DNA from: Solirubrobacteraceae bacterium
GTDB lineage: Bacteria > Actinomycetota > Thermoleophilia > Solirubrobacterales > Solirubrobacteraceae
Length of the DNA: 64,000 nucleotides
Direction of reading: 5' to 3'
Assembly (NCBI GenBank): GCA_031177685.1
Contig: JAPSGI010000003.1
Coordinates: 124,001-188,000, forward strand
Shown here: piece by piece, positions 1-64,000 of the stretch
How positions within the stretch are numbered: the first letter of the stretch is position 1
Layout: every line of letters begins with the position of its first letter
Translations under genes and position numbers: made by a program
Notes under the pieces: model-generated
The model's input: the letters and a program-made list of their open reading frames with translations, nothing else
Databases searched by the model: none
Told to the model about the DNA's origin: nothing

Positions 1-3000
1 CAGGCTGCGAGTCGCCGTCCGAGCGCACTTGGGGAACCAGGTGGCGCCCGATCAGCGGGACGTTCACGAAGCCCTCGACGCTCGCGTAGAGCAGGCCCAC
101 CTTGGGGATCGCCGCCGGCTCCTCGACCACGATCGAGCGCGGCAGCCACTCCGGCGCGAACTTCTCGTTGAAGTCGCGCAGCGACTGGATCTGGAAGAAC
201 GGGTTGAGCAGGTCGGCGAAGCGCTTCTGCGCGCGCTCCAGCGGCGAGAGCTTGGCCGTCTCGTCGAACAGCCGGCCCCACGCGGCGAAGTTCATCGACA
301 GCCGCCGGAACCCGCGCTCGCCCAGCGCGAGCGCGGAGTTCGCGATCAGGAACTCCGTCACGCCGTTGACCGAGTCGGGATCGCGCTGCATGAGGTCCAG
401 GGAGTACCCGGGCTCCGGGCCGTAGCAGGGCACGAGCCGCAGGAAGGCGACGGGGTGCTCGTCCTCGTCCAGCGCCAGCGCGAGCAGGAAGTCGGGGTTC
501 TCGCCGCGGACGTCCTGGCCCAGCTCCATCGTGAACCCGCGCTCGGGCGCCTTGCCGCGCCAGCGCGCGCGGATCGCATTGAGGGCGTCGACCATGGCCG
601 GCGACGCGTCGGTCTCGCGCAGCAGCCGGAAGTGGTGGTCGCGCCCAACGCGCTTGACCGCCGCGCGCACCTGCTTGCGCGCGCCGCCCTCCAGCGAGAA
701 CGTGTCGCAGCGGATGATGGCCTCGTCGCCCAGGTAGACGCCGTGGAACCCATGGCGGCGGTAGAGCGGCATGTCCTGCTCGCGGACGGCCAGGAAGGCG
801 ACGTGCCAGGCGCGGTCGCGGCAGTAGGCGAGGAACTCGTCCAGCACGCGCGGGACCGACGCGGGCGCACCGATCGGGTCGGCGGCCACGAGCGCGTAGC
901 CGCTCACGTAGGTGTAGGCGATCATCGCGTCGCCGTCGGAGCCGAAGAAGTAGCTCTTGTCGTGGCGCAGCGCGAAGGGCGCCAGCGTGTCGGACCCCCA
1001 GCGGCGCACCAGCGCGCGCGCGCGCTCGCGATCGGCCTCGCTGGGGCCGGCGCGCTCGACGACCGCGCGGAAGGCCAGCGCGCACAGCACGACCAGGCCG
1101 GCGATGCCCAGCGCGAGCAGGGCGGCGGGGAAGAAGTCCGCGAAGAAGCGCCCGCGGTAGTCGTAGGGGCCGTCGAGCCCGACCAGCCCGAGGAAGACCG
1201 TCTCCAGGATCCCGCCGGCGCTCAGCGAGCCCTCGACGTGGCGCTCCTCCACCAGCAGGGTCAGCGCGCCGAACCCGACGACCGCCGTCAGGTAGAGCGG
1301 CACGAAGCGCAGCACCCCGCCCAGCGACGCGGGGTCGGCGCGGCCGGGGAAGGCACCGCGGAACCACACCAGCGCCACCAGCATGCCGACCGTGTAGAGC
1401 GCCGCGAGCGGATGCGGGCCCTTGAACACGTGCACCACCGCGGCCAGCGCGAAGATGCCCACCGCCGCCTGCCAGGCCAGCCGCTTGCGCCGCCCCAACT
1501 GGCGCGCGACCAGGAGCAGCGCCAGGCCCGCGAGCACCGACGCGACGTGGCCGGCGACCCGCACGCTTTCGGAGGCGAAGTAGTCCTGCACCACGCCGAG
1601 GCGCCCGTGCGCGACCGGCAGCTCGGGCAGCAGGTACATGAGGCCGGCCAGCGCGGTGAGCCAGGCGAGCACGCGCGGGACGACCATGTTCGCCGCGGTG
1701 GGGGGAGCGCTGGCCGGAGCCGCCGGCGCCGGCTCCTGCACGCCGACCTCGCCGTCACCCGCGCCCGACGCCAGCTCGGCGGCGGTAGGGACCGCCTCGG
1801 AGGCCAGCCCGCGGTGCGACGCGCGTTCGCCGATCCCCGCCTCGGGGCGCATCGTGGGGAAGAGGATCACGTCGCGGATCGCCGGGGCCCCCGCGATCAG
1901 CATCACCATCCGGTCCAGGCCGATGCCCAGCCCGCCGGTGGGCGGTAGCCCGTACTCCAGCGCGCGGATGTAGTCCTCGTCGACGTCCTCGGCCTCGACG
2001 TCGCCCGCCGCCTTGGCGCGCGCCTCGGCCTCGAAGCGCTCGCGCTGGTCCACCGGGTCGTTGAGCTCGGAGTAGGCGTTGGCCAGCTCGCGTCCCGCGA
2101 CCACGCACTCGAAGCGCTCGACCATCAGCGGGTCGTCGCGGTGGGTGCGCGCCAGGGGCGAGACCTCGCGCGGGTAGTCGTAGACGAACGTGGGCTCGAC
2201 GAGCGTCCCCTCGCACGCCTCGTCGTAGACCTCGCTCATCAGCCGGCCGGCGCCCCACGAGGCCTCGTAGGGCACGTGCAGTCGCTCGCACACCGCCCGC
2301 GCCTCCTCGACCGGCATCGAGGGATGCATCCGCACGCCGGTCTGCTCCTCGATCAGGTCCGCCATGCGAACCCGTCGCCACGGCGGAGTCAGGTCGACCT
2401 CGCGGCCCTCGATGCGGATCGTGGCCGTCCCGATCGCATCGCGCGCGGCGTTGACCACGATCGCCTCGACGAGGTCCATCATGTCGTGGTAGTCCGCCAG
2501 CGCCTGGTAGGCCTCCAGCAGCGTGAACTCGGGGTTGTGGCGCGTGTCCAGGCCCTCGTTGCGGAACACGCGGCCGATCTCGAACACCCGCTCGAACCCG
2601 CCCACCACCAGGCGCTTGAGGTAGAGCTCGAGCGCGATGCGCAGGTACATGTCGATGTCCAGCGCGTTGTGGTGGGTGACGAACGGGCGCGCCGCGGCGC
2701 CGCCGGCCTTGGCGTCCAGCACCGGCGTCTCGACCTCGACGAACCCGCGCTCGGTGAGCGTCCGGCGCACGGAGGCCAGCGCCTTGGAGCGCACGTCGAA
2801 GATGCGCTGGGACTCCGGGTTGACGATCAGGTCGAGGTAGCGCTGGCGCAGCCGCGTGTCGACGTCCGTGAGGCCCTTGTGCTTGTCGGGCAGCGCGCGC
2901 AGCGACTTGGAGAGCAGTTGCGCCTCGGTCACGCGCACCGACAGCTCGCCCCGGCGCGTCTTCATGACCTCGCCGACCGCGCCGACCCAGTCGCCGCGGT

Positions 3001-3370
3001 CCCAGTTCGCGATGTCCTCGAAGGCCTGGTCGCCGATCTCGGCGCGCTGGACGAAGAGCTGGATCGACCCCGTGTGGTCGCGCAGGTCGGCGAACAGCAG
3101 GTGGCCGTGGCTGCGCGACAGCATCACGCGGCCCGCCACGCGCACGATGTCGCCCGTCTCCTCGCCGGCCTGCAGGCCGTCGTAGCGCTCGTGGATCTCG
3201 GACGCCGCACGGTCGCGCTCGAACTTGACGGGGTAGGGATCGATGCCGCGGTCGGCGAGCGCGCGCAGTTTGGTCAGCCGGTGCTCGCGCTCGGCCGCGA
3301 CGAAGTCCTCGCGGCCGTGCTGCTCGTGGTGGGGCGGCGCTTCGCCGGTCTCGGGCGGGTCGTCGTTCAT
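1..3370 (-). CDS. lysS: Lysine--tRNA ligase fused to a C-terminal MprF-like phosphatidylglycerol lysyltransferase (partial)
   Basis: One open frame starts with ATG at 3370 and is still open at base 1, giving about 1,122 codons in the window. Residues 1 to about 520 are a class II lysyl-tRNA synthetase with motif 2 FRNEGLDTRHNPEF and motif 3 GLGIGLDRMVML. A short Ala/Pro-rich linker follows, then about five or six hydrophobic helices (roughly 560-790), then a DUF2156/MprF C-terminal domain that is nearly complete at the edge. I checked that codon phase is the same at positions 3370, 1801, 1687, 529 and 61, so the fusion is not a frame artefact. The expected role is charging tRNA-Lys and transferring lysine to phosphatidylglycerol at the membrane. 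Mycobacterial LysX has these modules in the opposite order. Divergent from the permease at 3424. Confidence 0.9.
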   Translation of the reverse strand, partial: MNDDPPETGEAPPHHEQHGREDFVAAEREHRLTKLRALADRGIDPYPVKFERDRAASEIHERYDGLQAGEETGDIVRVAGRVMLSRSHGHLLFADLRDHTGSIQLFVQRAEIGDQAFEDIANWDRGDWVGAVGEVMKTRRGELSVRVTEAQLLSKSLRALPDKHKGLTDVDTRLRQRYLDLIVNPESQRIFDVRSKALASVRRTLTERGFVEVETPVLDAKAGGAAARPFVTHHNALDIDMYLRIALELYLKRLVVGGFERVFEIGRVFRNEGLDTRHNPEFTLLEAYQALADYHDMMDLVEAIVVNAARDAIGTATIRIEGREVDLTPPWRRVRMADLIEEQTGVRMHPSMPVEEARAVCERLHVPYEASWGAGRLMSEVYDEACEGTLVEPTFVYDYPREVSPLARTHRDDPLMVERFECVVAGRELANAYSELNDPVDQRERFEAEARAKAAGDVEAEDVDEDYIRALEYGLPPTGGLGIGLDRMVMLIAGAPAIRDVILFPTMRPEAGIGERASHRGLASEAVPTAAELASGAGDGEVGVQEPAPAAPASAPPTAANMVVPRVLAWLTALAGLMYLLPELPVAHGRLGVVQDYFASESVRVAGHVASVLAGLALLLVARQLGRRKRLAWQAAVGIFALAAVVHVFKGPHPLAALYTVGMLVALVWFRGAFPGRADPASLGGVLRFVPLYLTAVVGFGALTLLVEERHVEGSLSAGGILETVFLGLVGLDGPYDYRGRFFADFFPAALLALGIAGLVVLCALAFRAVVERAGPSEADRERARALVRRWGSDTLAPFALRHDKSYFFGSDGDAMIAYTYVSGYALVAADPIGAPASVPRVLDEFLAYCRDRAWHVAFLAVREQDMPLYRRHGFHGVYLGDEAIIRCDTFSLEGGARKQVRAAVKRVGRDHHFRLLRETDASPAMVDALNAIRARWRGKAPERGFTMELGQDVRGENPDFLLALALDEDEHPVAFLRLVPCYGPEPGYSLDLMQRDPDSVNGVTEFLIANSALALGERGFRRLSMNFAAWGRLFDETAKLSPLERAQKRFADLLNPFFQIQSLRDFNEKFAPEWLPRSIVVEEPAAIPKVGLLYASVEGFVNVPLIGRHLVPQVRSDGDSQP

Positions 3371-3423
3371 CGGGGCGAGATTGTCCAGGTAGTCGGAACT
3401 TCCTGCCGAAACACAACAGCACA

Positions 3424-4881
3424 ATGGACCGCGATACCCGGCTCGACGCCATCCTGACGCAGGCACGCAAGGACCGCGGGCGCCTCGACGCGGGCGCCGT
3501 CGGGCTGTTCTCGCTGACCACGCTGGGCATCGCCAGCGTGGTCGGCGCGGGGATCTTCGTCACCACGGGCGAGGCGGCTGCGGAGTTCGCCGGCCCGAGC
3601 GTCGCGATCTCCTTCGTGCTGGCCGGGATCGCGGCCGCGCTGACCGCGGTCTGCTACGCCGAGCTGGCGGCGATGATCCCGATCGCCGGCTCCACGTACT
3701 CCTACGCGTACGCCGCATTCGGGACGTTCATGGCCTGGTTCATCGGGTGGGACCTGCTCCTGGAGTACCTGTTCGCGGCGTCCACGGTCGCGGTGGGCTG
3801 GGCGGGCTACTTCGAGTCGTTCCTCGGGTCGATCGGGATCGGGTTCCCGCACGCGCTCGCCAACCCGCCGTTCGGCGACGACCCCGGGGCGGTGAACCTG
3901 CTCGCAATGCTCATAGTGGGCCTCGCCACGGCGCTGCTCGTGATGGGCACGCGGCAGTCCGCACGCACGAACAACGCGATGGTCACGCTGAAGATGGCGA
4001 TCCTCGTGGTGTTCGTGATCGTCGGCGCCGCGTACGTCGCGCCCGCCAACTGGGAGCCGTTCGTGCCGCCCAACGAGGGGGACTTCGGGGAGTACGGGCT
4101 CAGCGGGATCGTGCGGGGAGCCGGGATCGTGTTCTTCGCCTACGTCGGCTTCGACGCCGTCTCCACCGCCGCGGCCGAGGCGCGCGACCCGCAGCGCACC
4201 GTCCCGCGCGGGCTGCTGCTGACCGTGCTGATCTCGACGGTCCTGTACGTGGCGATCGGCCTCGTGCTGACCGGCCTGGTCCCGTACAGGACGCTGGACG
4301 TGGCCGACCCGATCTCCAAGGCGATCGAGGCGGCCGGGCCCGGCGTGACATGGCTGGACAACGCGATCGACGTCGCCGCCGTGGTGGGGCTGGCCTCGAC
4401 GGTCCTCGTGACGTTCTACGGCCAGACGCGCATCCTGATGCGGATGTCCTCGGACGGCATGCTGCCGCCGCTGTTCTCGCGCCTCTCGGCGCGCTTCCGC
4501 ACCCCCGTCTTCACGACGATCGTGTGCGGCGTCGCCGGCGCGATCGTGGCGGGCCTCGTGCCGATCGAGGTCCTGGGCCAGCTGGTCTCGATCGGGACGC
4601 TGATGGCGTTCCTGCTCGTGTGCGCCGGGGTGCTGGTCCTGCGCCGCACCCACCCGCACGTCGAGCGGCCCTTCCGGGTCAAGCGCGTCGGGCTGGTGGC
4701 GCCGCTGGGGATCCTCAGCGCGCTCGCGCTGATGGCGATGCTGCCCGTCGACACCTGGATCCGCCTGCTCGTCTGGCTGGCCATCGGGATGACGATCTTC
4801 TTCCTCTACGCCCGCCGTCACACGGAGGAGCGCTTCGCGGCGCTGGTGTCCGGCGAGCGGGCGGCCGTCCCGGACGACTGA
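3424..4881 (+). CDS. APC family amino acid permease
   Basis: This 485-residue integral membrane protein has about 12 hydrophobic segments. It opens with the APC signature of helix 1 (SVVGAGIFVTTGEAA) and continues with the family-typical AYAAFGTFMAWFIGWDLLLE stretch. It resembles the cationic amino acid transporter branch, and the expected role is proton-coupled amino acid uptake. The start ATG at 3424 lies 53 bp from the divergent lysS fusion, so a link to lysine supply is tempting but unproven. The last 64 bp overlap the convergent transporter gene at 4818. Confidence 0.88.
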   Translation: MDRDTRLDAILTQARKDRGRLDAGAVGLFSLTTLGIASVVGAGIFVTTGEAAAEFAGPSVAISFVLAGIAAALTAVCYAELAAMIPIAGSTYSYAYAAFGTFMAWFIGWDLLLEYLFAASTVAVGWAGYFESFLGSIGIGFPHALANPPFGDDPGAVNLLAMLIVGLATALLVMGTRQSARTNNAMVTLKMAILVVFVIVGAAYVAPANWEPFVPPNEGDFGEYGLSGIVRGAGIVFFAYVGFDAVSTAAAEARDPQRTVPRGLLLTVLISTVLYVAIGLVLTGLVPYRTLDVADPISKAIEAAGPGVTWLDNAIDVAAVVGLASTVLVTFYGQTRILMRMSSDGMLPPLFSRLSARFRTPVFTTIVCGVAGAIVAGLVPIEVLGQLVSIGTLMAFLLVCAGVLVLRRTHPHVERPFRVKRVGLVAPLGILSALALMAMLPVDTWIRLLVWLAIGMTIFFLYARRHTEERFAALVSGERAAVPDD

Positions 4882-5699
4882 GCCAGCACGGCCAGGCCGC
4901 CGACCATCAGCGCCAGCCCCGCCAGTGCGCCGACCAGCTCGGCCGGCGTGTCGTGCAGGCCCTCCTGGAAGGCGACCACGCCGAGGACGACGCTGCTCAG
5001 CGGGTCCAGGACCGACTGCGTGGCCACCGCGGGCGCCAGCCGGCCGGTCTGCAGGGAGGCCTGGGCCAGCGTGAGGCTGGCGTAGCCGACGACGACGAGC
5101 GCGTAGGTGTGCCAGTCCGCGAGGAGGTGCAGGACGCCCTCGTCGAGGTCCTCGACCACGGCCTTGGTGAGCCCGGCGCTCAGCCCCCACAGGATCCCGG
5201 TGGCGATGCCCAGCAACGTCGCCTTGCGCGCCGGGGCGGCGCCCCGGGCGGCCGCCACCAGCGGCACGCAGATCGCCGCGGCCACGGCGAATGCGGCGAG
5301 CCAGGCGCCGGTGGTCGCGTCCTCGCGCCCGCCCTCAGGATCGGCCAGGACCAGGAAGGCGCCCAGCCCGGCGGTGACCGCGACCGCCGCGACCACCTGC
5401 CGGCGCACCACGCGCTGGCCGGTCAGCCGGTGGCCGAGCGGCAGCGCGAAGACCACGGTGGCCGCCAGCAGCGGCTGCACCACCACCAGCCGGCCGATCC
5501 CCAGCGCCGCGGCCTGGGCGACGAACCCGCCGGCGTCCGCGCCGATTCCCGCCAGCCAGCGCGGCCGCCGCACCAGCGCCAGCAAAAAGCCGGGGCGCAG
5601 CGCCGCGTCGTCCGGCGCCCGCGCCGCCTCGGCCTGCTGGAGCACCGTCCCCAGCGCGAACAGCAGCGCGGCGGCAAGGGCGAGGACGACCTCCAGCAT
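4818..5699 (-). CDS. DMT superfamily (EamA/NIPA-like) transporter
   Basis: A 293-residue protein with about nine or ten hydrophobic helices arranged as two repeats, typical of drug/metabolite transporters. The first segment (LALAAALLFALGTVLQQ) and the later SVLDPLSSVVLGV motif match EamA-like proteins. The substrate cannot be inferred. It lies at the downstream end of the minus-strand run that begins with the LigD genes, 63 bp after the membrane protein at 5763. An 8-bp inverted repeat sits in that gap. Its 3' end overlaps the permease gene by 64 bp, so the two would give overlapping antisense transcripts. Confidence 0.8.
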   Translation of the reverse strand: MLEVVLALAAALLFALGTVLQQAEAARAPDDAALRPGFLLALVRRPRWLAGIGADAGGFVAQAAALGIGRLVVVQPLLAATVVFALPLGHRLTGQRVVRRQVVAAVAVTAGLGAFLVLADPEGGREDATTGAWLAAFAVAAAICVPLVAAARGAAPARKATLLGIATGILWGLSAGLTKAVVEDLDEGVLHLLADWHTYALVVVGYASLTLAQASLQTGRLAPAVATQSVLDPLSSVVLGVVAFQEGLHDTPAELVGALAGLALMVGGLAVLAQSSGTAARSPDTSAAKRSSV

Positions 5700-5734
5700 C
5701 GGCCGCCGACCCTACCCGCCGCCGCCGTGTGGAG

Positions 5735-5757
5735 TTAGCCGCGATATAGGCGGCTAA
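5735..5757. promoter_or_regulatory. Inverted repeat in the gap between two minus-strand membrane genes
   Basis: TTAGCCGC (5735-5742) and GCGGCTAA (5750-5757) are perfect 8-bp arms around the loop GATATAG. On the minus strand the centre reads CTATATC, which could be a -10 box for the transporter gene starting at 5699. It could equally be a weak terminator of the upstream gene. An operator is my first guess because the dyad is AT-richer than its surroundings and no T-run follows. Confidence 0.45.
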
Positions 5758-5762
5758 GGCAA

Positions 5763-6542
5763 CTACGCGGGCGGGGGTGGGGGCGTGCCGGGCGGCGGGG
5801 GCGGCGGTTGCGGTGCCGTCGCGCCGGGCACGTCCGCCGCCGGCGCCGCCGCCGCGGCCGGCGCCGCGCCCTCGCGGATGCGGCGCAGCTCCAGGTACAG
5901 GACCGTGGCGGCGATCGCGCCCAGCGGCGCCAGCAGCACCGTGGCCAGCAACGAGCCGATGACCGCGCCGGCGAAGTCGCCGATGCCGATGAAGATCGCG
6001 ACGAGGATCAGCGTGGCGATCAGCTGCAGCGCGATCAGCACGACGAGCACGCCGAAGACCTGCCAGGCGTTGCCCTTGACCAGCTCGCGCGAGCGGCCCA
6101 GCGCCTCGAAGACGCCGCGGCGCTCGAGCACGACGGTGGGGATGGTCACCGCCCAGATCGTCAGCAGGAACAGGCCCGGGACGATCAGCAGCACGAAGCC
6201 GATGGCCACCCCGATGCCGATCACCAGGCCGGCCAGCACGACCGGGCCCACGACCTGGAAGGCCGAGGAGAAGAGCTGGCCGAGGCTGAGGTCGCGCACG
6301 CCGTCCTGGATGTCGCGGACCGCCTCGACGACCGTCGCCTGGTACCAGGCGTTGCCCACCAGCTGCACGGCCTGCGCCCCGAGGGCGACGAGGATTCCCG
6401 TGCCGGCCGCGCGGATCCCGCCCGCGAGCAGCGTGACGGGGATGAAGACGATCAGCGCCGCGGGCAGCAGCACGCCGGCCTGCTCGCGGTAGTACTGGAA
6501 GACGCGGCTGAGGATCGCGCCGATGTCGAGGCGTTCGGTCAT
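5763..6542 (-). CDS. Polytopic membrane protein with Ala/Pro-rich C-terminal tail
   Basis: A 259-residue protein with an N-terminal amphipathic stretch (GAILSRVFQYYREQAGVLL) and about six hydrophobic segments. It ends in a low-complexity tail of alanine and then polyproline. The layout resembles membrane domains found beside glycerophosphodiester phosphodiesterases in Actinobacteria (DUF7544/GDPD membrane-domain type), but no catalytic domain is present and the function is unknown. Its ATG overlaps the stop of the LigD polymerase gene by 4 bp, so it is probably translated from the ligD operon. That physical link says nothing certain about a repair role. Confidence 0.75.
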   Translation of the reverse strand: MTERLDIGAILSRVFQYYREQAGVLLPAALIVFIPVTLLAGGIRAAGTGILVALGAQAVQLVGNAWYQATVVEAVRDIQDGVRDLSLGQLFSSAFQVVGPVVLAGLVIGIGVAIGFVLLIVPGLFLLTIWAVTIPTVVLERRGVFEALGRSRELVKGNAWQVFGVLVVLIALQLIATLILVAIFIGIGDFAGAVIGSLLATVLLAPLGAIAATVLYLELRRIREGAAPAAAAAPAADVPGATAPQPPPPPPGTPPPPPA

Positions 6543-7411
6543 GCCGGCAGACTACGCCGCGACGCGCCGATCCCCTTCCACGGGTCCCCCTCGCGGCCCA
6601 GCCGTTCGACCACCGTGCGGATCGTCCAGCCGTCCGGGCGCAGCGCGGGGTCGTCCAGCTCCTCCCAGCGCAGGGGCGTGGCCACCGGCGCGCCGTCGCG
6701 CGGCCGCACGGCGTAGGGCGCCACGGCATGCTGCGCGTAGGCATTGCGCCGCGTGTCCACGAAGATCGGCGCGCCCCGCTTGCCCTTGTAGAACTCGGTC
6801 GTCAGGCGGTCGGGTGCGCGCGCGGCCAGCTCGTCGGCCAGGTCCTTGGCCCACCGGAACACCGCCGGGAACTCCGGCCCGCGCCGGATCGGCGTGACGA
6901 CGTGCAGGCCGCGCGAGCCGCTGGTCATGACGTAGGGGACCAGGCCGGCCTCGCGCAGCGCGTCGCCCACCTCTCGCGCGGCAACGCGCACGCCGGCGAA
7001 GTCGTCGGTGGAGGGGTCGAGGTCGAAGATCACGCGGTCCGGCGCGCGCGGCCGGTCGGCCCGCGCCGGCCACACGTGGACGGTCACCACGTTCTGGCCG
7101 GCCAGGTAGACGAGCGTCGGCGCGTCGTCGGCCAGGACGTGGTTCACGGTCCCGCCGCGCTTGGGGAGCGTCGCGGTGGGGATCCAGTCGGGGAAGTGGC
7201 GCTGGGCGTTCTTGGCGTAGTGCCCGCGCGCGTCGATCCCGTCCGGGAAGACGTGCATGGCGACCGGCCGCCCGCGGGTGTGGGGCACCATGAAGGGCGC
7301 GACGTCGGCGCAGTAGCCCGCCAGCTCGGCCTTCGTGATCCCGTCGCGCGGGAACAGCACCTTGCCGGGACTGGAGATCGGCACGCTCCGGCGGCCGGCG
7401 CGGACGTTCAC
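6539..7411 (-). CDS. ligD: Stand-alone LigD polymerase (primase-polymerase) domain protein
   Basis: A 290-residue archaeo-eukaryotic primase fold matching the polymerase module of LigD, which adds nucleotides during bacterial non-homologous end joining. Visible signatures are KVLFPRDGITKAEL near the N-terminus, the acidic FDLDPS metal motif, SGSRGLHVVTPI, and FVDTRRNAYAQH near the end. I chose GTG at 7411 because it overlaps the stop of the ligase gene (GTGA) and leaves a normal N-terminus; a longer ATG start at 7498 would lie inside the ligase gene. Third gene of a coupled phosphoesterase-ligase-polymerase series. Confidence 0.9.
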   Translation of the reverse strand: MNVRAGRRSVPISSPGKVLFPRDGITKAELAGYCADVAPFMVPHTRGRPVAMHVFPDGIDARGHYAKNAQRHFPDWIPTATLPKRGGTVNHVLADDAPTLVYLAGQNVVTVHVWPARADRPRAPDRVIFDLDPSTDDFAGVRVAAREVGDALREAGLVPYVMTSGSRGLHVVTPIRRGPEFPAVFRWAKDLADELAARAPDRLTTEFYKGKRGAPIFVDTRRNAYAQHAVAPYAVRPRDGAPVATPLRWEELDDPALRPDGWTIRTVVERLGREGDPWKGIGASRRSLPA

Positions 7412-8337
7412 GCGCGCTCCCTCACCACGTCGCGCGCGTCCTTGTCCTCGCGCAGGCCGAGGAACCGCGGATGGCGCAGGCGGCCGTCGCGCGTCCACTC
7501 GGTGAACGCCACCTGGGCGACGAGCCGGGGCTGCACCCAGGTGGTGGCGCGCTCGGGGACCTCGTCGGCGAAGGGAGAGTCGTCGCGGCGCAGCGGCGCC
7601 AGCCGCCGGGCCAGGTCGCGCAGCGTCGCGCGGTCGAACCCGGTGCCCACCCGGCCGGCGTAGCGCAGCCGCCCCTCACCGTCGAAGTGACCCAGCAGCA
7701 GCGCGCCCAGCTCCTCGCGCGACCCGCGCGGCGCGGTCCATCCGCCGATCGCCAGCTCCTGGCCCTGCTCGCACTTGAGCTTGAGCCAGTCGCGCGAGCG
7801 TGCGCGCGAGACGTAGGGCGAGTCGGCGCGCTTGGCGATCAGCCCCTCCCAGCCCTTCGCGCACGCCTGTGCGAACAGCGCCTCCCCGTGCTCGCGACGG
7901 TAGGGCGTCTGGCGCAGCGGGTCGCTCCATGCCAGCGCGCCGCGCAGCCGTCGCTTGCGTTCGAGCAGCGGCAGGTCGCGCAGGTCGCGGCCGTCGAGCC
8001 ACAGCAGGTCGAAGGCGTAGAGGAACACCGGCACCGGCCGCTGCCCGCGCTGCGCCAGGCGCTCGAACGACGTGCGGCCGCGGTCGAAGGCGACCACCTC
8101 GCCGTCCAGCGCGAAGCGCCCGTCCTGGCGCTCCAGCGCCGCGGCGAGCTCGGGGAAGCGCGAGTCCAGCGCCAGGTCGTTGCGCGACAGCAGGCGGACC
8201 GGCCCGCCGTCGCGGACGGCGATGCAGCGGATGCCGTCGAGCTTGCGCTCGAAGATCCACTCGGGATCGGAGAAGCGCCGGTCGGTGAGCGTCGCCTTCA
8301 TCGCGTCCGCCCCGGTCGGCGGCGGCGCGTCAGCCAC
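7408..8337 (-). CDS. ligD: ATP-dependent DNA ligase (LigD ligase domain)
   Basis: About 309 residues from GTG at 8337; ATG at 8301 (297 residues) is an alternative start. The nucleotidyltransferase motifs are all visible: motif I ERKLDGIR with the adenylated lysine, LDGEVVAFD, AFDLLWLDG, GWEGLIAKR and motif V WLKLKC, followed by an OB-fold. It would seal DNA ends in NHEJ. GTG at 8337 overlaps the stop of the phosphoesterase gene by 8 bp, which favours translational coupling. In many bacteria this domain is the middle or end of a single LigD polypeptide; here it is a separate gene. Confidence 0.9.
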   Translation of the reverse strand: MADAPPPTGADAMKATLTDRRFSDPEWIFERKLDGIRCIAVRDGGPVRLLSRNDLALDSRFPELAAALERQDGRFALDGEVVAFDRGRTSFERLAQRGQRPVPVFLYAFDLLWLDGRDLRDLPLLERKRRLRGALAWSDPLRQTPYRREHGEALFAQACAKGWEGLIAKRADSPYVSRARSRDWLKLKCEQGQELAIGGWTAPRGSREELGALLLGHFDGEGRLRYAGRVGTGFDRATLRDLARRLAPLRRDDSPFADEVPERATTWVQPRLVAQVAFTEWTRDGRLRHPRFLGLREDKDARDVVRERA

Positions 8338-8809
8338 CGGCGGCGACCTCTTCGATCGTCTTGCCGGTGACGACCGACTCGGGGCGCTCGGCCACCACAT
8401 CGCCCCCGTCGCGGGCGAACTCGTCGCGGCGCTTGATCAGCAGCCACTGCGGCTTCTCGCCGCCGTGCATCCGGCGCAGCGTGAAGCCGCCGCGCAGCTT
8501 CTCGCCGTGCAGCTCGAACGAGGCGTGGCCCTCGGCGAGTGCGCGGTCGAAGGGCACCTCCCCCAGCGCGGACCACGTCCCGCGGTCCCACACGATCACC
8601 GTGCCCGCGCCGTAGCCGGCGCCGATCGTCCCCTCGAAGTCGCCCCACGACAGCTCGTGGTCCTCGACCTCGACGGCCAGGCGCCGCTGCGCCGGGTCCA
8701 GCGACGGCCCGCGCGGAACGGCCCAGGAGCGCAGCACGCCGCCGACCTCCAGGCGGAAGTCGTAGTGCAGCTGCGTCGCGTCGTGCTTCTGGACCACGAA
8801 GGTCGCCAT
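8330..8809 (-). CDS. ligD: LigD 3'-phosphoesterase domain protein
   Basis: A 159-residue protein matching the metal-dependent 3'-phosphoesterase module of LigD, which trims 3'-phosphates and ribonucleotides from DNA ends. The signature FVVQKHDATQLHYDFRLE begins at residue 4, and DFEGTIGAGYGAGTVIVWDR follows around residue 60. It is the first gene of the ligD series and starts 42 bp from the divergent Tim44-like gene. No Ku gene is in the window, so its partner must be elsewhere. Confidence 0.9.
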   Translation of the reverse strand: MATFVVQKHDATQLHYDFRLEVGGVLRSWAVPRGPSLDPAQRRLAVEVEDHELSWGDFEGTIGAGYGAGTVIVWDRGTWSALGEVPFDRALAEGHASFELHGEKLRGGFTLRRMHGGEKPQWLLIKRRDEFARDGGDVVAERPESVVTGKTIEEVAAGG

Positions 8810-8851
8810 CTTCCCTGCCTACCCGCTTGCAACGCCTGCTTCAATCCCTGC

Positions 8852-10159
8852 ATGGCACGGACCGCCACGCTCGCGCTCGCGCTCCTGCTCGTCCACGCCC
8901 CCGCCGCGCTTGCCCTGGCGGGCGGCGGCTCGTCGGGCTACGGCGGCGGTGGGGGAGGCGGCGGCAGCTACGGCGGCGGCGGCAGCGGCTCCGGCAGCGG
9001 CGGCCCGTGGTGGGTGATGTTCGTGATCATCGGCGGGATCGTCCTGTTCCTGGCGGTGACCAGCTGGATCGGCGCCGCGCGCTACCGCGCCAAGCGCCGC
9101 GCCCGGGTCCAGCGGGTGCGCGCCGCGTCGGCGGAGGCCGCGCAGGACGACGCGCACTTCGAGCACGACCACGTCGTGGCGGAGGCCGAGCGGCTGTTCC
9201 GCGCCGCCCAGAAGGCTTGGGACGCGCGTGACCACGGGGCCCTGCAGGCGATGATCCCCACCGAGCTGTGGGAGGAGTGGAAGCGCCGCCTGGACGACTT
9301 CGAGCGCAAGGGCTGGCACAACCGCGTCGAGGTCAAGGCGGTGCGCGCCGAGTACGTGGGGCTGACCAACCGCGAGGACGACGCGCGCGACCGGGCGGTC
9401 GTGCGCATCGAGGCCGACGTGCGCGACTTCGTCGTCGACCGCGACGGCGCGCACGTGAAGCGCAAGGACGCCGGCGTGGAGGAGACGACCATCGCGCAGT
9501 ACTGGACGCTCGGGCGCGTCGGCGACGGCTGGCGGCTCGTGTCGATCGAGGAGCGCGCGGAGGGCGACCACCAGCTCGACGAGGAGCTCGTGGCCACGCC
9601 GTGGGACGACGAGTCGCGCATGCGCGACGAGGCGGTCGTGGAAGGCGCCGTCGCGGACGCCCCGGCCGGCGTCGCCACTTCCGAGATCGCGGACCTGGAC
9701 TTCGACGGCGACGCCCGCGCCGCCGCCAACGACCTGTCGCTGGCCGACCCGCGCTTCGCGCCCGGCGTGCTGGAGGCGGCCGCGCGCCGGGCCGTCGCGG
9801 GCTGGGCGGAGGCCGTCGACGGCGAGGACGGCGACCTCGCGGCGGTCGCGTCGCCGGGGGCCGTCGAGGCGCTCCTGTACCCCGGTGGCGACGGCTCGCG
9901 CCTCGTCGTGCGCGGTCCGCGCGTGCGCGCGGTGCGGATCGTCGCGCTGGACGCGGCGTCGCAGCCGCCGACCATGACCGTCGAGGTCGACGTGACCGGC
10001 CGGCGTTACGTCGAGGATCGCGACACGGCGGCGGTGCTGTCCGGCAGCCGGGACGGCGAGCGCGAGTTCACCGAGCGCTGGACGCTGGCGCTGGACGGCG
10101 CCGACGGCACGCCGTGGCGCGTGGTGGCCGCGGGCGCGCCGCCGGCCGGACCTAGCTAG
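8852..10159 (+). CDS. Tim44-like domain membrane protein
   Basis: A 435-residue protein with a signal or anchor helix (ATLALALLLVHAPAALALA), a Gly/Ser-rich spacer and one transmembrane segment (VMFVIIGGIVLFLAVTSWIG). After a basic region comes a Tim44-like domain with LWEEWKRRLDDFERKGWHNR and IAQYWTLGRVGDGWRLVSIEE. A second, related NTF2-like module appears to follow, ending in FTERWTLALDGADGTPWRVV. The family is membrane-bound and of unclear role in bacteria. A TTCAAT box ends 6 nt before the ATG, suggesting a leaderless message. The stop overlaps the convergent HD-GYP gene by 4 bp. Confidence 0.78.
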   Translation: MARTATLALALLLVHAPAALALAGGGSSGYGGGGGGGGSYGGGGSGSGSGGPWWVMFVIIGGIVLFLAVTSWIGAARYRAKRRARVQRVRAASAEAAQDDAHFEHDHVVAEAERLFRAAQKAWDARDHGALQAMIPTELWEEWKRRLDDFERKGWHNRVEVKAVRAEYVGLTNREDDARDRAVVRIEADVRDFVVDRDGAHVKRKDAGVEETTIAQYWTLGRVGDGWRLVSIEERAEGDHQLDEELVATPWDDESRMRDEAVVEGAVADAPAGVATSEIADLDFDGDARAAANDLSLADPRFAPGVLEAAARRAVAGWAEAVDGEDGDLAAVASPGAVEALLYPGGDGSRLVVRGPRVRAVRIVALDAASQPPTMTVEVDVTGRRYVEDRDTAAVLSGSRDGEREFTERWTLALDGADGTPWRVVAAGAPPAGPS

Positions 10160-11529
10160 GCCGGCTCGGTCTCCGTCGCCTGGACGTACGCGCTGACCCG
10201 CTCCTCCAGGGCGAGCTCGGCGTCGAAGTCGGCGTCCTCGCCGTGGCGGAAGGCGACGTCGTTGCGCGCCAGCAGCGTGATGAAGGCGTCCACCACCTGA
10301 GAGTCGAGCTGCGCGCCCGCGACGCGCTGCAGCTCGCGCATCGCCTCCATCGAAGACACCGGCTCGCGATAGGTCTCGCGCGCGGTCATGACGTCGTAGG
10401 TGTCGGCGACCGCGATGATGCGCGACGCGAGCGGTATCTCCTCGCCGGCGATGCGGCGGGGGTAGCCCTCGCCGTCCCAGCGCTCGTGGTGCGCCAGCAC
10501 GATGTCGGAGATCGGTCCGTACCCGTCGACCTGCGAGACGATCTTCGCCCCCTGGTAGGGATGCGAGCGGATGATCTGCCAGTCGCGCTCGGTGAGCGGC
10601 ACGTCGGCCTTGAGGATGTGGTCCGGGAACACGAACTTGCCGATGTCGTGCAGCAGCCCGGCGGTGTGGACGAGCTCCTGCTCGGACTCGGGCAGGCCGA
10701 GCTCCCGTGCGATCTCGCGCGAGTAGCGCGCGACCGCCGCGCAGTGGCGCGCGGTCATCCGGTCGCGCAGGTCGAGCGTGTGCATCAGCGCGCTGATGAC
10801 GCCCAGCTGCAGCGAGGCCAGCTGCCGCCCGCGCACCTCGAGCGCCTCGGCCCGCGACTGCGAGGTCAGCAGCTCGTGCAGCAGGTACTGGAACGTGAAG
10901 ACGACGACCGTGCACAGGACCAGCGCGGTCAGCCCGACCGTCTCGTAGACCGCAACCACGCCCACGGCGAGCAAGGCGATGGCCAGCTCGGCCGGGATGA
11001 GCGGGATGAACATCGCCTTCGTGCGCGCCCAGAGCGAAACGCCGTCCAGCGCGCAGACGGGCGCGACGACCATCAGGAAGTTCATGACGTTCGTCAGCAG
11101 GTAGATCCCGAACACCACGAGCAGGAGCGTCGTACCGTGCGCGTCCAGCCCGAGCTGGGACTCGATGGCGCGGAAGGCGAGGCTTCCCAGCAGCGGATAC
11201 GCCGAGTAGACGCCGAGGTTGATGATCACGAAGTCGCGCGGCGCGCGGGCTCGCACCGAGTCCACGATCGTCGAAGCGAGCCCGATCGCCACGGCGGGCG
11301 CCGGACCCAGCAGGACCATGGCCACGACGAGCGCGAAGTGAGTCGCCGAGATGCGGATCCGCCGTGTCTCGATCGCGAAGTGATCCGAGGCGACCGCGAG
11401 GGCGAGAAGCAGGAGCGGAAGCGGCCACGGCTGCCAATCCTCGGTGCGCGACGTGAGGACGGCCCCAGTGACCGCCCCCAAGAGCAGGGCCGCCTGACCG
11501 GCGGCCACCCAAGGCTTCCGCGAACGCAT
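10156..11529 (-). CDS. Membrane-bound HD-GYP domain c-di-GMP phosphodiesterase
   Basis: A 457-residue protein from ATG at 11529. About seven hydrophobic helices form an N-terminal membrane sensor, then a short coiled linker leads to an HD-GYP domain with HTAGLLHDIGKFVFPD and the GYP motif HHERWDGEGYP. This predicts hydrolysis of c-di-GMP to GMP under control of a membrane signal. I chose ATG 11529 over TTG 11583 because a sigma-28-like promoter (11539-11566) would start transcription just before it, and the TTG has no usable ribosome site. Convergent with the Tim44-like gene. Confidence 0.86.
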   Translation of the reverse strand: MRSRKPWVAAGQAALLLGAVTGAVLTSRTEDWQPWPLPLLLLALAVASDHFAIETRRIRISATHFALVVAMVLLGPAPAVAIGLASTIVDSVRARAPRDFVIINLGVYSAYPLLGSLAFRAIESQLGLDAHGTTLLLVVFGIYLLTNVMNFLMVVAPVCALDGVSLWARTKAMFIPLIPAELAIALLAVGVVAVYETVGLTALVLCTVVVFTFQYLLHELLTSQSRAEALEVRGRQLASLQLGVISALMHTLDLRDRMTARHCAAVARYSREIARELGLPESEQELVHTAGLLHDIGKFVFPDHILKADVPLTERDWQIIRSHPYQGAKIVSQVDGYGPISDIVLAHHERWDGEGYPRRIAGEEIPLASRIIAVADTYDVMTARETYREPVSSMEAMRELQRVAGAQLDSQVVDAFITLLARNDVAFRHGEDADFDAELALEERVSAYVQATETEPA

Positions 11530-11538
11530 GCCCGCACT

Positions 11539-11566
11539 GCATCGGCACGCGCGCCTGCCCTTCTGA
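11539..11566 (-). promoter_or_regulatory. Sigma-28/WhiG-like promoter of the HD-GYP gene
   Basis: On the minus strand TCAG (11566-11563), a 16-nt spacer and GCCGATGC (11546-11539) match the TAAA-N15/16-GCCGATAA consensus of sigma-28 (FliA/WhiG). Initiation about 7 nt downstream would fall at roughly 11532, 3 nt before the ATG. The same GCCGATGC box with the same spacer precedes the GGDEF/HD-GYP gene at 20636. Confidence 0.5.
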
Positions 11567-11617
11567 GGCGAGGAGGCGCTCAAACCTCCTCATCGCGGCC
11601 TAATCCTGGCGCCGCAT

Positions 11618-11902
11618 TCAGGCGCTTTGCGCCTCGAGCGCCTCGACGCGGTCGGCCAGCTCCTTGACCGACTCGATCAGCGCGGCCACCAATGCGGGGT
11701 AATCGACCATCAGGACGCCGTCGTCGTTCTCCGCCACGGCATCCGGGAAGGCGGCCTGCACTTCCTGTGCGATTACGCCCATCTCGCGGTTCTTGCCGGG
11801 GTACGACTGATAGGCCTCCTTGCCCTCCCGCCACTCGAAGGTGACGCCTCGGACCTGCCGCAGACGTTCGAGGACGGTGGGTTGCGACTCGCTTTGCTCC
11901 AT
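11618..11902 (-). CDS. Stand-alone peptidase_S74 (intramolecular chaperone) core lacking its N-terminal motif
   Basis: A 94-residue protein that matches the body of the peptidase_S74 / endosialidase chaperone domain: RLRQVRGVTFEWRE, then MGVIAQEVQAAFPDAV, VDYPALVAALIESVKEL and a short coiled coil at the end. In phage tail fibres this domain trimerises, helps folding and cuts itself off at a conserved serine. The usual opening motif SDxRLKxN is absent here but is encoded by the 17-residue frame just upstream (11978-12031). The start is ATG 11902 with AAGGAGG 5 nt upstream; the TTG at 11917 overlaps that ribosome site and is unlikely. No tail-fibre shaft domain is attached. Confidence 0.8.
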   Translation of the reverse strand: MEQSESQPTVLERLRQVRGVTFEWREGKEAYQSYPGKNREMGVIAQEVQAAFPDAVAENDDGVLMVDYPALVAALIESVKELADRVEALEAQSA

Positions 11903-11925
11903 CCAGTCCTCCTTCAAATAGAGAA

Positions 11926-11959
11926 AAGGCCCCGGTCAGCACGTGCTGACCGGGGCCTT
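11926..11959 (-). terminator. 34-nt perfect palindrome, probable terminator or attenuator between micropeptide and S74 core
   Basis: AAGGCCCCGGTCAGCAC (11926-11942) is followed directly by its exact reverse complement (11943-11959). As RNA it would form a stem of about 15 bp. On the minus strand it is followed by TTTTCTCTATTT, the layout of an intrinsic terminator. It lies 18 nt after the micropeptide stop and 23 nt before the S74 core ATG, so read-through would be needed to express the core. A dimeric protein binding site (centre CACGTG) is the alternative. Confidence 0.75.
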
Positions 11960-11977
11960 CTATCAGTTCCGCCAGCC

Positions 11978-12031
11978 TTAGAGGCTCTTGACGTTCTTCT
12001 TGAGGCGGGAGTCTGAAGCGCGGTAACCCAT
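11978..12031 (-). CDS. 17-residue micropeptide carrying the S74 N-terminal motif
   Basis: ATG at 12031 encodes MGYRASDSRLKKNVKSL and ends in TAA at 11978. AGGAAGGA lies 8 nt upstream as a ribosome site. Residues 6-17 (SDSRLKKNVKSL) match the beginning of the peptidase_S74 domain (consensus SDxRLKxNI), the part missing from the protein encoded 75 nt downstream. Joined end to end, the two products would rebuild a normal S74 domain. It may be a real micropeptide, a regulatory leader, or the remnant of a gene split by a stop and the palindrome. Confidence 0.6.
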   Translation of the reverse strand: MGYRASDSRLKKNVKSL

Positions 12032-12172
12032 TTGAAAGTCCTTCCTGATCGTTTTCTGGCCCTTCCTGAGCCGGACTGCAGCGTGGCAGGGATGATGAGG
12101 TTTTGCACGGATTGGGATGAAAGTTGCGCCAAAAAGGAGTTTTAGGATTCATTCAGTAGCGATGGTCCATAA

Positions 12173-13375
12173 GTGAGCGCACGCACGCTCGCCCCGCTCC
12201 GCGTGCGCTCCTTCAGCCGCCTGGCGGCGGCCTACACGGTCAACGAGGTCGGCGACTGGCTCGGCCTCGTAGCCCTCTCGGTCCTGGTGTTCCGCGAGAC
12301 CGACTCGGCGCTGGCCCTGACGGGGCTCTTCCTCGCGGCGAACCTGGTTCCGGCGTTCCTCGCGCCGCTGCTCACCGCGCGCATCGACCGCGCCTCCGTG
12401 CGCCGCGCCCTGCCGGCGATCTACGTGATCGAGGGCGCGATCTTCGTCGCCCTGGCGCTCCTGGCCGACCGCTTCTCGCTGCCGTTCGTTCTCTTCCTGG
12501 CGCTCGCCGACGGCATCCTGCTCCTGACCGCCCGCGCGCTGTCGCGGGCCGCCGTGGCCGCCGTGATGGAGCCCCAGGGGCTGCTGCGCGAGGGCAACGC
12601 GATCGTCAACGTCGGCTTCGCGGCCGCCACCGCGATCGGGCCGGCGCTGGGCGGCGTCGTGGTGGCGGGGCTGGGCGTCGCCGAGGCGCTGCTGCTGGAC
12701 GCCGCCTCGTTCGCCCTGATCGCGGCCCTGCTCGCCACGGCCCGCGCGCTGCCGGCGGCGCGACCCGACCCGGAGCCCGTCCTGCGGCGGGTACGGGCGG
12801 GCTTCGGGTACGTGTGGCGCGATCCCTACGTCCGGACGCTGGTGATCGGGCAGGCGGCCGCGTTCGTCTTCTTCACGACGGTCCTGCCGATCGAGATCGT
12901 CTACGCCAAGGAGTCGCTGGAGACCGACGACCGCGGCTTCGGCCTGCTGCTGGCCTCCTGGGGCGCGGGCATCTTCGTCGGGAGCCTGTTCTTCGTCGGC
13001 TCGCGGCGGCGGCCGCTGGCGCTCATCGCGATCTCCACGTCGCTGGTGGGCATGGCCTACCTCGGGATGGCCGGGGCCAACTCGCTGGCGGTCGCCTGCG
13101 CCCTCTCGGTGATCGGGGGAGCCGGCAACGGCGTCCAGTGGGTCGCGCTGCTCACCGCGGTGCAGGAGGTCACCGACACCACCCTCCAGGCGCGCGTCGT
13201 GGGGTTGATCGAGTCCGCCGGAGCCGCCATGCCGGGCGTGGGCTTCCTGCTGGGCGGCGGGGTGACCGCGCTGGCCGGCCCCCGCGTTGCCTTCGCCGTG
13301 GCCGGCGGCGGCGTGCTGGCCGTGCTGCTCGTGATGTCCACCCTCATGCGCCGCGTCGTGCGCGCCCGAGCCTGA
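12173..13375 (+). CDS. MFS transporter (EntS-like)
   Basis: A 400-residue transporter with about 12 hydrophobic helices, starting with GTG at 12173. The N-terminal SRLAAAYTVNEVGDWLGLVA and the loop after helix 2, TARIDRASVRRAL, match MFS_3 exporters of the enterobactin-exporter type. The middle segment RVRAGFGYVWRDPYVRTLV is typical of this group. The substrate is unknown. It is divergent from the S74 locus across about 140 bp of less GC-rich sequence. The downstream peptidase gene begins only about 14 bp after its stop. Confidence 0.82.
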   Translation: MSARTLAPLRVRSFSRLAAAYTVNEVGDWLGLVALSVLVFRETDSALALTGLFLAANLVPAFLAPLLTARIDRASVRRALPAIYVIEGAIFVALALLADRFSLPFVLFLALADGILLLTARALSRAAVAAVMEPQGLLREGNAIVNVGFAAATAIGPALGGVVVAGLGVAEALLLDAASFALIAALLATARALPAARPDPEPVLRRVRAGFGYVWRDPYVRTLVIGQAAAFVFFTTVLPIEIVYAKESLETDDRGFGLLLASWGAGIFVGSLFFVGSRRRPLALIAISTSLVGMAYLGMAGANSLAVACALSVIGGAGNGVQWVALLTAVQEVTDTTLQARVVGLIESAGAAMPGVGFLLGGGVTALAGPRVAFAVAGGGVLAVLLVMSTLMRRVVRARA

Positions 13376-13389
13376 CCTAAGCTGCCCGG

Positions 13390-15204
13390 ATCGCTTCGAC
13401 GACCCCACCCATCGCCGATCCCGAGGTCGAGCGCGTCGCCTGGGACCTCGGGCCGCTGGTCGAAGGCGACGGCGACGCGGGCGTGGAGCGGCTGCTCGAC
13501 GAGGCGACCGAGCGTGCGCGGCGCTTCGCCGAGGCGCACGCCGGACGGGTCGCGCAGTTCGACGCCGAGCGCCTGCGCGAGGCGATGGCCGAGCTGGTGG
13601 CGATCGAGGAGATGGTGGGTCGCGCCGGCAACTACGCCGCGCTGAGCTTCGCCGTCGACACCGCCGACCCGGCCCGCGGTGCGTTGCTGCAGCGTGTCCA
13701 GGAGCGCGCCACCGCGATCGAGACGCAGCTCGTGTTCTTCGAGCTCGAGTGGGCGGCGCTGCCGGACGAGCGCGCCGACGAGCTGCTGGCCGGCGAGGGA
13801 CTGGACTTCTGCCGCCATCACCTGCGCACCCAGCGCCGCTACCGGCCGCACCTGCTCTCCGAGCCCGAGGAGAAGCTGATGGCCGAGAAGGCGGTGAGCG
13901 GACGCAACGCGTGGACGCGCCTGTTCGCCGAGCTGACCTCCGACATCCGCGTCTCGGTGGAGGGCGAGGAGGGCGACGTCGCACTGGAGGTCGCGCTGTC
14001 GCGGCTGGTCTCGCCCGACCGGGAGGTGCGGCGGGCCAGCGCCGAAGGCGTGACGGCGGCGCTGCGGTCCGGCGCGCGCACGCGGGCCTTCATCCTCAAC
14101 ACGCTGCTGCACGACAAGAGCGTGGACGACCGCGTGCGCCGCTATCCGCACTGGCTGGCCGCCCGCAACCTGGCCAACGAGGCCTCCGACGAGTCGGTCC
14201 GGGCGCTCGTGACGGCCGTGCGCGCGCGCTACGAGCTGCCGCGCCGCTGGTACCGACTCAAGACCAAGATGCTCGGCCTCGACCGCCTGGCCGACTACGA
14301 CCGCTCGGCCGCGGTCACCCACGAGGAGGTCACGGCCACCTGGCCGCAGGCGCGCGAGCTGGTGCTCGACTCCTACGCCTCGTTCTCGCCCGAGCTGGGG
14401 GACGCGGCCCGGCGCTTCTTCGACGAGCCCTGGATCGACGCGCCGGTGCGCCCGCACAAGCGCGGCGGCGCGTTCTGTGCCTACACCGTCCCGGCCGTGC
14501 ACCCGTACGTGATGCTCAACTGGACCGGCCGCCGGCGCGACGTGCTGACGCTCGCGCACGAGCTGGGACACGGCGTCCACGCCGCACTGGCGGCCCGTCA
14601 GGGACTGCTGCACCAGCACACCCCCCTGACCCTCGCCGAGACCGCGTCGGTGTTCGGCGAGACGATCGTGTTCGGGCGCCTGCTCGAGCAGGACTCCTCG
14701 CCCGAGTCACGCCTCTCCCTGCTGGCCGAGAGCATCGAGGGCTCGATCGCCACGGTGTTTCGCCAGGTGGCGATGCACCGCTTCGAGGACCTCGCGCACA
14801 CGGCGCGCCGCGAGGAGGGCGAGCTGAGCGTGGAGCGCATCGGCGATCTGTGGGCGGAGTCCCAGGAGGAGATGTTCGGCGACTCCGTCGAGGTCACCGC
14901 GGGGTACCGGTCGTGGTGGTCCTACATCCCGCACTTCGTCAACACGCCGGGCTACGTCTACGCCTACGCCTACGGGCAGCTGCTGGCGCTGTCGGTCTAC
15001 CGGCGCTACCTCGACGACGGCGAGGCGTTCGTGCCGCGCTACCTGGAGCTGCTCGGCGCGGGCGGCTCGCGGTCCCCCGAGGAGCTGGGCCGCATCGTCG
15101 GCATCGACCTGGCGGATCCGGGATTCTGGGACGCCGGCCTGGACCTGGTCGAGTCGCAGCTCGAGGCGGCGGAGGGCGCCGCCCGCGACGCCGGACGCGT
15201 TTAG
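13390..15204 (+). CDS. M3 family oligoendopeptidase (PepF-like), probable ATC start
   Basis: About 604 residues. The zinc motif HELGHGVHAA lies near residue 400 with the downstream glutamate in TASVFGETIVF, as in M3B oligoendopeptidases that degrade short peptides in the cytoplasm. The conserved N-terminal VAWDLGPLVEG is encoded upstream of the first GTG (13483), and the frame back to the stop at 13378 contains no ATG, GTG or TTG. ATC at 13390, 6 nt after a TAAGCT box, would give the natural-looking start MASTTPPIADPEV. A start at GTG 13483 would remove about 31 residues that look homologous. Confidence 0.85.
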   Translation: MASTTPPIADPEVERVAWDLGPLVEGDGDAGVERLLDEATERARRFAEAHAGRVAQFDAERLREAMAELVAIEEMVGRAGNYAALSFAVDTADPARGALLQRVQERATAIETQLVFFELEWAALPDERADELLAGEGLDFCRHHLRTQRRYRPHLLSEPEEKLMAEKAVSGRNAWTRLFAELTSDIRVSVEGEEGDVALEVALSRLVSPDREVRRASAEGVTAALRSGARTRAFILNTLLHDKSVDDRVRRYPHWLAARNLANEASDESVRALVTAVRARYELPRRWYRLKTKMLGLDRLADYDRSAAVTHEEVTATWPQARELVLDSYASFSPELGDAARRFFDEPWIDAPVRPHKRGGAFCAYTVPAVHPYVMLNWTGRRRDVLTLAHELGHGVHAALAARQGLLHQHTPLTLAETASVFGETIVFGRLLEQDSSPESRLSLLAESIEGSIATVFRQVAMHRFEDLAHTARREEGELSVERIGDLWAESQEEMFGDSVEVTAGYRSWWSYIPHFVNTPGYVYAYAYGQLLALSVYRRYLDDGEAFVPRYLELLGAGGSRSPEELGRIVGIDLADPGFWDAGLDLVESQLEAAEGAARDAGRV

Positions 15205-15234
15205 CGCGCCGACCCGCCGGAAACGCCCCGGGGA

Positions 15235-16386
15235 GTGCCGCTCGCGCTCCTCTTCTCGTTCTCCGGTCCCGCCCCAGCCCGGCTGCCTGGTCGCCGGCTG
15301 ACGCTTCCCGCCCCGGGCGGGGACCCGGCGCTGCGCGAGGTCGCCGGACACTTCGCGGCCGAGCGCTCGGACGAGCCGTGGGTCGTGGTGGACCCGTCCG
15401 ACGGTGGGTTCCACGTGCTCAGCCCCACCGCGGCCCTGCCGCTGGACGCCCCCGGCCCGGCCCGCCCGCCCGCGCTGGCGCGCGCGGCCTGGGAGGCGGC
15501 CAAGCTGCCCCTGCGCGCGGTGGACGCCGTGCGCCATCCGGGGCGGGCGCTGGGCGGCGTGCTGGCCGCCGGCGAGCGCGCCGCCGGGGCCGCGACGGCC
15601 GCGCTGTGGCCGCGGCCCGATACGCCGTACGACGAGGACGGCGCGGCGCAGGTGCGCGTGACCTGGCTGCGCCTGGAGGCGGAGCGGATCGCGCCGCTCG
15701 CCGAAGGGCCCGGCGGCGTGGACGGCCTGCTCGCCTCCGCGGTCGGCCGCGCGCTGCGCGACGACCTGGACCGCCTCGGCCACGACGGCGAGGCGCGCGA
15801 CGCCAACCGGCTGGCCGCCGAGGTGCTGAGCGACGTGACGGCGGCGCCCGCCACCGCGCGGGTCGCCGGCCGCGCCCCGAAGCGGTTGCGACCGCTGCCC
15901 TTCCCGGCCGCCGGCCTGGCGCTGGGCGTCGCGGCGCTGCGCGACGACGGCGGCGTGACGGTCGGCGTCGCGGCCGACCCGGGCGTGCTGGACCCGGACG
16001 TGCTCGCGGGCGAGCTCGACGCGGCCGTGGGGGAGCTGCTGGACGCGGTGGGCGCGGCCCCGCCGCCGCCTCCGCCCGCGCCGCCCCCTCCCGCCCCACA
16101 GGCGGCCGAGCCCGAGCCGCTGCCCGGGCAGCCGGAGGCGCGCGTGGAGACGCCCACGGAGCTCGTCGGGGAGTTCGCCGACCCGGGCGCCGAGGATGGC
16201 GCCGGCGCGCGCGTGCAGGTCGCCGAGCCGTGGGAGGGCTACGGCGCGATGACCGCGCAGGAGATCGTGGACCGGCTGGCCGTGGCGACCGGCGAGGAGC
16301 TCGCGGTCGTGGCGATGTACGAGCGCCGCCACCGCGACCGGCGCACGGTGCTCGACGCGGCGCAGCGCGCGCTCAGCCGCCGGTGA
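15235..16386 (+). CDS. Divergent protein resembling the C-terminal half of a wax ester synthase/DGAT
   Basis: A 383-residue protein from GTG 15235. The central part has a linker PPALARAAWEAAKLPLRAVD and then LALGVAALRDDGGVTVGVA, reminiscent of WS/DGAT C-terminal domains; the catalytic HHxxxDG motif of that family is absent. A polyproline/alanine linker precedes a C-terminal helical module (YGAMTAQEIVDRLAVATGEE...YERRHRDRRTVLDA) seen in other actinobacterial proteins of unknown role. I cannot assign a reaction. The last 14 bp overlap the convergent pilB. Confidence 0.55.
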   Translation: MPLALLFSFSGPAPARLPGRRLTLPAPGGDPALREVAGHFAAERSDEPWVVVDPSDGGFHVLSPTAALPLDAPGPARPPALARAAWEAAKLPLRAVDAVRHPGRALGGVLAAGERAAGAATAALWPRPDTPYDEDGAAQVRVTWLRLEAERIAPLAEGPGGVDGLLASAVGRALRDDLDRLGHDGEARDANRLAAEVLSDVTAAPATARVAGRAPKRLRPLPFPAAGLALGVAALRDDGGVTVGVAADPGVLDPDVLAGELDAAVGELLDAVGAAPPPPPPAPPPPAPQAAEPEPLPGQPEARVETPTELVGEFADPGAEDGAGARVQVAEPWEGYGAMTAQEIVDRLAVATGEELAVVAMYERRHRDRRTVLDAAQRALSRR

Positions 16387-18097
16387 CGCGCGTGACCTCG
16401 GCCAGCGAGGTCAGCCCGGCCGCGACCTTGGACAGGCCGTCCTGGCGCAGCGTGCGCATCCCCTCGGCCACGGCGACGTCGGCGATCTGCGCAGCGGGGG
16501 CGCGCTCGACCACGAGCCGGCGCACCTCGTCGCTGACCGTCATCACCTCGAAGAGCCCGACGCGTCCGCGGTAGCCCGTGCCCGCACAGCGGGGACAGCC
16601 GACGGCCTCGTAGACCTCCAGCGACCCCGTCCCTTCTACCGACAGGGCCGAGGCGGGGACGGTCGCACGCACGCGGCAGGACTCGCACAGCCGCCGCGCC
16701 AGGCGCTGGGCGACCACGCTCGTGATCGCCGACGCGACGAGGTAGGGCTCGATCCCCATCTCGGTCAGCCGCGTCATCGCGGTCGGCGCGTCGTTGGTGT
16801 GCAGCGTCGAGAGCACGAGGTGGCCGGTGATCGCGGCCTCCACCGCGATCTTGGCGCTCTCCGCGTCGCGGATCTCCCCGACCATGATCGTGTCGGGGTC
16901 GGCGCGCATCATCGAGCGCAGCCCGGAGGCGAAGGTCACGCCGACTTTCTCGTTGACCTGGACCTGCTTGACGCCCTCCAGCCGGTACTCCACCGGGTCC
17001 TCGATCGTCACGATCGTCTTCTCCGGCGTCTTGAGCGCCATCAGCGAGGCGTATAGCGTCGTCGACTTGCCCGAGCCCGTCGGTCCCGTCGCCAGGACGC
17101 CGCCGTTGGAGCGCGAAAGCGCGTCCTCCAGACGGTCGCGGTCGCCGGCGTACATGCCCAGCTCGTCCAGGCTCAGCGGCACGCTGCCCTGGTCGAGCAC
17201 GCGCAGGACGATGGACTCGCCGGTGACCAGCGGCAGGGCGACGACGCGCAGGTCGACGTGGCGGCGCTCGACGCTCATGCCGATCCGCCCGTCCTGCGGG
17301 CGCCGGCGCTCGGCGATGTCGAGGTTGGCCATGATCTTCAGCCGCGAGACCACGGCGGGCGCCATCCGGGCGGGCACGGAGGTCCCGTCGGTCATCACGC
17401 CGTCGACCCGCATGCGCACCTCCAGCCCGCCCGCCGCCGGGTCGAAGTGGACGTCGGAGGCCTCCAGCTCGACGGCCTGGGCGATGATCGAGTTCACGAG
17501 CTTGACCACCGGTGCGTCGCCGGCGGACTGGGCGAGGTCGACCGTGTCGGGGGCCGGGAGCTCCTCGTCGGGCTCCTCCTCGACGGCGTCGCCGAAGCGG
17601 TCCAGCCGTGCCACCAGGCCCTGGATGTCCTCGCGGGTGGCCACCGCGGGGCGGACGCTGTAGCCGGTAAGCATCGCCACGTCGTCGATCGCGACGACGT
17701 TCGCGGGGTCGCGCATCGCCACGACCAGCGTGCCCTCCCCGGCGAATCCCACGGGGACGGCCTCCAGGCGCTTGGCGACGTCGGGGGCGATGAGGTTGGC
17801 CGCGCCCATGTCGACGGCGAAGTTCGAGAGGTGCACGTGGTCGACGCCGAAGCGGTAGGCCAGGGCCTCGGCCAGCTGGTCGCCGGTGATGACCTTCGTG
17901 TCGACGAGGTGCTCGCCGATCGGCCGCCCCGCCTCGCGGGCGCCGCGGACCGCCACGTCGACCTGCTCGCGCGTCGCGTGGCCGAGCTCGACCACGATCT
18001 CGCCCAGCCGCGCGGTCTTGCGCACCGGTGGGGCGGGTGGGAGGACGCTGGCTACGTTCGCGGCGGTCGTCTGGGTCACGGTGCCTGATATCGGCAC
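16373..18097 (-). CDS. pilB: Type IV pilus/type II secretion assembly ATPase with MshEN domain
   Basis: A 574-residue GspE/PilB ATPase. Residues 20-160 form an MshEN-type domain (RLGEIVVELG, then IGEHLVDTKVITGDQLAEAL), a fold that can bind c-di-GMP. The motor domain has Walker A GPTGSGKST, Asp box TIEDPVEY, Walker B MVGEIRD and His box GHLVLSTLHTND. A four-cysteine zinc site (CESC and CPRC) follows. It powers pilin polymerisation or secretion at the inner membrane. GTG 18097 gives the best N-terminus; GTG 18079 is possible. No other pilus gene is adjacent, while three c-di-GMP enzymes lie within 8 kb. Confidence 0.9.
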   Translation of the reverse strand: MPISGTVTQTTAANVASVLPPAPPVRKTARLGEIVVELGHATREQVDVAVRGAREAGRPIGEHLVDTKVITGDQLAEALAYRFGVDHVHLSNFAVDMGAANLIAPDVAKRLEAVPVGFAGEGTLVVAMRDPANVVAIDDVAMLTGYSVRPAVATREDIQGLVARLDRFGDAVEEEPDEELPAPDTVDLAQSAGDAPVVKLVNSIIAQAVELEASDVHFDPAAGGLEVRMRVDGVMTDGTSVPARMAPAVVSRLKIMANLDIAERRRPQDGRIGMSVERRHVDLRVVALPLVTGESIVLRVLDQGSVPLSLDELGMYAGDRDRLEDALSRSNGGVLATGPTGSGKSTTLYASLMALKTPEKTIVTIEDPVEYRLEGVKQVQVNEKVGVTFASGLRSMMRADPDTIMVGEIRDAESAKIAVEAAITGHLVLSTLHTNDAPTAMTRLTEMGIEPYLVASAITSVVAQRLARRLCESCRVRATVPASALSVEGTGSLEVYEAVGCPRCAGTGYRGRVGLFEVMTVSDEVRRLVVERAPAAQIADVAVAEGMRTLRQDGLSKVAAGLTSLAEVTRVTGG

Positions 18098-18121
18098 GCG
18101 CGGTCCCGCGGTGTAGGCCGC

Positions 18122-18149
18122 TAAAGAAGTCGACCCCGGCGGTCGAGAA
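18122..18149 (+). promoter_or_regulatory. Weak sigma-28-like promoter of the peptidoglycan hydrolase gene
   Basis: TAAA (18122-18125), 16 nt, then GTCGAGAA (18142-18149) gives four of four and six of eight matches to the sigma-28/WhiG consensus. The GTG at 18155 would lie at or next to the transcription start. It is weaker than the two sites at 11539 and 20601. Confidence 0.3.
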
Positions 18150-18154
18150 GGAAG

Positions 18155-20596
18155 GTGTCGCTGTGCGGGGTAAATCCCGTCTCGATCGAGCCCTCCGAAC
18201 CGATGCCCGAACTCAACCGCCAACCGGGCGGCCCGCCCCCGGGCCTGCCCCCCTACCCGCGCTACGCCTCGAGCGCGTGGGCCGTGGTGCGCTCGCACGC
18301 GACCACCTCGGCCGTCGCCGCGGCCACCGTCGGCGGCATGGCCGCCGGCCTCACCGGCGCGGTTCCGGCGATCTCGACCAATCCGGGCGCCGGCCCGGCG
18401 CCGGTCGTGACCGGGGACTGCCCGCCGTCGGGGATCCTCCCGGACGGCACCGCGTGTGTGGCCGGTCCGGCCGCGGGCGAGCCCGCGACGCCGGCTCCCG
18501 AGCCGGCGCCCGAGCCCCCGGCCCCGGAGCCGGCCGCGCCGCAGGAGCCCGCCGCCCAGACCCCCGCGCCCCAGGAGCCTGCCCCGGCGGCTCCCGCAAC
18601 CCCCCCGCAGGAGACCGAGCCCGAGACGCCCTCGCGCAAGGCCCCCGTCGCGGACGAGAAGTCCGAGAAGCGCCGCGACACCAATCGCCCGGCGCCCGCC
18701 CGGCTCGGGCCCAAGCGCACCGAGCGCGCGGAGCGGGCGCCCCGCGACGAGGACCCCGCGCCGCGCCGCGCGGACGCGCCGGCCGCGGCCGACGGCGCGC
18801 CGGCCTCCCAGGGCTCGGCCGGCCTGCCGGAGCTGAGCTTCGACGCGCCGAACCCCGCGCGCGCTGTCCCCAACGTGCTGCTCGACCGCTTCCCCATCCC
18901 GCCGTTCCTGCTGCCGATCTACCAGGCGGCCGCCGTGGAGTACGACGTGCCGTGGCAGATCCTCGCGGCGATCAACGAGATCGAGACGGACTACGGGCGC
19001 AACACCAACGTGTCGTCGGCCGGGGCGATGGGGTGGATGCAGTTCATCCCGTCCTCCTGGAAGGCATACGGCGTGGACGCCAACGGCGATGGGCGCAAGG
19101 ACCCCTACAACCCGGCCGACGCGATCTTCGCCGCCGGGCGCTACCTCAAGGCCGCGGGAGCCAAGGATGACCTGCGCCGCGCGATCTTCGCCTACAACCA
19201 CGCCAACTGGTACGTGGAGTCCGTGATGCTGCGCGCCAAGCTGGTGCGCGCGCTGCCCAACGACCTGGTGGACGCGCTGACCGGCCTCACGCAGGGGCGC
19301 TTCCCGGTCGGCGGCGAGGTCCGCTATCCCAAGAAGGGCGGCTCGCCGGACGGCGTGCTGATCGACGCGCGCCAGGACGCGCCGGTGATCGCGGTCAGCG
19401 ACGGCGTAGTCAAGCGCTACGCGCGCTCGAAGCGCCTCGGCCTGCACGTGGTGCTCGAGGACGTGCACGGCAACCGCTACACCTACGCCCACCTGGGCGC
19501 GGTCTCCCGCACCTATCCGGTGCCGCGCGGCCGCAAGCCCGGCGAGGCGGCGGTCGAGCACGCCGGGCACGCCGGCCATGCCGACGGCGCCGATCCCAAG
19601 CCGCGCACGGCGGCGTCCGCGGGCAAGCCCCGCGCGCAGAGCCGCCCGGTGCGCACGGTGCGCGTGATGAAGGAGCGCCTGTTCGCCCATCCCGCCCGGC
19701 CCGCCGCGATGCCCAACGGCGGCGAGCGCCAGCTGGGCGACATGTCGGCGGAGCTGCCCGAGGGCGCGACGGTCCGCGACTACTTCACGGCCGACTTCCC
19801 GCTCAAGCGCTCGGACATCGTGCTCAAGGCCATGCGCCCCGGCGCGCAGGTGATCGGCGGCACCGTCCTGGGGCGGGCCGGCAAGCGTGCGATCCGCTTC
19901 CGCGTGCGCCCCGCCGGCAAGGGCGCTCCGGCCATCAACCCGCGGCCGGTGCTGGACGGCTGGCGGCTGCTGGAGGCCACGGAGATCCACAAGGGCAAGG
20001 CGCTGCGCGGCTTCGGGGCGCGCAACCCCTCGATCGGCCGCCTGATGCTGATGAGCAAGGAGGCGCTCGCCCGCCACGTCCTCGCCGACCGGCGCATCCG
20101 CATCTACGAGTGCGGGCGCCGCGACATCGCGACAGGCGCCATCGACCGCCGCGTCCTGATCACGCTGTCCTACCTCGCCTCCTCGGGCCTGCACCCGCTG
20201 GTGTCGGCGCTGAAGTGCGGTCACTCCTACTACACGTCGGGCGGCGCGGTCTCCTGGCACAGCAGCGGCAACGGCGTGGACATCGCCTCGATCAACGGCA
20301 AGGCGATCCTGGGCAACCAGGGCAAGGGCTCGATCACCGACGTGACGATTCGCCGGATCCTCACGCTGCAGGGCCACATGCGTCCCGGCCAGATCATCAG
20401 CCTCATGACCTTCGACGGGCACTCCAACACGATCGCGATGTCCGACCACGCCGACCACATCCACCTGGGCTGGCAGCCGCGCAACGCCGGCGTGAGCGGG
20501 CCGGCCGGCGCCGGCACGGCGGTGCTGCGGCCGAAGCAGTGGAAGCGGCTGGTCGACGGGCTGGATCGCATCGACAACCCCGAGGTCCGCCGCTAG
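18155..20596 (+). CDS. Multidomain peptidoglycan hydrolase (lytic transglycosylase, M23-like and M15-like domains)
   Basis: An 813-residue exported or anchored protein. A hydrophobic N-terminal segment is followed by a long Pro/Ala/Glu-rich region. At about 245-350 an MltB-type transglycosylase has the catalytic glutamate in INEIETDYG and the SAGAMGWMQFIPSSW motif. A LytM/M23-like lobe follows (DAPVIAVSDGVVKRYA, YTYAHLG) but lacks the usual first metal ligand and may be inactive. The C-terminal part has SWHSSGNGVDIA and ADHIHLGW, the His/Asp/His pattern of M15-type peptidases. It should remodel the wall, perhaps letting the PilB-driven machine through. GTG 18155 was chosen from the promoter; ATG 18203 is the alternative. 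Confidence 0.82.
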   Translation: MSLCGVNPVSIEPSEPMPELNRQPGGPPPGLPPYPRYASSAWAVVRSHATTSAVAAATVGGMAAGLTGAVPAISTNPGAGPAPVVTGDCPPSGILPDGTACVAGPAAGEPATPAPEPAPEPPAPEPAAPQEPAAQTPAPQEPAPAAPATPPQETEPETPSRKAPVADEKSEKRRDTNRPAPARLGPKRTERAERAPRDEDPAPRRADAPAAADGAPASQGSAGLPELSFDAPNPARAVPNVLLDRFPIPPFLLPIYQAAAVEYDVPWQILAAINEIETDYGRNTNVSSAGAMGWMQFIPSSWKAYGVDANGDGRKDPYNPADAIFAAGRYLKAAGAKDDLRRAIFAYNHANWYVESVMLRAKLVRALPNDLVDALTGLTQGRFPVGGEVRYPKKGGSPDGVLIDARQDAPVIAVSDGVVKRYARSKRLGLHVVLEDVHGNRYTYAHLGAVSRTYPVPRGRKPGEAAVEHAGHAGHADGADPKPRTAASAGKPRAQSRPVRTVRVMKERLFAHPARPAAMPNGGERQLGDMSAELPEGATVRDYFTADFPLKRSDIVLKAMRPGAQVIGGTVLGRAGKRAIRFRVRPAGKGAPAINPRPVLDGWRLLEATEIHKGKALRGFGARNPSIGRLMLMSKEALARHVLADRRIRIYECGRRDIATGAIDRRVLITLSYLASSGLHPLVSALKCGHSYYTSGGAVSWHSSGNGVDIASINGKAILGNQGKGSITDVTIRRILTLQGHMRPGQIISLMTFDGHSNTIAMSDHADHIHLGWQPRNAGVSGPAGAGTAVLRPKQWKRLVDGLDRIDNPEVRR

Positions 20597-20600
20597 CCGC

Positions 20601-20628
20601 TAAGCCTTCCGCGCCGGGGTGCCGATGC
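20601..20628 (+). promoter_or_regulatory. Sigma-28/WhiG-like promoter of the GGDEF/HD-GYP gene
   Basis: TAAG (20601-20604), a 16-nt spacer and GCCGATGC (20621-20628) closely match TAAA-N15/16-GCCGATAA. Initiation about 7 nt downstream would fall at 20634-20636, on the ATG, implying a leaderless message. The element starts 5 nt after the stop of the hydrolase gene. Confidence 0.55.
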
Positions 20629-20635
20629 AATGTCA

Positions 20636-22273
20636 ATGCACCCCGACGTCGCCCCAGGCGCGCAGGTCTCGGCGCGCGTCGCCGCCGTGCTCTACGCGCT
20701 CGGCGGCGCCATCTCGATGCTCGTCGTCCTGGCGCCGCATCCCGAGCAGCTGTTCGTCGAGGGGTTCGTGGCCGTCGCCCTCGTGGCCGAGCTCGTCGCG
20801 GCGGTGCTGTGGCTTGCCGAACGGCGCGTCTCCAAGCGCGTGCTGAACGTCGTCGTGGCCGGCGGCTCGGTCCTGATCACCGCGGACATCGCCATGGCCG
20901 GCGAGCACCTCGGCGCCGCGATGCCCGACAACGAGATGCTCTACGTGTGGGTCGCGCTGTACGCCGCCTACTTCTTCACGGCCCGGCAGGCCGCCCTGCA
21001 CGTCGCCTTGGCGTCCGCTCTGTACGGCGGCGCGCTGTGGTTCTTCACGCCGCACGAGGTGCTGGCCGCACGCTGGCTGGAGACGACCTCCACGCTCGGC
21101 ATCTCGGTGATGCTGATCGTGCTGCTCAAGCGCCGCGTGCGCACGCTGCTGACCGCGCTGGCCGACGCCGCGCGCACCGATCCGCTGACCGGCCTGAAAA
21201 ACCGCCGCGGCTTCGAGGAGTCCATCGAGGTGGAGATCGAGCGCGCGCGCCGCGGCGGGCATCCGCTGACCCTGCTGCTGGCGGACCTCGACCACTTCAA
21301 ACGCGTCAACGACCAGCTCGGACACGGCGCGGGAGACGCCGCGCTGGCCCGCATCGGCCGGCTGCTGCGCGACGGCAAGCGCCAGATCGACTACGCCGCG
21401 CGCACCGGCGGCGAGGAGTTCGCGCTCATCCTGCCCGAGACCAACGAGCAGCAGGCCTACGTGCTCGCCGAGCGGCTGCGCACGGCGGTGCACGACGCGT
21501 TCGCCGGCGAGCTCGTGCCGCTGACCTTCTCCTTCGGGATCGCCGGGTTTCCGCACCACGGACGCACCTCCGACGAGCTGCTGCGCTCGGCCGACCGCGG
21601 GCTCTACGCGGCCAAGGAGCTGGGCCGCAACCGCGCGGTCATCTACTCCAGCGAGATCGCCTCGGTGTCGCTGCCGCCGGGGGCGACCGCCCGCGGCGTG
21701 CACCTCGACACCCTGCTGTCGCTGGCCGAGGCGATCGACATGCGCGACGCCGGCACGGCCGACCACTCGCAGACCGTGGGCCGTCACTGCGCGCTGATGG
21801 CGCGCGAGCTGGGGCTGCCGCGCGACCGCGTGGAACGGGTGCGGCTGGCCGGCGTGCTCCACGACATCGGCAAGATCGGGATCTCCGACGCGATCCTGCG
21901 CAAGCCGGGGCCGCTGGACGGCGCCGAGTGGGACGAGATGCGCCGCCATCCCGAGATCGGCGCCCGCATCCTCGGCGCCGCCGAGTTCGACGACATCCGG
22001 GAGTGGGTCTTGGCGCACCACGAGCGCCCCGACGGTCGCGGCTACCCGCTCGGGCTGCGCGGCGACGAGATCCCCCTGGAGGCGAAGATCCTCGCCGTGG
22101 GCGACGCCTACGAGGCGATGACCGCCGATCGCGTCTACCGCGCGGCGATCGGCGTCGATGCCGCGCGCGACGAGCTGCGCCGGGGCGCCGGCTCGCAGTT
22201 CGACGCGCTGGTGGTCGAGGCGTTCCTGGCCGTGCTGGACCGCGCGTCCGCCGCCATCGGCGCCACCTCCTAG
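20636..22273 (+). CDS. Membrane GGDEF plus HD-GYP protein (c-di-GMP synthesis and breakdown)
   Basis: A 545-residue protein with about six N-terminal hydrophobic helices, a GGDEF domain (TDPLTGLKNRRGF, DLDHFKRVND, active-site GGEEF) and an HD-GYP domain (GVLHDIGKIGIS, HHERPDGRGYP). Both catalytic signatures are intact, so it could make c-di-GMP from GTP and also hydrolyse it, with the balance set by a membrane signal. I chose ATG 20636 because it coincides with the predicted transcription start; ATG 20630 in frame is the alternative. It follows the hydrolase and faces the PilB gene across it. Confidence 0.9.
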   Translation: MHPDVAPGAQVSARVAAVLYALGGAISMLVVLAPHPEQLFVEGFVAVALVAELVAAVLWLAERRVSKRVLNVVVAGGSVLITADIAMAGEHLGAAMPDNEMLYVWVALYAAYFFTARQAALHVALASALYGGALWFFTPHEVLAARWLETTSTLGISVMLIVLLKRRVRTLLTALADAARTDPLTGLKNRRGFEESIEVEIERARRGGHPLTLLLADLDHFKRVNDQLGHGAGDAALARIGRLLRDGKRQIDYAARTGGEEFALILPETNEQQAYVLAERLRTAVHDAFAGELVPLTFSFGIAGFPHHGRTSDELLRSADRGLYAAKELGRNRAVIYSSEIASVSLPPGATARGVHLDTLLSLAEAIDMRDAGTADHSQTVGRHCALMARELGLPRDRVERVRLAGVLHDIGKIGISDAILRKPGPLDGAEWDEMRRHPEIGARILGAAEFDDIREWVLAHHERPDGRGYPLGLRGDEIPLEAKILAVGDAYEAMTADRVYRAAIGVDAARDELRRGAGSQFDALVVEAFLAVLDRASAAIGATS

Positions 22274-22296
22274 CCGCGCGGCGCCACAATGCCGCG

Positions 22297-23124
22297 ATGC
22301 GGCTGGCCGTCGTCGGGCACGTGGAGCGCGTGTGGTTCGCCACGGTGCAGCGCCATCCCCCTCCCGGCGCGATCGTCCACGCCGGCCACGCGTGGGAGCA
22401 GGCCGCGGGCGGCGGCGGCGTGGCGGCCGTGCAGCTGGCGCGGATGGGCGCCGAGGTCGACTTCTTCACCGCGCTGGGCGACGACGACCACGGCCGCGCC
22501 GCCGGGCGCGAGCTGGCGCAGTGGGGGGTGCGGGTCCACGCCGCCCGGCGGCCGGCGCCGCAGCGGCGCGCGTTCGCCCTGCTGGACGCGCGGGCGGAGC
22601 GCACGATCGTGGTGGTGGGCGAGCGGCACGTGCCGCACGGCGACGACCCGCTGCCCTGGGACGCCCTGGCCGGCGCCGCCGGGGTCTACTTCACCGGCGG
22701 CGACCGCGGCGCCCTGGCCGCGGCGCGGGCGGCAGGCGTGCTCGTCGCGACCATGCGCGCGCGCGAGCCGCTGCTGTCCGGCGGCGTGCCGCTGGACGCG
22801 CTGGTGTTCAGCGCGTCCGATCCCGGCGAGGCCTACGTCCCCGGCGACGTCGTCCCGGCGCCCGCGCTGGCCGTCGCGACCGACGGCGCGCGGGGCGGGT
22901 CGTGGCGGGAGTCCGGGGGTCGGACCGGCACGTGGCCGGCCGCGCCGCTCGCGGTAGATCCGGTGGACGCGTACGGCTGCGGCGACACGTTCGCGGCGGC
23001 GCTCACGGCGGCCCTTGCGGGCCGCGACCCGCTCGACGACGCCCTCGCGTTCGCGGCCCGCGCCGGCGCGGCGTGCCTGACCGGCCGCGGCCCGTTCGGC
23101 GCCCCGCTTCCGTCGCTGCGGTAG
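22297..23124 (+). CDS. PfkB family carbohydrate kinase
   Basis: A 275-residue ribokinase-type fold. It starts with LAVVGHVERVWF, has a glycine-rich substrate loop (AAGGGGVAAVQLARMGAEV) and the C-terminal ATP/anion-hole motif PVDAYGCGDTFAAAL with the catalytic aspartate. It would phosphorylate a sugar or nucleoside; the substrate is not clear. It is shorter than most ribokinases (about 300). A CACAAT box ends 6 nt before the ATG, which suggests its own leaderless transcript 23 bp after the c-di-GMP gene. Confidence 0.8.
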   Translation: MRLAVVGHVERVWFATVQRHPPPGAIVHAGHAWEQAAGGGGVAAVQLARMGAEVDFFTALGDDDHGRAAGRELAQWGVRVHAARRPAPQRRAFALLDARAERTIVVVGERHVPHGDDPLPWDALAGAAGVYFTGGDRGALAAARAAGVLVATMRAREPLLSGGVPLDALVFSASDPGEAYVPGDVVPAPALAVATDGARGGSWRESGGRTGTWPAAPLAVDPVDAYGCGDTFAAALTAALAGRDPLDDALAFAARAGAACLTGRGPFGAPLPSLR

Positions 23125-23161
23125 GGAACCGCCGGGCGGCGGCGAAGGCCTTCGACGGCCC

Positions 23162-23410
23162 ATGTCCGTCGCACCGCTCACCCCCGCCCAGGTCGCGGCC
23201 CTGCGCCGCGCGGGCGAGCTCGCGGCCGAGCTCGCGCACCTGGCGTCCGCCGTCCGCGCCGGCCTGCGCGAGGACCCGTCGCCCCGTCGCCCGGATGCGG
23301 ACTGCGCCGAGGAGGGCGGCCTGGCCGCCGGCGAGCTGAGCGCCGCGTTCTCCGCCGCTGCGACCCACCCGCGCCGGCGCCGTGGCCCGCGCGAGCTGTT
23401 CGGCCGCTAG
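23162..23410 (+). CDS. Small hypothetical protein
   Basis: An 82-residue, Ala- and Arg-rich protein with a helical N-terminal part (TPAQVAALRRAGELAAELAHLAS) and a basic C-terminus (RRRRGPRELFGR). I recognise no family. It fits between PfkB and the VOC gene without overlap and keeps the codon pattern of its neighbours, so it is probably real. The TAG stop is also the start of the putative -10 box of the next gene. Confidence 0.5.
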   Translation: MSVAPLTPAQVAALRRAGELAAELAHLASAVRAGLREDPSPRRPDADCAEEGGLAAGELSAAFSAAATHPRRRRGPRELFGR

Positions 23411-23419
23411 ATTCGCCGC

Positions 23420-24052
23420 CTGGCACGCGAGGCGACACGACCGCTCCTGGTGGAGCTGGAGGTGGGCGGTCCGCGGGAGCCGTGGGAACGGCTGGGCTTT
23501 CGGCTCGACTCCGGCGGAGCGTGCCGGGTGGGCGCGGTGACGCTGCGCCTGCGCGGCGGCGAACCGGGCGGCGTGCGCGGGTGGGCGCTCGCCGGTGCCG
23601 CGGGCCAGGGACCGATCGACGGCCTGCCGACGCGCCGCCTGCCCGCCGAAGCGGCTTTGGAGCCCGCCGCCGAGCACCCCAACGGCGCGCTGCGCGTGGA
23701 CCACGTCGTGGTCATGACGCCCGACCTCGACCGCACCTTCGCGGCCCTGGAGGCCGAGGGGTTCGACCTGCGCCGGGTGCGCGACGCGGGCACGCCCGAG
23801 CGTCCCCTGCGGCAGGGCTTCTACCGCGCCGGGGAGGCGGTCCTCGAGGTGGTGGGCGACGTGCCGCCCCCCGGTCCCGCGCGCTTCTGGGGACTGGTCG
23901 CCGTGGTGGAAGACCTCGAGGCGCTCGCCGAGCGTCTGGGCGAGCGCCTGGGCAGCCCGCGTGACGCGGTGCAGCCGGGACGGAGAATCGCCACGGTGCG
24001 CGAGTCGGCCGGGCTCAGCGTGCCGCTCGCGTTCATGACGCCGCAGCCGTGA
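23420..24052 (+). CDS. VOC (glyoxalase/bleomycin-resistance fold) protein, probable CTG start
   Basis: About 210 residues. The C-terminal half is a clear VOC module ([25 protein letters not shown] ending in VPLAFMTP), and the N-terminal half ([20 protein letters not shown]) looks like a partner half-module. The function is unknown, probably a metal-dependent lyase, isomerase or binding protein. GTG 23450 starts inside the first beta strand. CTG 23420, in frame and 6 nt after a TAGATT box, gives a fuller N-terminus and fits the leaderless pattern of nearby genes; this is inference. Confidence 0.7.
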
Positions 24053-24065
24053 GCCGCGCGCACGA

Positions 24066-24893
24066 TTGCGCCCGCGGGCCAGGCATTTCGCCGGCCGCGG
24101 CGAACGTGGCTTCGCCGTGGGACAGCCTTGGACGCACTGGGATCCGCATGCCGGCCTCGACGAGGCGCTGGAGCGCGACGAGTTTCGCCTCGTCTACCAG
24201 CCCGTGGTTTCGCTGGCGGACGGCTCCGTGGTGGGCGCCGAGGCGCTGCTGCGCTGGGTGCATCCGCAACGGGGCACGCTGCTGCCCGCGAGCTTTCTGC
24301 CCTTCCTCGAGGACGCGGGGCTCATCGTGCCGGTCGGCGCCTGGGCGCTGCGCGCGGCCTGCCGCGCGGCGGCGCGCTGGAACGCGGACGTCGCGCCGCC
24401 GGACGCCCCGCTCAGCATCGGGGTCAACGTATCGGGCCACCAGGCGAGCGACCCCCGCATGGCCGAGCACGTCGCCCGCGCCCTCGACGAGTCGGGCCTG
24501 GACGCCGCCCTGCTGCACCTCGAGCTGACCGAGACCGTGCCGCTGGAGCACTCCGACGGCATGGCCAACCGCCTCGCGCAGCTGCGCAAGCTCGGCATCC
24601 GTCTCGTGCTCGACGACTTCGGCACGGGGTGGTGCTCGCTGGGCTACCTCACCCGCTTCCCCGTGGACGCGATCAAGCTCGACCGCTCGTTCGTGGCGGC
24701 GCTCGCCCACGACGCGCGCGCCGCGGCGATCGTCGACGCGGTGATCGAGCTGGGACGCCGGCTGGAGATCGACGTGGTGGCCGAGGGCGTCGAGACGGGC
24801 GGCCAGCGCGACGACGTGACGGCCCGCGGCTGCAGCCTGGCCCAGGGCTACTTCTTCGGCCCGCCGGGGCCGGCGGCGGCCGTCTGCGCCTAG
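24066..24893 (+). CDS. EAL domain c-di-GMP phosphodiesterase
   Basis: Up to 275 residues from TTG 24066; GTG 24117 would give 258 and may be the true start. It is a nearly bare EAL domain with all catalytic signatures: GAEALLRW (EAL), [38 protein letters not shown] and AQGYFFGPP. It should linearise c-di-GMP to pGpG in the cytoplasm. No sensor domain is attached. It lies 13 bp after the VOC gene and overlaps the convergent TetR gene by 4 bp. Confidence 0.9.
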
Positions 24894-25486
24894 TCCGGCA
24901 GCGGGGTCGCGGAGGCGGTCCGCAGCCCGTCGAGCATGATCGCGAGGTGGCGGCGCCAGCCCTCGGCGCCGGCGGCGCCGCCGAGCATCTGCACGCGGCC
25001 GATCGAGCACATGATCATCGGCACGTCGTCGCTGCCCACGTCGGGCCGCAGGACGCCCGCGCGCTGCGCGCGCTCGATCAGCCGCCCGATGGTCTCGTGC
25101 AGCCCCTGTCGCTCGGCGCCCTCGCGCATCTGCCCGTCCGCGGTGACCTGCACCAGCGCGCGGTTGTGGCCGAGCAGCTCCGCCGCGCGCCAGATGTAGC
25201 CGGCGAAGGCCTCCCACGGATCGGCGACCTCGAGCGCCTGGCGCGCCTCGGCGTCCAGCTGGGCGAAGTAGTCCTCCACCAGGGCGTCGACCAACGCCTC
25301 CTTGGTCGGGAAGTGGCGGTACACCGTCCCGACGCCCACGCCGGCGCGCCGCGCGAGGTCCTCCATCTGCGCGTCCAGGCCGGACTCCGCGAACACCGCG
25401 CGCGCCGCGTCCAGGATCCGCTCGCGGTTGCGGCGCGCGTCGGCGCGCAGCGGGCGGTGGTGGGCGGGGGCGGCGGGGGTTGACAA
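24890..25486 (-). CDS. TetR family transcriptional regulator
   Basis: A 198-residue repressor. The N-terminal helix-turn-helix is typical ([19 protein letters not shown], then [20 protein letters not shown]). The ligand domain is not conserved enough to name an inducer. The start is TTG 25486, preceded by GGAAGGA 9 nt upstream. It is divergent from the DHA2 efflux gene with two identical-arm palindromes in between, so it very probably represses that gene and itself, with release by a drug-like ligand. Confidence 0.88.
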
Positions 25487-25509
25487 CCGGAATCGTCCTT
25501 CCGTATAGT
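25480..25509 (+). promoter_or_regulatory. Promoter of the DHA2 efflux gene
   Basis: TTGACA (25480-25485), an 18-nt spacer and TATAGT (25504-25509) form a near-consensus housekeeping promoter pointing at the efflux gene. The first palindromic operator lies wholly within the spacer, so a bound repressor would block RNA polymerase. Confidence 0.7.
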
Positions 25510-25532
25510 CCGGAACCGGAACTACTCTTCCG
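25488..25532. promoter_or_regulatory. Tandem TetR operators
   Basis: CGGAA-TCGTCC-TTCCG (25488-25503) and CGGAA-CTACTC-TTCCG (25517-25532) have identical 5-bp arms and 6-nt centres, with centres 29 bp apart. The first fills the spacer of the efflux promoter, and the TTG start of the TetR gene lies 2 bp away. This is the expected layout for autorepression plus repression of the pump. Confidence 0.65.
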
Positions 25533-25570
25533 ATTGTAGCGACCGTCACACTCGCCGCCAAGGAGTCCCC

Positions 25571-27058
25571 ATGACCGCCGCCGACCTCTCGAATCCCGAC
25601 GACAAGCGCCGCTGGTACGCCCTGGCGCTGCTGGCCGTCGCCCAGTTCGTCGTCGTCCTGGACGCCTCGATCGTGAACGTCGCGCTGCCCTCGATCGGGC
25701 GCGACCTCGAGTTCTCCCAGGAGAACCTCGCGTGGGTGGTCAACGCGTACGTGCTCACGTTCGGCGGCTTCCTGCTGCTCGGCGGACGCATGGCCGACCT
25801 GCTGGGACGCCGCCGCGTCTTCGTCGGCGGGCTGCTCCTGTTCGCGGTGGCCTCGCTGGCCGGCGGGCTCGCGCAGAGCGAGGGCCAGCTGATCGCCGCG
25901 CGCGCCGTGCAGGGCCTCGGCGCGGCCATCCTCTCGCCCGCCGCGCTGTCGATCGTCACGACGATCTTCTCCGAGGGCGCCGATCGCAACCGGGCGCTGG
26001 GCGTGTGGGGGGCCGTGGCCGGGTCGGGCGGCGCCGCCGGCGTGCTGCTGGGCGGCGTGCTGACCGACGCGCTGGGCTGGGAGTGGGTGCTGTTCGTCAA
26101 CGTGCCGATCGGCGTCGGCGCGGCCGCGCTGGCCTCGCGGCTGATCCCCGAGAGCCGCGACGCCCGGGACGGCCGCACGTTCGACGTGGCCGGCGCGCTG
26201 ACCGTCACCGCCGGCCTGTCGATCCTCGTCTACGCGCTGGTGGACGCCACCGACGCCGGGTGGGCCTCCACGCAGACCGTCGGCCTGCTCGCGCTCAGCG
26301 CCGGGCTGATCGCCGCGTTCGTGGCGATCGAGCTGCGCGCGGCCCATCCGCTGGTGCCCTTCCGCTTCTTCCGCCAGCGGACGGTCACCGGCGCCAACGT
26401 GGTCAGCCTGCTGATCGGCGCGTCGCTGTTCTCGATGTTCTTCTTCGTGTCGCTGTACATGCAGCAGGTGCTGGGCTACGAGCCGCTGAAGGCCGGGCTC
26501 GCGTACCTGCCGCTGGCGCTCGCGATCATGGCCTCGGCGGGGATGGCCTCCCAGCTGACCACGCGCGTGGGCTTCAAGCCCGTGCTGGCGGTGGGATTGG
26601 TGTTCGTCGCCGCCGGACTGATCTGGTTCGCCCAGGTCTCGCCGGGCGGCACCTATGTCGGGGACGTGCTGTTCCCCTCGCTGCTGGCGGCGATCGGGCT
26701 CGGCCTGTCCTTCGTCCCGGTGACGATCGGCGCGGTGTCCGGGGTCGCCGAGCGCGAGTCCGGCCTGGCCAGCGGGCTGATCAACACGACGCAGCAGGTG
26801 GGCGGCGCGCTCGGGCTGGCCGTGCTGGCGACGATCGCGAACTCGCGCACGAACGACGTCATGGCGGCCGCGGGCGGCAACCCGGCCGAGCTGCCGGCGG
26901 CGCTGACCGAGGGCTTCCAGTCGGCGTTCATGGTGGGCGCCGGGTTCGCGCTCGTCGGGCTGGTCCTGTCGCTCGTGCTGATCCGCAACGCCGACAGCCG
27001 CGCGCACACCCGGCAGGCCGCCGCCGGCGAGCCGCAGCCCGCCCAGGCGACCGCCTGA
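25571..27058 (+). CDS. DHA2 (EmrB/QacA) family drug efflux MFS transporter
   Basis: A 495-residue transporter with about 14 hydrophobic helices. Family motifs are LDASIVNVALPSIGRDL in helix 1, GGRMADLLGRRRVF in the first loop, and AVAGSGGAAGVLLGGVLTD in helix 5 (motif C of antiporters). It should pump a toxic compound out using the proton gradient. The ATG has AAGGAG 8 nt upstream. It is controlled by the adjacent TetR protein through two operators. Confidence 0.9.
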   Translation: MTAADLSNPDDKRRWYALALLAVAQFVVVLDASIVNVALPSIGRDLEFSQENLAWVVNAYVLTFGGFLLLGGRMADLLGRRRVFVGGLLLFAVASLAGGLAQSEGQLIAARAVQGLGAAILSPAALSIVTTIFSEGADRNRALGVWGAVAGSGGAAGVLLGGVLTDALGWEWVLFVNVPIGVGAAALASRLIPESRDARDGRTFDVAGALTVTAGLSILVYALVDATDAGWASTQTVGLLALSAGLIAAFVAIELRAAHPLVPFRFFRQRTVTGANVVSLLIGASLFSMFFFVSLYMQQVLGYEPLKAGLAYLPLALAIMASAGMASQLTTRVGFKPVLAVGLVFVAAGLIWFAQVSPGGTYVGDVLFPSLLAAIGLGLSFVPVTIGAVSGVAERESGLASGLINTTQQVGGALGLAVLATIANSRTNDVMAAAGGNPAELPAALTEGFQSAFMVGAGFALVGLVLSLVLIRNADSRAHTRQAAAGEPQPAQATA

Positions 27059-27101
27059 TCGCAACGGGTGCAAACCCGCGCGCGGCGGGTATGCCCCGCC
27101 C

Positions 27102-27392
27102 ATGAAGGAAGAGCTCAAGGCCGTGCCCGACGAGGTTCGCGCGACCCGTCGCGACGTGGAGCGCAAGCTGCGCGAGACCGAGGACGAGCATCCCGTGGTG
27201 CGCGAGGCGATGGACCTGCGGCTGCTGGTCGTGGCCGCGGGCATCGCGATCGTCCTCGCGTTCGCGCTGCGGCTGGCCGGGCTGGGGTTCGCCCTCAGCC
27301 TGGTGGCGTTCGTCGTGCTGCTGGCCGGAATCTGGCTGGGGCTCGCGCGACTCGCCGCGCCGCGGCGGCCGACGCGGCCCGTCCGGTCGTAG
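27102..27392 (+). CDS. Small two-helix membrane protein
   Basis: A 96-residue protein: a charged N-terminal half (residues 1-42, helical) and two adjacent hydrophobic helices (LLVVAAGIAIVLAFALRLA and FALSLVAFVVLLAGIWLGLA), ending in a basic tail. No family is recognised. It follows the efflux gene by 43 bp and may be its own unit. Confidence 0.6.
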   Translation: MKEELKAVPDEVRATRRDVERKLRETEDEHPVVREAMDLRLLVVAAGIAIVLAFALRLAGLGFALSLVAFVVLLAGIWLGLARLAAPRRPTRPVRS

Positions 27393-27430
27393 CGCGGCCG
27401 CGCCGCGCGATGTTCTAGGCTCGCGCTGCC

Positions 27431-28090
27431 TTGAGGGCCGCGGTCGACAACCTCCTGCCCTTCCTCGCCGCGAGCGAGCCGAGCAAGGCGCCCTTCTACA
27501 TCGCCGGAGCGGTCCTCGCCGGCTGGGCCGTGCTGCTGGGCGCCGCCGGGATCCGGCGGCCGGACTTCCCCGGCACGGCCGCCGCGCAGCGCGCGGTGAT
27601 GGGCGTCAGCGCCCTGCTGGTGGTGGTCACGCTGGCCACCGCGGTCGGCACGGCGACCAAGCACGCGCGCGACGCGCACGCCGGGGGCGCGGGAGCCGCC
27701 GAGGGCCACGCGACGCCGGAGGCCGCCCCGGCCCGAGGGCACGAGCCGGAGCCCGCCGAGGAGGCGCCGCCCAAGGCGTCCGCGCCGTCCGGCACGGGCG
27801 GCAGCACCGTGGAGGTCTCCGCCGACCCCAGCGGCCAGCTCAAGTACGAGCAGGCCTCGCTCAGCGCCGCTCCCGGGACCGTGCGGATCGAGTTCGACAA
27901 CTCCGCGCCGGTGCCGCACGACGTCACGATCGTGCGCGGCTCGGAGAAGATCGGCGCCACGAAGGTCATCACGCAGGCCAAGACGTCCACCGAGGTCGTC
28001 CTGCAGCCGGGCGCCTACGTCTTCTACTGCTCGGTCAACGGCCACCGCCAGGCCGGCATGGAGGGCCAGCTCTCGGTCCAGGCCCCGTAG
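27431..28090 (+). CDS. Membrane-anchored cupredoxin
   Basis: A 219-residue protein. Two N-terminal hydrophobic helices are followed by an Ala/Pro/Glu linker and a plastocyanin-like domain at about 125-219. Type 1 copper ligands are visible: His in VPHDVT and Cys, His, Met in YCSVNGHRQAGM. It should carry electrons at the outer face of the membrane. The start is TTG 27431, 9 nt after a TAGGCT box. A small GC-rich hairpin (28081-28095) overlaps its stop before the convergent RlpA-like gene. Confidence 0.82.
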   Translation: MRAAVDNLLPFLAASEPSKAPFYIAGAVLAGWAVLLGAAGIRRPDFPGTAAAQRAVMGVSALLVVVTLATAVGTATKHARDAHAGGAGAAEGHATPEAAPARGHEPEPAEEAPPKASAPSGTGGSTVEVSADPSGQLKYEQASLSAAPGTVRIEFDNSAPVPHDVTIVRGSEKIGATKVITQAKTSTEVVLQPGAYVFYCSVNGHRQAGMEGQLSVQAP

Positions 28091-28097
28091 GGGCCCC

Positions 28098-28772
28098 CTA
28101 GACCGTCCAGTCGATGAAGTCCAGGCCCGGGAAGCCGAGCACCTCGGCGGTCGCACCCGTGAGGTCCCACTCGCGCCCGGCGATGTACGGTCCGCGGTCG
28201 ATCACGGGCACGCGCACCACGCGGCCGCGGTAGCGGAACGTGATCAGCGCTCCGCACGGCGCGGACCGGTGTGCGACGCCGAGCTGGGTGCGCGCCAGGC
28301 GCCCGCCGCAGGCCAGCGGCCCGCCGTAGTCGCGGTACACCGAGGCGACGCTGGCGTGCCAGCCCTCGGCCGGCTCGAACGGGGCGACCGGACCGACGCC
28401 CGGCGGGTTGCGGAACTCGCTGTCCCGGCGCGCCCGGCGCAGCTGCGCGAGCTCGCGGCGCACCTCGGCGTCGCTGGGCGGCCCTGCGCCCGCGCGCGGC
28501 TTCCCGCCGCCACCCGCGGGCGGCTCGACGACGCGGTAGGAGCCCGACGGCGTGCCCGCGACGTCGCCGGCCACCGGCTCGACCACCTTGGGCCGCGGCT
28601 TGAGCCGCGCGTAGTAGTCGTCCCCGACCGTCGCCACGGCGCGCCCCGGCTCGGCGCGCGGGGACAGCGCCGTCACGGCGACGGCCGCGCTCGCACCCCC
28701 CAACGCGGCGAGCGCCGCGGCGACCGTCGCCACGCGGCGCCAGCGGGTGCCTGGCTCCGTCGGCCGAGCCAT
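28098..28772 (-). CDS. RlpA-like double-psi beta-barrel protein, exported
   Basis: A 224-residue protein with an N-terminal signal/anchor (VATVAAALAALGGASAAVAV), a low-complexity middle, and a C-terminal double-psi beta-barrel: ASVYRDYGGPLACGG, then VPVIDRGPYIAGREWDLT. Two cysteines (ACGG, APCGAL) may form a disulfide. RlpA relatives cut naked glycan strands at septa; in Actinobacteria such domains also occur in resuscitation-type proteins. Activity is inferred from fold only. Confidence 0.75.
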   Translation of the reverse strand: MARPTEPGTRWRRVATVAAALAALGGASAAVAVTALSPRAEPGRAVATVGDDYYARLKPRPKVVEPVAGDVAGTPSGSYRVVEPPAGGGGKPRAGAGPPSDAEVRRELAQLRRARRDSEFRNPPGVGPVAPFEPAEGWHASVASVYRDYGGPLACGGRLARTQLGVAHRSAPCGALITFRYRGRVVRVPVIDRGPYIAGREWDLTGATAEVLGFPGLDFIDWTV

Positions 28773-28871
28773 CGACGGGTCACTCTATTCCCGGCGCCGT
28801 CAGGTCGCGCAGGGCAGAGTTTTGGCGCGTCAACCGCACCTTTTCCGGGCCGCGTGTGCTCCAATTGGTAA

Positions 28872-29267
28872 ATGGCCCCCGAGCGGATCCTGCTGTGCGT
28901 CGACGACCCCGCGCGGCGCCGCGCGTTCGCCGAGACACTCGGGGCCGGCGCGGACCTCGCCGTCGTCGGCACCACGGCGGCCGACGAGTCCGCCGTTCGC
29001 GCCGCGGCGGCCCGCCAGCCGGACCTCATCCTCGTCGAGGCGCGCCACGCCGGGGTGGAGGGGGCGAAGCTCGTCGCGCGCCTGCGCGGCGCCGCGCCGA
29101 GCGCCGGCCTGCTGGCCGTCGCGGCGGGTCCGGACCGTCCGCGCACGGTGCTGGCACGCGCGCTCGTCGCCGACCGCTACGTGGACCCGCACGTCGCGGC
29201 GGCGCGGGTGTTCGAGGTGGTCGTGCGGTTCGCGCGCGAGCGCCGGCACGGACGGCTGGCCTCGTAA
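28872..29267 (+). CDS. Response regulator receiver-like protein with Glu at the phospho-acceptor site
   Basis: A 131-residue stand-alone receiver-like domain. The acidic pair is kept (LLCVDDPARR), but the position of the phosphorylated aspartate reads DLILVEARHAG, a glutamate that can mimic phospho-Asp. The conserved Lys region near the end is also changed (DRYVDPHVA). It is probably a pseudo-receiver that works without phosphotransfer or is constitutively on. No histidine kinase is nearby. Divergent from the RlpA-like gene. Confidence 0.65.
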   Translation: MAPERILLCVDDPARRRAFAETLGAGADLAVVGTTAADESAVRAAAARQPDLILVEARHAGVEGAKLVARLRGAAPSAGLLAVAAGPDRPRTVLARALVADRYVDPHVAAARVFEVVVRFARERRHGRLAS

Positions 29268-29279
29268 CCTGCGGTGGCG

Positions 29280-29984
29280 ATGAGCCGCCGCCGACCCGCC
29301 ACCGCCGACCAGGAGCTGCTGGGCGCCGAGCGTCCGGCCGTCGCGCCGCGCCTCAGCGACGACGCCCGCGCGGAACGCATGCGCGCCGAGCTGCGCATGG
29401 GATTCGACGCCCTGGCCGGCCTGGGGCCGGCCGTCTCGGTGTTCGGGTCGGCGCGGACCCCGACCGACCACCCGCGCTACGAGCTCGCCCGGCAGCTGGG
29501 CCGCACGCTGGGCCGCGCGGGCTTCGCGGTCATCACCGGCGGCGGGCCCGGGACCATGGAGGGCGCCAACCGCGGCGCCACCGAGGTCGGTGCGCGCTCG
29601 GTCGGGCTCAACATCGAGCTGCCGCGCGAGGAGACTCGCAACCCGTACGTCGACCTGCCGATCACGTTCCGCTACTTCTTCGCGCGCAAGGTCATGTTCG
29701 TGCGCTACTCGGTGGGCTTCGTCGTCCTGCCGGGCGGCTTCGGCACGCTCGACGAGCTCTTCGAGGCGCTCACGCTCATGCAGACCGACAAGACCGTCGA
29801 CTTCGCCGTCGTCCTGATGGACTCGGGGTACTGGGGCGGGCTGATGGAGTGGATGCGCGAGCGCCTGGCCGGCGAGGGGACCATCTCCCCGACCGACCTC
29901 GACCTGATCACCGTGACCGACGACCCGGTGCAGGCCGTGGCGCAGCTGTCCGCCGCCGCGGCGGGTCAGGCGCTGCCGTCGTAG
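29280..29984 (+). CDS. LOG family protein (TIGR00730, Rossmann fold)
   Basis: A 234-residue protein with the family signature PGGFGTLDE at about residue 160 and the nucleotide-binding GGGPGTMEGANRGA. LOG proteins cleave nucleoside 5'-monophosphates (cytokinin riboside phosphates in plants and some Actinobacteria) to base and ribose phosphate. ATG 29280 lies 9 nt after a TAACCT box; GTG 29274 is also in frame. Its 3' end overlaps the convergent E2 gene by 19 bp. Confidence 0.85.
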   Translation: MSRRRPATADQELLGAERPAVAPRLSDDARAERMRAELRMGFDALAGLGPAVSVFGSARTPTDHPRYELARQLGRTLGRAGFAVITGGGPGTMEGANRGATEVGARSVGLNIELPREETRNPYVDLPITFRYFFARKVMFVRYSVGFVVLPGGFGTLDELFEALTLMQTDKTVDFAVVLMDSGYWGGLMEWMRERLAGEGTISPTDLDLITVTDDPVQAVAQLSAAAAGQALPS

Positions 29985-31189
29985 CTCTCCAGGCGCCGCC
30001 GGACCGCCGCCAAAAAGCGCGCCGCCAGCGCGCCGTCCAGCGCCCGGTGGTCCCACGACAGCCCCAGGATCGTCATCGGCCGGATCGCGATCGCGTCGTG
30101 GCCCTGCTCGTCGGCGACCACGACGGGGCGCTTGACGATCGCCTCGAGGTCGAGGATGGCCACCTGCGGCTGGTTGATCACCGGCGTGGCCATGATCGAC
30201 CCGAACTGCCCCGGGTTGGTGATCGTGAAGGTGCCGCCGCGCACCTCGTCGGGCGTCAGCTCGCGCGCGCGGGCGCGCGCGGCCAGGTCGCGGATGCGCG
30301 CGGCCAGCCCCTCCACCGACAGCTCGTGCGCCGCGCGGATCGTCGGGACGATCAGGCCGTCCTCGCCGAGCGACACGGCGATGCCGAGGTTCACCTCGCG
30401 GTGGACGGTGTGGCGGTCGCCCTCCAGCCAGGCGTTGAGCTCGGGGTGCTCGCGCAGCGCGCCGATCGTGCACGCGGCCACGAACGGCAGCGCGGTCAAA
30501 CCGAGGCGGGCGCGCGCCGCCTCGACGCGCGACATGTCGGCTTCGATCCACGTCGTGCACGTCGCCGCGGTGTCCAGCGAGCGCTTCATGTGCTCGCCGA
30601 TCGTCCGGCGCATGCGCGAGAGCGTGGCCCCCGCGGGCGCCGGCTCGGCCGCGGCGGGCTTCGGCTCGGTCTTCTCCTCCGGCCGGTACGGGCTCTCCGT
30701 GTGCAGCGGCTTGCCGTCGCCGTTCTTTCCGACCAGCGCCAGCACGTCCTGCTTGCGCACGCGCCCGCCCCGCCCGGTGCCCTCGACGCGCGAGAGGTCG
30801 ATGTCGTGCTCGGCCGCGATGCGCTGGACGACGGGCGAGTAGCGGCGCACGCGCGGCTCGACCTCGGGCACCGCCTCGGCCGCGGGCGCCGCGGGCGCCG
30901 CCTCGTCGGCGTGCATCTCGCCGGGCGTGGCGTCCGTCGCGATGCGGGCCAGGACCGTCCCCACGTCCACGGTCGTATCGGTCTCCACGACCACCTCGGC
31001 CACCCGCCCCGAGACCGGCGCGGGCACCTCGGTGTCGATCTTGTCGGTGGAGACGTCGCAGATCGTCTCGTCGGCCTCCACCCAGTCGCCGGGGCGCTTC
31101 TTCCACTCCACCACCGTCCCCTCGGCCACCGAGACGCCCATCTGCGGCATGGTCACGTCGACGAGGGTCTCAGTATTCGAGGAGCTCAC
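29966..31189 (-). CDS. bkdC: Dihydrolipoamide acyltransferase E2 of branched-chain oxoacid dehydrogenase
   Basis: A 407-residue E2 with one lipoyl domain (lysine in STDKIDTEVPAP), a peripheral subunit-binding domain (SPVVQRIAAEHDIDLSRVEG) and the acyltransferase core ending in SWDHRALDG (catalytic His/Asp). It transfers the branched acyl group to CoA. GTG 31189 overlaps the E1-beta gene by 20 bp. It is last in the operon after leucine dehydrogenase, E1-alpha and E1-beta. No lipoamide dehydrogenase (E3) is present here, so a shared E3 encoded elsewhere is needed. Confidence 0.9.
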   Translation of the reverse strand: MSSSNTETLVDVTMPQMGVSVAEGTVVEWKKRPGDWVEADETICDVSTDKIDTEVPAPVSGRVAEVVVETDTTVDVGTVLARIATDATPGEMHADEAAPAAPAAEAVPEVEPRVRRYSPVVQRIAAEHDIDLSRVEGTGRGGRVRKQDVLALVGKNGDGKPLHTESPYRPEEKTEPKPAAAEPAPAGATLSRMRRTIGEHMKRSLDTAATCTTWIEADMSRVEAARARLGLTALPFVAACTIGALREHPELNAWLEGDRHTVHREVNLGIAVSLGEDGLIVPTIRAAHELSVEGLAARIRDLAARARARELTPDEVRGGTFTITNPGQFGSIMATPVINQPQVAILDLEAIVKRPVVVADEQGHDAIAIRPMTILGLSWDHRALDGALAARFLAAVRRRLESYDGSA

Positions 31190-32129
31190 GGCACGCCTCC
31201 TTCACGCGGTCCACGGACGGGAGCACCGCCTGCTCGAGCGGCGGCGAGAACGGGATGGGGACGTCGGGCGTCGCCACGCGCACGACCGGCCCGTCGAGGT
31301 CCTCGAAGGCGCGCTGGGCGATCAGCGCCGCCACCTCGGCGCCGGCGGCGCACGTGCGGTTCGCCTCGTCGACGACGACGACCTTCGAGCACCGGCGCAC
31401 GGAGTCGAGGATCGCCGCCTCGTCCAGCGGGACCAGCGAACGCAGGTCCAGCACCTCCACGCGCGCGCCGTCGAGGTCGTCGGTCGCCTCCAGCGCCGTG
31501 TGCACCATTGCGCCGTAGGCGATCACCACCAGGTCCTCGCCGGGCCGCGCGACCCGCGCGGTCATCGGCGTCTCGTACGTGCCGGCCGGGACTTCGCCCT
31601 TGGCGCGCCGGTACAGGTGCTTGTGCTCGAGGAAGCACACGGGGTTGGGGTCGCGGATCGCGGAGATCAGCAGCCCCTTGGCGTCCTCGGGCGTGGAGGG
31701 CGCCACGACCTTGATCCCCGGCGCGTGCATGAACCACGCCTCGGGATTCTGGGAGTGGAACGGGCCGCCCGAGAACCCGCCGCCGGACGGCAGCCGCACG
31801 GTGATTGGGACGGCCAGCCCCTGGCGGTAGTGCATCTTGCCCGCGACGTTCACGAGCTGGTCGAAGCCGCACGCGATGAAGTCCGCGAACTGCATCTCGC
31901 ACACCGGCCGCATGCCGACGACCGCGGCGCCGATAGCGGTGCCCACGATGCCGGACTCCGCCAGCGGCGTGTCCATCACGCGGTCGGGGCCGAACTCGGC
32001 CAGGAAGCCGTCCGTGACCTTGAAGGCGCCGCCGAAGTCCGCGATGTCCTCGCCCATGCACAGGACGCGGTCGTCGGCGCGCATCTCCTCGCGCAGGCCG
32101 TCGGAGATCGCCTCGAGATAGGTGGTCAT
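31170..32129 (-). CDS. bkdB: Branched-chain oxoacid dehydrogenase E1 beta subunit
   Basis: A 319-residue transketolase-type pyrimidine-binding subunit. It shows GEDIADFGGAFKVTDGF, TPLAESGIVGTAIGAA, the RLPSGGGFSGGPFHSQ loop and PEDAKGLL. Together with E1-alpha it decarboxylates 2-oxoisovalerate and related acids using TPP. Its ATG overlaps the E1-alpha stop (ATGA), which indicates coupled translation and 1:1 supply. Confidence 0.92.
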   Translation of the reverse strand: MTTYLEAISDGLREEMRADDRVLCMGEDIADFGGAFKVTDGFLAEFGPDRVMDTPLAESGIVGTAIGAAVVGMRPVCEMQFADFIACGFDQLVNVAGKMHYRQGLAVPITVRLPSGGGFSGGPFHSQNPEAWFMHAPGIKVVAPSTPEDAKGLLISAIRDPNPVCFLEHKHLYRRAKGEVPAGTYETPMTARVARPGEDLVVIAYGAMVHTALEATDDLDGARVEVLDLRSLVPLDEAAILDSVRRCSKVVVVDEANRTCAAGAEVAALIAQRAFEDLDGPVVRVATPDVPIPFSPPLEQAVLPSVDRVKEACRELLEY

Positions 32130-33151
32130 CGCACCGGCCTCCCGTCGCCCAGGGGGACCGCCTCGCCCTCGCAGAACACCCCCTCGGTGGCCTGGCTCGG
32201 CTCGGGCATCGGCATGGCCAGCGCCTCCTCGGTCGCCCGGTCCACCTCCGCGCGCACCTCGTTGCGTACGGCCTCGACGTCCACGCCGCGCTCGGCCAGG
32301 CGCCGCTCCTGGCGCTCGACGGGGTCGCGCCGGCTCCACTCCTCCAGCAGCTCCGGCGGGACGTAGCGCATGTCGTCGTGTGCCGCGTGGCCGTGCATGC
32401 GCATGGTCACGGCCTCGATCATCGTCGGGCCCGCGCCGGCCAGGGCGCGCTCGCGCGCCTCGCGCGTCACCGCGTGGACCGCCTCGACGTCGTTTCCGTC
32501 CACGGTCACGCCGGGGAACCCGTAGGCGCCGGCGCGCTGCACCGGATCGACCGCGAACTGCTTGGACAGCGGTGTGGAGTACGCGTACTGGTTGTTCTCC
32601 AGCACGAAGATCACGGGCAGGCGCTGGACGCCGGCCCAGTTCATCGCCTCGTGCCAGTCGCCGCGCGAGGTCGACCCGTCGCCGAACCAGGTCAGCGCGA
32701 CGCGCGGCTCGCGGCGCAGCTTGAAGGCCATCGCCATGCCGGTGGCCACGAGCATCATGTCGGGGAGCATCGAGACCATGCCCACGCAGCCCAGGGACGG
32801 GTCGCCGAAGTGCACGTTGCCGTCGCGCCCGCGCGTGATGCCGCCCGCGCGGCCCATGTACTGGGCCAGCACGCGCGCCGGCTCCACGCCGCGCACCAGG
32901 TGCGCCGCGAGGTCGCGGTGCAGGACGCACAGGCGGTCCTCGGGCGCCATCGCGTACGCGGCGCCCGTGGAAACGGCCTCCTGGCCGAAGCCGTCGTAGA
33001 AGGAACCGGGGACCTTGCCCTGGCGATACAGGTTCATCGCGCGCTCCTCGAGGAAGCGCATCAGCAGCATGTAGCGCAGCAGCGCTACGCCGTCATCAGC
33101 CGCTTCCCGCTCCGGTGACGGGTAGGGCCGGCGGACCTCCTGGGTCGCCAT
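32126..33151 (-). CDS. bkdA: Branched-chain oxoacid dehydrogenase E1 alpha subunit
   Basis: A 341-residue TPP-binding subunit. The GDG...NN cofactor motif is visible (WFGDGSTSRGDWHEAMN, then VLENNQYAYS), as is the MHGHAAHDDMRY phosphorylation-loop region. ATG 33151 has a strong AGAGGAG ribosome site 6 nt upstream, even though it lies inside the end of the dehydrogenase gene. Operon order is amino acid dehydrogenase, E1-alpha, E1-beta, E2. Confidence 0.92.
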   Translation of the reverse strand: MATQEVRRPYPSPEREAADDGVALLRYMLLMRFLEERAMNLYRQGKVPGSFYDGFGQEAVSTGAAYAMAPEDRLCVLHRDLAAHLVRGVEPARVLAQYMGRAGGITRGRDGNVHFGDPSLGCVGMVSMLPDMMLVATGMAMAFKLRREPRVALTWFGDGSTSRGDWHEAMNWAGVQRLPVIFVLENNQYAYSTPLSKQFAVDPVQRAGAYGFPGVTVDGNDVEAVHAVTREARERALAGAGPTMIEAVTMRMHGHAAHDDMRYVPPELLEEWSRRDPVERQERRLAERGVDVEAVRNEVRAEVDRATEEALAMPMPEPSQATEGVFCEGEAVPLGDGRPVR

Positions 33152-34325
33152 GTGTGTCTCCTCTCCGAACCGGCTGCGGGATCTCCGTCCGGTCCGATTC
33201 CGGCCGCGGCGGGGTCTCCGTCCGCGGCGCTGTGGGGGAAATCTTCAAGGCGGCGCCGGACGCCTCCAGGCGCCGGCGGGCCACCTCGATCGCCGCCGCG
33301 AGCGGCGTGACGTCGCGGCGCCGCGCCTCGTGCAGGATCGCGTCGATCACCGGGCCGATGCGCGCCACGCGCTCGTGCGCCGTGGCCTCGTCCCATCCGC
33401 CCGACGTCAGCTCCGCCGACACGTTGATCAGCCCGCCCGCGTTGACGATGAAGTCGGGCGCGTAGAGCACGCCGCGCGCCGCCAGGCGCTCGGCCAGGCG
33501 GTCGTCGGCCAGCTGGTTGTTGGCCGACCCGCAGACGATCGCCGCGCGCAGCCGGCTGACGTTGCCGTCGTGCACGACGCCGCCCAGCGCACAGGGCGCC
33601 AGCACGTCGACGTCGGCAAGCACCGCCTCCTCCGACGGGACCCAGCGCGCGCCCGGGAGCTCCGCCGCCAGGCCGCGCTTGCCCGCGTCCACGTCGGCCA
33701 GCAGGAGCTGCGCGCCCCCGGCGGCCAGGCGTCGCGCGAGCCGCTCGCCCACGCGCCCGCAGCCCACGACGGCGATGCGGCGCCCGGACAGCTCGGGCGA
33801 CCCGAAGCGCTCGCGCAGGCAGGCGCGGATCGCGGCCTCCACGCCCAGCGCGGTGAAGGGGCTGGGGTCGCCGCTGCCGCCGTGCACCACCGGCAGGCCC
33901 GTCACCGAGCGCGTGACCTCGGCGATCGTGACCATGTCCCGCGCGCTCGTGCCGACGTCCTCGGCGGTGACGTAGGAGCCATCGAGCGCGTTGACCGCGT
34001 CGGCGAAGTCCAGCAGCACGTCGCGCCGCGCGGCGCCCTGCGGCGGCGCGGCGCCGGCCGGCAGCACGATCACGCCCTTGCCGCCGCCCAGGTCCAGGCC
34101 CGCGGCGGCCGCCTTCAGCGTCATGGCGCGCGAGAGGCGCAGCGCGTCGCGCGCGCCCTCCATCGAGTCGGCGTAGCTCCACATCCGGCAGCCGCCGAGC
34201 GCGGGGCCCAGCGTGGTGGAGTGCACGGCGATGGCGGAGTAGACCCCGGAGCGCCGTCCCCGCCGGATGACCAGCTCCTCGTGGTCGATCGCGAGCAGCG
34301 CTGCCGGCTGGGTCCTCATGGCCAC
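33096..34325 (-). CDS. Leucine/valine (Glu/Leu/Phe/Val family) dehydrogenase
   Basis: A 409-residue NAD-dependent amino acid dehydrogenase. The catalytic lysines lie in GPALGGCRMW and LDLGGGKGVIV, and the NAD site is VVGCGRVGERLA. It should deaminate branched-chain amino acids to the oxoacids used by the E1/E2 complex encoded next, so the operon is a complete entry route for Val/Leu/Ile. A C-terminal extension of about 45 residues (rich in Pro, Gly, Arg) runs 56 bp into the E1-alpha gene, more than is usual. ATG 34319 is an alternative start. Divergent from an Lrp-type regulator. Confidence 0.9.
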   Translation of the reverse strand: MAMRTQPAALLAIDHEELVIRRGRRSGVYSAIAVHSTTLGPALGGCRMWSYADSMEGARDALRLSRAMTLKAAAAGLDLGGGKGVIVLPAGAAPPQGAARRDVLLDFADAVNALDGSYVTAEDVGTSARDMVTIAEVTRSVTGLPVVHGGSGDPSPFTALGVEAAIRACLRERFGSPELSGRRIAVVGCGRVGERLARRLAAGGAQLLLADVDAGKRGLAAELPGARWVPSEEAVLADVDVLAPCALGGVVHDGNVSRLRAAIVCGSANNQLADDRLAERLAARGVLYAPDFIVNAGGLINVSAELTSGGWDEATAHERVARIGPVIDAILHEARRRDVTPLAAAIEVARRRLEASGAALKISPTAPRTETPPRPESDRTEIPQPVRRGDTHGDPGGPPALPVTGAGSG

Positions 34326-34389
34326 ACGTTAATGATTCCCCATCCCCATCGGCTTCACAACGACGATTTGTTGCGTCGCAGCGCGTACA

Positions 34390-34845
34390 ATGGCGGGTAT
34401 CGACGCCGTCGACCGCAAGATCGTTGCGCTGCTCCAGGAGAACGCCCGCCGTTCGTTCCACGACATCGGCGCGCAGGTGGCGCTCAGCGCGCCCGCCGTC
34501 AAGCGCCGGGTGGACCGGTTGGAGGCCGCGGGGGTCATCACGGGCTACCGGGCGGCCGTGGACCCGGAGCGCTTCGGCTGGCACTCGCACGCCTTCGTCG
34601 AGGTGTTCTGCGAGGGCCGGATGTCCGGCGCCGAGATCCTGGCGGCGGTCCGGCGCCATCCCGAGGTCGTGGGCGCCTACACGGTGGCGGGGGAGGCCAG
34701 CGCGATCCTCCACGTGCGCGCGGAGGACACCAAGCACCTCGAGGAGGCGCTGGAGCGCATCCGCGACGTCAAGGGCGTCCTGCGCACGCAGACGCAGGTC
34801 GTCCTCTCCACGCTGCTGGAGCGCCCGCTCGCCCAGGCGGGCTAG
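34390..34845 (+). CDS. Lrp/AsnC family transcriptional regulator
   Basis: A 151-residue protein with an N-terminal winged helix (DAVDRKIVALLQENARRSF, ALSAPAVKRRVDRLEAAGVI) and a C-terminal RAM effector domain (VGAYTVAGEASAILHVR). It is divergent from the branched-chain operon with 64 bp between, so it probably senses a branched-chain amino acid and controls that operon. A TACAAT box (34386-34391) overlaps the ATG; an ATC codon in frame at 34399 lies 7 nt after it and would give the family-typical start MDAVDRKIV. The last 4 bp overlap the convergent PBP gene. Confidence 0.9.
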   Translation: MAGIDAVDRKIVALLQENARRSFHDIGAQVALSAPAVKRRVDRLEAAGVITGYRAAVDPERFGWHSHAFVEVFCEGRMSGAEILAAVRRHPEVVGAYTVAGEASAILHVRAEDTKHLEEALERIRDVKGVLRTQTQVVLSTLLERPLAQAG

Positions 34846-36509
34846 AGCCCCGCCTGCAGGACCTGCTTGGCGATCGGCGCGGCGGTGTCGCCGCCCGCCC
34901 CGCCGTGCACCACCAGGACGCCCACGGCGATCTTCGGCCGCTGCGACGGCGCGAAGGCCACGAACCACGCGTCGTCGGGCTGGTCGCCGCCCAGCTCGGC
35001 CGTGCCGGTCTTCCCCGCCACGCGGACGCCGTCGATGCGCGCCGCGTTGCCCGTGGCGTCCTCGCTGTGCACCACCGCTTCCATCAGGCGCGTCACCTGC
35101 GCGGCGACCCGCGGCGTGGTCGCGGGCACGCTGCGCGGGCGGTCCCCGGCCAGCAGCGTCAGCAGCGGCCGGCGCCCGCGGTTGGCGATCGTCGCCGCCA
35201 CCACCGCCATGTTCAGCGACGTGGTCAGGACGCGGTCCTGGCCGATGGCCGAGGCGCCCGTCTCCACGGGCGTGAGCTCACGCGGGATCGAGGCGGGCGT
35301 CGCGCCCGGCACGCCGGTCGGCTGGTTGAACCCGAAGCGCTCGGACATCTCGACCAGCCGGCGGCTGCCCACCTCCGCCCCCATGGGGCCGAAGACGGAG
35401 TTGCAGGACTTGGCGAACGACCGGGTCAGGCTGCCTCCGCACGCCTCGCCGCCGTGCGCGTTGGAGATGTAGCGGCCGCCGGCGTTCGCGCCCGACGAGA
35501 CCGGGAAGTTCTCCGACATCCGCGTCTTGCCGTCCTCCAGCGCGGCGCTCACGGTGATGATCTTCATCGTCGAGCCGGGCGGCTGAGCGCCGTCCAGCGC
35601 GATCCCGGCCAGCCCGAGGACCTCGCCGGTCAGGGGCTGGATCGCCGCCACGCTGCCGAAGCGCCCGGCCAGGGCGTCCTGCGCCGCGCGCGAGATCTCG
35701 GGGTCGACCGAGGAGCGCACGGGCGGCGCCGGGCGCGGCTGCGTGCGCGCCAGGATGCGCTCGCCGGCGAACAGCGTCCCGCCCGGCGTCCCGCGCAGGC
35801 GCGCGTCGAGCGCGCGCTGGATCCCCGAGACGCCGACGCGCGCGTCGAGCGGGAACCCGGCGGCGAGCAGCTCGGCACGGCGGTCCGCGCCGGCGCGCCC
35901 CAGCTCGCCGGTGATTCCGGTCGCCGCGCCCACGTCGGTCTGCGAGCCGTCCGAGCGCGCCAGCAGCCGGCCGTCGCGGGCCTGCAGCGCGGCGCGGCGC
36001 GGCGCGCGCGTCACGCGGCGCAGGCGCGCGCCCTCGCCCAGCCCCGGGAAGGTCATGCCGGCGTTCCAGGCGATCTGCGGAGGATCGCCGTCCACCGGGA
36101 CGACCACGTCGCCGCGCACCAGGCCGAAGATCCGCGTGCGCACGCGCAGCGGCAGCCGCCAGACGTCGCCGTCCTTGTTCGGCTCGCCCGCCTGCACACG
36201 CACGGCCGTCGCGGTGGCGGCCGCCTGCCCGTAGGCGCGCGCGAAGGACAGGCGCGAGACGCGTGCGCGCGAGCCGTCGTCGAGCTGGGAGTACATCGCC
36301 TGGTAGTCCGAGCGTTCCCACGCCGTGGCGAACCGCTCCACCGTCCGCTTGGCCTCGCGGTCGCTGCGCTGGCCCATGACCCAGACCACGAACAGCGCGG
36401 CGGCGCCGGCCAGCACGGCGGCAGCGAGCAGCAGCCGCGGCGGGACGCGCCGGCGGGGCGGCCGCGAGCGCGCCGAGCCCGGCTGCAGGTAGCGCGGAGT
36501 CACGGCCAT
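34842..36509 (-). CDS. Class B penicillin-binding protein (transpeptidase) with MecA-like N-terminal domain
   Basis: A 555-residue protein. One transmembrane helix at about 27-47 is followed by an NTF2-like domain as in MecA (TVERFATAWERSDYQAMYSQL), a dimerisation region, and a transpeptidase domain with SxxK (PPGSTMKI), SxN (KSCNSVFG) and KTGTAE. It crosslinks peptidoglycan outside the membrane. A TATCCT box lies 8 nt before the ATG. MecA-type N-termini are also found in low-affinity PBPs, so reduced beta-lactam sensitivity is possible but not shown. Confidence 0.88.
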   Translation of the reverse strand: MAVTPRYLQPGSARSRPPRRRVPPRLLLAAAVLAGAAALFVVWVMGQRSDREAKRTVERFATAWERSDYQAMYSQLDDGSRARVSRLSFARAYGQAAATATAVRVQAGEPNKDGDVWRLPLRVRTRIFGLVRGDVVVPVDGDPPQIAWNAGMTFPGLGEGARLRRVTRAPRRAALQARDGRLLARSDGSQTDVGAATGITGELGRAGADRRAELLAAGFPLDARVGVSGIQRALDARLRGTPGGTLFAGERILARTQPRPAPPVRSSVDPEISRAAQDALAGRFGSVAAIQPLTGEVLGLAGIALDGAQPPGSTMKIITVSAALEDGKTRMSENFPVSSGANAGGRYISNAHGGEACGGSLTRSFAKSCNSVFGPMGAEVGSRRLVEMSERFGFNQPTGVPGATPASIPRELTPVETGASAIGQDRVLTTSLNMAVVAATIANRGRRPLLTLLAGDRPRSVPATTPRVAAQVTRLMEAVVHSEDATGNAARIDGVRVAGKTGTAELGGDQPDDAWFVAFAPSQRPKIAVGVLVVHGGAGGDTAAPIAKQVLQAGL

Positions 36510-36539
36510 GGCGCAGGAGGATAGGGGCGAGCGGCGCCG

Positions 36540-37121
36540 TCAGGAGCGGCGGATCGCCACGCCCAGCGCCATCGCGAACAGGCCCAGGATGCCTGCGGCG
36601 ATGTAGACCGCGAACGAGGTCACGTCCTCCGGGCCCAGGAACACCGCGAGCGCCCCGACCATCCCGATCCACACCACCCCGGCCAGCACGACGACGGCGC
36701 CGACGAGGCGCACGAACAGCCCGGGCCGGTCCTCGTCGGCCTCGCGCGGCGCGCGGCGCGGCAGGCGCAGCCGGCGCCGCGGCGCGGGGGCCGGTTCCTC
36801 GTGGACGAACTCCTCCTCGTAGGCGACCGGCTCCTGGTAGGCGACCTCCTCCTCGAACAGCGGGGCGTAGGCGGCCGTCTCCTCGGGCAGGGACGGGGCC
36901 GGGGCCTCCTCGAACGCGACGGGCGGCTCGGCGAGGCGGGCCGTGGCGGCGGCCGTCGCGGGCCGGTCGGCGCGGCGGCCCTGGCGCAGGCGCGCGGCCA
37001 CGTCCCAGGCGTCCGGCGCCAGCCCCGCGCTCTCGTCGAACGGGTAGAACTCGAACCGGTCGCGGTCGGGGTCCTCGCGGTTGCGGCGATCCGCCTCGCG
37101 CTCGGCTTCGTCACGCAGCAT
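36540..37121 (-). CDS. Acidic-linker membrane protein of unknown function
   Basis: A 193-residue protein. A charged N-terminus (RFEFYPFDESAGLAPDAWDV), a Glu/Pro/Ala-rich linker with repeated acidic clusters, a basic patch (RRRLRLPRRAPRE) and two C-terminal transmembrane helices (LVGAVVVLAGVVWIGMVGAL and VYIAAGILGLFAMALG). I do not recognise the family. A TAGAGT box ends 7 nt before the ATG, suggesting a leaderless transcript. Confidence 0.6.
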   Translation of the reverse strand: MLRDEAEREADRRNREDPDRDRFEFYPFDESAGLAPDAWDVAARLRQGRRADRPATAAATARLAEPPVAFEEAPAPSLPEETAAYAPLFEEEVAYQEPVAYEEEFVHEEPAPAPRRRLRLPRRAPREADEDRPGLFVRLVGAVVVLAGVVWIGMVGALAVFLGPEDVTSFAVYIAAGILGLFAMALGVAIRRS

Positions 37122-37131
37122 TCCCGTGACT

Positions 37132-38037
37132 CTAGAGCGCCTTCGAGCCTCCGGGAGACCGCCGCAGCGCCGCCCAGTCCTCCGGCCCGCTGAGTCGGAA
37201 GTTGTAGAGGCTGACGCCCGTCGCGCGCCGGGCGCGCGCCGCGTTCACGACCGCGCGCGAGTCCGCGGCGCCCAGCCCGTCGGCCAGGCCGCCGATCACG
37301 TGGACGGGCAGTCGCGGACGGCCCGTCATGCGGCGGAGGTGGTCGACGTTGGCGCGCGTGTAGGCGTCGACGAACCGCGGCCCGCGCCCGCGGCGCAGCG
37401 TGGAGTAGGTCATCGGGAGGAAGACGTCGTAGAGACGGGCGACGGAGCGGTAGGGGAATCCCGGCCACAGGCAGCCGCGGCACGAGGTGGAGAGCGCGTC
37501 CGGGACGATCGCACCCAGCACGAACCTCCGGCCGACCGTCGCGCGCAGCCGCCGGGACAGCGCGAGCATGTTCGCGTTGCGCCGCGGGATCGAGCGCACC
37601 TTCGTGGACTCGACGTCCAGCGCGAACCCGTCGAAGCGCTCGCCGGCCGGCGTCTGGAACTCGATCGCGGCCAGCGCCCGCGCGTAGTCGGCCTGCAGGT
37701 CGTCGAAGCCCGGCAGGTACCACGCGACGACCTTCATCCCGTGCGCGTGCGCGGCGTCCAGGAAGCGCTCGGTCGCACGCGGCCAGACGATGAGCTGCGA
37801 GGCGCGCCGGCGGTGGTTGGCGGTCTCCAGGTACAGCGTGCGCACGCCGTGGCGCGCCAGCGCCGCCACCGTGGCTTCCGGTCGCGCCAGCTCGCGCGGG
37901 GAGTAGATGTCGATCCACGCACCGGGGCCGCGGTAGGGCGCCAGCGAGGGCGCTGCCTGCGCGGCGGGCTGGGCGTCATACGCGGCGAACGCGAGCTGCG
38001 CCGCGACGAGGAAGGAGGTCACCGTGCTGAACGACAC
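37132..38037 (-). CDS. Exported TIM-barrel protein, putative glycoside hydrolase
   Basis: A 301-residue protein with a signal-like N-terminus (FSTVTSFLVAAQLAFAAY). The rest reads like a family of putative glycosidases (DUF4015-like): ELARPEATVAALARHGVRTL, MKVVAWYLPGFDDL, FDGFALDVEST and a late VIGGLADGL. The aspartates of ALDVES could be catalytic, but this is inference. GTG 38037 is the likely start. It lies 10 bp downstream of the membrane protein gene's promoter end and is divergent from a lipoprotein gene. Confidence 0.6.
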   Translation of the reverse strand: MSFSTVTSFLVAAQLAFAAYDAQPAAQAAPSLAPYRGPGAWIDIYSPRELARPEATVAALARHGVRTLYLETANHRRRASQLIVWPRATERFLDAAHAHGMKVVAWYLPGFDDLQADYARALAAIEFQTPAGERFDGFALDVESTKVRSIPRRNANMLALSRRLRATVGRRFVLGAIVPDALSTSCRGCLWPGFPYRSVARLYDVFLPMTYSTLRRGRGPRFVDAYTRANVDHLRRMTGRPRLPVHVIGGLADGLGAADSRAVVNAARARRATGVSLYNFRLSGPEDWAALRRSPGGSKAL

Positions 38038-38063
38038 CCGGCGCGCACGCTACAGTCCCCGGA

Positions 38064-38594
38064 ATGCTCCGGCGCCTCTTCCTGCTCGTGGCCGCCCTGG
38101 CGCTCGTCGCGGCCGGCTGCGGGGACGACGACGACGGCGGCAACGGCGACCAGGGCGGTCCCAAGACCCCCACCACGCAGGCGACGACCGGTACGACCGC
38201 CACCGGGACGACGGCGTACAAGTCCCAGGTGCAGACGATCCTGGGCTCCGTCGGGACGGCGGGGACCACGCTGGGCACCGCCGCGCGCGCGAGCCGCTCG
38301 ACGGCCGACCTCGGCCGTGCCCTCGAGACCTTCCAGAGCAGCGTCGAGGGGGCCGCCGACCGCCTCCGCGACCTCGAGGCACCGGAGGAGGCCACCGAGG
38401 GGCAGGACGAGCTCGAGCAGGTGCTGCGCGAGATCGCGTCGGGGGTCCAACCCTCGATCGAGGCGGCCCGCGCCGGCGACCGCGCGAAGTTCCAGCAGGA
38501 GTTCCGCGCCTACCAGCGCAAGCTGGACGGCGAGTACCGCCGGCGGCTGACGGCCGCCGGCGAGAAGATCGACCGCGCCCTCGCCGGGCAGTGA
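38064..38594 (+). CDS. Putative lipoprotein
   Basis: A 176-residue protein with a lipobox (LALVAAGC, acylated Cys at residue 19), a Thr/Gly-rich linker, then a helical domain (SQVQTILGSVGTAGTTLGTA ... EDELEQVLREIASGV-type helices). The function is unknown. A TACAGT box ends 7 nt before the ATG, fitting a leaderless transcript. The stop overlaps the GTG of the next gene by 4 bp. Confidence 0.7.
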   Translation: MLRRLFLLVAALALVAAGCGDDDDGGNGDQGGPKTPTTQATTGTTATGTTAYKSQVQTILGSVGTAGTTLGTAARASRSTADLGRALETFQSSVEGAADRLRDLEAPEEATEGQDELEQVLREIASGVQPSIEAARAGDRAKFQQEFRAYQRKLDGEYRRRLTAAGEKIDRALAGQ

Positions 38595-39235
38595 GCCTGC
38601 GGCGCGCGGCGCCGGCCGGCCTGCTCGCCGCCCTCGCCGCCGCCGGTCCCGCGGATGCCGCCACGGTCTCGACCCCCGAGCGCTGCTACTCCTCGCGCGA
38701 GCCCGTGGACTACGTGGGGACCGACTTCCGGCCCCGCGCGCGCTACACCGCGTACGTCGCGGGCCGGCGCGTGGCCGCGGGCCGGGTCTCGCGCTTCGGC
38801 GACCTCTCCGGCGACTTCAGCGCGCCGGTCCCGGCGCGGGGGCGAGCGGGCGAGCGGACGTTCCTGCTCACCGTCACCGACGGCATGCGGCGAGCGTCCA
38901 CGCGCTTTCGCTCGACGATCTTCGGCGCCGACTTCCGCCCGGACGAAGGCGACCCCGCCACGCTGCGCGTGCGCTTCTACGCGTTCGACTTCGGTCGCGG
39001 GCGCACCGTCTACCTGCACTACGTGACGCCGGCGCGCCGGCTCCGCCTCACCGTCCGGCTGGGCCGCACCGCCGGACCGTGCGGCACCGTCTCCACGCCG
39101 CGGCGGCGCCTGTTCCCCTTCCGGGCGCGGTCCGGGAGCTGGCGCATGCAGTTCGACACGCGCCGGCGCTACGACCCCACGCCCCCGCGCCCCTACGTGC
39201 GCCTGATCGTGCCGATCCTGCGCACCGGCCGCTAG
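38591..39235 (+). CDS. Exported protein of unknown function
   Basis: A 214-residue protein from GTG 38591, coupled to the lipoprotein gene. A signal peptide (PAGLLAALAAAGPADA) is followed by a beta-rich domain with STPERCYSSREPVDYVGTDF and repeated Arg-rich strands, similar to exported Ig-like or beta-sandwich proteins of Thermoleophilia. Two cysteines (ERCYS and GPCGTV) could form a disulfide. I cannot name a family. Confidence 0.6.
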   Translation: MSLRRAAPAGLLAALAAAGPADAATVSTPERCYSSREPVDYVGTDFRPRARYTAYVAGRRVAAGRVSRFGDLSGDFSAPVPARGRAGERTFLLTVTDGMRRASTRFRSTIFGADFRPDEGDPATLRVRFYAFDFGRGRTVYLHYVTPARRLRLTVRLGRTAGPCGTVSTPRRRLFPFRARSGSWRMQFDTRRRYDPTPPRPYVRLIVPILRTGR

Positions 39236-39600
39236 GACACCAGGGCCTGCTCGCGCGTGGGGACGATGTCGAACGTCGCGTCGGTCTTCGTCGCCTGGAA
39301 CAGGCGCAGGACGGTCGGGTTGCTGCAGGCCAGCACGAGCCGTCCGCGGCGGCGCACCAGCCTCCGCAGGGCGTTGAGCAGCGTCATCAGCCCCGTGGAG
39401 TCGATGAAGGTCACCTCGACGAGGTCCACGACCACGAGCTGGATCGAGGCGTCGTCGATCGCGGTCGCCAGCGCGTCGCGCAGGCGGCCGACGGTGGCGA
39501 CGTCCACCTCTCCGCGCAGGGCGATGACGCTGGCCTCCGTGCCGGCGCGCTCCTCGTGGACCTCGAGTTGAGGGGCCAGCGGCTGATCCGCGTTCTCCAC
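39232..39600 (-). CDS. STAS domain anti-sigma factor antagonist
   Basis: A 122-residue STAS protein of the SpoIIAA/RsbV type. The phosphorylatable serine lies in TFIDSTGLMTLLNAL, and LRGEVDVATVGRLRDAL is typical. It would free a sigma factor by binding its anti-sigma kinase when dephosphorylated. No anti-sigma factor is encoded nearby. GTG 39600 is the likely start. The stop overlaps the convergent gene by 4 bp. Confidence 0.85.
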   Translation of the reverse strand: MENADQPLAPQLEVHEERAGTEASVIALRGEVDVATVGRLRDALATAIDDASIQLVVVDLVEVTFIDSTGLMTLLNALRRLVRRRGRLVLACSNPTVLRLFQATKTDATFDIVPTREQALVS

Positions 39601-39648
39601 CGCGCCGTGCCTATCGCACGGCGTCGGGCGCTGTCAACCTTCCGGCCG

Positions 39649-40533
39649 ATGCGCGGGCTGGCCGGGTGGCTCAAGCGGTTCTACCGCAAGGCCTACGAGG
39701 ACAACGTGACCGGGCTGGCCGGGATGGTCGCCTACAACATGCTGCTGGCCGTCCTGCCGCTGGCGCTGATCGCGCTGTTCGTGGGGGGCCGGGTCATCGA
39801 GAGCGCGGAGCTGGAGCGAAGCGTGATCGAGGACCTTCAGCGCATCTTCCCCTCGGCGGCGGAGTCCACGCTGAACACCGCGGTCAACCGCATCCAGGAC
39901 GGGACGGGGCGGATCGGGATCGCGGCGCTGGTCGCCGCGGTGTGGATCGGCGCGTCGTTCTGGGGCGCGCTGGACACCGCGTTCTGCCGGATCTACCACG
40001 TCCGCTGCCGCTCCTGGCTGGAGCAGAAGCGCTTCGCGCTGGTCATGCTCGTCGTGGTCCTGCTGTTCATGGCGGCGACCGTCGCCGTCCCCACGCTGCA
40101 GAGCATCCTGCTGCGCGGAGCCGACCAGCTGCCGTTCGGCCTGGCCGACGTGCGCGGCCTGGTGTTCGGCGTCACGCTGGCGGCCGGGCTCGCGCTGCTG
40201 TTCGTGACGCTGTCGATCATCTACTGGACGGTGCCCAACGAGCCCGTGCCCTGGCGCGCCGTGTGGCCGGGGGCGCTCCTGGCCACCCTGGCGGTCGCGA
40301 TCGTCGACTACGCCTTCCCCGCCTACCTGGGCAGCGTCAACACGATCGCGCGCTTCGGCACGACGCTGGTCTTCGTCGTGATCGTCCTGCTGTGGTTCTA
40401 CGTGGTGTCCCTGATCATCCTGGGCGGCGCGGTGACCAACGCGATGCGCTTCGAGGACCTGGCCGGGAAGAAGGGCGCGCCCGGCGGCGTCCCTGCAGAC
40501 GATGGTGTCGCCACCTCGTCCCCGTGCCGGTAG
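39649..40533 (+). CDS. YihY/BrkB family membrane protein
   Basis: A 294-residue protein with about six hydrophobic helices. Typical motifs are NVTGLAGMVAYNMLLAVLPL in the first helix, VWIGASFWGALDTAFCRIYHV and FVVIVLLWFYVVSLIILGG near the end. This family was once called ribonuclease BN but is now considered a membrane protein of unknown function. It is divergent from the STAS gene. Confidence 0.85.
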   Translation: MRGLAGWLKRFYRKAYEDNVTGLAGMVAYNMLLAVLPLALIALFVGGRVIESAELERSVIEDLQRIFPSAAESTLNTAVNRIQDGTGRIGIAALVAAVWIGASFWGALDTAFCRIYHVRCRSWLEQKRFALVMLVVVLLFMAATVAVPTLQSILLRGADQLPFGLADVRGLVFGVTLAAGLALLFVTLSIIYWTVPNEPVPWRAVWPGALLATLAVAIVDYAFPAYLGSVNTIARFGTTLVFVVIVLLWFYVVSLIILGGAVTNAMRFEDLAGKKGAPGGVPADDGVATSSPCR

Positions 40534-40554
40534 GCTCGCCGGCGGGAAGCTGCC

Positions 40555-41283
40555 GTGAGATCGCTCGCCGCCGCCTACGCCGTGTTCGTCGCGCTGGCCA
40601 TGCCGGCGATCCTGTGGGCGTCCGAGGACGCGCCGCCCGCGCCCACCACCACCCCGGCGCCCGCGGCCACGACGCCGGCGCCCGCGACGACGCCGGCGCC
40701 GCCAGCGCCGACCACGCCGGCGGAGCCCGCTCCGGCCCCCTCCGAGCCGGCCGCGGCGCAAGCCTCGTCGACGCCGACCTCCAAGCGCGTGGCGGACGAG
40801 CCGCGCGAGGTGGAGGCCGACGTCGCGCGTCCGAAGCCGGTCGCGCGCGCGGCGGCGTCCGGCGGCGTCACCATCGAGGACTTCGCCTTCGCGCCGCGCA
40901 CGATCACCATCGACGCGGGCGACACCGTCACGTGGACCAACCGCGACGACGTCGTCCACACCGCCACGGCCGACGACGGCTCCTTCGACACCGGCGACAT
41001 CGCGCGCGGTCAGAGCCGGTCCGAGACCTTCGACGATCCCGGCACGTACCCGTATCACTGCACTCCGCACCCCGAGATGACGGCGACCGTCGTCGTGCGC
41101 GGCGCGTCCGGCGGCGACTCGTCCGGGGACGAGCCGGCCGCGACGCCGTCCGGCTCGTCGGGCTCCTCGGGTTCGTCGGGGTCCACGCTGCCCGCGACGG
41201 GGCTGCAGGTCGGCCTCGTGGTGCTGGGCGGCGTGCTGCTCCTGGCCGGCGGCGCGCTGCTGCGCCGCCGTCTGGAGGACTAG
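40555..41283 (+). CDS. Cell-wall-anchored (LPXTG) cupredoxin
   Basis: A 242-residue protein: signal peptide, a Pro/Thr/Ala repeat linker (about 25-80), a plastocyanin/amicyanin-like domain (about 100-185) and a sortase tail. Copper ligands are His in DDVVHTA and Cys, His, Met in YHCTPHPEM. The C-terminus has a Ser/Gly spacer, LPATG, a hydrophobic helix (LVVLGGVLLLAGGALL) and RRRLED, the arrangement recognised by sortase. This suggests a copper protein covalently attached to the wall. No sortase gene is nearby. GTG 40555 lies 18 nt after a TAGGCT box. Confidence 0.82.
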   Translation: MRSLAAAYAVFVALAMPAILWASEDAPPAPTTTPAPAATTPAPATTPAPPAPTTPAEPAPAPSEPAAAQASSTPTSKRVADEPREVEADVARPKPVARAAASGGVTIEDFAFAPRTITIDAGDTVTWTNRDDVVHTATADDGSFDTGDIARGQSRSETFDDPGTYPYHCTPHPEMTATVVVRGASGGDSSGDEPAATPSGSSGSSGSSGSTLPATGLQVGLVVLGGVLLLAGGALLRRRLED

Positions 41284-42329
41284 CCCCAGCGAAAGCCGGT
41301 CGGGCTGGGCGCCGGCGCGAGCGGGCTGCCCGGGAGGTCCAGCGGCGGCTCGGGCATGTTGTAGCCGCTCGGAGCCACGTCGTTGGGCGTGTCCGGATGG
41401 AAGAGCGAGGCCAGGTACTGGATCTGCCCGCGGCCCGGGCCGAGCTCGCCCTGGCCGCCCCCGTAGATGCCCACGCCGCGCTCGGCGCACCAGTCGTAGA
41501 CCGCCAGCAGGCGCTCCAGCGTCCCGAAACGCGAGGGCTTGCTGTTGATCGTGCGCGGGGGGAACGGGAGCGCCTCGACGTCGGCCACGGAGTGCAGTGG
41601 CGCGTCCCACGTGATGCGGTCGCGGTAGGGCTCCAGCACGGCGGCGGCGTCGGGCTCGGAGAGGTCCGGGTCCTCCAGCCAGGCGTCCGGGAAGCGCTGG
41701 GCGCAGCGCTCGTAGAGCCAGGGATCGGTGCGCACCTCGACGACCGTGCCCTTGTAGAAGCCCTTGAGGTCGAGCGTGTCCACGCAGTCCATCTCGGACA
41801 GGTCGTCGATGAGCTCGGCCGTCCAGTTGTTCTCGGGGTCCAGCTTGAAGCGCAGGCCGGAGTCGATCGCGCGGCGCCGGCGCACCGGGTCCAGCGTCGG
41901 CGGGTCGCCGAGCCGGGTGGAGGCGACGAAGCGAACGGGTTGCGGCTCGCGCCCCAGGACCGCATGCAGCGGCTCGCCGGCCTGACGCAGCGCCAGGTCC
42001 AGCGCGGCGCTCTCGAACGCCCAGCGGCGGTAGTCACGCGAGGCCTCGCGGTCCGGCGGGCGCGGGAACAGCTCGAGCTCGTCCAGGCGCCGGGACAGCG
42101 TGCGCAGCGTGTGGTCCCCGGCGAGGTCGAGCGCGGGTCCGAACTGGTGGAGCACGTCGTGGTGGTCGACCTCGTAGATGACGTCCTCGCCGGCGCCCTC
42201 CTCGCCGCCGCCCTGCAGCGTCACGATCGTCGTGACGCGGGTGAACTGCCCCAGTGAGGACTCCAGCCGCGACAGGGCGTAGCCCTCGATCTCGACGGGC
42301 AGGTCCGCGATCAGGTCGTACGTCGCCAC
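41280..42329 (-). CDS. Enolase superfamily protein (mandelate racemase/muconate lactonizing-like)
   Basis: A 349-residue protein from GTG 42329. An N-terminal capping domain (LPVEIEGYALSRLESSLGQF) is followed by a barrel with FKLDPENNW, DTLDLKGFYKG, AWLEDPDLSE and RTINSKPSRFG, placing acidic metal ligands and lysines as in enolase relatives. The substrate is unknown; the divergent active-site loops argue against a simple o-succinylbenzoate synthase. The stop overlaps the LPXTG gene by 4 bp. Confidence 0.75.
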   Translation of the reverse strand: MATYDLIADLPVEIEGYALSRLESSLGQFTRVTTIVTLQGGGEEGAGEDVIYEVDHHDVLHQFGPALDLAGDHTLRTLSRRLDELELFPRPPDREASRDYRRWAFESAALDLALRQAGEPLHAVLGREPQPVRFVASTRLGDPPTLDPVRRRRAIDSGLRFKLDPENNWTAELIDDLSEMDCVDTLDLKGFYKGTVVEVRTDPWLYERCAQRFPDAWLEDPDLSEPDAAAVLEPYRDRITWDAPLHSVADVEALPFPPRTINSKPSRFGTLERLLAVYDWCAERGVGIYGGGQGELGPGRGQIQYLASLFHPDTPNDVAPSGYNMPEPPLDLPGSPLAPAPSPTGFRWG

Positions 42330-42340
42330 GGCGGCGGAGC

Positions 42341-43114
42341 CTACCCACCGGGGACCGCGAGCTCGGCGACGAGGGCGGAGTGATCGCTCAGGCCGTCGCG
42401 CCGCCAGGCGTGGACGTACTCGCAAAAGCGCGGCTCGACGCCCGGCGAGACGAGCACGTGGTCCAGGCGCCAGCCGCCGCCGTGCGGCCACGCCCAGGAC
42501 ACGTCGCGCGGCTCGTAGCCGTGCAGGGCGCGGAAGGCGTCGCGCCAGCCGTGCTCGGCCAGCCCCCGGACCAGCGCCAGCTCGGCGCGGTCCCAGCGCT
42601 CGCCCCGCTCGGGTCGCAGGCGCCCGCGGCTGTCGCGCGCGAACGTCATGACCTCGCCGGTCAAAGATTCGCGCCGCGGTGTGTTGAGGTCCCCGCACAG
42701 CACGCGCGGAACCGAACCGGGCCGCGCCAGCGCGGCGTGGACCGCCTCGTGCGTGCGGACCTTGGCGAGGTCCGGCGCCGGCGAGATCGGCGAGTGCAGG
42801 TTCCACACCTCCACGCCGCCGACCCGCGCCGCCAGCAGGCGCTCGGGCCACGGGACGGCGGCGCCCGCGAGCGGCTCGAGCCCGCCGCGCGCGGCGACCA
42901 GGACCCCCAGCCGGCGCCGACCCTGGGGCCGCGGCCCCCCGCCCGTCGTCGCCACCGCGTACCCGGCCGCCTCCAGGTCCGCCACCCAGCCGCCGGCCGT
43001 GGTCGGCGTCACCTCCTGCAGGGCGACCACGTCGGCGCCCGCGCCCAGCAGCGCCTCCGCCTGCTCGCCGCGGCGCTTCACGCGCCCGGCCACGTTCCAC
43101 GTCAACAGTCGCAT
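42341..43114 (-). CDS. Endonuclease/exonuclease/phosphatase family protein
   Basis: A 257-residue EEP-fold hydrolase with the metal site spread as usual: LLTWNVAG, VVALQEVTP, VWNLHSP, LCGDLNTPR and RLDHVLVSP, then LSDHSALVAEL. It could act on nucleic acid, phosphoinositides or other phosphodiesters. It starts with ATG 43114 and is divergent from fdhD by 19 bp. It lies 11 bp upstream of the enolase-like gene. Confidence 0.85.
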   Translation of the reverse strand: MRLLTWNVAGRVKRRGEQAEALLGAGADVVALQEVTPTTAGGWVADLEAAGYAVATTGGGPRPQGRRRLGVLVAARGGLEPLAGAAVPWPERLLAARVGGVEVWNLHSPISPAPDLAKVRTHEAVHAALARPGSVPRVLCGDLNTPRRESLTGEVMTFARDSRGRLRPERGERWDRAELALVRGLAEHGWRDAFRALHGYEPRDVSWAWPHGGGWRLDHVLVSPGVEPRFCEYVHAWRRDGLSDHSALVAELAVPGG

Positions 43115-43133
43115 GGCGCCTATCGTTCCCCAC

Positions 43134-43883
43134 GTGAGGGTGATGGGGATGCACGCGCGCGTGCAGCGCGACGGCGAGCTCGACGACGTCGCGGTCGAGG
43201 AGCCGCTGGAGATCCGCGTGGACAGCGAGCCGCTCGCCGTGACGATGCGCACGCCCGGGCACGACGAGGAGCTGGCGGCCGGGTTCCTGTACGGGGAGGG
43301 CCTGGTGGGCGCCGCGCCGGCCTTCCATCCGTGCCTGGACGCCAACGCCGTCGACGTCGCCGGCCCGCTGGCCCGCGATCCGGGCACGCGCCGCTTCTAC
43401 ACGACGTCGTCGTGCGGAGTGTGCGGCAAGGGGGCGCTGGAGGAGGTCGCCGTGCACGCGCCGGCGCTGCCGGACGGGCCGCGCGTGCCACGGGCGCTGC
43501 TGGCCGCGCTGCCCGACCGCCTGCACCAGCCGGGGTTCGTCCGCACCGGGGGGCTGCACGCGACCGGCCTGTTCGACGCGGGGGGCGAGCTCGTCCACGC
43601 GCGTGAGGACGTCGGTCGCCACAACGCGATGGACAAGGTCGTGGGTCGCGCGCTGCTCGACGGCGCGCCGCCGCTGCACGACCGCGTGCTGTGCGTGAGC
43701 GGCCGGCTCTCCTTCGAGCTGGTCCAGAAGGCGGCCGTGGCGGGGGCGCCGATCCTCGTCGGCGTGGGCGCGCCGACCTCGCTGGCCGTCTCGCTGGCCG
43801 CCGAGCGCGGGCTCACCCTCTGCGGGTTCGCCCGCGGCGGGCGGCTCAACGTCTACACGGTCCCCGAGCGGGTCGCCGCGTAG
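43134..43883 (+). CDS. fdhD: Formate dehydrogenase accessory sulfurtransferase FdhD
   Basis: A 249-residue FdhD. The sulfur-carrying cysteine pair is in SSCGVCGKGALEEV, and the downstream AREDVGRHNAMDKVVG and VSGRLSFELVQKAAVAG motifs are intact. It sulfurates the molybdenum cofactor before insertion into formate dehydrogenase. No formate dehydrogenase gene is in the window. GTG 43134 lies 7 nt after TATCGT; ATG 43143 is the alternative. Confidence 0.93.
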   Translation: MRVMGMHARVQRDGELDDVAVEEPLEIRVDSEPLAVTMRTPGHDEELAAGFLYGEGLVGAAPAFHPCLDANAVDVAGPLARDPGTRRFYTTSSCGVCGKGALEEVAVHAPALPDGPRVPRALLAALPDRLHQPGFVRTGGLHATGLFDAGGELVHAREDVGRHNAMDKVVGRALLDGAPPLHDRVLCVSGRLSFELVQKAAVAGAPILVGVGAPTSLAVSLAAERGLTLCGFARGGRLNVYTVPERVAA

Positions 43884-43887
43884 CCTC

Positions 43888-44469
43888 TCAGTGGCTGTCG
43901 ATGACCTGGTCGATCAGCCCGTAGTCGGCGGCCTCGTGGGCCTTGAAGAAGCGGTCGCGCTCCATGTCGGTGTGGACCTGCTCGACGGGCTGCCCGGTGT
44001 GCAGGGCGAAGATCTTGTCGATGCGCCCGCGCATGTCGATGATCTCGCGCGCATGGATGTCGATGTCGGTGGCCTGGCCCTCGAAGCCGGCCGACGGCTG
44101 GTGGATGAGCATCCGGGAATTGGGGAGGGCCAGGCGCTTGCCCTTGGCCCCGCCGGTCAGCAGCAGCGCGCCCATCGACATGGCGATCCCGAAGCAGATC
44201 GTCTGCACGTCGGGCTTGATGAACTGCATCGTGTCGTAGATCGCCAGTCCCGAGTACACGTCGCCGCCGGGCGAGTTGATGTAGACGGAGATGTCCTTGT
44301 CCGGGTCGTCGGACTCCAGGTGCAGGAGCTGGGCCACCACGAGGTTGCCGACCTGGTCGTCGATCGGCGAGCCGATGAAGACGATCCGCTCGGAGAGCAG
44401 GCGCGAGTAGATGTCGTACTCGCGCTCGCCGCGGGAGTCCTGCTGGACGACGGACGGGATGAGAGGCAC
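43888..44469 (-). CDS. clpP: ATP-dependent Clp protease proteolytic subunit
   Basis: A 193-residue ClpP with the catalytic serine in [11 protein letters not shown], histidine in [11 protein letters not shown] and the usual aspartate downstream ([12 protein letters not shown]). [18 protein letters not shown] is fully conserved. It forms the tetradecameric barrel that works with ClpX or ClpC. It stands alone, with no clpX or tig beside it. GTG 44469 lies 8 nt after TATATT on the minus strand, sharing that AT-rich core with the divergent ABC gene. Confidence 0.95.
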
Positions 44470-44477
44470 CGCCCGGC

Positions 44478-44485
44478 AATATAGA
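44478..44485. promoter_or_regulatory. Shared AT-rich -10 core for divergent clpP and ABC transporter genes
   Basis: The sequence AATATAGA (44478-44485) gives TATATT on the minus strand, 8 nt before clpP GTG 44469. On the plus strand it gives AATATA or TATAGA, 5-7 nt before ATG 44491. Only 21 bp separate the two coding regions, so the promoters must overlap and should compete. Confidence 0.45.
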
Positions 44486-44490
44486 GCGCG

Positions 44491-45219
44491 ATGGATGCTG
44501 CCCCCGCCCTCGAGCTCCGCGCCCTGACCAAGCGCTACGACGACGGGCTGCTGGCGCTGGACCGGTTCGACCTCGTGCTGCCCGACGGCGAGTTCTTCGG
44601 GCTGCTGGGACCCAACGGGGCGGGGAAGACCACGCTGATCAGCGCCGTGTGCAACCTGATCCGCATCACTGCGGGCGACGTGCGGGTCTTCGGCCGCGAC
44701 CACCGGACGCTGGAGGCCCGGCGCCTGATCGGCCTGGCCGAGCAGGATGTCAACCTCGACCGCTTCCTCGACGTGGAGGAGACGCTGCTCTACCACGGCG
44801 GCTACTACGGCATGTCCCGGGCGCACGCCCGCCGGCGCGCCGGCGAGATGATGGACGTCTTCGACCTGCGGGCCAAGGCGGGGGTGCGGGCGCCCAAGCT
44901 CAGCGGCGGGATGCGCCGCCGGCTCCTGCTGGCGCGGGCGCTGATGCACGAGCCGCGGCTGGTGATCCTCGACGAGCCGACCGCCGGCGTGGACTTCGAG
45001 CTGCGCCTGGAGCTGTGGCGCTACATCCGCCGGCTGCACGGCGCCGGGACGACGATCCTGCTGACCACGCACTACCTCGAGGAGGCCGAGGAGCTGTGCG
45101 AGGACATCGCGCTGATCCGCGGCGGGCGGCTGATCGCGCGCGACACCGCCGCAGGGCTGCGCGCCACCTACGGCGCGGACTCGCTGGCCGACGTCTATGT
45201 GAAGGCGATGGCCTCGTGA
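44491..45219 (+). CDS. ABC-2 type transporter ATP-binding protein
   Basis: A 242-residue ATPase with Walker [13 protein letters not shown], signature [15 protein letters not shown], Walker [13 protein letters not shown] and the switch histidine in [13 protein letters not shown]. It resembles NodI/DrrA exporters for drugs or glycolipids. The stop overlaps the GTG of the permease gene, so the two form one exporter. Confidence 0.92.
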
Positions 45220-45974
45220 GCCGGGGCCTGATGTGGCTGTCGGCGCGCGAGGTCCTGCGCGTCACGAAGCTGTGGACGCAGACGATCGCCGCGCCGGTGA
45301 TCTCATCGTTTCTGTTCATCGTGGTGTTCGGGCTGGCCGTCGGGGACCGCATCGACGCGATCGAAGGCGTCGACTACGAGACTTTCATCGTTCCCGGGCT
45401 GATCACGATGGCGATGGTCCAGGCCGCCTACTCCAACAACTCCTCCTCGGTGTTCCAGGCGCGCTTCGACCGCTACCTGCACGACGTGCTGGCGGCGCCC
45501 ATGCGGACTTGGGAGGTCAACCTGGGACTGTCGGTCGGCGGGGCCGTGCGCGCGCTGCTGATCGCGCTGGCGCTGGCGCTGCTCGCGCTGCCCGTGGCAG
45601 ACGTGCCGGTGGAGAACCCGCTGGTCCTCCTGGCGGCCGTCGGCCTGGCCCTCGTCCTGTTCTGCTCGCTGGGCGTGATCGTGGGCATCTACGCCGAGAC
45701 GTTCGACCACCACACGTTCGTCAACAACATCGTGATCCTGCCGCTGACCTTCCTGGGCGGCGTCTTCTACTCGGTGGACCGCCTGCCCTCGCCGTGGCAG
45801 GAGATCTCGCACGCGAACCCGATCTTCTACCTCGTCAACGCGGTCCGCTACGGGTTCCTGGGGTCCGCGGACGTGAGCGTCGCGCTCTCGCTGGGCGTGA
45901 CCGCGGCGCTGGCGGCGGCGGCCGTGGCGTGGAGCTCCTGGCTGTTCGCGACCGGCAAGCGGCTCAAGGCCTAG
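45216..45974 (+). CDS. ABC-2 type transporter permease
   Basis: A 252-residue protein with about six hydrophobic helices. It has the ABC-2 family hallmarks [21 protein letters not shown] and [17 protein letters not shown] with [18 protein letters not shown]. It pairs with the ATPase encoded upstream to form an exporter of unknown substrate. GTG 45216 overlaps the preceding stop by 4 bp. Confidence 0.9.
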
Positions 45975-45990
45975 TTACCCTCGGCCTGCC

Positions 45991-46551
45991 GTGTTCCCGC
46001 TGAACGTCCCCAACCTCCTCACGGTCCTGCGCATGCTGCTGGTCCCGGTGCTCGTCGTCGCGCTGCTCGACGAGACGCCCAACGGCGATCTGCTGGCGGC
46101 CGTCGTGTTCGCGGTGGCGTCCCTGACGGACGCCATCGACGGCTACCTCGCGCGCTCGCGCCAGTGGGTGACGACCTTCGGCAAGCTGATGGACCCGGTC
46201 GCCGACAAGCTGCTGATCATCGGGGCGCTGCTGGCCCTCGTGTCGCTCAACCGGCTGGCCGCCTGGGTGGCGATGGTGATCATCGCGCGCGAGTTCGCGG
46301 TCACGGCGCTGCGCGCGGCCGCCGGCGCGCAGGGGCTGGTGATCCCCGCGGGCGCCTTCGGCAAGGTCAAGACGATCATGCAGGTGGGGATGGTCTTCGC
46401 GCTGATCGTGACGGGCGGCGGCGGCGCCTGGCTCGACGCCCTCGTCTACGCCACGGTCGCCGTCACCGTCGCCTCGGGCGTCGACTACGCCTTCGGCATC
46501 CGCCGCCAGCTCAACGCGGCGCGCCGGCGGACCGCGGCGCCGGCGCCCTAG
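45991..46551 (+). CDS. pgsA: CDP-diacylglycerol--glycerol-3-phosphate 3-phosphatidyltransferase
   Basis: A 186-residue CDP-alcohol phosphatidyltransferase. The full catalytic motif DG-x2-AR-x8-G-x3-D-x3-D is visible from DAIDGYLARSRQ to GKLMDPVADK. It makes phosphatidylglycerol phosphate in the membrane, the precursor of the lipid that the MprF domain at the left of the window would lysinylate. GTG 45991 lies 9 nt after TACCCT. The stop overlaps folE2 by 4 bp (convergent). Confidence 0.9.
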   Translation: MFPLNVPNLLTVLRMLLVPVLVVALLDETPNGDLLAAVVFAVASLTDAIDGYLARSRQWVTTFGKLMDPVADKLLIIGALLALVSLNRLAAWVAMVIIAREFAVTALRAAAGAQGLVIPAGAFGKVKTIMQVGMVFALIVTGGGGAWLDALVYATVAVTVASGVDYAFGIRRQLNAARRRTAAPAP

Positions 46552-47549
46552 ATCGACTCGTCGAGCCAGCCGCGCAGCGTGGTGTGCCGCGTGGCCCGCT
46601 CTCCGCTGGTCAGCTCGCGGCGGACCTCGCCGAGCGTGCCGTAGCGCTCGGCGACGACGTTGTGCTGGTGGATCGTCTCGAGGTTCTCCTGGCGGGCGGA
46701 GACGAAGGCCACGTCGGCGAGGTCGGGGTAGCGGGCGACGACGCCGCCGATCATCTCGCGCACGCAGTCCTCCACGAAGCGCGGCCGGCGGTGCGCCTTC
46801 TCCACCACGGCGGCCTCGTCGGAGCGCTTCATCAGCTCGTAGATCTCCGAGCTCATCGAGCCCTCCACGATCGCCAGCAGGTCGAGCGCGTCGATCTCGT
46901 CGTCGCACGCCTCGGTGCAGCCGATCCGCAGGGTCCCGAGCCCGCGCTGGTTGTGGGTCGCCACGGGGACCGCCTCGACGATGCGCTCGATCTCCTCGTC
47001 CGAGAACCCCTCCTCGACGAGGCGCTCGCGGGCGCCGGCCTCGACCAGACCTTGGGCGCAGGGGCACGCGGTCATGCCCTGCGCCTGGACGCCGATGACC
47101 CGGCGGGTCCCGCGGGCCGAGGCGACGGCGGAGCCCAGCAGCGTGAAGATCTCCTGCGTCTGGATCCCCGAGACGGGCGCCGGCTTGTACTCGGGGTAGC
47201 GCGCGGCGATCGTCACCTCGGCGCGGCGTGCCCCCTGGCGCTCGCGCACCAGCTCGGCCACGTGCTGGGCCAGCGTCTCGGCCTTGAAGGTGGCCTCGCC
47301 GAGGATCACCTCGCCGATCGCGTCGTTGACGACCTCCTCGAAGCGCGACATGTGGGCGCCCTTCTGCTCGGGCCCGAGGTCGACGAAGCACTCCAGCTCC
47401 GCGTAGAAGAGCAACTCGGTCCCGTTCTGGCGGATCCGGATGACCTTCTCGACTCCGGTGACGCCCACGCTGGACAGCGAGACCTGCACCGCGGGGCGCT
47501 GGGACTGGACGTCGGGAGACGCGACGGAGATCGCTTGGGCTTCGCTCAT
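46548..47549 (-). CDS. folE2: GTP cyclohydrolase I type FolE2/MptA
   Basis: A 333-residue type IB GTP cyclohydrolase. The catalytic metal cysteine lies in [14 protein letters not shown], with [13 protein letters not shown] and [17 protein letters not shown] as family signatures. It converts GTP to 7,8-dihydroneopterin triphosphate for folate, the zinc-independent alternative to FolE. The start is ATG 47549, facing the long leader of rpoD. Confidence 0.9.
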
Positions 47550-47751
47550 CCGCGACCCAGGTTACCGGCCGCCTCCCGGCGGGTCCCGGGATGCGGATTT
47601 CTGTGCTATCACTCCGCCGGTCGGCTGGAAGCCTGCGAGCTCAGCCCCCTCGCGACAGAGTCGCGGCGTCGTACAACACAGCAGCAGCAGCAACGACGGA
47701 GGAGGGGTGCCGCGCGCGCGGCGCTCGGTTCGACACAGGAGAACGGGGCTC

Positions 47752-48882
47752 GTGAGTACGAAGCCGGAGGGATTGCTCGCCGACGAGGCGCCGATCGCGG
47801 AGGTCGAGGAATTCCGTGGTCTCATCCAGGAGGGTCAGGAGCGCGGGTTCCTGACGTTCGGCCAGATCGAGGCGTGCCTCGAGGAGGTCGAGGTCACGAA
47901 GGAGCAGCTCGGCGAGCTGCACTCCTATCTCGTGGACCAGGGAATCGACGTCATGGGCCCGGACGGCAAGCCCGTGGCGCTCGACGCCAAGGACGACGCG
48001 CCGGCGCAGCCCGCGGTCGCCGCGCCCAAGAAGCCGGAGATCGACCTCACGGTCGAGCCGTCGCTGGATTCGCTGCGGCTCTACCTGCGCTCGATCGGGC
48101 GGGTGGAGCTGCTCACCGCCGAGCAGGAGGTGGCGCTCGCCAAGCGCATAGAGCGCGGCGACATGCTGGCCAAGCAGCAGATGGTCGAGGCCAACCTGCG
48201 GCTGGTCGTGTCGATCGCCAAGTCCTACCTGGGGCGTGGCCTCACCTTCCTCGACCTGATCCAGGAAGGCTCGCTGGGCCTGATCCGCGCGGTGGAGAAG
48301 TTCGACTACCGCCGGGGCTACAAGTTCTCTACGTACGCGACGTGGTGGATCCGCCAGGCGGTGACGCGGGCCATCGCCGACAAGGGGCGGACCATCCGGA
48401 TCCCCGTCCACATGGTCGAGAAGCTCAACAAGGTCGTCCATGTCGAGCGCCAGCTCGTGCAGGCGCTGGGGCGCGAGCCGACGCCGGAGGAGATCGCCAT
48501 CGAGCTGGAGTGCAGCGCGCGCGAGGTGCGCGACATCCTGCGCATCGCCCAGCAGCCGGTGTCGCTGGAGAAGCCGATCGGCGAGGAGGAGGAGTCCGAG
48601 CTGGGGGACTTCGTGGAGGACCAGACCGCGGAGTCGCCGTTCGAGCTGGCCTCCGAGAACCTGCGCCGCGAGAACGTCCGCCGCGCCCTCGCGGCCCTGC
48701 CGGCGCGCGAGCGCGAGGTGATCGAGATGCGCTTCGGGCTGTCCGGCGGGCGGCCGCGGACGCTGGAGGAAGTCGGCCGCGCGTTCAACGTCACGCGCGA
48801 GCGCATCCGCCAGATCGAGAACCACACCCTGAAGAAGCTGGAGGCGCTGCCGGAGGCCCAGCGGCTGCGCGACGCGTCGTGA
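47752..48882 (+). CDS. rpoD: Primary RNA polymerase sigma factor
   Basis: A 376-residue group 1 sigma-70. Short region 1.1 ([20 protein letters not shown]), region 1.2 ([20 protein letters not shown]), region 2 with [19 protein letters not shown], region 3, and region 4 with [20 protein letters not shown]. It lacks a non-conserved insertion and is short, as in Thermoleophilia. GTG 47752 has AGGAG 10 nt upstream. A 200-bp leader contains a possible -10 (TATCAC near 47606) but nothing I can classify as a riboswitch. The next gene overlaps its stop by 4 bp. Confidence 0.95.
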
Positions 48883-49274
48883 GCGCCTACACGATCGTCC
48901 AGGCCGCGCAGGTCCCCGACGTGCTCGGCGACTACCCCGGCGAGATGCGCTTCTTCGGCGAGCCGCTGGAGTGCGAGCAGGTGGCCTTCACGTACCGCCG
49001 GATGCCCGCGCAGACCGGCAGCAAGGGCGGCTACGGCCACCGCCACCGCACGCAGGAGGAGGTCTACTTCGTGATCGAGGGAACTCTCCAGTTCAAGCTG
49101 GAGGACGAGATCGTCGACGTCGGCCCCCAGACGGCCGTCCGCGTCGCCCCCTCCACCGTCCGCGGGGTCTGGAACGAGGGCCCGGACGACGCCCACCTCG
49201 TGATCTGCTCCGTGAAGGCCGAGGACCTCGCCACCGAGGGCGAGAAGGTCGACGGCTTCTGGCCGGCGGACTGA
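48879..49274 (+). CDS. Cupin domain protein
   Basis: A 131-residue single cupin: motif 1 [19 protein letters not shown] and motif 2 spread over [20 protein letters not shown]. The histidines and the glutamate form a plausible metal site. The substrate is unknown. GTG 48879 overlaps the rpoD stop, so it is cotranscribed with the sigma factor gene, an unusual partner. Confidence 0.82.
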
Positions 49275-49321
49275 GGCCGCAACCGACGCAGCCCGGTTCT
49301 AGAATGGACGGCGTCATCCCC

Positions 49322-49403
49322 GGGGGGATGTCCGAGTGGTTAAAGGAGACGCGCTGTAAACGCGTTGGCACTGCCTACGCAGGTTCGAATCCTGCTCCCC
49401 CCA
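49322..49403 (+). tRNA. tRNA-Tyr (GTA)
   Basis: An 82-nt class II cloverleaf. The acceptor GGGGGGA pairs with TCCCCCC; the anticodon stem ACGCG/CGCGT encloses CTGTAAA, so the anticodon is GTA (49356-49358). A short variable arm (GGC-ACT-GCC) is present and the T arm is GCAGG-TTCGAAT-CCTGC. CCA is not encoded. A TAGAAT box lies at 49300-49305. Confidence 0.95.
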
Positions 49404-49809
49404 TCCCATCCCGCGCCTTGGCCTCCGGGAAGCGCGGCAGGCCGTCGTCCGGGATCGGCTCCCAGGCGGCGGCGTAGTTCGTGAAGGCGCGCCACATCGG
49501 GCGCACGCCCGGGTCGCCGTCGAAGGCCGACAGGCGGATGCTCATCTGCGACCCGTCCTCGTTGCGGCTGAACAGGTGCGCTCCGCAGAAACGGCAGAAG
49601 CACTTCTCGAAGCCGCCGTCGGGGTGGCGCCAGCCGGCGACCAGGTCCGCGCCGGCCAGCAGCCGGAACGTCGCGCCGTCGATCCGGGCCTGGGCCGACG
49701 AGGCCGTGCCGGTGCGCCGCTGGCAGCGCGTGCAGTGACAGTAGCCCGCCTCGGTGGGCGGCTCGGTCAGCTCGAATCTGACCCCGCCGCAGAGGCAACG
49801 ACCGGTCAC
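49375..49809 (-). CDS. GFA/CENP-V family zinc-binding protein
   Basis: A 144-residue protein of the glutathione-dependent formaldehyde-activating fold. Zinc ligands are CLCGGV, GYCHCTRCQRRTG and CFCRFCGAHLFSR. Most members have no proven activity. It has no stop of its own: the last residues (GGAGFEPA) are translated from the antisense strand of tRNA-Tyr, with the stop inside the tRNA gene. The genuine protein probably ends near residue 135. Confidence 0.85.
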   Translation of the reverse strand: MTGRCLCGGVRFELTEPPTEAGYCHCTRCQRRTGTASSAQARIDGATFRLLAGADLVAGWRHPDGGFEKCFCRFCGAHLFSRNEDGSQMSIRLSAFDGDPGVRPMWRAFTNYAAAWEPIPDDGLPRFPEAKARDGMGGAGFEPA

Positions 49810-49828
49810 GCGATACCCTCCTCCCCGC

Positions 49829-49901
<73 letters not shown>

Positions 49902-49905
49902 TCGA

Positions 49906-50615
49906 GCGATACCCGGCTCGGGCACGAGGCCGCGCACGCACCACGCACGTGCATCGACGCGGAACCGGCCTCGGGGCGCTCCCAGCAGCTCGTGTGCCCG
50001 CGAACGCAGCGTCGCGCGTCGCACGGGATCGAGGCGCAGGTAGACCGCACCCGACCGTCCGACTCCCTGCTCGAACGAGAACCAGAGGTCGTCGAAGTCC
50101 TCGTAGCCGGCCGAGGTCGCCAGCGCTCCGACCGAGACCTCCTCGAGACCGGCCCCTTCCCAGAGGTCGCGTAGCCACGTCGGGTCCCGCAGGCCCACCT
50201 GCTGTGCTCGTCCACGGTCCCCGCCTCGTCCGGGACGATCTCCGCCCGTACCACCCGCCGCATCTCACGCGCGCCCGCCGCGGGATCGTCGACGAGGTTG
50301 ATCGCCAGCTGGGCGAGTGCGGCGTCGAACGCGCCGTCGTCGAACGGCAGGTTCTCCGCCGTCGCGACGATCACCTCGGCCTCCGGGACGCGGGCGCGAC
50401 ACGTCTCGACGGCGCTCTCGCCGGGGTCGACGGCGGCGACGCTCGTCTCACCGAGCACCCGGGCCAAGCCGATCGTCAGGGCGCCCAGACCACAGCCTAC
50501 GTCCAGCACGCGCTGCCCTGCAGCGATGCCCGTCGCGGAGATCAACTCCGCCGCGAGCCGCGCCCCCGTAGCGGCCGACGTGACGGTCGTATGGCTGCGG
50601 CCCGGCCCGGGGCAT
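49906..50615 (-). pseudogene. Frameshifted class I SAM-dependent methyltransferase
   Basis: ATG 50615 begins MPRAGPQPYDRHVGRYG, the usual start of this family. The reading frame breaks in a run of five C/G at 50563-50567; the next frame continues ARLAAELISATG and then GQRVLDVGCGLGALT (SAM site) to REMRRVVR. A second break near 50200-50240 has lost about 30-40 expected residues. The C-terminal part resumes in a third frame (GLRDPTWLRDLWEGAGLEE to the end) and reads on into antisense tRNA-Thr without its own stop. It looks like a decayed gene, although sequencing error in the C/G run cannot be excluded for the first break. Confidence 0.75.
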
Positions 50616-50624
50616 CGAGCCGCG

Positions 50625-51569
50625 TCAGCGGTTTCGTGGCTTCGCGCGGCGACCTTCGCGCGCCGGCTCCGGCGCGCCGCTGCCGTGCGTGTCGGCTGCC
50701 GCTGGCAGCAGCTCCACGAGCGTCCGCAGCAGCGGGGAGGCGTTGCGGGGTCGCCAGGCGGCGGATGTGCGCACCTCTATGCGCGCGTCGGCGAGCGGCC
50801 TCCACACGATGCCCTCCGCGTTCTGGAGCCACGGCGGGGCGCTGAACGTGAGCGCAAGACCGGCGGCGACCATGCCCTGGGTCGTGCTGACGTGCTCCGA
50901 GGCCTCGAACTCGGTCGTCACCTGCGCCTCGTCGAGCACCTGTACCAGCGAATCGTGCAGCGACGGCGCCCACACCCGCGGGAAGCAGATGAACCGCTCC
51001 CCTTCGAGCTCCTTCAGGGTGACCTCGTCCCGCGCGGCGAGCGGATGGCCAGACGGCACGCTCACGCCCAAGTGCTCGATCCGCAGACAGCGGCGCGACA
51101 GCTGCGGGTCCTCCACGGGCTCGCGCAGCAGCCCGAGGTCGAGCGAGCCCTCGCGCAGCTCGGTCACCTGCACCGGCGTCGTCAGCTCGCGGACGACCAC
51201 GCGGACATCGGGCTCGCGCTGCTTGAGCGCAGCGACCACCGCCGGAAGCAGGTCGGCCGGTACCCCCGGTGCGACCCCGACCCGAAGCGTGCCGCTGGCG
51301 CCCAGGCGCAGCTGCTCCATGCTCTCGCGCAGGCGGTCGGAGCGCTCGAGCAGCTCGCGGGCCTCCGCGAGGAGCGTCTCGCCCGCGCCCGTCAGCGACA
51401 CGCCACGCGGTCCGCGTACGAAGAGCGGCATGCCGACCTGCTCTTCCAGCACACGGATCTGCTGGCTGAGCGCCGGCTGACTGATGTAGAGGCGTTCGGC
51501 CGCACGGCCGAAGTGCAGCTCCTCCGCCGCGACCGCGAAATAGCGAAGGAGCCGCAGCTCGAGGTTCAT
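50625..51569 (-). CDS. LysR family transcriptional regulator
   Basis: A 314-residue regulator with an N-terminal helix-turn-helix (FGRAAERLYISQPALSQQIR) and a substrate-binding effector domain (GTLRVGVAPGVPADLLP). It follows the cupin gene by 9 bp in the same direction and likely forms an operon with it. It may control the sugar genes to the right, but the palindrome shared by those genes is not a typical LysR T-N11-A site. Confidence 0.9.
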   Translation of the reverse strand: MNLELRLLRYFAVAAEELHFGRAAERLYISQPALSQQIRVLEEQVGMPLFVRGPRGVSLTGAGETLLAEARELLERSDRLRESMEQLRLGASGTLRVGVAPGVPADLLPAVVAALKQREPDVRVVVRELTTPVQVTELREGSLDLGLLREPVEDPQLSRRCLRIEHLGVSVPSGHPLAARDEVTLKELEGERFICFPRVWAPSLHDSLVQVLDEAQVTTEFEASEHVSTTQGMVAAGLALTFSAPPWLQNAEGIVWRPLADARIEVRTSAAWRPRNASPLLRTLVELLPAAADTHGSGAPEPAREGRRAKPRNR

Positions 51570-51578
51570 GCCTTCACC

Positions 51579-52061
51579 CTACCCCCGACTCTCGTCGCCG
51601 GGGACGACGTCGAGCGTGGCGACGCCGAACGAGGCGCCGGTCCCGAGCACGTACTCGGGGCTCAGCGGCGCGGTCCCGACATCCCGCGCCACCTCGAGCA
51701 GGAAGTCCTCCATCGACCGGCCAGGGCTCAGGATCCCGAGGTACGCCGCGGGCTCGCGTGAGAGGTTGCGGTAGGTGTGCGGCACGTTCGACGGGATGAA
51801 CGCGTGCGTGCCGGCGCCCCCCGTGATCTCGACGATCTGGCCGTCCTCCTCCTGGCGGAAGTAGCTGAGGTTGCCCTTCAGCGTCCAGAAGAACTCCGCC
51901 GCCTCGTGCGTGTGGAGTGGCGGAGGCCCGCCCCCCGGACCGACCTCCACCTGGAAGGCGAGGAACCCATCGTCGGTCTGCTCGGTGGTGGCGTGGAAGG
52001 TGACGACGTCCTGCATCACCTGGAAAGACTCACCGACGCCGTATCGGGTGTCCGTTCTCAC
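51579..52061 (-). CDS. Cupin domain protein
   Basis: A 160-residue single cupin with motif 1 PPLHTHEAAEFFWTLKG and motif 2 GTHAFIPSNVPHTYRNL. The histidines and glutamate form a metal site as in sugar isomerase or dioxygenase cupins. The start is GTG 52061 with AGGGAG 4 nt upstream. Its place at the head of a LysR operon beside a sugar kinase suggests a role with the same carbohydrate, which is inference. Confidence 0.82.
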   Translation of the reverse strand: MRTDTRYGVGESFQVMQDVVTFHATTEQTDDGFLAFQVEVGPGGGPPPLHTHEAAEFFWTLKGNLSYFRQEEDGQIVEITGGAGTHAFIPSNVPHTYRNLSREPAAYLGILSPGRSMEDFLLEVARDVGTAPLSPEYVLGTGASFGVATLDVVPGDESRG

Positions 52062-52390
52062 TTCGCTCCCTTTCTCTTCCTGCTCCGGCGGAGCGCCTGA
52101 GCTTTCGGCGATCAGCCTGCCGCGGCCGCGGCGCGGCGTCCAATACCGGCTGACGAAGGCCCGATAAGCGCAGGCTATGCGGTATGCATCTCCCGGTCGC
52201 GAGGTATCGCCTCCACGCGGTTGGTCTGAACCTCAGAGCCTCGACACCGAACAGACCGTCTACGTCGAGATGGCGCGTCGTCCCAAGACCGCCAAGCTGG
52301 TCGGCGATGCGGCACGACCATGGGCGTCGACGATCGTATGAGCCGTCGAGAGCGTCTCCATCGATACAGCCGCGCGCTCGGCGCTCTCGC
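52062..52390. other. Intergenic region without a supported gene
   Basis: About 330 bp between the cupin gene and the kinase stop (both minus strand). A 54-codon frame (52177-52341, plus strand) ends ARRPKTAKLVGDAARPW but matches no family I know and has no ribosome site. The sequence TATGCGGTATGCAT near 52176 is a weak repeat that might be part of a LysR site upstream of the cupin gene. I see nothing firm here. Confidence 0.4.
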
Positions 52391-53857
52391 TCAAGCGCGG
52401 TTGCGCCGGGCGCGGGCGGCGGCGAGAAACCGCTCGAAGAGAGCGTCGTAGGCCACCGTCATGTTTGGTCTGGGCTCCACGACTTCCCCGTAGCGCACCA
52501 TGGAGCGAACATCGGCGCGGCCGGCGGCCCGCCAGCCTAAGAGCGCGGCACCGGCTGCCGTAACTTCGGGCACGTCCACGGGTCTCACTGGCCGCCCGAG
52601 AGCGTCGGCGACGAGTTGGCGGAGCTGCGGCGCCCGTGCCCCGCCCCCGGTCAGATCGATCTGTGGGTCGGGCGCGGCGGGGAGCAGCGCGAGGCTCTCG
52701 CGGATGGCGAAGACCACACCTTCGGCGGCGGCTCGCAAGAGCGCTGTGCGATCGGTCTCGAGGCCGAGTCCCGTCCATTCACCATGAGACGCGCGGACCG
52801 GAACGGGCGCCCGTTCGCCGCTCAGGTAGGGGAGGAACGCAGGGCCCGTAACGTCGACGGAGCCATCCGGCCCGGGCGTGCGCGGGACGGCGGCGTACAG
52901 GTCGTCCCACGTCGCTTCCAGGACACGGCAGACCCAGTGCAGCGCGAGCCCGGCGTTCTGGATCGCGGCCATCGCGTAGGTCATGCCGACGCCGCGGTAG
53001 GTGTGCGAGCGTGGCGCCGGGTCGGCGACGGGCTGCACGCCGGGTCGCAGCACCTGCGCGCCGGTCCCGACGACGAGCGTCGAGCGCTCGGGGCTCGCGA
53101 ACGCGCCGAGCAGCGTGGCGGCGACGTCGCTGCAGCCGATAGAGACCGGCAGCCCTGCAGGTAATCCCCAGGCGGCCGCAGCGTCGGCTGCAATTACGCC
53201 GGCCAGCTCTTCCGGCTCACGGACCTCGGGCAGCAGCGCGGGTTCGAGCCCGACGCCGGTCACGACGTCGTGCGCCCAATCACCAGCCACGACATCCCAC
53301 AGCAGCGTTGCGGAGGCGTCGGTCACGTCGGTCCACAGGCCCGGCACGAGTTCGTTGCGGACGTAGTCCTTGGCTGCGGCTAGCCTCGTACCGCGGGCGT
53401 ACGCCTCGGGCTCGGAATCCTTGAGCCAGCGCAGCATCGGCCCGGTCATCCCAGGGACCACCGGATTGGCGAGTCGGCCCAAGACCGCGCTCGGAAGCGC
53501 CCGCCAGCGCGCCGTCTGGGCGGCAGCGCGGGAGTCCGGCCAGAGCATCGCCGGGCGGACGGGCTTCCCGTCGTCGTCGAGAAGCAGCATGGCGTGCATC
53601 TGACCGTCGATGCCCACCCCCGCGAGCCGGCTCAGATCGACGCCCGCGCAGGCCTCGTGGAGCGCCTGTCGGCTTGCAGCGATCCAGGAGTCGGGTTTTG
53701 TCTGCGCACATCCTGGGCGGGGCGAATCCACGGAGTACGCGGACTGGGCGGCGCGGACGATGCGCCCGGCCTCGTCGAGCAGCACCACCTTGACTCCGCT
53801 AGTGCCAACGTCGATGCCTAGCGCCAGCCGCGCCTCTCTTGAGCAGAGTTGGGTCAT
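52391..53857 (-). CDS. xylB: FGGY family carbohydrate kinase (xylulokinase-like)
   Basis: A 488-residue kinase. The N-terminal phosphate loop is LGIDVGTSGVKVVLLD; GIDGQMHAMLLLD, TDVTDASATLLWDV and the C-terminal LTGGGARAPQLRQLVADAL (FGGY signature region) match xylulokinases. It would phosphorylate a keto-sugar, plausibly the product of the 3-epimerase encoded at 58697. ATG 53857 was chosen by alignment to the family start; a longer frame to 53929 adds an arginine-rich stretch that is unlikely to be translated. Confidence 0.88.
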   Translation of the reverse strand: MTQLCSREARLALGIDVGTSGVKVVLLDEAGRIVRAAQSAYSVDSPRPGCAQTKPDSWIAASRQALHEACAGVDLSRLAGVGIDGQMHAMLLLDDDGKPVRPAMLWPDSRAAAQTARWRALPSAVLGRLANPVVPGMTGPMLRWLKDSEPEAYARGTRLAAAKDYVRNELVPGLWTDVTDASATLLWDVVAGDWAHDVVTGVGLEPALLPEVREPEELAGVIAADAAAAWGLPAGLPVSIGCSDVAATLLGAFASPERSTLVVGTGAQVLRPGVQPVADPAPRSHTYRGVGMTYAMAAIQNAGLALHWVCRVLEATWDDLYAAVPRTPGPDGSVDVTGPAFLPYLSGERAPVPVRASHGEWTGLGLETDRTALLRAAAEGVVFAIRESLALLPAAPDPQIDLTGGGARAPQLRQLVADALGRPVRPVDVPEVTAAGAALLGWRAAGRADVRSMVRYGEVVEPRPNMTVAYDALFERFLAAARARRNRA

Positions 53858-54043
53858 GCGCCGGGGCGGACGCTCACCGCGCGCCAGGCGTCCCCGCGGC
53901 GTGCCGTCCTTGCGGTCCGTGTGGCCCATATGGCAGCTATGCAGGCCATAGCGGCACGTCTCCCCGTGCCCGCCGCGTGACCAACGGCGATCGTCCTGCT
54001 CGCTGATGATGCTTGCTCAGAACCTTGGCCCTCCGGGCTGGTG

Positions 54044-54071
54044 TTGACATCCTGTAATCACAGGATATACA
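54044..54071 (+). promoter_or_regulatory. Promoter with operator filling the spacer (site 1)
   Basis: TTGACA (54044-54049) and TATACA (54066-54071) are separated by exactly 16 bp, and those 16 bp are the palindrome TCCTGTAATCACAGGA (54050-54065). A bound repressor would occlude both boxes. It lies about 500 bp before the permease gene; whether it serves that gene or a lost one is unclear. Confidence 0.7.
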
Positions 54072-54350
54072 CTGCCTCGATCTTGCTGTGCCTGGCACGG
54101 TTGCACACCCACTCCGCCCTCGATTGGGCGAGGTCACGCCAGGCGACGCGCGGACCTGACTGGTCACGGTCGTCGTGGCGTTGTTCTAGGTCGACGGTGG
54201 TCTCGGGCGGCGAGGTTGCCGACGCCGACCTCGTGATCGTTCGGTCTCGGCACGCCGGCCGCCGCGCGCGCAGACCAGAGTCGCGCTGTGCCGCATGACA
54301 CGGCGAAAGGCGCCTCTGATCGATGCCGCATACGGACCGAGGACGCAGAC

Positions 54351-54378
54351 TTGACATCCTGTACGTACATGTTAGGTT
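54351..54378 (+). promoter_or_regulatory. Promoter with operator filling the spacer (site 2), ABC operon
   Basis: TTGACA (54351-54356), then TCCTGTACGTACATGT (54357-54372), then TAGGTT (54373-54378). The 16-bp element again exactly fills the spacer and contains the perfect dyad TGTACGTACA. It is the nearest promoter to the ABC permease gene at 54580. Confidence 0.7.
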
Positions 54379-54428
54379 TCCCCGACCACGGCGTCGGATG
54401 ACCGCGCCGAGCGAGTCGAGGAGGAGCA

Positions 54429-54551
54429 GTGATCGAAGGGGCGCGTGCATTGGGGCTGAGGCTCCGGCACATCGCGGCTCGGCCGCACTCATCCACCGCG
54501 GCCAAGCGACCGGCTGCGGCCGGTTCGCGGCTATCGGCGTGCGCACAATGA
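54429..54551 (+). CDS. Possible 40-residue leader peptide upstream of the ABC operon
   Basis: GTG 54429 is preceded by a long purine-rich site GAGGAGGAGCA, among the strongest ribosome sites in the window, and the frame ends at TGA 54551, 28 bp before the permease ATG. The product (MIEGARALGLRLRH...) is Ala/Arg-rich with no known relatives. It may be a regulatory upstream frame rather than a functional protein. Confidence 0.35.
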   Translation: MIEGARALGLRLRHIAARPHSSTAAKRPAAAGSRLSACAQ

Positions 54552-54579
54552 AGGACGAGCCATCCGAGGGGAGGGCGCT

Positions 54580-55671
54580 ATGTCTTTGAAAGTCGATGCG
54601 ACCGAGTCGCAGAGGCGTGAGACACCTCCCCTGCGGCGCTCGTCCACGGATGCGAGTTCTGAGCATCCCCCCTACGCTCAGAGCGTCCTCCTCGGTCTTA
54701 CGCTGCGAGTCATTCAGGCAGGACCGCTTGTGGTCCTGATGTGCATCTGGCTGCTGTTCGCCGTCCTGAGTCCGTACTTCTTCACGCAGTCGAACCTCAC
54801 CAACATCCTGGTGCAGTCGAGTTCGATCGCGCTGCTTGCCCTGGGCGCGTTGCTCGTCGTAATCGTCGGTTCGCTGGATGTGTCGCTCGGGTCGACGGTG
54901 GGCTTTTGCACGGTCGTCGGCGCGGTGCTGTTTCGGGATCACCCTGAGCTTGGATGGCTGGTGGTTCCGGTGATGATTGCGGTCGGGCTCGCGATCGGGG
55001 CCGTGAACTCGTTGGTAATCGTGACGATGCGGATCGGGAACGCGTTCATCGTCACCCTGGGGATGCTCTACGTCGTTCAGAGCCTCTCCTATGTCGTCTC
55101 CGGGGGAACGCAAGTCCCGGGGATGCCCGACTACGTGCTCACGGTCGCGAACAACCATCTCTTTGGCATTCCCGGTCCGGTCATCCTGGTGCTGGTCGCG
55201 GGCGGGTTGATGTCGCTGTTTCTCAACCGCATCGCGTGGGGGCGCTGGGTCTTCGCGATCGGTGGCAACGCCGAAGCTGCGAGCAAGGTCGGGATCCCGG
55301 TGCGCAAGGTGCTCTTCAGTGTCTATGTGATCGCCGGGGCGCTCGCAGCGATCACCGCCGTCCTGACTGCTGGCCTCAGCGACGCCGGCGTCCCTGAGAC
55401 GGGGTTCTCGATCCTGCAGGCGATCGCGGCGGTGGTGATCGGCGGTGCAAGCCTCAATGGGGGTCGCGGGAGCGTGTGGGCGACGATCGTTGGGGCGGTC
55501 ATTCTCGGCTCGATCACCAACGGGTTGGTGTTGTTGGATGTCTCGCCGAACTGGACGCCGTTCGCGATCGGCGCCGCCTTGATCACCGCCGTCGGGTTGG
55601 ACGCGCTGCGTCAGGAGATCGAGCGTCGGCTGCAGCTTCGCCAGGCTCAGATGCAGGCGGAGGTGTCGTGA
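54580..55671 (+). CDS. Ribose-type ABC transporter permease
   Basis: A 363-residue RbsC-family permease with about ten hydrophobic helices after a polar N-terminus of about 45 residues. Signatures include LLVVIVGSLDVSLGSTVGF, WGRWVFAIGGNAEAASKVGI and VVIGGASLNGGRGSVWAT. It forms the membrane channel of a sugar importer with the ATPase and binding protein encoded next. The ribosome site GAGGGGAGGG lies 4 nt before ATG. The stop overlaps the ATPase ATG by 1 bp. Confidence 0.92.
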   Translation: MSLKVDATESQRRETPPLRRSSTDASSEHPPYAQSVLLGLTLRVIQAGPLVVLMCIWLLFAVLSPYFFTQSNLTNILVQSSSIALLALGALLVVIVGSLDVSLGSTVGFCTVVGAVLFRDHPELGWLVVPVMIAVGLAIGAVNSLVIVTMRIGNAFIVTLGMLYVVQSLSYVVSGGTQVPGMPDYVLTVANNHLFGIPGPVILVLVAGGLMSLFLNRIAWGRWVFAIGGNAEAASKVGIPVRKVLFSVYVIAGALAAITAVLTAGLSDAGVPETGFSILQAIAAVVIGGASLNGGRGSVWATIVGAVILGSITNGLVLLDVSPNWTPFAIGAALITAVGLDALRQEIERRLQLRQAQMQAEVS

Positions 55672-56447
55672 TGGCCGGGGATGTCGTCCTGGAGATCGAT
55701 CGCCTCACGAAGAGTTTCGGCAACCACACTGCGCTGGATGCAGTCAGCTTCACCGTGTCGGCGGGCGAGATCGTCGCGTTGCTTGGTGACAACGGCGCGG
55801 GCAAGTCGACGCTGATCAAGTGCGTCTCGGGGGTCTATCGCCCGGACCAGGGGGAGATCGCGCTGAACGGCCAGCGGTTTCACTCCGAGTCGGTCGCCGG
55901 CGTTCGCGCGCGCGGCGTGGGCGTCGTCTATCAAGACCTCGCGCTGTTCGACAACATGTCGGTCGCCGAGAACCTCTTCGCGGGATCGGAGCCCTGCTGG
56001 CCGCGCCCCCTTCGGGGTTGGGGGTTGGTCAAGCGCCGCGCGATGCTCGATGAGGCGCGCAGGACGCTCGAGCGCCTTGAGGTGAGGATCCCCAATCTGA
56101 AGACCCCGGTGGGCCTGCTCTCCGGTGGCCAGCGTCAGGCAATCGCCGTCTGCAAGGGGATCGCGTTCGCCGAGAAGCTCGTGATCCTCGACGAGCCGAC
56201 CGCCGCGCTTGGCTTGCGCGAGCGCGGGAACGTCCTGAGGCTCGTTCGGCAGCTGCCCGCGGCCGGCGTCGCAGTGATCCTCGTCAGCCACAACCTCGAG
56301 GAAGTCATCTCGGTTGCCGATCGCGCGGTGATCCTGCGGCAGGGCAAGCAGGTCGGCGGCGTCGAGGCCACCGAAGCCCAGCACGAGACCATCGTCTCGA
56401 TGATCGTGGGCGGCCGGCCAGCTTCAGGTAACGGACAACAACACTGA
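55671..56447 (+). CDS. Sugar ABC transporter ATP-binding protein (single domain)
   Basis: A 258-residue ATPase: Walker A LLGDNGAGKSTLIKCVSG, Q-loop VVYQDLALFDNMSV, signature LLSGGQRQAIAVCKGIAF, Walker [13 protein letters not shown], and SHNLEEVISVADRAVIL. It has one ABC domain, unlike RbsA with two, so it acts as a homodimer, as in FrcA-type systems. It is translationally coupled to the permease gene. Confidence 0.92.
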   Translation: MAGDVVLEIDRLTKSFGNHTALDAVSFTVSAGEIVALLGDNGAGKSTLIKCVSGVYRPDQGEIALNGQRFHSESVAGVRARGVGVVYQDLALFDNMSVAENLFAGSEPCWPRPLRGWGLVKRRAMLDEARRTLERLEVRIPNLKTPVGLLSGGQRQAIAVCKGIAFAEKLVILDEPTAALGLRERGNVLRLVRQLPAAGVAVILVSHNLEEVISVADRAVILRQGKQVGGVEATEAQHETIVSMIVGGRPASGNGQQH

Positions 56448-56470
56448 CATACGTCGTGAGGAGAAGAACT

Positions 56471-57490
56471 ATGAGGGTCCGAATGCACGCGAAGGCGGCT
56501 CGGCAGACGCGCCATAAGCTGGCGCTGGGCGCGATCACTGTCGCCGCGAGCCTTCTGCTGGCCGCTTGTGGCAGCGATGGCGAAGGGAACGCGGAGACGG
56601 CGAGCGCGGGCAGTGGCGATCGCAAGCTGATCATCTTCGCAATGCCGTTCCCCTGCGGGTTGAACGACTACGCGAAGCTGACGTGCGAGGGGGCCAAGGC
56701 CGCCAAGCTGCCCGGCGGGTACGAGCTCAAGTTCAAGACCGGCATCGACTACACCGATGCTCCCGCGTTCAACAGCTTGCTGGAGACCACGCTCCAGCTG
56801 CGGCCAGCGGGTCTGGTGGTCTTCGCGAACGGGCCGGCGGCCCAGACGCCAGTGTTGAACCGCGCGTGTGACCAGGGCGCAAAGGTCATCTTCTACGACG
56901 GCAACGGCAAGGGCGTCAAGTGCGAGGCGAGCTGGGTCACGCCGCCCAACCACGAGTTGGGGCAGAAGGCCGCCGAATGGCTCATCGACCACCCACCGGC
57001 GAACGGGAGCAAGGAAGTCGCGATCGTCTCTCAGCAGCCGGGCCAGTTCATCAGCAACGACCAGCGCGTCGAAGGGTTCAAGAAGACGATTGAGTCGGCG
57101 GGCTATAAGGTCGTCGCGACCGTGGTCACCACCAACGATCTGGAGGAGACGCGCGGAAAGGTCACGAACGCCCTCACGGCTCATTCCAAGCTGGGTGCAA
57201 TCTTCTCGGCAAATGGCCCGATGGGTAACGGAACGCAGCAGGCGCTGAAGCGCAACAAGCGCGTTGTGCAGCTCACGACGGACGGCAACCTCACCGACAT
57301 CCCGAGCGTCGTTGACGGGACGGTTGCAGTGAACGTGGCGCAAGCGCCGTACCTCGGTGGCATGCTCGCGGTCGAGTCCATGGTCAAGGTCATCGAGGGC
57401 CAGAAGGTCCCGAAGGTGCAGATGTCCCCCTCTAAGGCGATCGACAAGACCAACGCCCAGGAGTACCTCGACGAGCGCGGGTTGCGCTGA
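56471..57490 (+). CDS. Sugar-binding lipoprotein of ABC transporter
   Basis: A 339-residue periplasmic-binding-protein-like lipoprotein (Peripla_BP_4 type). The lipobox LLLAAC places the acylated cysteine at about residue 33, and a Gly/Ser/Ala linker follows. Motifs IIFAMPFPCGLNDYAKLTCE and LGAIFSANGPMGNGTQQAL match sugar-binding proteins. It would capture the sugar outside the membrane. ATG 56471 follows GAGGAGAAG. A terminator (57577-57604) closes the operon. Confidence 0.9.
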   Translation: MRVRMHAKAARQTRHKLALGAITVAASLLLAACGSDGEGNAETASAGSGDRKLIIFAMPFPCGLNDYAKLTCEGAKAAKLPGGYELKFKTGIDYTDAPAFNSLLETTLQLRPAGLVVFANGPAAQTPVLNRACDQGAKVIFYDGNGKGVKCEASWVTPPNHELGQKAAEWLIDHPPANGSKEVAIVSQQPGQFISNDQRVEGFKKTIESAGYKVVATVVTTNDLEETRGKVTNALTAHSKLGAIFSANGPMGNGTQQALKRNKRVVQLTTDGNLTDIPSVVDGTVAVNVAQAPYLGGMLAVESMVKVIEGQKVPKVQMSPSKAIDKTNAQEYLDERGLR

Positions 57491-57576
57491 TCGTCACCGG
57501 CACGCGGACGGTACTCGCCGCGAGCGAAACCCTCGCCGCGATGACCGCGAGCGTCGACTGACAGATCGATCCTGGC

Positions 57577-57604
57577 AGGCTCCCAGCACCCCGGCTGGGA
57601 GCCT
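57577..57604 (+). terminator. Intrinsic terminator after the ABC operon
   Basis: AGGCTCCCAGC (57577-57587) and GCTGGGAGCCT (57594-57604) are perfect 11-bp arms around a 6-nt loop, followed by GTTC. The T-run is weak, but the stem is strong and lies 86 bp after the binding-protein stop. Confidence 0.7.
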
Positions 57605-57678
57605 GTTCAGTCGAAGCGACAACGACGACGCAGTAACCGCGACTATCCGCTAAATTGTAACGTGGAGAAAAACGTTAA

Positions 57679-58620
57679 ATGGTAATGGAGCGACACGCCC
57701 TCGGCAGTACCGGCAGCTCGGTCTCGACCCTTTCACTCGGCGCTTCGCCGATGGGCTCGACGTTTCGCACGGTCACCGACCGCGAGGCCCGCGAGGCGCT
57801 CGCGGTCGCGATGGAATGCGGCATCGACTTGGTCGACGTCGCGCCCAGTTACGGCGACGGGCTCGCCGAGCGGCGGCTTGGTGCTGCGCTCGCGAGTGTC
57901 GACCGCGAGGCGATCCTGGTGGCCACCAAGGTTGGCCGCTATGGCCCACGGGCCGCCGACTGCGACTTCGGCGCCGAGCGCGCCCGGCGCAGCGTCCACG
58001 AGAGCCTCGTGCGACTCGGCCTCGACCACATCGATCTCATCCAGGTGCACGACGTCGAGTTCGGCGACCTGCGCCAGATCCGCGAGGAGACACTGCCGAC
58101 CCTTGCGGAGTTGCGTCGCGAGGGAAGGGTCCGCTGGATCGGCGTTACGGGCCTATCGCTGCATGCTCTTGAGCAGTTCGCCGACGCGCCGGAGATAGAC
58201 ACCGTGCTGTCCTATTGCCGCCTGACCCTAAACGACCAGGCGCTAGAGGAGAAGTTGCAAGTGTTCGCCGCGCACGGCCTCGCCGTGCTCAACGCCGCCC
58301 CGCTCGGCATGGGGCTCTTGAGCACACGTCCGCTGCCTGGTTGGCACCCGGCACCGGCCGAGGTAAAGCGGCACTGCCGGCTCGCGGCCGAGCATTGCGC
58401 ACGCTGCGGCACCTCGATCGAGCGCCTCGCGGTCCAGTTCGCCTGCTCGCGACCTGGTGTTGCAACGACCGTCGTCGGCTCAGCCAGCGCGGCGAACGTG
58501 CGCGACCTCGCCGCCGCTCTCGACGAGCCGCTCGATGAGGACTTGCTCGGCGAGGTGCTGGAGATTCTCGAGCCGATCCACAACGTCAGCTGGCCGAGTG
58601 GTCGCGCCGAGAACGCATGA
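57679..58620 (+). CDS. Aldo/keto reductase (aldose 1-dehydrogenase-like)
   Basis: A 313-residue barrel. The catalytic Asp/Tyr/Lys/His set is visible: LVDVAPSYGDGLAERRLG, VATKVGR and LIQVHDVEFGDL. The VHDVEFGDL stretch and the late STTVVGSAS-like region resemble L-galactose or D-threo-aldose (L-fucose) 1-dehydrogenases, which oxidise aldoses to lactones. It may also act on a keto-sugar. It lies between the importer and the epimerase. The upstream 57640-57678 region is AT-rich with the dyad AACGT/ACGTT. Confidence 0.85.
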   Translation: MVMERHALGSTGSSVSTLSLGASPMGSTFRTVTDREAREALAVAMECGIDLVDVAPSYGDGLAERRLGAALASVDREAILVATKVGRYGPRAADCDFGAERARRSVHESLVRLGLDHIDLIQVHDVEFGDLRQIREETLPTLAELRREGRVRWIGVTGLSLHALEQFADAPEIDTVLSYCRLTLNDQALEEKLQVFAAHGLAVLNAAPLGMGLLSTRPLPGWHPAPAEVKRHCRLAAEHCARCGTSIERLAVQFACSRPGVATTVVGSASAANVRDLAAALDEPLDEDLLGEVLEILEPIHNVSWPSGRAENA

Positions 58621-58658
58621 GCTGCCGTCATATTCAAAACCACAGGAGATAGACAGCC

Positions 58659-58700
58659 ATGGCTACTGTTACTGCTCGAACAGCGAGGGCGTGCGCGTGA
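58659..58700 (+). CDS. 13-residue leader frame coupled to the epimerase gene
   Basis: ATG 58659 encodes MATVTARTARACA and stops at TGA 58698-58700, overlapping the epimerase GTG 58697 as GTGA. AGGAG lies 10 nt upstream, whereas the epimerase GTG has no good ribosome site of its own. Translation of the epimerase therefore probably depends on ribosomes finishing this short frame. Confidence 0.5.
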   Translation: MATVTARTARACA

Positions 58701-59551
58701 TCAGCTTTGGCGGGCACGCGTTCATCTGGTCGGCGCAGTGGGACGCCTCGGGTGCCGAGCGAGCGATGGCTGCAGCGGCGCTACACGGCCTTGATTTCGT
58801 AGAGGTTCCCCTTCTCGAGCTCGAAGCCTTTCCGCGCAGGGAGACGCGCGCGCTGGTCGAGGCGTACGGCGTAGGTGTGACGACGTCTCTCGGGCTCCCG
58901 CGCGATTGTCATATGCCGTTCAACCCGGACGGCGCCTTGAAGTACCTGACTTCTGCGATCGAGCTCGCCTCGGAACTGGGCTCCGACACCTTGACGGGAG
59001 CGCTTTACACCCACCTGGGGACGCTGACTCGTCGCCCTCCTACCGAGGCGGAGATCGCATGCTGCGCGACGACGCTTAAGACCGCGGCCGGCATTGCGAG
59101 CCACTACGGGATCTCGCTCGGAATCGAGGCGATCAACCGATACGAGACGTATCTGAATAACACGGCGCGGCAGGTGGCTGACTTGCTCGACAGGATCGAC
59201 GAGCCAAATGTGTTCGCCCATCTCGATACGTACCACATGAACATCGAGGAGAAGGGCTTTCGAGGTGCCGTCGAGACACTGGGGGATCGCCTCGGCTACA
59301 TGCATCTTTCGGAGTCTGATCGCGGAACGCCGGGCAGCGGCAATGTCAATTGGGACGATGTCTTCGCTGGACTCCGAGAGATCGGGTACAGCGGTCGACT
59401 TGTGATGGAGTCCTTCATTGCTGTGAACGATGCCATCATCGGGGCGACGGCAATCTGGAGAAAGGTCGTCGAAGACCCGGACGCGCTTGTCAGAGACGGA
59501 CTGGAGTTCCTGCGGGGTAAGTGCGCTGACTACGAACTCGGACTGCAATGA
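58697..59551 (+). CDS. Ketose 3-epimerase (D-tagatose/D-psicose 3-epimerase family)
   Basis: A 284-residue TIM barrel. The manganese and substrate residues of this family are all present: Glu in GIEAINRYETYLNNTARQ, Asp and His in HLDTYHMNIEEKGF, His and Arg in MHLSESDRGTPGSGNVNW, and Glu in VMESFIAV. It should invert C3 of a ketose (for example ribulose/xylulose or tagatose/sorbose pairs). The product would suit the xylulokinase-like enzyme and then transketolase. GTG 58697 is preferred because of the GTGA overlap with the leader frame; GTG 58691 is possible. Confidence 0.85.
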   Translation: MISFGGHAFIWSAQWDASGAERAMAAAALHGLDFVEVPLLELEAFPRRETRALVEAYGVGVTTSLGLPRDCHMPFNPDGALKYLTSAIELASELGSDTLTGALYTHLGTLTRRPPTEAEIACCATTLKTAAGIASHYGISLGIEAINRYETYLNNTARQVADLLDRIDEPNVFAHLDTYHMNIEEKGFRGAVETLGDRLGYMHLSESDRGTPGSGNVNWDDVFAGLREIGYSGRLVMESFIAVNDAIIGATAIWRKVVEDPDALVRDGLEFLRGKCADYELGLQ

Positions 59552-59755
59552 GGGCGAAGGACATGTGTTCCTCGCCAAAGTCGAGGAGATGGACAGGCGC
59601 GTGACGACGTCCTGGTCTTCACGCCCGGGCCGCTGAGCGAGGTCACTCGGGGGCGCGCGGGTGGTATTGCCGCGGACTGGGCCTCTGCTAGCGCCTGTAG
59701 GTACAGGATTACACTTGTGATAAGCTCGCTGCGAGCTTTGTGAAGGGGGATCGCC
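59552..59755. other. Regulatory intergenic region before transketolase
   Basis: It contains the third copy of the palindrome (59693-59708) with its promoter and, downstream, a small hairpin AAGCTCG-CTG-CGAGCTT (about 59722-59738) near the expected transcription start. No other coding frame is supported. Confidence 0.5.
59693..59715 (+). promoter_or_regulatory. Operator and promoter of the transketolase operon (site 3)
   Basis: GCCTGTAGGTACAGGA (59693-59708) matches the TCCTGTA-N2-TACAGGA element at 15 of 16 positions. TTACAC/TACACT follows immediately (59709-59715) as a -10 box. The -35 region (TGCTAG or similar) is poorer than at sites 1 and 2, so this promoter may be weaker or need an activator. 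Confidence 0.6.
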
Positions 59756-59848
59756 TTGGGATCCGTCGCTGAACGGCAGCGCTCAACGCAGATTTCGGAC
59801 GAGGACGAGAAGGCTGAAGTGACTACCGACAACGAGGAGCCGACGTGA
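59756..59848 (+). CDS. Possible 30-residue leader frame coupled to transketolase
   Basis: TTG 59756 (after AAGGGGG) opens a frame of 30 codons, acidic toward its end (ISDEDEKAEVTTDNEEPT). Its TGA at 59846-59848 overlaps the transketolase GTG 59845 as GTGA. The transketolase GTG also has its own GAGGAG, so coupling may be only partial. Confidence 0.35.
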   Translation: MGSVAERQRSTQISDEDEKAEVTTDNEEPT

Positions 59849-61947
59849 CGCAGCAGGGGTGGGCCGACGCGCGGGACGCTCTGGTCGTGGCGCACGCACG
59901 TGTCCTCCCGCTTGACATTGTGCAGGCGAAGGGCAACGGCCATGCCGGCACCGCCGTGAGTCTCACCCCGGCGCTGTACGTGCTCTTTCAGGAATACCTG
60001 AGGCACGACCCGGCGGACGATCGGTGGTGGGGCCGCGACCGCTTCGTCCTTTCGGCCGGCCACACGAGCCTCTCGCTCTACTTGCAGCTCTACCTCAGCG
60101 GGTACGGACTCGAGATCGAGGATCTCAGGGCCGCGCGCGCCTTTGGCTCGCTGACCCCTGGACACCCCGAGTTCGGCCACACGCGTGGCGTCGAGACCTC
60201 CACCGGCCCGCTTGGACAGGGGATCGCGAACGCCGTCGGGATGGCGATGGCGCGCCAGCGGATGCGGACGATGCTCGACCCTCACGCGCCCGCGGGCCAG
60301 AGCCCGTTCGACCACCGGATCTGGTGCCTCGCCGGGGACGGCTGCCTGCAGGAGGGCATCTCGCACGAGGCCGGCGCGCTCGCCGGGCACCTCAAGCTCG
60401 AGGACCTGATCCTGATCTGGGATGACAACGAGGTCACGATCGAGGGCGACACGGCGATTGCGACCAGCGAGGACGTCCCGGCGCGCTGGGCGGCCTACGG
60501 CTGGCACATCGTCACGATCGACGACGCCGAGGATCCCGACGCGATCCGCGCCGGCTTCGACGCGGCGGTCGCCCACCGCGGAGGGCCCGTGTTCGTGCGG
60601 CTGCGAACGCGCATCGGGCACCCGATGCCGACGGTCGGCGGCACCGGCGCGGCCCACTCCGGCGCTCCAGGTGCCGACGAGATCGCTCGAACCAAGCAGA
60701 TCCTCGGCCTCGATCCGGAGGAATGGTTCGCGATGCCGGCGGAGCTGCTCGAGCACGCCCGCACTGTGCGACGGCGCGGCGCGGCGGCACACGCCGAGTG
60801 GGACGAGCGGCTCGAGGGGTGGAGGCAACAGAACCCCGCCGCCGCCGAATTGCACGCGCGGCTGGAACGAGGCGCCCTGCCGGACGGCTGGCTCGACGCG
60901 CTCCCGGTGTTCGCGCCGGGGGAAGCCCTGGCCACCCGGATCGCCAACGCGCGCGTGCTCGAGGCGCTGACAGAGCGGCTGCCCGAGCTGTGGGGCGGCT
61001 CAGCGGACCTGGCCGAGACCAACGGCACGATGGTGGCGGGGATGGAGAGCTTCCTTCCGCCCTATGCCACCTCCGAGGAGTGGCCGGGTGCGCCGGGCGG
61101 TCGCATGCTGCATTTCGGCATCCGAGAGCATGCCATGGGCGGCATCCTCAACGGCATCTCCGTCACCTCGCCCACGAGACCGTACGGCGCGACGTTCCTG
61201 TGCTTCTCGGACTACATGCGTCCGTCCGTCCGACTCGCCGCGCTGATGAAGCTGCCCGTCACCTACATCTGGACGCACGACTCCGTCGCTCTGGGCGAGG
61301 ACGGGCCGACCCACCAGCCGGTCGAGCACCTGTGGGCGCTGCGCGGCATCCCCGGCATGACCCTGGTGCGCCCGGCGGACGGCAACGAAACCGTGGCTGC
61401 ATGGATCCGAATGATGACGCGGCCTGACGGCCCGGTCGGGCTGGCGCTGAGCCGCCAGGCGCTGCCGACACTTGACGTCGACCGGCAGGTCGTGTTGGAC
61501 GGGACGGGGCGCGGTGCCTACGTCGTCGCTGACCACGGCGGCGGCGGTCTGCCCGATCTCGTGCTGATTGCGACGGGGTCCGAGGTCTCGCTCGCGCTTC
61601 AGGCGCGGGAGGAGCTCGGCACCGCTGGGGTGCGCGCCCGCGTCGTGTCGGCGCCGTGCCTGGAGTGGTTCGACCACGAGTCAGAGGAGTATCGGGACGC
61701 CGTGTTGCCACCGGAGGTCGCCGCTCGCGTCAGCGTCGAGGCCGGCAATGGCGTCGGCTGGCACCGCTACGTCGGCAGCCACGGGGAGGTCGTCTCCGTC
61801 GAAGACTTCGGTGTCAGCGGGAGCGGCGCCGCGGTGCTCGCCGCGGCCGGTCTGACCGTCGAGCACGTCGTCGCGGCCGCCCACAGGAGCCTGGAGCGGG
61901 CGACGGGACAGCGGCATCGGGTCGCGGCCGGAGGGCGCGCCGGATGA
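59845..61947 (+). CDS. tkt: Transketolase
   Basis: A 700-residue full-length transketolase. TPP/metal motif CLAGDGCLQEGISHEAG, LIWDDNEVTIEG, the GHPEFGHTRGVETSTGPLGQG substrate loop, and the second-domain motifs FGIREHAMGGILNGI and FLCFSDYMRP with HDSVALGEDGPTHQPVEHL. It moves two-carbon units between sugar phosphates. A copy inside a sugar island is often an inducible duplicate of the housekeeping enzyme or specialised for a branched or unusual phosphoketose. The stop overlaps deoC by 4 bp. Confidence 0.93.
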   Translation: MTQQGWADARDALVVAHARVLPLDIVQAKGNGHAGTAVSLTPALYVLFQEYLRHDPADDRWWGRDRFVLSAGHTSLSLYLQLYLSGYGLEIEDLRAARAFGSLTPGHPEFGHTRGVETSTGPLGQGIANAVGMAMARQRMRTMLDPHAPAGQSPFDHRIWCLAGDGCLQEGISHEAGALAGHLKLEDLILIWDDNEVTIEGDTAIATSEDVPARWAAYGWHIVTIDDAEDPDAIRAGFDAAVAHRGGPVFVRLRTRIGHPMPTVGGTGAAHSGAPGADEIARTKQILGLDPEEWFAMPAELLEHARTVRRRGAAAHAEWDERLEGWRQQNPAAAELHARLERGALPDGWLDALPVFAPGEALATRIANARVLEALTERLPELWGGSADLAETNGTMVAGMESFLPPYATSEEWPGAPGGRMLHFGIREHAMGGILNGISVTSPTRPYGATFLCFSDYMRPSVRLAALMKLPVTYIWTHDSVALGEDGPTHQPVEHLWALRGIPGMTLVRPADGNETVAAWIRMMTRPDGPVGLALSRQALPTLDVDRQVVLDGTGRGAYVVADHGGGGLPDLVLIATGSEVSLALQAREELGTAGVRARVVSAPCLEWFDHESEEYRDAVLPPEVAARVSVEAGNGVGWHRYVGSHGEVVSVEDFGVSGSGAAVLAAAGLTVEHVVAAAHRSLERATGQRHRVAAGGRAG

Positions 61948-62954
61948 CGGTTGTCGATCCGCGGCCGGCCGGCGAGCGCCCCACGGCGGCCACGCTGACG
62001 CTCGCGCGCCGGGTCATCAACAGTGCGCGCCTCGACGACGCGGCGCTGCGCGGCTTCCTGCACGGGCTGCCCGGCGTCGACGAGGTCGGCGCGAAGGCCC
62101 GCGCAGCCGGGCTCGCGACGCGTTCGATCAAGACGTCATCGAAGGCGCTGGCGCTCGACCTAGCGATCTCGATGGTCGACCTGACGACCCTCGAGGGCGC
62201 CGACACCGAGGGTAAGGTGCGGGCGCTGTGCGCGAAGGCGCTGCAGCCGGAACACGCCAACACAGACTGCCCGCGGGTGGCGGCCGTCTGCGTCTACAAC
62301 GACCTGGTCCCAGTCGCGCTCCATGCGCTGCGCGGCAGCGACGTCAAGGTCGCCGCGGTGGCGACCGCATTCCCGAGCGGTCGCGCGAGCCGGGCCGTCA
62401 AGCTCACCGACACGGCGGAGGCCATCCGCGCCGGTGCGCACGAAATTGACATGGTGATCGATCGCGGCGCCTTCCTCGCCGGCCGCTACCTCCAGGTGTT
62501 CGAGGAGATCGCGGCCGTCGCCGAGGCCTGCCGCGCCGACGGTGCGCGGGCGCACCTCAAGGTGATCCTTGAAACGGGCGAACTCGTCACGCTCGACAAC
62601 GTCCGCCGAGCCTCATTTCTGGCCATGCTTGCGGGCGCCGATTTCGTCAAGACCAGCACCGGTAAGGTCCCGGTCGCTGCGACGCTCCCCGTCACGCTGG
62701 TGATGCTCGAGGCCGTCCGCGACTGGCACCGCCAGACCGGAATCCGGATCGGCGTCAAGCCGGCCGGCGGCATCAGGAGCGCCAAGGATGCCCTGAAATA
62801 CCTGGTCACGGTCGCCGAAACGGCCGGGCCCGAGTGGCTGACGCCCGACCGGTTCCGGTTCGGTGCCTCGACGCTACTCAACGACCTGCTGATGCAGCGT
62901 CGGAAGCTGGCGATGGGGCATTACGCCGGCCCCGACTACGTGACCATCGACTGA
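61944..62954 (+). CDS. deoC: Deoxyribose-phosphate aldolase
   Basis: A 336-residue class I aldolase. Schiff-base lysine in DFVKTSTGK, the proton-relay lysine in IGVKPAGGIRS and HLKVILETGEL are conserved. It is longer than the 250-residue E. coli enzyme and resembles the eukaryotic-type long form with an N-terminal helical extension. It cleaves deoxyribose 5-phosphate to glyceraldehyde 3-phosphate and acetaldehyde, or a related aldol. Next to it is an aldehyde dehydrogenase that could consume the aldehyde. Confidence 0.92.
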   Translation: MTVVDPRPAGERPTAATLTLARRVINSARLDDAALRGFLHGLPGVDEVGAKARAAGLATRSIKTSSKALALDLAISMVDLTTLEGADTEGKVRALCAKALQPEHANTDCPRVAAVCVYNDLVPVALHALRGSDVKVAAVATAFPSGRASRAVKLTDTAEAIRAGAHEIDMVIDRGAFLAGRYLQVFEEIAAVAEACRADGARAHLKVILETGELVTLDNVRRASFLAMLAGADFVKTSTGKVPVAATLPVTLVMLEAVRDWHRQTGIRIGVKPAGGIRSAKDALKYLVTVAETAGPEWLTPDRFRFGASTLLNDLLMQRRKLAMGHYAGPDYVTID

Positions 62955-62967
62955 AGGGCAGCCATCG

Positions 62968-64000
62968 ATGACCCATCCCGCGGCCACCTCCGCCCCCGGA
63001 CGTCTCGCTCTAGCCGAGCGGTTCCTCCACTACGCACCGGCCCCAGAATCGCGCTCCATCGTTGACATCAGGCCCGCCTACGGGCTCTTCATCGACGGCG
63101 CGTTCGTCGAGGGCGATGGCGAGCGCTTCTCGACGATCAATCCCGCGGATGAGAAGGTGTTGGCCGAGGTGACGTCGGCCAACGCCGCCGACGTCGACCG
63201 CGCCGTCGTGGCGGCCCGACGCGCGTCTGAGCGCGTCTGGTCTGCGACGCCGGGCACCGAGCGCGCCAAGTACCTCTTTCGGATCGCGCGGCTAATTCAA
63301 GAGCGGGGCCGTGAACTCGCCGTGCTCGAGACCCTCGACAACGGCAAGCCGATCAAGGAGTCCCGAGACTTCGATGTACCCGCGGCAGCGGCGCACTTCT
63401 TCTACTACGCCGGGTGGGCCGACAAGCTCGAGTACGCGGGCTATGGCCCGACGGTGCGCCCGCGCGGCGTCGTGGGCCAGGTCATCCCCTGGAACTTCCC
63501 GCTGCTGATGCTGGCATGGAAGATCGCTCCGGCGCTTGCGACCGGGAACACGGTCGTGCTCAAGCCCGCCGAGACTACGCCGCTGAGCGCCCTGCTCTTC
63601 GCCGAGATCTGCCAGCAGGCAGATCTGCCGCCGGGCGTCGTCAACATCCTGACTGGCGCAGGCGAGACCGGGCGGCTACTCGTCGAGCACGAGGGAATCG
63701 ACAAGGTCGCGTTCACCGGCTCGACGCAGGTTGGCAAGGCGATCGCGCGGGCGATCGCCGGCACAGGCACAGGCCTGACGCTGGAGCTGGGCGGCAAGGC
63801 AGCGAACATCGTCTATGACGACGCGCCGATCGACGAGACCGTCGAGGGCATCGTCAACGGCATCTTCTTCAACCAGGGCCATGTCTGCTGCGCCGGGTCG
63901 CGCCTCCTCGTCCAGGAATCCATCGCCGAGGAGGTCGTTGAGCGACTCCAGCGGCGACTGTCGACGCTGCGCCTTGGTGACCCCTTGGACAAGAACACCG
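62968..64000 (+). CDS. Aldehyde dehydrogenase (partial)
   Basis: The first 344 residues of an NAD(P)-dependent aldehyde dehydrogenase, cut by the right edge. Visible are GQVIPWNFPLLMLAWKI, the cofactor lysine in VVLKPAE, FTGSTQVGKAI, the catalytic glutamate in LELGGK, and the nucleophile in GHVCCAGSR. Placed 13 bp after deoC, it would oxidise acetaldehyde or another aldol product. The N-terminus is about 40 residues longer than usual. Confidence 0.92.
   Translation, partial: MTHPAATSAPGRLALAERFLHYAPAPESRSIVDIRPAYGLFIDGAFVEGDGERFSTINPADEKVLAEVTSANAADVDRAVVAARRASERVWSATPGTERAKYLFRIARLIQERGRELAVLETLDNGKPIKESRDFDVPAAAAHFFYYAGWADKLEYAGYGPTVRPRGVVGQVIPWNFPLLMLAWKIAPALATGNTVVLKPAETTPLSALLFAEICQQADLPPGVVNILTGAGETGRLLVEHEGIDKVAFTGSTQVGKAIARAIAGTGTGLTLELGGKAANIVYDDAPIDETVEGIVNGIFFNQGHVCCAGSRLLVQESIAEEVVERLQRRLSTLRLGDPLDKNT

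Follow-up and report, generated by a model that had tools for sequence, protein, structure and literature searches.

A Peptidase_S74/ICA domain is divided between two genes in a Solirubrobacteraceae bacterium, within a 64,000-nucleotide stretch of DNA (the window). We have little doubt that this split S74 module is real and functional and, with rather less assurance, we favour its interpretation as a two-gene form of the domain that acts in trans. S74/ICA domains are known as one-piece self-cutting chaperones, found at phage fibre ends and in MYRF. In the window, the Ser-Lys dyad (S-x4-K) is encoded in an ORF of its own, apart from the remainder of the domain, and the locus is therefore classed as a split variant, not as an ordinary Peptidase_S74/ICA member. 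The two-gene split recurs in distantly related Actinobacteria from soil and sea, with differing small proteins joined to the tag, and this points to a mode of folding or release of small proteins that has yet to be described. No published description of a separated S74 domain was found in the open-access literature, subscription papers lying mostly outside that search.

Organization of the locus

The features of the locus are as follows (window coordinates):

12173..13375, plus strand: divergent MFS transporter gene (neighbour annotation)
12040..12046, minus strand: ribosome-binding site AGGAAGG of the tag peptide gene, 8 nt before the ATG (sequence reading)
11978..12031, minus strand: 17-codon tag peptide gene, ATG at 12031, TAA at 11980-11978; product MGYRASDSRLKKNVKSL
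11924..11961, minus strand: intrinsic terminator hairpin, 17-bp GC-rich stem, ACGU loop, then U-rich tract UUUUCUCUAUUU
11908..11914, minus strand: ribosome-binding site AAGGAGG of the core gene, 5 nt before the ATG (sequence reading)
11618..11902, minus strand: headless Peptidase_S74/ICA core of 94 aa without the SDxxLK segment, with a predicted C-terminal helix; ATG at 11902, TGA at 11620-11618
10156..11529, minus strand: HD-GYP-type HD-domain membrane protein gene, next downstream (Pfam HD_5, 129 bits); a transcript shared with the core is a possibility only

The initial annotation had reported a 17-codon frame with a good ribosome site and, 75 nt beyond its stop, the start of the core as a separate gene with its own AAGGAGG. 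The first was borne out base by base and the coordinates of the second hold. The frame of the tag peptide is open back to 12148, though it offers no alternative ATG, GTG or TTG start. Both ORFs share one frame, with four in-frame stops between them, which rules out a single long protein made by stop read-through. The 141-bp space between the divergent genes (12032-12172) must hold the promoter or promoters; no sigma-70 consensus was found.

The nearest neighbours encode the HD-GYP-type HD domain, the MFS transporter and an M3 peptidase. The core has no N-terminal fibre domain and no tail genes were found among these neighbours, so that it does not qualify as a phage tail fibre or tailspike; the earlier remark that phage tail genes are not adjacent holds to this extent. 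No RiPP modification enzyme is encoded by the three nearest genes in the window. Elsewhere in the window (7408-8809, minus strand), a LigD-type ligase adjoins a 3'-phosphoesterase-like ORF, recognised by eye, as separate genes.

The tag peptide and the core as parts of one S74 domain

Against the Pfam profile Peptidase_S74 (PF13884), the core alone scored 46.7 bits over profile positions 15-57 (cut-off 22). Joined, peptide and core scored 62.6 bits over positions 1-57, a gain of 15.9 bits. Because the joined match begins at profile position 1, the tag peptide is the missing start of the S74 domain, and the earlier proposal that it carries the opening of that domain is confirmed by this shift. 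The end of the peptide and the start of the core fall at adjacent profile positions, and all the conserved residues are kept.

The S74 core is the only one in the genome. A DNA pattern degenerate for SDxRLKx[ND] had a single match on both strands of the 3.15-Mb genome, the tag peptide itself, and its reversed control had none over the same sequence. Scored with a matrix trained on continuous S74 proteins only, the tag peptide reached 27.8 bits and was the best place in the 64-kb window, followed by one of 18.7 bits. Together, the Pfam gain, the single genomic occurrence and the matrix score make a chance resemblance of the peptide to S74 practically untenable.

Six columns were invariant among 20 aligned S74 domains. 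The peptide contributes three of them (S6, D7 and K11) and the core the other three, namely G, A and Q in GxxAQ (GVIAQ in the window). The invariance of S and K is partly a product of how the rows were selected, because they were placed using the SD..K motif. Ser6 and Lys11 are the predicted catalytic dyad, by alignment to S587/K592 of MYRF and S911/K916 of phage endoNF, and the spacing from S to K, five residues, is the same as in both of these proven dyads. The MYRF ICA is cut between P586 and S587 by the Ser587-Lys592 dyad, of which Ser911-Lys916 of endoNF is the equivalent; cutting requires a trimer, in which the 'cable' of a neighbouring subunit threads the ring of the next ('cable-cutter') (PMC8326128).

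The peptide, its natural spacer and the core were modelled with AlphaFold2 as a linked monomer, with the stops read as Gly. The peptide falls within the first two blocks of ten residues, for which pLDDT was ~90 and 85; spacer residues 25-40 fell below 50 (disordered), and most of the core was above 90. The model shows strands at 3-5 and 11-16 and a terminal helix at 111-136. A confident fold was also predicted for the core alone. The linked monomer matched the MYRF ICA 7dc3 with a Foldseek probability of 1.00; in VIA the Z score stayed below 8, at 7.8, with 2.1 A over 87 residues. Weaker matches were to 3gw6 and 3gud, and all of these matches rest mainly on the core. The model fits complementation but gives no independent proof of it, because the alignment already places the tag.

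Tagged ORFs beside headless cores in Actinobacteria

PF13884 profile searches covered 399 genomes of the class, 396 of the phylum and plasmid records. Actinobacterial S74 proteins were of two kinds: long fibre-like chains that include an SDxxLK-type segment, and short headless cores. Ten headless cores were examined, from the window, G270, G463, G473, G685, the Miltoncostaea oceani megaplasmid (G122, L048), three Streptomyces plasmids (L068, L069, L072) and a Rhodococcus opacus plasmid (L070). One more core, from G434, is truncated at a contig end, and its tag region is absent from the assembly. All ten evaluable cores are accompanied by a separate ORF that ends in an S-(D/N)-x-x-(L/V/I)-K tag. 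In nine cases this ORF adjoins the core; the exception is Miltoncostaea, where it lies ~2 kb downstream. No further cores came from genome searches of the classes to which G473, G463 and G685 belong, and a DNA search of relatives with the whole window locus gave spurious matches to the core end only. Among the genomes searched, none other has the exact 17-mer and the hairpin.

The tagged ORFs of G270, G685 and R. opacus end in IISSNRDVKHDVKVIA, GFQSMSDRNVKHNVRGLTP and IPSDATIKHDVTPLTD, respectively. Those of Streptomyces end in SLLFSDRGLKTDVTAVVWER or similar, and their stop overlaps the start of the core. G473 has two tandem 52-aa tagged ORFs, ending in YSDRELKESVVAVSWN and NSDHELKQDFAAVEWR, and G463 (L062) has three in tandem downstream of the core, with YSDRNLK near each end; at these loci, therefore, a single core is matched with several tagged proteins. 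The Miltoncostaea tag, SDVRLKQDIRAV, forms the very C-terminus of a repeat protein of 185 aa, which belongs to the same gene run as the core. This protein (NZ_CP064357.1, IU369_RS19655, L048:12548-13105) contains about eight ETEAHA-type repeats and looks like a multi-copy peptide precursor.

By inspection, the cargo upstream of the tags has signal-peptide-like N-termini in Streptomyces and G685, a cationic stretch in G473 and a Lys-rich region in G463, and consists of the repeat protein in Miltoncostaea. The signal-peptide-like start was seen in the tagged proteins L068:2399-2869 and L069:2378-2869 of the Streptomyces plasmids. One Streptomyces cargo has a sub-threshold match to the chaplins (ChpA-C, PF03777, E 0.015), which suggests a surface protein as cargo. 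No tag peptide matched a known family above the cut-off in Pfam or NCBIfam; one G463 peptide had a sub-threshold S74 match (E 0.0057).

Since the tag motif had steered the first inspection of these relatives, an independent 12-column matrix was later built, trained only on 19 continuous S74 proteins of other sources, and applied in a six-frame scan. Wherever a tag adjoins the core, at nine loci, it was the top place near that core, with best scores of 16.9-28.8 bits, and the tags so found sit 1-17 residues before a stop codon. In Miltoncostaea the matrix also found the tag at the C-terminus of the repeat protein downstream of the core. Across 236 kb of mixed sequence, scores above 15 bits were otherwise reached by motifs lying within continuous S74 proteins, by lysine-rich parts of the tandem G463 ORFs and by a few unrelated sites. 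Two of the unrelated matches (18.7 and 19.2 bits) were also near a stop; the proof therefore lies in the position beside a headless core and not in the matrix score alone.

Joining gave the same result outside the window. In all eight tag/core pairs from seven other loci, joined after trimming of the variable N-terminus of the core, the Pfam match reached back to profile position 1 and rose by 2.0 to 10.1 bits, some of these increases being small (2-3 bits). Between the tag peptides of two Streptomyces plasmids there were 22 synonymous and 15 non-synonymous changes (pN/pS 0.25); the tag region had 6 and 1, respectively (pN/pS 0.06), and the core had a pN/pS of 0.19. These low ratios indicate that the Streptomyces peptides are selected as proteins, the tag most of all. 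Both dyad residues are kept in the tags compared across loci. By contrast, the S74 domains of viral contigs lie in long continuous ORFs at all 20 loci, with an SD-type segment recognised before the core in 18 (all but L088 and L090).

Several further arrangements were noted. In L067 (Streptomyces anulatus, NZ_CP109519.1), SDRAVKCDVDPVVW, ~25 extra residues and an S74 core follow one another within the single chain of a TPR protein, a fused form that may mark a fusion or a state before splitting. On the G463 contig C8 (L062 ~6030-6280), the third tagged ORF is followed by one beginning MDRSEMTGDQWASLDGLRAALGLGHEDADSAVEMGGAPLAAIQGLHLF whose likeness to an S74 core is limited to the C-terminal half of such a core; this may be a further split. 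The truncated core (L065, G434:C389 5540-5650) comes from another genome of the same bacterial family; it is the C-terminal part of a similar core and has an endonuclease IV-like gene next to it.

An M50 peptidase with cNMP domains lies upstream in G473. Signalling genes are often near headless cores, of HD-GYP type in the window and of cNMP-binding/M50 type in G473, and this may be a coincidence. Besides the window, the loci concerned are L061, L063, L064 and L070; EAL/HDOD-like, cyclase-like and Ser/Thr kinase neighbours were recognised elsewhere by eye or from annotation.

A proposed trans-acting tag and core

We consider it likely that tag and core assemble in trans. A tag at the C-terminus of a small protein would dock into the headless core as the 'cable' strand, as in MYRF trimers. 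The core would supply the cutter and the trimerising helix, and Ser6 and Lys11 of the peptide, together with the GxxAQ region of the core, would rebuild the active trimer. While the tag sits in the completed ICA trimer, the cargo could be held, folded or exported. Core-dependent cleavage with release of the cargo is plausible, if somewhat short of probable: the core would cut just before the tag serine and free the part upstream. In the window this part would be fMet-Gly-Tyr-Arg-Ala only; in the relatives it would be a secreted-type, cationic or repeat peptide.

The most serious competitor is a real split in which the tag serves solely as a structural or regulatory subunit, for example as an assembly switch, and no cargo is released. 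We hold this to be unlikely, though by no means negligible. The window peptide has five residues only (MGYRA) before Ser6, the cargo of the relatives being far longer, and MYRF cleavage needs a trimer, in which a peptide bound in trans may be held too loosely. However, a purely structural strand would not need Ser and Lys, which the tags retain, and within the Streptomyces peptides constraint is strongest on the codons of the tag.

With slightly more reserve than for cleavage, we put forward a general tag-and-core system of Actinobacteria, in which unrelated small proteins would carry a C-terminal SDxxLKxxV tag and the headless S74 trimer encoded beside them would bind it in trans, fold or escort the protein and cut at the tag serine. 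In such a system the substrate and half of the active site would therefore be encoded by one gene and the other half by another. The 17-residue peptide would then be its smallest known form.

It is improbable that the locus is instead a broken gene, that is, a continuous short S74 protein interrupted by a stop and an inserted terminator, whose fragments have no joint function. Peptide and core do share a frame, S74 domains of viral contigs are continuous, and there is no conservation within the genus, whose only other genome (72% complete) had no S74 match. Yet the core has a strong AAGGAGG at ideal spacing and the peptide a site of its own; the profile positions are adjacent at the break, with no conserved residue lost; and unrelated actinobacteria share the split, with differing gene orders, tandem tags and purifying selection on the Streptomyces tag. 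Continuous S74 relatives, named beforehand as the sign of a broken gene, were seen among viral and fibre-type proteins only, not among the actinobacterial headless cores.

The hairpin between the two genes

The 34-nt perfect palindrome AAGGCCCCGGTCAGCACGTGCTGACCGGGGCCTT (11926-11959), followed by a T-rich stretch, had been noted initially; it is indeed a 100% match to its own reverse complement, lies inside the terminator stem and precedes a U-rich tail. Within 2 kb, nothing other than the hairpin at 11924-11961 resembles a terminator. For the gap region (87 nt), the folding energy is -41.7 kcal/mol, with z = -4.76 relative to dinucleotide shuffles. A mobile or repeated palindrome was rejected: no exact copy of the 34 nt was found elsewhere in the genome. 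Five other GGCCCCGG..CCGGGGCC hairpins are present in the genome, each with a different interior.

In the relatives, the stretch between tag and core showed no palindrome of this kind. Of the two elements whose conservation was to be checked, the split thus recurs at ten loci and the palindrome was not seen again. Gap folds in three relatives (z -2.3, -2.5 and -1.9) were unconvincing and not terminators. The gap of G685 (L063 reverse complement, ~4880-4955) is enclosed by an inverted repeat, ATCCCCAC..GTGGGGAT, which would pair with the ribosome site of the core (fold z -2.3).

The hairpin could serve as a stoichiometry control that keeps the peptide in excess over the core, an idea to which we give nearly even weight. 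As a leaky terminator after the peptide gene, it would yield more peptide mRNA than core mRNA, and relatives could reach the same excess through two or three tandem tag genes.

The layout of ORF, strong terminator and gene also recalls leader-peptide attenuation, in which translation of the 17 codons would control termination at the hairpin, and thus the core and perhaps the HD-domain gene, the likeness to S74 serving only to sense the partner. We rate this slightly below the broken gene. Three points make an attenuator controlled by translation less likely: the stem starts 16 nt past the stop codon, beyond easy reach of a ribosome at the stop; no rival fold is dominant; and relatives do not share the layout. 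No anti-terminator helix outcompetes the hairpin in the minimum-energy or centroid fold of the window locus, and regulatory amino acids do not form a run in the peptide. The simpler assumption is a leaky terminator that acts constitutively. As a general layout the attenuator lacks support: no such palindrome was seen in the relatives, the Streptomyces ORFs overlap, and the G463 tagged ORFs lie downstream of the core. Of the three meanings first considered, two-part complementation and a tag for a stand-alone chaperone are thus supported, as one recurrent arrangement at ten actinobacterial loci, whereas translation-controlled termination is unsupported as a general feature.

Translational bypassing of the phage T4 gene 60 kind, from the last sense codon CTC to an in-frame CTC after the hairpin, giving one continuous S74 protein, is very improbable: matching codons do flank the stop and the hairpin in the same frame, but chance alone would often place a matching codon nearby, the core is equipped with a ribosome site and start of its own, the overlapping or reordered ORFs of relatives could not be joined so, and the nascent chain, at 17 residues, falls short of what the nascent-chain effects of gene 60 require.

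Implications and comparison with known systems

The split module makes it testable whether an ICA cutter acts on a strand from another gene. If the proposal is true, half of a catalytic site travels on the substrate, allowing sequence-specific release of small proteins with nothing left on the cargo; a class of mostly unannotated small proteins becomes recognisable through its C-terminal SDxxLK tag; stand-alone 'tail fiber domain-containing proteins' outside phage settings are explained; and a two-part cleavage tag is available for biotechnology.

Among known systems, leader peptide/attenuator units of the trp and pyr type share with the window a short ORF, an intrinsic terminator and a structural gene. 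In the window, however, the peptide is a conserved piece of the domain of the downstream protein, the layout is not conserved and an anti-terminator was not found. The Peptidase_S74 proteins of extracellular contractile injection systems likewise occur in bacterial loci without annotated fibre genes, and a separated S74 tag is not described in the parts of that report consulted (PMC8213781); no contractile-injection gene is present among the window neighbours examined. Split inteins and other naturally split auto-processing domains also have catalytic residues spread over two genes whose products must associate, but their fold and chemistry are unrelated, and splicing is not proposed for the window.

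Closer are the S74 domains of phage endosialidases and tail fibres (endoNF, 3GW6; GA-1 neck appendage, 3GUD; T5 L-shaped fibre), which are alike in profile, SDxxLK Ser-Lys dyad and GxxAQ, and in the predicted core fold and C-terminal helix. There, segment and core belong to one polypeptide that ends a trimeric fibre, whereas the window has two genes, no fibre domain and no adjacent tail genes. The MYRF ICA (7DC3) has the same dyad spacing, is the best structural match of the model and belongs to a cellular, not a viral, protein. In MYRF, a membrane-bound transcription factor, the chain is continuous and cuts itself in a trimer; in the window, the strand to be cut would come from another gene. 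The actinobacterial headless cores (L068, L069, L072, L070, L048, G270, G463, G473 and G685) resemble the window in combining a core without SDxxLK with a separate tagged ORF. They differ in their cargo, of tens to ~170 residues instead of five, and in their layout, with no terminator between the genes and with ORFs that overlap, are reordered or stand in two or three tandem copies.
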